A stretch of DNA of 5,031 bases from a bacterium (lineage in GTDB: Bacteria; ARS69), in contig JALGZO010000634.1 of NCBI GenBank assembly GCA_025774865.1, positions 1 to 5,031 on the forward strand. The letters are read 5' to 3'. Each line of letters starts with the position of its first letter. Positions within the stretch are counted from its first letter, which is position 1. Of this stretch, positions 1 through 5,031 are shown one piece after another. The position numbers were made by a program, and so were the translations under genes. Under the pieces are notes generated by a model that made no database searches, was not told the origin of the DNA, and was given only the letters and a program-made list of their open reading frames with translations.

Positions 1-465
1 GAGCGGGCCGCAGGAATTCTGGATTGCATCGCGCGCGACGGGGGCACGGATGCGGTGCTCCGGCTCATCGCCGCCGCGTCGTCGGGAGTGGCGGGGATCG
101 GCGCCACCTCGATCTGGGCGCTCCGCGCCGATGACGAGGCCTACGTCGAGGTTGCGAGAGCGAACGGAGGCGCGCCGGCCGACGAGCCGAGGGAGCCCCG
201 GTTGCCGGTGGAGGCGAGGTGCGCGCGGACGCTCCACGATTGGGCGTCGGGGCTGCCGCGCTGGAAGACGTGCTCGTGGATTCCGTCCGCCACGATCGAA
301 CGCCTTCGACCGGATCCCGGCGACAGAGTCCTGGTCATGCTCGAAGGTCGCGAGGGCCAGCTCCCTCTCGGCTTCGTGCTCGCGGAAGTGAACGCCCGCC
401 CGCCCGAGGGGCCACACGTCGAGGATCTCCAACGCTGGGCCGCTCTCGGGCGCCTCGCGCTCGAG
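1..465 (+). other. N-terminal GAF-like sensor region (5' truncated)
   Basis: Residues 1-155 of the kinase show a GAF-type pattern: an amphipathic helix (AAGILDCIARDGG), then a strand pair around SIWALRADDEAYVEVAR. A further strand pair surrounds RVLVMLEG and LGFVLAEVN, and a closing helix (LQRWAALGRLALEN) runs into the signalling coiled coil. No ligand-binding residue can be assigned. The upstream part of the protein is outside the window and may hold more sensor domains or membrane helices. The assignment rests on pattern and on position before a HisKA domain. A divergent PAS-like fold is the alternative. Confidence 0.55.
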
Positions 466-2382
466 AACCGTTCGGACGACAACCGGAGCCTGCGAGATCT
501 CGAGCGGCTTCGTGAGGAGCAAGAACGGCTCGCGGAGCTTCACCGAATGAAGTCACAGTTCATCGCGGCCGTGTCGCATGAGCTCCGGACGCCACTGACG
601 TCGATCACCGCATACGCGGAGACGCTCCGCTCGCGAAACATCACGATCGAAGATGAGCTCCGGGGCAGATTCCTCCGAGTCATTCACGAAGAGAGCCGGC
701 GCCTGACTCGAATCGTCGACGGGATTCTGGATCTCGCGACGATGGAAGCCGGCCGGGTCCGCCTGTCGTGCCGCACGATCGACCTGAGGGAAGTGATCGA
801 GGGTGCTCTCGACGTGATTCGCCCGATCGCGAAAGAGAAGAACGTCTCGGTGACGAGTCCACCGCTGGAATCCATTCAGGTGCACGCGGATCCCGATCTG
901 TTGAAACAGCTGACGGTCAACCTGCTCGACAACGCGGTGAGACTGAGCCCCAAGGGCGGTTCGGTGGGTCTGGAGCTGGAGGGCGAAGATACCACCGTAC
1001 GCTTCGCCGTCCGCGACGACGGCCCCGGCATACCCGCCGACAAACTCGACACGATCTTCGACCGTTTCTATCGGATGGACAGCCCGGGTGCCCGTCGCCC
1101 CGCCGGCTCCGGATTGGGGCTCGCCATCTGCAAGAGCATCGTGGCGTGGCACGACGGTCGCATCTGGGCCGAGAGCGAAGACGGGCGGGGCGCGCGCTTC
1201 GTGGTGTCTCTGCCGAAGATCCGGGCGACGAGCCGCTCCCGCGCGCAGAAACCGATCCTCAAGGAGCACGAGCCGCAGGGCCATCGGATTCCCGAGCTCC
1301 TGGTCGAGATGATCTCGGAAGTGATGTCCGCACGGACTGTCTCGCTCATGCTTCTGGATGAAACCGGAGGCGAGCTCTTCATCCAGGCCGCGATGGGTTT
1401 GCCGGACGAGGCGATCCGCGACGCGCGGGTCGCCGTCGGCGATCGGATCGCGGGGCGGGTGGCGAAATCGGGAGCGACGTTGTTCATCCCGGACCTCGAC
1501 GCCGACGATCGATTCGACCCTGGCCCTTCCGACCGCTACGACACTCGGTCACTGATCTCGGTGCCGGTGCGGCTGAACGAGGACACGATCGGGGTCATCA
1601 ACGTCACGAACAAGACATCGGCCCGTTCGTTCAATGAGCATGATCGGCGGTTGTTGGACATGGTGTCGCAACGAGTGGCGCTCGTTCTCGGGAAGCTCCG
1701 CGAGTCGGGAGGCTCTCAGAAGCAGCTGGATCAAATGGAAAGTGCGATCCGCGGCGTCATCGATGTGCGGCGCCACTACTACTCGAACCGCGAGGAGTAC
1801 TCGAGAATCATCCGCGACGTTTGTCGCGCACTCGAGATCGACGAAGAACATGCGGCCCACATTCACTACGCGTCGATCTTGCGCGACGTCGGCATGACGC
1901 TGCTGCCGGAGGGCGTCTACAAGAAGCCCACCGAGCTCTCGGACGAGGATCGCGAGAAGATCCGGCGGCATCCGGAGGAAGGGGCGAAAGTCCTTCGTCC
2001 GATCGAGTTTCTGACCGACGTATTCGACATCATTCTCTCTCATCACGAGGAACCGGACGGCACGGGATATCCGCGCGGCGTCAAGGGAAACGGAATCCCG
2101 ATCGGGGCCAGGATCCTCGCGGTCGTCGACGCGTATCACTCGATGCGGTCCGATCGACCCTATCGGGAACCGGTCAGTCCGCGCGAGGCGATCGACGAAA
2201 TACGGAGGAACGCCGGCGAGCAATTCGACGAGCGGGTGGTCGATGCGCTCGTCGAGGTGCTGGGCGAGAACGAATCGATGGAGCCGAAGAGAGGCACGGA
2301 AGACCCGGAGAGCGCGAACGGAGCCCGCGAGATCGATCGCTCCGAAGAGGAAGGCCACTTGAAGCACGAGGGGATGGTATGA
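1..2382 (+). CDS. Multi-domain sensor histidine kinase: GAF - HisKA - HATPase - GAF - HD-GYP (5' partial)
   Basis: The frame is open from base 1 to the TGA at 2380-2382, giving 793 residues. The GTG at 55 is not taken as the start, because domain-like sequence continues upstream of it. Residues are numbered from base 1. Residues 1-155 are GAF-like. Residues 156-186 form a charged coiled coil. The HisKA H-box is SHELRTP with phospho-accepting His193, and HELRT also fits the ExxT phosphatase motif. The HATPase domain has the N-box (Asn311), DGPGIP (340-345), an F-box (IFDRF, from 352) and GSGLGLAI (369-376). A second GAF spans about 430-566, and an HD-GYP domain about 580-755. The tail is charged. 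No membrane segment is visible, so the visible part looks cytoplasmic. The expected role is to sense a ligand or redox cue through GAF, autophosphorylate, and pass phosphate to the receiver encoded next, with which it overlaps by 4 bases. The HD-GYP domain lacks two metal ligands (Asn596, Arg628), so cyclic-di-GMP hydrolysis is doubtful. Kinase assignment is firm; signal and output are unknown. Confidence 0.93.
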   Translation, partial: ERAAGILDCIARDGGTDAVLRLIAAASSGVAGIGATSIWALRADDEAYVEVARANGGAPADEPREPRLPVEARCARTLHDWASGLPRWKTCSWIPSATIERLRPDPGDRVLVMLEGREGQLPLGFVLAEVNARPPEGPHVEDLQRWAALGRLALENRSDDNRSLRDLERLREEQERLAELHRMKSQFIAAVSHELRTPLTSITAYAETLRSRNITIEDELRGRFLRVIHEESRRLTRIVDGILDLATMEAGRVRLSCRTIDLREVIEGALDVIRPIAKEKNVSVTSPPLESIQVHADPDLLKQLTVNLLDNAVRLSPKGGSVGLELEGEDTTVRFAVRDDGPGIPADKLDTIFDRFYRMDSPGARRPAGSGLGLAICKSIVAWHDGRIWAESEDGRGARFVVSLPKIRATSRSRAQKPILKEHEPQGHRIPELLVEMISEVMSARTVSLMLLDETGGELFIQAAMGLPDEAIRDARVAVGDRIAGRVAKSGATLFIPDLDADDRFDPGPSDRYDTRSLISVPVRLNEDTIGVINVTNKTSARSFNEHDRRLLDMVSQRVALVLGKLRESGGSQKQLDQMESAIRGVIDVRRHYYSNREEYSRIIRDVCRALEIDEEHAAHIHYASILRDVGMTLLPEGVYKKPTELSDEDREKIRRHPEEGAKVLRPIEFLTDVFDIILSHHEEPDGTGYPRGVKGNGIPIGARILAVVDAYHSMRSDRPYREPVSPREAIDEIRRNAGEQFDERVVDALVEVLGENESMEPKRGTEDPESANGAREIDRSEEEGHLKHEGMV
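547..1221 (+). other. Histidine kinase core (HisKA + HATPase_c domains)
   Basis: Residues about 183-407 contain every box of a class I kinase: the H-box with His193 (codon 577-579), N-box NLLDNA with Asn311, G1 box DGPGIP, F-box IFDRFYRMD and G2 box GSGLGLAI. The spacing is that of PhoR-like kinases and no catalytic residue is missing. The Glu and Thr of HELRT are those associated with phosphatase activity toward the cognate receiver in HisKA kinases. Autokinase and phosphatase activities are therefore both expected. Confidence 0.95.
1288..1698 (+). other. Second GAF domain, between the kinase and HD-GYP domains
   Basis: Residues about 430-566 follow the GAF pattern closely: SLMLLDE, LFIQAAMGLP, a RIAGRVAKSG helix, TLFIPDLDADDRF, SLISVPV and TIGVINVTNK, with the last helix beginning NEHDRRLLDMV. 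The segment NK-x5-F-x3-D (Asn537, Lys538, Phe544, Asp548) resembles the NKxnFx3DE motif of cyclic-nucleotide-binding GAF domains, but the last acidic residue is Arg. Many bacterial GAF domains share this partial pattern, so it does not establish a ligand. The position suggests regulation of the following HD-GYP domain, or coupling between it and the kinase. Confidence 0.85.
1738..2265 (+). other. HD-GYP domain with degenerate HD metal site
   Basis: Residues about 580-755 match the HD-GYP cyclic-di-GMP phosphodiesterase fold. Visible elements are KKPTELSDEDREKIRRHPEEGAKVL (matching the usual KPG.L...E...HP..G..iL), HHEEPDGTGYPRGVKG (His681, His682, GYP 689-691), IPIGARILAVVDAYHSM (Asp710) and SDRPYRE, ending with GEQFDERVVDAL. 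The expected first-helix His is Asn596. The LHDIGK motif reads LRDVGM, so the HD histidine is Arg628 while Asp629 is kept. The retained ligands are Asp629, His657, His681, His682 and Asp710. Known family members need the full set for a di- or tri-metal centre, so this copy is probably inactive or altered, and may act as a binding or interaction module. Confidence 0.85.
2368..2373 (+). promoter_or_regulatory. Ribosome binding site of the receiver gene, inside the kinase 3' end
   Basis: GAGGGG lies 5 bases upstream of the ATG at 2379 and within the last codons of the kinase gene. It decides the receiver start: the nearby ATG at 2374 reads Met-Val-stop in the kinase frame and cannot start the receiver. 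Together with the ATGA overlap it indicates translational coupling. Confidence 0.7.
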
Positions 2383-2762
2383 GCAAGGGGAAGATCCTCG
2401 TCGTCGACGACGAGAACTACATTCTGCACATTCTGGACTTCAGTCTCGGGGCGGAAGGCTACGAGGTGATCACGGCGGAGGATGGTGAGGAAGCCGTTCG
2501 CAAGACGAGGGAAGAGCGACCCGATCTGGTCGTTCTCGACGTCATGATGCCGAAGATGGACGGTTTCGAGGCTTGCAAGACCATCAAGCAGGACGCCGAG
2601 CTCAGCGGCACTCCGGTGATTCTGCTGTCGGCGAAGGCCCGCGACATCGATCAGAAGCAGGGCTACGAGGCTGGAGCCGACGACTACATCACGAAGCCGT
2701 TCAGCCCCGGCCGGCTCGTAGACCGTGTCCACGGATTGCTGAAGACGAACGCCTCCGGATAG
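2379..2762 (+). CDS. Stand-alone CheY-like response regulator receiver
   Basis: This is a 127-residue single receiver domain with no output domain. Key residues are present: the acidic pair Asp10/Asp11 (VVDDE), phospho-acceptor Asp54 (VVLDVMMPKMDGFE), the switch Ser84 (LLSAK), aromatic Tyr103 (DDYITKP) and Lys107. The end of the protein follows directly after the last helix of the fold, so it is complete, not a truncated PhoB- or NtrC-type regulator. The ATG overlaps the upstream stop as ATGA and is preceded by GAGGGG, so it is co-translated with the kinase and is its likely partner. The sequence resembles receivers of the PhoB/PleD kind more than chemotaxis CheY, for example in the MPKMDGFE and GADDYITKPF blocks. 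It could act as an allosteric partner, pass phosphate to a phosphotransfer protein, or control the HD-GYP domain of the kinase protein. The downstream target is unknown. Confidence 0.96.
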   Translation: MSKGKILVVDDENYILHILDFSLGAEGYEVITAEDGEEAVRKTREERPDLVVLDVMMPKMDGFEACKTIKQDAELSGTPVILLSAKARDIDQKQGYEAGADDYITKPFSPGRLVDRVHGLLKTNASG

Positions 2763-2794
2763 TCTCGGTGCGTTTCGCTCGGTAAGGCCGCGGC

Positions 2795-2809
2795 CCGCGC
2801 CGGTCGCGG
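2795..2809 (+). other. Small GC-rich hairpin in the 104-base spacer; poor terminator candidate
   Basis: CCGCG-CCGGT-CGCGG gives a perfect 5-bp stem with a 5-base loop, directly after the palindrome GGCCGCGGCC at 2786-2795, with which it competes. The nearest T-run (TTTT at 2825-2828) is about 15 bases further on, so this is not a standard intrinsic terminator. It may weaken read-through from the kinase/receiver pair or be chance in GC-rich DNA. The rest of the spacer (2763-2866) shows no other clear element. Confidence 0.25.
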
Positions 2810-2866
2810 CGATCGTTGGTACCGTTTTCGTTTGCCCGCCTCATCCGGCGCACACAGAATCAACCC

Positions 2867-5031
2867 ATGCCACGAGCTGACGCGATCGGCCGGAGTGTCC
2901 TGCGCCGAGAGGGTGTCGGGAAGCTGACGGGCGACGCGGTATACGTCGACGACCTGCCGGCCGCCGGCGTGTGGTTCGGTGGGACCGTTCGATCGACCGA
3001 ACCTCACGCGCGGATCCTCGATATCAAGCGGGACCCCTCCTTTCCCTGGGGCGACGTCGCCGTGGTCACGGCGGCGGATATTCCGGGTGAGAACGTCGTC
3101 TCGTTGATCGAAGACGACCAGCCGGCACTCGCCGGAGCGACGATCCGACACGCGGAAGAAGCGGTCGCGCTCGTGGCGGGACCGGACCGTGAGCTCGTGG
3201 AGCGGGCGGTGCGGGCGATCGTGGTCGAGACGGAGGCGCGCCCCGCCATCCTCGACATCGACGACGCGCTCTCCTCCGAGATCGTCCTCCGCGAACCGGA
3301 CAACGTCTTCAAGCGGATCGACATCGGGAAGGGAGACGCCGCCGCGGCGCTCCAGGCGGCGGACATCGTCGTGGAGGGCGAGTACACGTTCGGGTCGCAA
3401 GAGCATGTCTACATCGAGCCGCAGGGGATGCAGGCGGAGTGGACCGATGACGGCGTCGTCATTCGTGGCTCGCTGCAGTGCCCCTATTACGTGGTGAAGG
3501 GAATCGCTCGCCTGCTGCAGGTCGAGCCCGGCGAGGTCCGCGTCGTGCAGCACGCGACGGGCGGCGGATTCGGCGGCAAGGAAGAGTATCCGTCGATGAT
3601 CGCGGCGCACGCGGCGCTGCTCGCGCGGAAGGTGGGGCGGCCGGTGCGGATCGTCTACGACCGGGTCGAGGACATGCGGGCCACGACAAAGCGCCATCCG
3701 GGGCGCGTACGTCATCGGACCGGATTGACGGAGGACGGACGGATCGTCGCGCAGGACGTGGACATCGTCTTCGACGGTGGCGCGTATTGCACGCTGAGCC
3801 CCGTGGTGCTGTCGCGCGGCGCGATCCACGCGGCCGGTCCGTACGACGTGGAGAACGTCCGGGTTCTGGCGCGGACGGTCGCGACGAACTTGCCGCCCTT
3901 CGGCGCGTTTCGTGGCTTCGGCGCGCCACAGACCGTGTTCGCCCTGGAGGCGCACCTGGACGAGTGCGCGAGCCGGGTCGGAATGGAACCGTTGGAGCTG
4001 CGGCGGAAGAACGCGCTTCGCAAGAACGGCGTGCTCGCAGTCGGCCAGAACATGGGGGACGACGTCTCGGTCGTCGAGGTGCTGGATCGTGCGGTCGAGG
4101 AGTCGCGGTATCGAGAGCGTCGCGCGGAATTCGAGATGTGGAACGCGGAGGCGGAGCGTGCGGCGCCCGACGCGCCGCCCACGTTCCGGCGGCGCGGCAT
4201 CGGGCTCGCGCTGTTCCACCACGGTGCGGGCTTCACTGGGAGCGGCGAGGTGGTTCTCGCCTCGGAGGCCGGGCTTCGGGGCAATCCCGACGGCACCGTG
4301 ACGGTGCTGTCGGCCCAGACCGAGATGGGCCAGGGCACGCGGACGATTCTCGCGCAGACGGCGGCGGAAGGTCTCGGCGTCGATCCGGAGATGGTCATGA
4401 CGGAGGACCCCGATACCGCCGTGATGCCGAACTCCGGTCCGACGGTCGCGTCGCGCACCAGCATGGTGATCGGCGGCCTCCTGATCCGAGCGGGAAGGAA
4501 GCTCCGCGAGAAGGTCGAGGCGGCCGCGGGCCGCGCGCTGGCCGACGAGGCCGGGTTTCGCGAAGAAGTCGCGAAACAGGCGGCCACGGGGACGTTGGAA
4601 GTGCGCGTGAAGTTCGAGCCGGTTCCCGGTGTCGAGTGGGACGACGAGCAATACCGTGGCGACGCTTACGCGACGTACGCATGGGCGTGCTACGTGACCG
4701 CGCTCGAAGTGGACACGCTCACCGGAGAGGTCGAGGTCATCGACGTGACGGCGGTCCAGGAGGTCGGTCGCGTGCTGAATCCGGTGCTCGCCGCCGGCCA
4801 GATCGAGGGCGGTGTCGCGCAGGGACTCGGCTGGGCCCTCCTCGAGGACGTGGTCTGGGAAGGCGGCCGCATGAAGAACCCCACGATGACCGACTACACC
4901 GTCCCGACGGCTATGGACACGCCGCCGATCCGGACCATCTTCCTCGAGCATCCCCACGCGCGGGCTCCGCACGGCGCGAAGGGGATCGGCGAGCTGCCGA
5001 TGGACGGACCCGCTCCCGCCGTCGTCAACGC
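2867..5031 (+). CDS. Xanthine dehydrogenase-family molybdopterin-binding subunit (3' partial)
   Basis: The frame is open to the window end, giving 721 residues; from the family's usual C-terminus I estimate a few tens are missing. This is the large Mo-cofactor subunit of a molybdenum hydroxylase, which inserts water-derived oxygen into purines or related N-heterocycles and passes electrons to FeS and FAD partners. The start at 2867 gives the family N-terminus (IGRSV.R.EG..KLTGDAVYVDD), although no Shine-Dalgarno is visible. An N-terminal hammerhead domain (about 17-125) precedes two Mo-cofactor domains. Motifs are Gln204 (SLQCP), GGGFGGKE (232-239), Arg317, AFRGFGAPQ (347-355), QTEMGQGT (484-491), PTVASR (525-530), GQIEGGVAQGLG (644-655) and GAKGIGE with catalytic Glu709. 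Glu239 and Arg317 match the substrate-orienting pair of xanthine dehydrogenase, and the CO-dehydrogenase active-site loop (AYRCSFR) is absent. Symbols vary between organisms (xdhA, xdhB, pucD), so none is given. Partner subunits are not in the window. Confidence 0.93.
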   Translation, partial: MPRADAIGRSVLRREGVGKLTGDAVYVDDLPAAGVWFGGTVRSTEPHARILDIKRDPSFPWGDVAVVTAADIPGENVVSLIEDDQPALAGATIRHAEEAVALVAGPDRELVERAVRAIVVETEARPAILDIDDALSSEIVLREPDNVFKRIDIGKGDAAAALQAADIVVEGEYTFGSQEHVYIEPQGMQAEWTDDGVVIRGSLQCPYYVVKGIARLLQVEPGEVRVVQHATGGGFGGKEEYPSMIAAHAALLARKVGRPVRIVYDRVEDMRATTKRHPGRVRHRTGLTEDGRIVAQDVDIVFDGGAYCTLSPVVLSRGAIHAAGPYDVENVRVLARTVATNLPPFGAFRGFGAPQTVFALEAHLDECASRVGMEPLELRRKNALRKNGVLAVGQNMGDDVSVVEVLDRAVEESRYRERRAEFEMWNAEAERAAPDAPPTFRRRGIGLALFHHGAGFTGSGEVVLASEAGLRGNPDGTVTVLSAQTEMGQGTRTILAQTAAEGLGVDPEMVMTEDPDTAVMPNSGPTVASRTSMVIGGLLIRAGRKLREKVEAAAGRALADEAGFREEVAKQAATGTLEVRVKFEPVPGVEWDDEQYRGDAYATYAWACYVTALEVDTLTGEVEVIDVTAVQEVGRVLNPVLAAGQIEGGVAQGLGWALLEDVVWEGGRMKNPTMTDYTVPTAMDTPPIRTIFLEHPHARAPHGAKGIGELPMDGPAPAVVN

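Follow-up and report, generated by a model that had tools for sequence, protein, structure and literature searches.

A degenerate HD-GYP domain conserved on histidine kinases of four bacterial phyla is a candidate c-di-GMP receptor

Results and Discussion

We found that the C-terminal HD-GYP domain of a soluble histidine kinase with intact kinase boxes has lost key residues on the catalytic side of its active site and has retained those on the GYP side, and that this pattern is common to whole families in four phyla. Judged from its residues, the domain is probably, by a modest measure, a non-hydrolysing c-di-GMP receptor module that regulates the kinase. The gene lies in the window analyzed here, a stretch of 5,031 nucleotides that makes up one entire contig, C638, in a source assembly of 4.7 Mb and 785 contigs, and the loss seen there is one instance of a pattern that a large conserved family shares.

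Domain organization of the kinase

The kinase gene occupies positions 1..2382 of the forward strand, and its frame is open at the 5' end. The 5' end of the gene was found on contig G000:C156, which overlaps the start of the window by 25 bp and carries the remainder of the kinase gene, preceded by the gene of a response regulator that has a GGDEF-type domain. The kinase domains, the residues and the response-regulator gene of the window given below are also on the forward strand. Pfam places the domains in the order HisKA (residues 183-251, positions 547..753), HATPase_c (residues 297-406, 889..1218), GAF (residues 433-563, 1297..1689, between the kinase part and the HD-GYP domain) and HD_5 (residues 591-746, 1771..2238; E-value 1e-39, 136.5 bits against a cut-off of 27.2). 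The H-box SHELRTPL is present together with NLLDNA, DDGPGIP and GSGLGLAI, the N, G1 and G2 boxes of the HATPase_c domain are intact, and the phospho-accepting His occurs in 144/146 aligned family members. The stop codon of the kinase overlaps (ATGA) the start of a single-domain response regulator (REC, 2379..2762). Further along the window lies a xanthine-dehydrogenase-like molybdenum hydroxylase large subunit (2867-5031), cut by the contig end, at a place where relatives often have priA.

Residues lost and residues kept

The domain carries the HD-GYP signature, reading HHEEPDGTGYP for HHExxDGxGYP, with the distal Ile (Ile699). A sequence-only reading of the window had described it as an HD-GYP domain without the N-terminal half of its metal site, with the C-terminal half and the GYP loop in place. 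The frame, the coordinates and the residues that it named (Asn596, Arg628, Asp629, His657, 681-682, GYP 689-691 and Asp710) are as reported, and the loss extends further, to the equivalents of Asp183, Lys225 and Asp308 of the phosphodiesterase PmGH. In the alignment Arg591 (1771..1773) replaces the catalytic Asp183. The first-helix His189 is missing at Asn596/Arg597 (1786..1791), where the loop leading into the helix has one residue fewer than its canonical counterparts. A backward count from the helix puts the lost His on Asn596 (AAC, 1786-1788), as had been proposed, whereas alignments give Arg597 or a gap; the window domain has no His at this site under any of these placements. The LHDIGK motif reads LRDVGM (RDVGM, 1882..1896), in which Arg628 (CGC, 1882-1884) stands for His221, Asp629 is kept and Met632 (ATG, 1894-1896) stands for the catalytic Lys225. 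Of the marks of an active phosphodiesterase, the first-helix His (H189), the complete HD dyad (here Arg628-Asp629) and the Asp183/Lys225 pair (here Arg591 and Met632) are all gone. The structural Asp308, bonded in PmGH to His189 and Arg192 according to excerpts of the PmGH report (PMC4159591), is His713.

On the GYP side the domain keeps His657 (1969..1971; His250 of PmGH), His681-His682 (2041..2046; His276/277), the GYP motif (residues 689-691, 2065..2073), Asp710 (2128..2130; Asp305) and an RPYR motif (2155..2166) whose Arg719, Tyr721 and Arg722 are equivalent to the contact residues R314/K317 of PmGH and R650/Y652/R653 of DvhD. We take D222, H250, H276 and H277 to serve a single GYP-side metal (the G-site), an assignment drawn partly from what is known of di-iron HD proteins. 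Excerpts of the PmGH report give D222 and E185 bridging roles (PMC4159591).

The c-di-GMP pocket of DvhD aligns with the window protein as follows: Y523, L577, K582, Y621, M646, R650, Y652 and R653 correspond to Y593, L646, R651, Y690, M715, R719, Y721 and R722. Eight of the nine named canonical-site positions of DvhD are identical or similar, and Glu668, a base contact, is unmatched. Because these positions are mostly retained in active enzymes as well, their retention is ancestral and is not in itself proof of a receptor role. We dropped Arg651, at the position of DvhD K582, as a residue diagnostic of receptors, since Arg occurs there in some canonical domains too.

An AlphaFold2 model of residues 560-757 built from six sequences (pLDDT 83.6, pTM 0.83) has as its best structural matches, in searches that included Foldseek, c-di-GMP-bound DvhD (Z 17.0), PA4781 (16.6) and PmGH (16.1). 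The three are tied within 1, and the predicted fold alone does not separate a receptor from an enzyme.

Distribution and conservation in four phyla

All 4 other examined genomes of the phylum contain one orthologue each (49-58% identity). With all matches at E <= 1e-60, the same architecture occurs in 71/80 genomes of a second phylum, where two copies usually stand in tandem, in 5/8 genomes of a third and in 32/47 of a fourth, a distribution that rules out an isolated pseudodomain of a single genome. In a scan over a spread of genomes, 386 in all, matches along the full length were confined to these four phyla; one further genome (G187) matched across the kinase-GAF part, and the rest matched one part only.

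Among 146 aligned HD-GYP domains the first-helix His is absent in 143, and the loop is poorly aligned in the three with a His in that column (L112, L159, L200). Catalytic Lys225 is kept in none of the 146, with Met or Leu in its place, and Asp183 is kept in one. At the HD-His position 78 domains have His, 61 have Tyr and 6 have Arg. Homologues with His at both sites, which would have spoken against the sequence-only reading, are essentially lacking (1/146, L159, in the poorly aligned loop and without Lys225). The GYP side is nearly invariant: Asp222 144/146, His250 144/146, His276 143/146, His277 145/146, Asp305 145/146, and G, Y and P of the GYP motif 146/146, 139/146 and 146/146, with the RPYR contact residues retained at 86-95%. 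The C-terminal half of the HD-GYP domain is 54-69% identical to that of the orthologues, a conservation equal to that of the HATPase and GAF domains.

The two substitutions singled out earlier fared differently. Asn596 varies (N/S/R) among the five orthologues, which rules it out as a specific conserved substitution. Arg628 is shared by 4/5 orthologues, the fifth having His, and the position is mostly Tyr or His in the other phyla. In the four species with Arg628 its codons are CGC, CGC, CGG and CGC, and the linked losses are common to the relatives; a sequencing error, already considered improbable from the window, is ruled out. As a control, the first His, HD and Lys are kept in 20/21 other HD-GYP rows from five genomes of the window's phylum, rows that were unselected and of which two appear to be one protein. 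All five orthologues, the window protein included, lack the first His, so the degeneracy is not due to chance. Another 18 canonical alignment rows, picked by eye, mark column positions and not the frequency of loss. A separate HD-GYP domain of a sister genome (L062, G002:C255) also has no first His and has HG for HD.

Paralogue clades and the order of loss

A quick tree of a 58-protein subset, calculated with residues 586-634 left out and with its root not inferred, splits the proteins into paralogue clades A and B, both of which span more than one phylum (97% SH-aLRT). The window protein falls in clade B with the Tyr-Asp copies of the second phylum and the proteins of the third. Because the first His and Lys225 are missing in both clades, their loss probably predates the A/B duplication. 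A paralogues keep His221 and most B paralogues are without it, and we interpret the change of the HD-His on this unrooted tree as later and repeated: to Tyr, to Arg in the window's phylum, and to Arg again in L208 of the fourth phylum.

Such stepwise decay, with His221 lost in most B paralogues, could also be that of a structural relic whose sole role is to keep the dimer together or to fold the kinase, with no ligand bound. Two members of the fourth phylum fit this picture in having lost part of the HH and Asp residues as well. That ligand and pocket residues are almost wholly conserved across four phyla speaks against it, and we regard a relic as improbable. In these two proteins (L183 and L184) the domain has decayed further, with part of HH and the HD motif gone, and the second phylum's tandem B paralogues often carry Gly in place of R314; ligand binding may therefore not be universal in the family.

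Excerpts of the PmGH report state that alanine mutants of H189, H221, D183 or K225 have essentially no activity (PMC4159591). All four residues are changed in the window domain, which speaks strongly against an ordinary phosphodiesterase, as had been proposed from the sequence, and the loss is common to whole families in the four phyla. A domain that still hydrolyses, by a rebuilt or mononuclear metal site or on another substrate, would explain why Asp222, His250, His276/277 and Asp305 are kept almost without exception and why A paralogues keep His221, but it meets the same mutant data and finds no substitute metal ligand conserved family-wide near the first helix. His592, a candidate replacement ligand, was not adopted, being conserved in the five orthologues of the window's phylum and not in the other phyla. 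We consider continued hydrolysis quite improbable.

The gene neighborhood and its cyclase-like protein

In sufficiently long loci of the first two phyla the usual gene order is tsaD, REC-GGDEF, an optional small kinase, kinase A, an optional REC, kinase B, REC and priA. The window's phylum has single-kinase versions of this cluster. In the window genome tsaD lies upstream on C156 and the xanthine-dehydrogenase-like gene follows REC; in two sister genomes priA is within reach downstream. In two phyla, then, a signaling cluster sits among housekeeping genes, with tsaD at one end and priA at the other (loci L074-L077, L108-L166).

The REC-GGDEF-type gene is the upstream neighbor in most loci long enough to include it. 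The protein on G000:C156 (L072:526-1650, minus strand) and its 52 relatives appear from their sequences to form an unusual conserved cyclase-like family. The motif reads GGDDF in 53/53 aligned proteins, most of which also have NPLTGxxGN, and none of the 53 showed an RxxD I-site ahead of GGDDF, features that leave cyclase activity uncertain.

This neighbor provides the main rival to a receptor, in which the GYP face docks the GGDDF domain of the adjacent REC-GGDDF protein in the manner of RpfG and c-di-GMP binding is unneeded. The REC-GGDDF gene is conserved beside the kinase in the two phyla whose neighborhoods were read, with GGDDF in 53/53, and in RpfG the GYP motif is needed for GGDEF interaction and not for phosphodiesterase activity, according to excerpts of PMC4159591. 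Docking leaves unexplained, however, the buried metal-ligand His and Asp residues at 98-100% and the RPYR contacts at 86-95%, and the GYP Tyr of PmGH points into the pocket, not outward (excerpts of PMC4159591). We consider docking alone unlikely. The sequence-only reading had offered a binding or a docking module; the retained contact residues favor binding, although sequence cannot choose between the two.

Comparison with known systems and a proposed mechanism

The precedents for a receptor come from two HD-GYP proteins. With iron at the G-site only, PmGH retains c-di-GMP uncleaved (excerpts of PMC4159591). DvhD of Desulfovibrio vulgaris (PDB 9RBZ/9RC0, PMC13090378), the best structural match within the tie above, has even fewer metal ligands and binds c-di-GMP without hydrolysing it, and its stalk helices move about 10 angstroms apart with c-di-GMP (PMC13090378). 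DvhD is a membrane dCache-PAS-HD-GYP switch in which HD and HH are entirely lost, whereas the window protein keeps HH, His657 and Asp629 and is a histidine-kinase fusion. Given these two precedents and the eight of nine DvhD positions kept, the most likely function of the window protein is c-di-GMP sensing by the kinase, by analogy with SgmT.

SgmT of Myxococcus xanthus, described by its authors as the first kinase with a demonstrated c-di-GMP receptor function (PMC3509222), is a kinase whose receptor is a degenerate c-di-GMP domain, but it is a hybrid kinase that uses a GGDEF domain with an I-site, and c-di-GMP alters its location and not its phosphorylation (PMC3509222); the window protein uses an HD-GYP domain. 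PA2572 (YN-GYP) of Pseudomonas aeruginosa also has a non-canonical HD motif, has no detectable c-di-GMP degradation and is functional in vivo (PMC3411652), but it is a REC-YN-GYP response regulator and not a kinase. Bd1817 of Bdellovibrio bacteriovorus (PDB 3TM8) is an inactive HD-GYP-like protein, as we read the window domain to be; it keeps a binuclear iron center and lacks the Tyr of GYP, the reverse of the window domain. The active phosphodiesterases PmGH and PA4781 have the fold, the GYP loop and the HHExxDGxGYP signature in common with the window domain, and keep the first-helix His, HD and the catalytic Asp/Lys that it is without.

In a receptor, with the first-helix His, the HD His and the D183/K225 pair lost on the catalytic side, the retained residues are predicted to hold the GYP-side metal and to grip c-di-GMP. 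Binding would most likely rearrange the dimer along the HD-GYP/GAF stalk, and this change could alter kinase activity or the choice of partner. Phosphate from the kinase would then pass to the REC protein of the overlapping next gene, and perhaps also to the upstream REC-GGDDF protein.

A broader reading, which we hold tentatively, is that the REC-GGDDF gene, one or two degenerate-HD-GYP kinases and REC, commonly between tsaD and priA, form an ancient and previously undescribed cluster whose kinases lost the catalytic side before the A/B duplication and gained a c-di-GMP-sensing input, probably with a single GYP-side metal, under feedback from the neighboring cyclase-like protein. Our literature searches found no description of this architecture, which does not prove its absence.

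Implications

A degenerate second-messenger domain as a sensor is already known, and the domain described here is a fresh variant and not a fresh category. GGDEF and EAL domains that serve as receptors are well known; among HD-GYP receptors, DvhD, published in 2026, is the only one for which we found a structure with bound c-di-GMP. If the receptor reading is true, the family would be a widespread class of HD-GYP receptors fused directly to histidine kinases, and a natural series of active-site states in which the HD position is occupied by His, Tyr or Arg and the catalytic Lys is always missing. With such a family one can test directly whether GYP-side ligands alone suffice for an HD-GYP domain to bind metal and c-di-GMP and to gate a kinase.
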